A stretch of 10,222 nucleotides of DNA, from NCBI GenBank assembly GCA_020283715.1, contig JAIQCW010000011.1:1-10222 (forward strand), given 5' to 3'. This DNA comes from Cytauxzoon felis (Eukaryota; Apicomplexa; Aconoidasida; Piroplasmida; Theileriidae). Position numbers and translations under genes: made by a program. This document shows positions 1 to 10,222 of this stretch, one piece after another. Numbering within the stretch: position 1 is the first letter of the stretch; each line of letters begins with the position of its first letter. The notes beneath the pieces are model-generated. The model was given only the letters and a program-made list of their open reading frames with translations. It did not search any database and had not been told where the DNA came from.

Positions 1-82
1 AGGTAAGTTATAATAAGGTAATAGTGAACGATTACTAGTAAGATATCATGTATAATGAGTAAGTTGAGTGTATAAAATAAAA
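1..82. other. 3' flank of the DUF726 gene, possible tail of another gene
   Basis: Short AT-rich flank downstream of the minus-strand hydrolase stop. On the plus strand the window opens with AG|GTAAGT at 1-8, an ideal donor context, and a TAATAG acceptor ends at 24. This would be a 22-nt intron at 3-24 followed by a short final exon closing at TAA 53-55. The 22-nt size equals an intron inferred in the neighbouring gene, but only two bases of the putative upstream exon are visible, so this stays a suggestion. Confidence 0.25.
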
Positions 83-2528
83 TTACAAATCAACCTTGAC
101 ATCAGTTAAAATATTGTGAAGTTTATTTACATAGTCTGAATGTGTAACAATTATATCTGAAGCGTCCCAATTTTCTACGCCTTCATGATCAACAGGAGTT
201 AAACCGGCGATTTTAACATCAATATTAACATATCTATATAGATACCCAAGTATCCAATCATTTATAGAATATACATTAATTAATTTACCTGCAACAACAC
301 TCTTACATTTTCCCCATTCATTGTAACCAGCGGATGATGGTAGACCTAATAGTACAACATCTTTAATTGAAAAGAATTTATTACGCTCATACAGTTTTAA
401 AAGTGCATATAATATAACTCTAGCACCCATAGAGTAACCAACTAACGATATATGTCGCTCACCAACAATTTGTTTATCACAAATAGCGTTTGCTAATAGA
501 TTTCCAGCAATTTCAGCATAATTTCTAGCAACTAGCCAAGTACTATCAAGTGTATTTGTGTATTGAATCATTTCTAATGGCCAATTGATTTTATTGTTTG
601 AAATTGTCCTGGTTTCAATCCAAAGCTTTTTAGCATTCTCAGCAAATGTACGATTACCCAACGTTACAATCATTTGATGTAACGATGTTAATAAATTCGT
701 TTCCCACTTCAACAAATATAAATCGGATAATGGTATTGATATAGCTTCTTCCCAATTTGCTTCAGTTTCAGTCGTACTACCATCTACACAAATTACAAGA
801 CCTAGAGATTTTGGTGCGTCGACATGTAACTGAACAAAATCAAATTTCTTTAATACATCTAATTTCTTTGATCCCTTCCATTCCGGTAATCCTGTAACAC
901 CTGTTCCAAAGATAGATGCCACCATAGATGTACCTTCAGTAGATGATAAATATGCTGATACACCACCGCCACCTAGACCCAACATCGCTATGCCTGCTGC
1001 TACCACTGGTGTTGCCATACCTGCTGTCAATGCTATCAAAGCGCCGCCACCTACAGTTGCTGATACAATCTTTAAATTCCTACTCATTCTTTTTGTTGAT
1101 GATTTTACGCTAGTTACATCTAACGCATCGATTAAATCTATAGCCAGGTGATTCTCGAGTGATACCATCGTCTGCTCAGATACACCAATAGATGCAAAAA
1201 AGTCACGAAATATTAATTGAACCCACGCATCATTATTTCCGCCCATTATATACCTAGTTATCAAGTTACGCGCAAATACAGCCTGCGAAGCTGGAGGATT
1301 TGAACCGATAAACTCCTCATCCCACTCATCTGAAGATGTAAATAATTTTACAAATAAAATTTGAAATTATCACCTCTGCGATGAATTCTATCAATCTACA
1401 AATGTATGCTTTTGTAGAAATATATCCATCAACTCGAGACTCATTCACTACACCAATCAAACTCACCGAATTCTATATTGCTAGTTGGATGAATGGTATT
1501 CTTTTTATCATTACCACCAGTATTGGAATTCATACCATCAGTATATAATGAAATTGCTTTATGAAATTGTTTAGATAAACCTCCAATTATCCTATTTGGT
1601 AAATTTTTTGATTTCTTTGTAGAATCTACGTCTTTAACCTCTGATGATGAATGATGATGAATCTCATCTTTTAATGAATTATCCACATCCGCTTGTGAAT
1701 TAGATGAATCTTTGGATTCCATATTCAATTGTAAATCTCCATCTCCATCATCCTCATCGTAATGAATCTTCAATGTAGAGATTGTTTCTTTGTAAACTTC
1801 ATCAATTAATGGTTGCATTAAATCGAGTTCATTTTTAATATAATCGATATATTCCTGACGTTTTTGTAGAACATCATCATAATAAGCATTTAATAATTTT
1901 AATTCATTCATTTGTGAAATTGGTTTAATAATAACATCGATAACAACTTCATCAATTCTATGTAATAATAAAATAATTTTAATTATGTATATAAAAACTT
2001 ACAAAAGAATGCGTCCAATTTTAGTTAAAAATTTAACAGACCAATTGACAAGATCTATTTCATTTATATTTTTGAATTTATTTATATGATCGATAATTAT
2101 AATAACAAATAATTTCAATATACTTTCACACATATTATCATTTAGACTTGATAAATATTCTAAATCGATTGGAATATATTGTACATTATTAGCTATTGTT
2201 AAACCATCGAAATAATCTTTATATCGTCTATAAAATATATATATAAGATGATTAAAAAATGGATATACATTCTATTTATTTCTTCAATATTAATATTTTT
2301 ATGCGATATTTTATATTTATGATTAGAATTAATATGAATTATATCTTCATCTTTAAATGATTGTATTAATAATAATAATGTTCTATTAATATTTTCTATT
2401 ATATTTGGTGATGGATTAAATAATGACATATCACCATTTGCGATACGTAATTCTAAATCTTTACTCAATACTAATGAGCTTATTGATTCATTATTACCAA
2501 AACTATATTCACGTTGTAATCTTGGCAT
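83..2528 (-). CDS. DUF726 / TMCO4-like alpha/beta hydrolase, five exons
   Basis: Spliced minus-strand gene: exons 2528-2269, 2227-2003, 1957-1467, 1447-1352 and 1329-83, total 2319 nt, 772 residues plus stop. Introns are 41, 45, 19 and 22 nt, all GT-AG, and every junction keeps the frame. The C-terminal half (about residues 380-772) resembles the DUF726/TMCO4 family (yeast relative Mil1), a putative lipase group. It has a Gly/Ala-rich hydrophobic segment at about 445-484, a serine-hydrolase elbow GYSMGAR with Ser657, the NDW motif with Asp715, and His754 in the ENWDASD...THSDY region, a plausible catalytic triad. The N-terminal half is not recognised beyond an acidic, Ser-rich linker at about 229-280. 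The start is ATG 2528 (MPRLQREYSF). The last exon read alone would begin at a TTG and lose half the protein. It is divergent from the hypothetical gene at 2729. The family call rests on motifs; substrate and location are unknown. Confidence 0.85.
1330..1351 (-). other. 22-nt intron 4 of the DUF726 gene
   Basis: GTAAAATT...CATCTTCAG, 22 nt. Exon 4 ends ATT T and exon 5 resumes AT GAG TGG GAT, giving a Tyr codon across the junction. Reading straight upstream from the last exon meets an in-frame TAA at 1368-1366, so an acceptor is needed here. A longer alternative with donor at 1373 (44 nt, same acceptor) breaks the frame. Confidence 0.75.
1448..1466 (-). other. 19-nt intron 3 of the DUF726 gene
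   Basis: GTGAGTTTGATTGGTGTAG, 19 nt, with a strong GTGAGT donor and a TGTAG acceptor. Without splicing the frame stops at TGA 1443-1441. With splicing (GAA TTC G|TG AAT GAG) it enters an open frame that joins exon 5 through the 22-nt intron. A sequencing or assembly frameshift is the alternative reading. Confidence 0.65.
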
Positions 2529-2728
2529 TTTTTTTATTTGATAATTTACATTTTTAAAAAAAAATTATTTAATAATAAATATAGTTGGAGTGAATTTTAT
2601 ATTACATACAATTAATTTCTAATATATATATACATATAAAAAGAAATAAATACTCATTTAATATATAAATAGTGTAAATTATATTATCATGTATATTAAT
2701 AATTTTATAAATTGTATATTAATATTAA
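2529..2728. promoter_or_regulatory. divergent AT-rich spacer, shared 5' region
   Basis: A 200-nt gap between the start codons of the minus-strand hydrolase and the plus-strand hypothetical gene. It must hold both 5' UTRs and start regions. It is almost wholly A+T, with oligo-A/T runs near 2552-2561 and ATATATA stretches around 2620-2640. No individual motif can be named from the sequence. Confidence 0.4.
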
Positions 2729-3401
2729 ATGAAAAGACGTATAATTATAAATAGTGTACATAATACAACAAATATACAACAAGGTCATTTATCTGTTACT
2801 GATGTTATAAAAAAAAGTAAAAATATATTATTATCTAATAGTTATAGAAATATTCAAGATGATAATCAAAATGTATTACAAACAATTATAGCTTCTGAAA
2901 GGGTTAAATTATATCCATTATATAAATTCTTAGAATATGATGATAAATTAGATATTATTAAATCATTTTATACATTTGTATATGAACATACTAATCATTT
3001 ACAATCATTTGGTTATATTTATTATAATGATATCAATTATATAATAAATCATTGTCTTGATGATTATAAAGTCAATTTTTTAAATTCTAATATACACATC
3101 TTCGAATCCCAACTCATTAAATGTAGTAATTATGCTATTATATTAAGAGGTACAATTAATAATATCATATCTGATGTTATTATAAATAAAAAAAAGTACG
3201 TTTAATATCAATCATACTATCATCAATAGATTACAATGGTTTATCGATTATACATGCGACGATAATACTATTCTACATTTTATAAATAAACAATGTACAA
3301 ATACATTTATAAAAATTGACAAGTTGTTATTATTGTTGTTAAACTCGTTAACACTTAGTCATGATTTAATCATACCGACATGCTTCTTAATCATATTATA
3401 A
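2729..3401 (+). CDS. hypothetical protein, two exons
   Basis: Exons 2729-3195 and 3230-3401 around a 34-nt intron (GTACGT...CAATAG), 639 nt, 212 residues. An in-frame TAA lies directly before the ATG, which supports this start. Without splicing, the frame ends six bases past the donor; with splicing it continues through KLQWFIDYTCDDN to TAA at 3399-3401. I do not recognise the protein. It is rich in Asn, Ile and Leu with a basic N-terminus (MKRRIIINSV), probably largely helical, and its last 28 residues are strongly hydrophobic (a run of six Leu, ending FLIIL), which could be a buried helix or a C-terminal membrane tail. No signal peptide is visible. Base composition is far more AT-rich than the E2 exons next door. 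It converges on the E2 gene with 4 nt between the stops. Confidence 0.7.
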
Positions 3402-3405
3402 CTCT

Positions 3406-4291
<886 letters not shown>

Positions 4292-5023
4292 TGATCTTTT
4301 AACAATTTAAGTTAAAACAACAATTTATGTTACAAGTAAAAAATATTTTTATAATTTTATAAGATAAACGCCTTTTATAAATTTGTAACCTAGCGGGTAT
4401 ATTAAAAGAGTAATGATCATCCACAGATTCAAATTGGGGCATACGTAGGGCAACCTGAAATATATAGCACAAAAGAGGAGGTAAATGTGAATTAAACGAA
4501 CACTATAATTAAAAAAAATAATAATCAATATACAATTTTATCAATAACATAATTGTCTTGTTAATGTTAAGGTAGTAGTTAAATAGGTAATAACATGTAG
4601 CATCTATCTAAGTTAATCACACATTATATTAAATGTACATATAATAACTCTTAATATAAATAAAAATATTATTTAATAATAAATCCATTAATAATTAATG
4701 AATAAATAAATAAATTTTATTAAAAGATTTACACATCGACTTTAATAATTTATTTGTAGCATATATAATCATAAATATTATTAGAATCTCTTATATTATT
4801 GATATTGTTGGGTTATTTTTTGTTTTTTATATAATAAAATGTTATTTTGTTATAATCTAACTATATTTTTTTAAAGTAACCCATTTATGTATTCCCCACA
4901 GGTATAAAGTACATAAATCTGATATACAAAGTTGTACCGCGAGTTTTTTTTATGCGATTAGATTACAAATAGTTAGTATGTAACATATAATTTCATATAT
5001 ACTATACTTCCTTAACTATAAAA
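4292..5023. promoter_or_regulatory. 732-nt divergent intergenic region between E2 and NAP1
   Basis: Must contain the 5' regions of both genes. Most of it (about 4500-4880) is very AT-rich with no supportable ORF. Two parts are less AT-rich: 4383-4490 (listed separately) and about 4880-4955 just before NAP1. No named motif could be identified. Confidence 0.4.
4299..4442 (-). other. unexplained block upstream of E2: small ORF, UTR exon or RNA gene
   Basis: The minus strand has a 47-codon ORF from ATG 4442 (MPQFESVDDHYSFNIPARLQ) to TAA 4301-4299, ending 7 nt before the E2 ATG. It is preceded by a good acceptor (TATATATTTCAG, ending 4455) with the frame open through it. The first 21 codons look protein-like; the last 20 are low-quality (Cys, Asn, Phe, Ile). 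A GT at 4378, following CCC GCT AG, could end an exon here. The opposite strand is also open for 29 codons (4406-4492). It may be a coding exon, a uORF or UTR exon of E2, or a structured RNA. I do not recognise it. Confidence 0.25.
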
Positions 5024-6535
5024 ATGACTGATAATCCCTTGTTAATCGAACGTATGAAAAACGCCTCAATATGTATGTTTATTTATAATTGATATTTATA
5101 TTTTTATTTTAGCCGATGGGATTACAGACAAATTAACTGAAGCTCAGGTTGCTACTGTAGATATATTACAAAGATTACAGGTATATATTGTTATGTCTTG
5201 TCTAATTTCATTATTTATCTCAGAAAAATCGCGATGAGTTAGAATCTGAATATAACAGAGAACTAAATGAACTCAGAGCTAAATATGATACATTGTATCA
5301 GCCTTTATATGATGAAAGATTCAAAACTCTTACCACACCATCCGGTAATGAAGTAGGCACTCCGGTTAGTCGATTTGTTTCTATAACAGTATCCACAATT
5401 ACATTGTTATCCATACGATATTTGTTAATTCATCCACCACTATTGATCTTTTGACTAGTTTACTCCCATGTATCGGGTCGTCAATCCTAAGAACTGGCCT
5501 CAAATAGAATACCTGGAAGCGATCTACGGGAGCTGGAAGGGGAAGTAAATAGAGAGGCTGACGGCAGGATGGACCTCAGGTGGAACGGCGGGTGGATGAA
5601 GAAGTTAAATATATATCCTTTCATCAGTAACTATCTAGTACATGTCGCCTTCACTCGCCATTCCACCTTGTCTTCGTCTTGCAGAGAGCTTCTCTATTTA
5701 CTTTCCCCTTCGCTTCCCTGAGATCAGCTACGGGTATGAGGTTAATTCAGTAATATTTGTATAACTTATAATTTAATAAATCCTAATTCAAATATTTAGA
5801 CTTTGCCAAGATTTTGGTTGACTGCGATGAAAAACAACAGTACTTTGAGATCAATCATTGAAATTCGCGATGAGGCCGTATTGGCATATCTGTCTGACGT
5901 AAAAGCTGAGTTTTTAGAGCCTAAAAAACAGGAGTCATTTAAAATTATAATGACATTTGATACTAATCCGTTTTTCACTAATACTACATTGACAAAACAA
6001 TATAATATGAAGGTTATTGATGGTGAAGTAGAGGCATTATTGCAGGGTACTGAGGCTACTGAGATTAATTGGCTTCCAGATAAGGATGTTACTAAGCAGA
6101 CTGTTACAAAAATTCAAAGACATAAGAGAACTAAGGAGACTCGTACAAAAACTGAGGTTGAGGTTAGTAAATTAATAATTTAATATTATATTTATAGGAT
6201 CAACCAAGTTTTTTTAGATTTTTTACTAGTCAAGATGTTCCTTCAAATGAAACATTATCACGTATGACTAAGCAAGAGGTATGTTTGTATTAAATAATTT
6301 GAATATTGATTAAATTTTAGATTGCTGAGTTGGAAATGTATGTTGAGGAAGATTATGACATAGGGATTGTAATTAGAGTATGTTTTTATTATTAAATTTT
6401 ATACATAAATAGGATAAAATAATACCTGAAGCTGTATATTGGTACCTTGGAATAGCTGAAGATGATCATATTGATGATGAAGATGATCTTGAGAGTTATG
6501 ATCAATCAGATTCAATGGTATCCGATTCAGATTAG
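5024..6535 (+). CDS. NAP1: NAP1-family nucleosome assembly protein (histone chaperone)
   Basis: Exons 5024-5072, 5113-5180, 5224-5364, 5800-6162, 6198-6278, 6321-6377 and 6413-6535, total 882 nt, 293 residues. Introns are 40, 43, 435, 35, 42 and 35 nt, all GT-AG and in phase. NAP1 proteins dimerise, bind H2A-H2B (and H3-H4) and carry histones to chromatin. Visible: dimerisation helix at about 24-75 (TEAQVATVDILQRLQ...YQPLYDER), the LPRFWLTAMKNN motif at about 88-99, the beta-sheet earmuff fold with FDTNPFF.N..LTKQY, the basic hairpin HKRTKETRTKTEVE, DQPSFFRFF, and DYDIGIVIRDKIIPEAVYWYLG, then a short acidic tail at about 268-293. It is shorter than typical yeast or animal NAP1, and the tail is modest. 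ATG 5024 is the natural start, with phase kept into exon 2. The 435-nt intron holds a GC-rich inverted repeat. NAP1 rather than SET is favoured by the basic hairpin and IIP region. Confidence 0.95.
5365..5799 (+). other. 435-nt intron 3 of NAP1, apparently enlarged by an insertion
   Basis: GTTAGT donor after GGC ACT CCG and AAATATTTAG acceptor before ACT TTG CCA, phase 0, giving TP|TLPRFW. All other introns in this gene are 35-43 nt. The excess is explained largely by the inverted repeat at about 5509-5737, which is far richer in GC than the surrounding intron. Confidence 0.88.
5509..5737. repeat. GC-rich imperfect inverted repeat with codon-aligned arms
   Basis: The left arm core 5521-5592 and the reverse complement of 5654-5725 align over 72 nt without a gap, 51 of 72 identical (71 percent), with weaker similarity on both sides. 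The spacer is 61 nt. GC is about 60 percent in the left arm and 50 percent in the right, in a region otherwise mostly A+T. In one frame both arms read as related peptides: DLRE, G, VNREA and RWNG are shared, 14 of 24 residues. The plus strand is open for 76 codons, 5491-5721. A folded transcript would form a long imperfect hairpin. It may be a MITE-like element or two inverted copies of a decayed coding repeat. Confidence 0.8.
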
Positions 6536-6675
6536 ATTGATAAATAAAAAACATATAATTTTCTTGTTTTTAATTCATAATATATGTTTGATTTTTTTAT
6601 TATTATGATGTAGTGTTTATGTCGTGGGTATTAGACATGGTGGATTACATTAATATAATATATAATTGAAAAAAA
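6536..6675 (+). other. NAP1 to proteasome beta-7 spacer
   Basis: A 140-nt gap that must hold the NAP1 3' UTR and the beta-7 5' region. AATAAA occurs at 6543-6548, 8 nt after the stop, and could act in polyadenylation, though such hexamers are frequent by chance here. A run of A precedes the beta-7 ATG at 6676. Confidence 0.35.
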
Positions 6676-7478
6676 ATGAGTGGATATGTTACAGGTGCTG
6701 CTATAATAGGTATGAAATATGATGGAGGTGTATTATTAGCGGCAGATACTAAAAGTAAGTTGAGATATATTATATATACATATATTATTATTATAGTAAG
6801 TTATGGAAGATTGGCTAAATTACATAATTATGAAAGATTACAACAAATATCTAAAAATTGCGTATTTTGTTCTACTGGTGATGTAGCTGATCATCAATAT
6901 GTTACAAAATTATTAAAAAAAACATTTGATCGTGAATTAGTATCATGTAATAATGATGAATTACATGTTAATATGGATGCTGAAATGTTACATAATTATT
7001 TATCACGAGTATTATATGCTAGAAGATCAAAATTAGATCCTATTTTATTATCTTCAATTATAATCGGTTATAAAGATGATAAATCATATTTAGGTTATTC
7101 TGATCATTATGGTACTAAATATACAGATGATTTTATTACAACTGGTTTATTTTATTAATAATCATTATATATATATTTATAGGATTTGGTAAATATTTCG
7201 CTATTGGACCATTAAGAGAAGAACATAGAAATAATATGTCTAAAGATGAAGCTACAAATTTAGCAATTAAATGTATGAAATTATTATATCTAAGAGATTG
7301 TTCTGCTCATGATAAAATACAAATTGCATATATAAATAATGATGGTGTTAATATTACTCAACCATTTACATTTGAAACTAAATGGTATGTACTTTATATA
7401 CAAATTATATTATATAGGGATTTTCAAAAATATACATTACCAACTTCTTCATTACCAATTGAAAGTTGTCAATTTTAA
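6676..7478 (+). CDS. PSMB4: 20S proteasome subunit beta-7 (PSMB4/Pre4 type)
   Basis: Exons 6676-6754, 6797-7144, 7183-7384 and 7418-7478, total 690 nt, 229 residues. Introns are 42, 38 and 33 nt. Beta-7 is a non-catalytic subunit of the inner beta rings of the 20S proteasome. Family signs after splicing: VTGAAIIGMKYDGGVLLAAD near the N-terminus, SYGRLAKL, STGDVADHQYV, the RVLYARRSKLDPI helix, GYKDDKSYLGYSDHYG, TTGFGKYFAIGPLRE, KLLYLRDCSAHDKIQIA and the C-terminal ETKWDFQKY, all in PSMB4 order. The active beta subunits lack the YARRSKLDP and TKWDF signatures, so the subtype is well supported. Introns 1 and 3 are stopless and multiples of three, so an unspliced reading would add false residues after ADTK and after TKW. 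Only about five residues precede the VTG segment, so the usual propeptide is missing or encoded by an unseen upstream exon. Confidence 0.95.
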
Positions 7479-9598
7479 TTATCAAATGAAATCTAATTTA
7501 TATTTATCTAAATTCATTATAATTTTTATATAATTCATCATTTAATCTATATAATAATCTAATATTACATGAAAATTACCCAAATATAACAAGTTAAATC
7601 GTATCTATATATAAATAATTTCATTGTCTTCTATAGTATATGTTATAAATGTAGATTATATAAATTTTATTTATATCCCCATAAATTTAGTAGTGTCGTT
7701 TCTGAAATTTAGTATACAATGCAAAAAATCGATTAAATTATAGTTTAAAGAATGATAATTGGACAAAAACATGATATATTTTGTATATATGTTATATTAT
7801 TAAATATAAAATGTGTTATTTATGAAAAAAATTATGGTGCAAATTGGCCACAATATAAATTATGGGGGCAGCAACACAACTCCACCAATGAATTTCCATT
7901 TGATATTTAAAGATTTATAATTGAATTTTTTAATAAACCCCTGTATATATTGATTAAATTACAATCTAATTAACTAATAATTGTTACGCGTATTAATTAA
8001 AATTTATTTTATAAAAAATTTACTGACATATAAACTGTATAGTTACAACATAGTTTGTTCACTACCTATAATTATATATATAATTATAAATTATAATTAA
8101 TTCATAGAATAATACAGTTATATTGTTGTAGAATATATTAACTTAGACTATTTTACGTGAAAATATTATTTTCTATTAAAATTTATTAAAAAAATAATAG
8201 TTAATACATACATGGTTACTGCATAAAGCTGATCATTAAAAGGTTAATTATCACTATATTATCTATTTCTACCTTATTATTATTATATATATTTGTTAAT
8301 TATACTGTATAAATTGATTTTTTAAAATAATATGGGATACCAAAGCGGATGTATATTTGCCAAAATATTTGCAACACTAATGTAATCGGAACATATGTTA
8401 AAGGATTTACAAGATCTACGCATATAAATCACATATATTATAACATGAAATTACTAAATTAAGCCATAATTAGTTGAACTTGTTCATTGGTTACTTATTT
8501 TCATTGATGTAAATTCAAGTGAATGCTACCTGGGCCAGTAGCAGTATAGTAGTAATCATAAAAAGTTGTAATTTTTAAAAGTGACCAATTATACTTTATA
8601 TAGTTAATTTTCACATTTTTATGGTGTTTTAAGGTATATGCGTACATAATATGCTATAATTACTTAAAAATTATATATGTGAATTCATGACATCAACTAT
8701 AAGTAGTAGGTAATATTAAATTTTCAATGTGCAAAAATTTTTAAAATATTTAATATAATAGCCAACTTGACATTTTTTTATGATCAAAAATGTCATAATA
8801 ATAAGGAATTTGCTATAATTTTAATGTTTATTACTATACTACAAGAACTTTTATAGGACATAATTCATAGCATGGGTCATTTATCAATTGTTGTTGGTAA
8901 ATATAATTACCATTTAATAATTACATTTCTGGAATATTATATTCATCCATTCTTATATATCATAATACATTGAAGATAATAATTATATTGAAATGTATTT
9001 GATATTTTAAACAAAACTTTAAGGATCCAAAGTTAATGTTGGAGTGAGCGCCGTAAAATACATTAAAATTAAAAACCATCTCTATTTATAAATCCTGGCA
9101 TAATATTTATATAAAAACATATAATATTAACTTATGTATAGTAATCGCGTAAAATAACAAAACGAAAAAATTTGATCATATATCACAAAATTACGGAGTA
9201 AATTTGGAATGAAAACAGGTAGAAAGATTGGTATGTTATATATTGCTAGAAATATCCATGTTTGTTTAACTAATTGTAATGGGATATATCAACTATTAAA
9301 AACATAAATCCGTAATGTGTCCAAATAAAATAATATAATATTTTAAACGGATATAATATTGAAACTCGTATGGAAACGTTATAATACGCCATTATATTAT
9401 AATTATCTTAATAAATATAAACACAGATGAAAGTGTTATTTTACGAAGGCATCCATTTATATTAATCGACGAAGACTGATGGGGATGCTATGTGTATTTA
9501 TATAAATAATATGGATGTTCTAACAGGTACATGATTAATCTTAACTTATTTTAAAGATTGTGATATATCTTGGTGTGTATTTTGGTTTTTTTTTCGCA
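7479..9598. other. 2.1-kb AT-rich region without a supportable gene
   Basis: Very AT-rich on both strands with frequent stops in all frames. The largest ATG-started ORF I examined is 32 codons (7822-7920, plus), with no recognisable features. Contents worth noting: a palindromic AT tract near 8067-8100 (AATTATATATATAATT), a perfect-stem hairpin at 8768-8795, and a small less AT-rich patch near 8340-8400. No tRNA, snRNA or CRISPR-like structure could be supported. The right end presumably contains the promoter of the HAD gene. Confidence 0.6.
8768..8795. repeat. 10-bp perfect inverted repeat, hairpin
   Basis: TGACATTTTT at 8768-8777 is exactly complementary to AAAAATGTCA at 8786-8795, with an 8-nt loop. 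It lies in the gene-free AT-rich stretch. It may be chance in such biased sequence, but the TGAC/GTCA ends make it better than a plain A/T palindrome. Confidence 0.5.
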
Positions 9599-10222
9599 AT
9601 GAAGCGAAATAGGATTTTAACTATAGTTGCATGTGTAGTAATATTTGCTGGCACCTTCATATTTAGTGTATTTGGGCCAAATTTGAATCATAAAAAATGC
9701 GATGATGAAAAGGATAAAAGTTCTTTGAGATACAAAACTGGAAATCCTGATGGGCCTAAAGAGGAATCCGAACGTGTAATACTAAATAAATATCCTAAAT
9801 ATTTTGCGACAAATGTGGATGATGTATTTCATTCTTATAATAAAGATGCATTTGATTCCAATGTAAATGCATTTATTAACGTTAGGAATTCAGGCAATAA
9901 CGTATTTTTTTGTACAGGTTTGTTATTTATAAATATATTCATGTGAATGTTTAATATCGTTGTTAAACTGAATTATATTAATCGCATTGATATTTAAATT
10001 ATATAATGTCTATGTGTTATATTAATATTATTTGAATATTAATAGGAATTCATTTAATATTATTTAAAATTTAGTCATCCATATAATTACATCAAATATT
10101 TATATTTTAGGTCGTTCTAGGTTATCAACTATTAAGTTTCTCGGTGAATCGTTTGTAAATAGGACTAAATTTAATGGATATCCTGGTGTATATTTTAACG
10201 GCGCTGTAGTATATTCGGAATC
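9599..10222 (+). CDS. HAD-superfamily (Cof-type) hydrolase-like protein, partial, signal-anchored
   Basis: Exons 9599-9917 and 10111-10222 (cut by the window end) around a 193-nt intron; about 143 residues visible. The start is ATG 9599 (MKRNRILTIV); the frame is open further upstream, but only a GTG is available there. Residues 6-25 form a hydrophobic signal peptide or anchor, followed by a charged Lys/Asp/Glu linker to about 63. The HAD core begins at YFATNVDDVF (69-77), then NVFFCTGRSR across the splice junction (motif II Thr106), then YPGVYFNGAVVY, typical of Cof-type sugar-phosphate or nucleotide phosphatases. Motif I should read DxDG[TV]; here the nucleophile position is Asn72 (AAT 9812-9814), and Gly is replaced by Asp. 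The general acid/base Asp74 is kept. If correct, the protein is probably not a phosphatase, or is a decayed family member. Later motifs III and IV lie outside the window. Confidence 0.85.
9918..10110 (+). other. 193-nt intron 1 of the HAD-like gene
   Basis: GTTTGT donor after TGT ACA G and TATATTTTAG acceptor at 10110. Joining gives ACA G|GT CGT, that is CTGRSR, the HAD motif II context. It is AT-rich and longer than the 19-46 nt typical here; nothing else is seen in it. Confidence 0.85.

Follow-up and report, generated by a model that had tools for sequence, protein, structure and literature searches.

In this study, we asked why a predicted intron of NAP1 in the piroplasm Cytauxzoon felis contains a GC-rich inverted repeat whose two arms look like copies of one coding segment. 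The window, that is the whole stretch of DNA analysed, comprises 10,222 nucleotides (positions 1 to 10,222 of contig JAIQCW010000011.1, assembly GCA_020283715.1). In a preliminary description, it had been suggested that the arms descend from a dispersed, protein-coding repeat or mobile element of different base composition. We show here that this was right in outline, as the window arms belong to a dispersed, modular and GC-rich family in the C. felis nuclear genome. We consider it likely that the hairpin is a copy of a very large, selfish, MITE-like palindromic family, whose in-frame exon copies are kept while others are purged. The lineage is not one in which mobile DNA is known to be abundant.

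The window copy and its predicted host intron

The host gene and the copy within it are arranged as follows:

5224 to 5364, forward strand: NAP1 exon preceding the intron (frame and splice sites judged by eye)
5365 to 5799, forward strand: predicted NAP1 host intron, 435 nt, GT..AG, with stops in three frames
5507 to 5737, no strand: atypical family copy, D+ D- with tails inside (family k-mers, nhmmer modules within 5510 to 5736, hairpin)
5510 to 5600, forward strand: D module with head type h1, reading PGSDLRELEGEVNREADGRMDLRWNG, plus tail (nhmmer start at 5510; tail limit by eye)
5651 to 5736, reverse strand: D module with head type h2, reading PVADLREAKGKVNREA, plus tail (nhmmer 5681 to 5736; tail limit by eye)
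5800 to 6162, forward strand: NAP1 exon following the intron (Pfam PF00956 NAP, E 3.4e-36)

Arm 1 (5521-5595, + strand) reads DLRELEGEVNREADGRMDLRWNGGW and arm 2 (5651-5725, - strand) reads DLREAKGKVNREALCKTKTRWNGE with a stop at its end. Realignment reproduced the gapless match over 24 codons reported previously; identity amounts to 14 of 24 positions at the residue level and 51 of 72 at the base level. The described contrast in composition was also found, the GC content being 0.60 and 0.49 in the two arms and 0.485 over 5507-5737 as against 0.264 in the whole window. A bias towards synonymous differences between the arms, which had been proposed as well, is not borne out: the differences are distributed 8/6/7 over the codon positions, and 5 codons differ synonymously and 10 non-synonymously. 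A repeat finder run with default settings over 5200-6100 returned no inverted pair, which indicates that the arms are imperfect; exact cores of the family lie at 5516-5536 (21-mer, h1) and at 5713-5734 (22-mer, h2). The copy consists of h1 followed by an inverted h2, with the module tails facing each other, and this is the reverse of the head-to-head insertion envisaged before, heads directed inwards being usual in the family. The intron has 6, 11 and 8 stops in its three frames, and the two preceding introns of NAP1 measure 40 and 43 nt. This copy represents an inside-out variant within an intron and is presumably excised by splicing.

Size and architecture of the family

The preliminary description had called for a search for other copies, and these are abundant. 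The window stretch gave at least 89 matches in its own genome, with 40 of 2845 first candidates scored; this count includes the self-match and places that were matched more than once. Three cores occur as exact copies in numbers of 1230 (h2 22-mer), 1132 (a third core) and 628 (h1 21-mer) genome-wide, with both strands represented near-equally, and reversed control cores gave 0. Along 140 kb of contig C71 we counted 64 family islands, which together cover 10.8 kb or 7.7% and have a GC content of 0.49 compared with 0.30 outside them. These findings agree with the suggestion that the arms derive from a repeat that is dispersed, compatible with coding and distinct in base composition. The C71 stretch contains 63 D and 27 N modules, the totals extrapolated to 8.62 Mb being about 3900 for D and 1700 for N; its density of exact cores (18 per 140 kb) is near the genome mean of 1 per 7.0 kb. 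In one 10-kb stretch (L029), nhmmer found no modules. The GC content of the C71 stretch (31.8%) is the same as that of the C. felis assembly of PMC3748084, whose main text uses the word 'repeat' a single time, with reference to tandem repetition in cf76. The two PCR primers for C. felis cf76 given in that paper each have one exact match in the genome analysed here, in convergent orientation on contig C114 and about 2.3 kb apart, which points to C. felis or something very close, and the nearest proteasome beta subunit in the database is that of Theileria equi (66%). Among the matches listed for the open-licence PMC literature, none describes elements of this kind in Cytauxzoon; one article (PMC13304581) contains both 'cytauxzoon' and 'palindrom'.

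Modules were classified with nhmmer in a 240-kb sample made up of the C71 stretch (140 kb), nine 10-kb stretches and the window. The 127 D and 58 N modules of this sample form 116 clusters: 54 single D, 43 N+D+, 4 single N, 4 D-D+, 1 D+D- and 10 longer or mixed ones. The sole D+D- cluster is the window copy, and tandem runs of D were seen in few clusters only. Among complete copies, the most frequent form combines the module types N and D as an inverted repeat and can be read through in a single open frame. Many of the single D modules are halves of class II elements, in which an AT-rich body of about 270 nt is flanked by an inverted D (head h2) on the left and a D (head h1) on the right, with a mean pairwise identity of 71% over 21 aligned pairs. 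After merging, 53 elements were assigned to class I, 22 to class II and 19 to other forms, with mean spans of 247, 443 and 122 bp, respectively, and in both classes the heads are directed inwards.

The element at L017:6789-7252 is an example of class II, with the consensus arms h2 on the left and h1 on the right, and the AT-rich body was without a long open frame in the translations inspected. One class II stretch compared with Rfam gave a single match, below threshold. Four D-D+ copies are found within one 10-kb stretch (L031:2091-2289, 2764-2958, 6341-6555 and 7312-7531); these have a different loop type (like ..EQEFYPEE..STRKN..) and apparently form another subfamily. Element tails, for example at L012:8881-9065, consist of tiny near-palindromes strung together (GTCTGCAAGAC, CCACGGCGAGTGG, CCATGCAATGG and ACCTCAGGT), which combine freely.

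Reading frame of the modules

Among modules located outside long ORFs, all 46 N modules are open in the sense frame, compared with 23 of 46 in the next best frame, whereas D modules are open in the sense frame in 89 of 111 cases and in one antisense frame in 104 of 111. Whole N-D elements outside long ORFs are open in the sense frame in 19 of 42 cases, in one antisense frame in 10 of 42, and in each of the other four frames in 0 or 1 of 42. From these counts, the sense frame is preferred for the whole element, yet it is not the sole open frame. The reading frame is hence a property of the family within limits, as an antisense frame is often open too. The open N-D form encodes a conserved peptide with the composite pattern PPEV..SSNYLSLKSKATPGDRG..TSSGLPVADLREAEGEVNRRADGRTTSGG. 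In the outer modules outside long ORFs, the tails are in frame in 24 of 34 (T1) and 30 of 44 cases (T2), while the linker is mixed (41/33/28). Among 22 ORFs of at least 120 codons that contain modules, the ten longest have them in sense orientation only; the other 12 comprise 7 antisense, 4 sense and 1 mixed.

Copies within conserved genes

Elements are inserted in frame in unrelated conserved genes. For an arginyl-tRNA synthetase and a GatB ORF, solved structures align on both sides of the insert, and the family assignments are the same in Pfam and NCBIfam. The arginyl-tRNA synthetase ORF aligns with PDB 4zaj_A up to query residue 287 (chain 281) and resumes at query 385 (chain 306), the final stretch being weak when taken alone (i-E 0.0045). 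The GatB ORF was compared with 3al0_B, where query 306 to 407 stands against chain 136 to 146 in a comparison that is bacterial only. In NEMF, the insert is located between NFACT-R and NFACT-C. Judged from its sequence, the arginyl-tRNA synthetase of T. equi is without the insert, the span of the site being 21 residues compared with 89 in C. felis, and the same anchors enclose 77, 109 and 109 residues in three Babesia arginyl-tRNA synthetases. The length thus varies among piroplasms, which suggests a tolerant loop at this position. A structure predicted for the arginyl-tRNA synthetase piece from five sequences was unusable (mean pLDDT 38.8). The NEMF/RQC2-like ORF at L026:5756-7675 (+) contains one N and three tandem D modules, all in frame.

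A set of exon copies chosen from ORFs selects on openness, and for this reason a test based on flanks was run, in which the openness of the element was not a criterion. Coding-like flanks on both sides were found for 11 of 93 elements, with a codon model trained on long ORFs, some of them containing elements, and with cut-offs fixed after a first look under other settings; the elements without such flanks pool introns and intergenic DNA. Ten of the 11 are in sense orientation, in phase and free of stops, and one is antisense with stops. Among random control spans of C71, 1207 of 2800 had coding-like flanks and 1025 of these 1207 were open. Coding-like flanks on both sides are thus less frequent for elements than for random spans, and the elements that do have them keep the frame.

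Taken together, the elements are modular, with parts that can be interchanged: N or an inverted D forms the left arm and D the right arm, a loop or body lies between them, and strings of short tails are found outside. The usual N-D form can stay open through both arms in a single sense frame. We propose that a copy landing in an exon in the right orientation and phase would lengthen the host protein by a hydrophilic segment of some 60-100 residues and would survive, whereas exon insertions arranged otherwise would be purged by selection, which would explain why most copies lie outside exons. We infer that the elements are mobile and that selection acts as a filter on the exon copies; the inserts are probably translated.

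Alternative explanations

It could be argued that the copies are introner-like elements that are removed by the spliceosome, and that their coding frame results incidentally from base composition. The intronic position of the window copy would be consistent with this, as would the linkers TCCACCTGAGGTY and ACCTCAGGTGGA, which provide AG/GT in either orientation, and a candidate 3' splice site towards the end of the insert in arginyl-tRNA synthetase. However, the ends of an introner coincide with those of the intron, whereas the borders of the NAP1 intron lie about 140 nt and 60 nt beyond the ends of the window copy, the one copy for which this comparison was made. Furthermore, splicing requires neither sense orientation nor an open frame nor the correct phase, yet 10 of the 11 copies with coding flanks have all three, and we regard this explanation as unlikely. 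A still smaller chance is given to the idea that the elements are structural RNAs whose hairpins are kept as long double strands, for instance as small-RNA precursors or as processing or regulatory signals. The long imperfect double strand predicted earlier for the transcript was indeed recovered on folding (-122.6 kcal/mol for 5490-5760 against -75.3 +/- 4.6 in 200 shuffles, none of which was as low; z -10.3), and many islands have low predicted energies, in their case computed without shuffles. Selection on the double strand is not supported, however, since no matching between the two arms of an element was found. With the labels T6 and T6b merged with T2, the tail modules of the two arms are the same in 13 of 52 class I elements, where shuffling gives 13.4 (p 0.60), and in 9 of 25 class II elements, where it gives 6.8 (p 0.19). 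The arms of one element also pair no better than those of different elements (-67.6 versus -81.7 kcal/mol in 43 class I elements and -111.5 versus -114.0 kcal/mol in 22 class II elements, the arms being of unequal length). The independent assortment of tails and the pairing energies thus indicate that the hairpin itself is not apparently selected, and in the window no Rfam family reached its gathering score.

Least probable in our opinion, and only marginally behind the RNA explanation, is that the copies are remnants of a dispersed family of protein-coding genes, or of a domain of repeat proteins, with a peptide under selection. The heads h1, h2 and h4 encode nearly identical peptides, and h1 and h4 differ 0/1/4 by codon position, which speaks for this explanation; the corresponding values are, however, 3/3/5 for h2 versus h1 and 3/3/3 for h2 versus h4. 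Substitutions within head groups were counted in 112 of the 127 modules, those with indels being dropped. Outside long ORFs, the h2 group has 40 synonymous, 86 non-synonymous and 7 stop changes (24% synonymous expected) and the h1 group 18, 35 and 1 (25% expected); the synonymous excess is thus small, and most copies are not apparently selected for their peptide, whereas the small h4 group (8 copies) shows a synonymous excess (14 versus 11 non-synonymous; 23% expected). The synonymous bias anticipated for further copies hence appears in the small h4 group, but not in the large h1 and h2 groups. In addition, the insert peptide had no homologue at E values up to 10 among 97 candidates, these being proteins of about 240-764 aa sharing exact words with it. 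A selfish palindromic family that is filtered in exons is the explanation we favour.

Relation to known systems

MITEs are miniature inverted-repeat transposable elements, and the C. felis elements resemble them in that they are short, have inverted terminal arms and are present in high copy number. They differ in their mosaic ends and in that many copies are open across both arms. Target-site duplications, on which the preliminary description had touched as flanking duplications, gave no signal (6 of 93 elements versus 3.2 expected, with ends that are mosaic and blurred). Profiles of two transposase families, DDE_3 and DDE_Tnp_4, had no match in the C. felis genome (control matches being prokaryotic), and the sole RVT_1 locus found, at L032:3-2018 (+), is a telomerase reverse transcriptase with Telomerase_RBD adjoining RVT_1.

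The closest parallel is provided by the RPEs of Rickettsia, which are described as elements of about 150 bp that encode a conserved peptide and are found in frame in unrelated genes (PMC10969869), with 44 insertions in R. conorii (PMC10969869, PMC6649704). Like these, the C. felis elements are short palindromes dispersed over many unrelated loci, with a conserved peptide and in-frame copies. In contrast to RPEs as described there, the C. felis family is eukaryotic, its module cores number in the thousands compared with 44 insertions, its N and D arms are modular, its N-D copies are longer (mean span 247 bp) and composite forms with an AT-rich body exist. The 22-base h2 core had no exact match in bacterial and archaeal genomes or viral contigs. 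The C. felis element may work like an RPE, an analogy that is not meant to imply sequence kinship. On balance, we lean towards regarding the family as a eukaryotic counterpart of RPEs, that is a selfish palindrome with thousands of copies and a host-compatible peptide, which diversifies by module exchange and has segments in roughly 300 exons, a figure extrapolated to 8.62 Mb from 5 strict cases among 46 elements in the 140 kb of C71, one of the 5 being a lone D-like module.

Two further systems share some of these features. PARCELs are repeats of 25 residues arranged in tandem in ORFs to which no function is assigned (PMC2996958); they too are coding sequences with dyad symmetry that spread within genomes, but the C. 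felis elements are dispersed rather than tandem and some are located within conserved enzymes. Nematomorph mitochondria have perfect inverted repeats whose arms encode conserved host residues (PMC6649704), and inverted repeats thus likewise coexist with protein-coding sequence, whereas the C. felis copies are imperfect, dispersed inserts in the main genome and not in mitochondria.

Coding palindromes that invade genes in frame have been described from Rickettsia. If our proposal is correct, an apparently independent apicomplexan case on a far larger scale would point to a general strategy, and it would provide many natural insertion experiments in conserved proteins. It would also give a mobile-element history to this parasite group, whose mobile elements are, to our knowledge, little described. 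If the inserts are translated, a repeat peptide would be common to C. felis gene models and antigen predictions. As a separate observation, a 729-aa ORF at L014:5532-7718 (-) has four FAINT-domain stretches (Pfam PF04385) and, within an acidic region, a single D-like module that is divergent.
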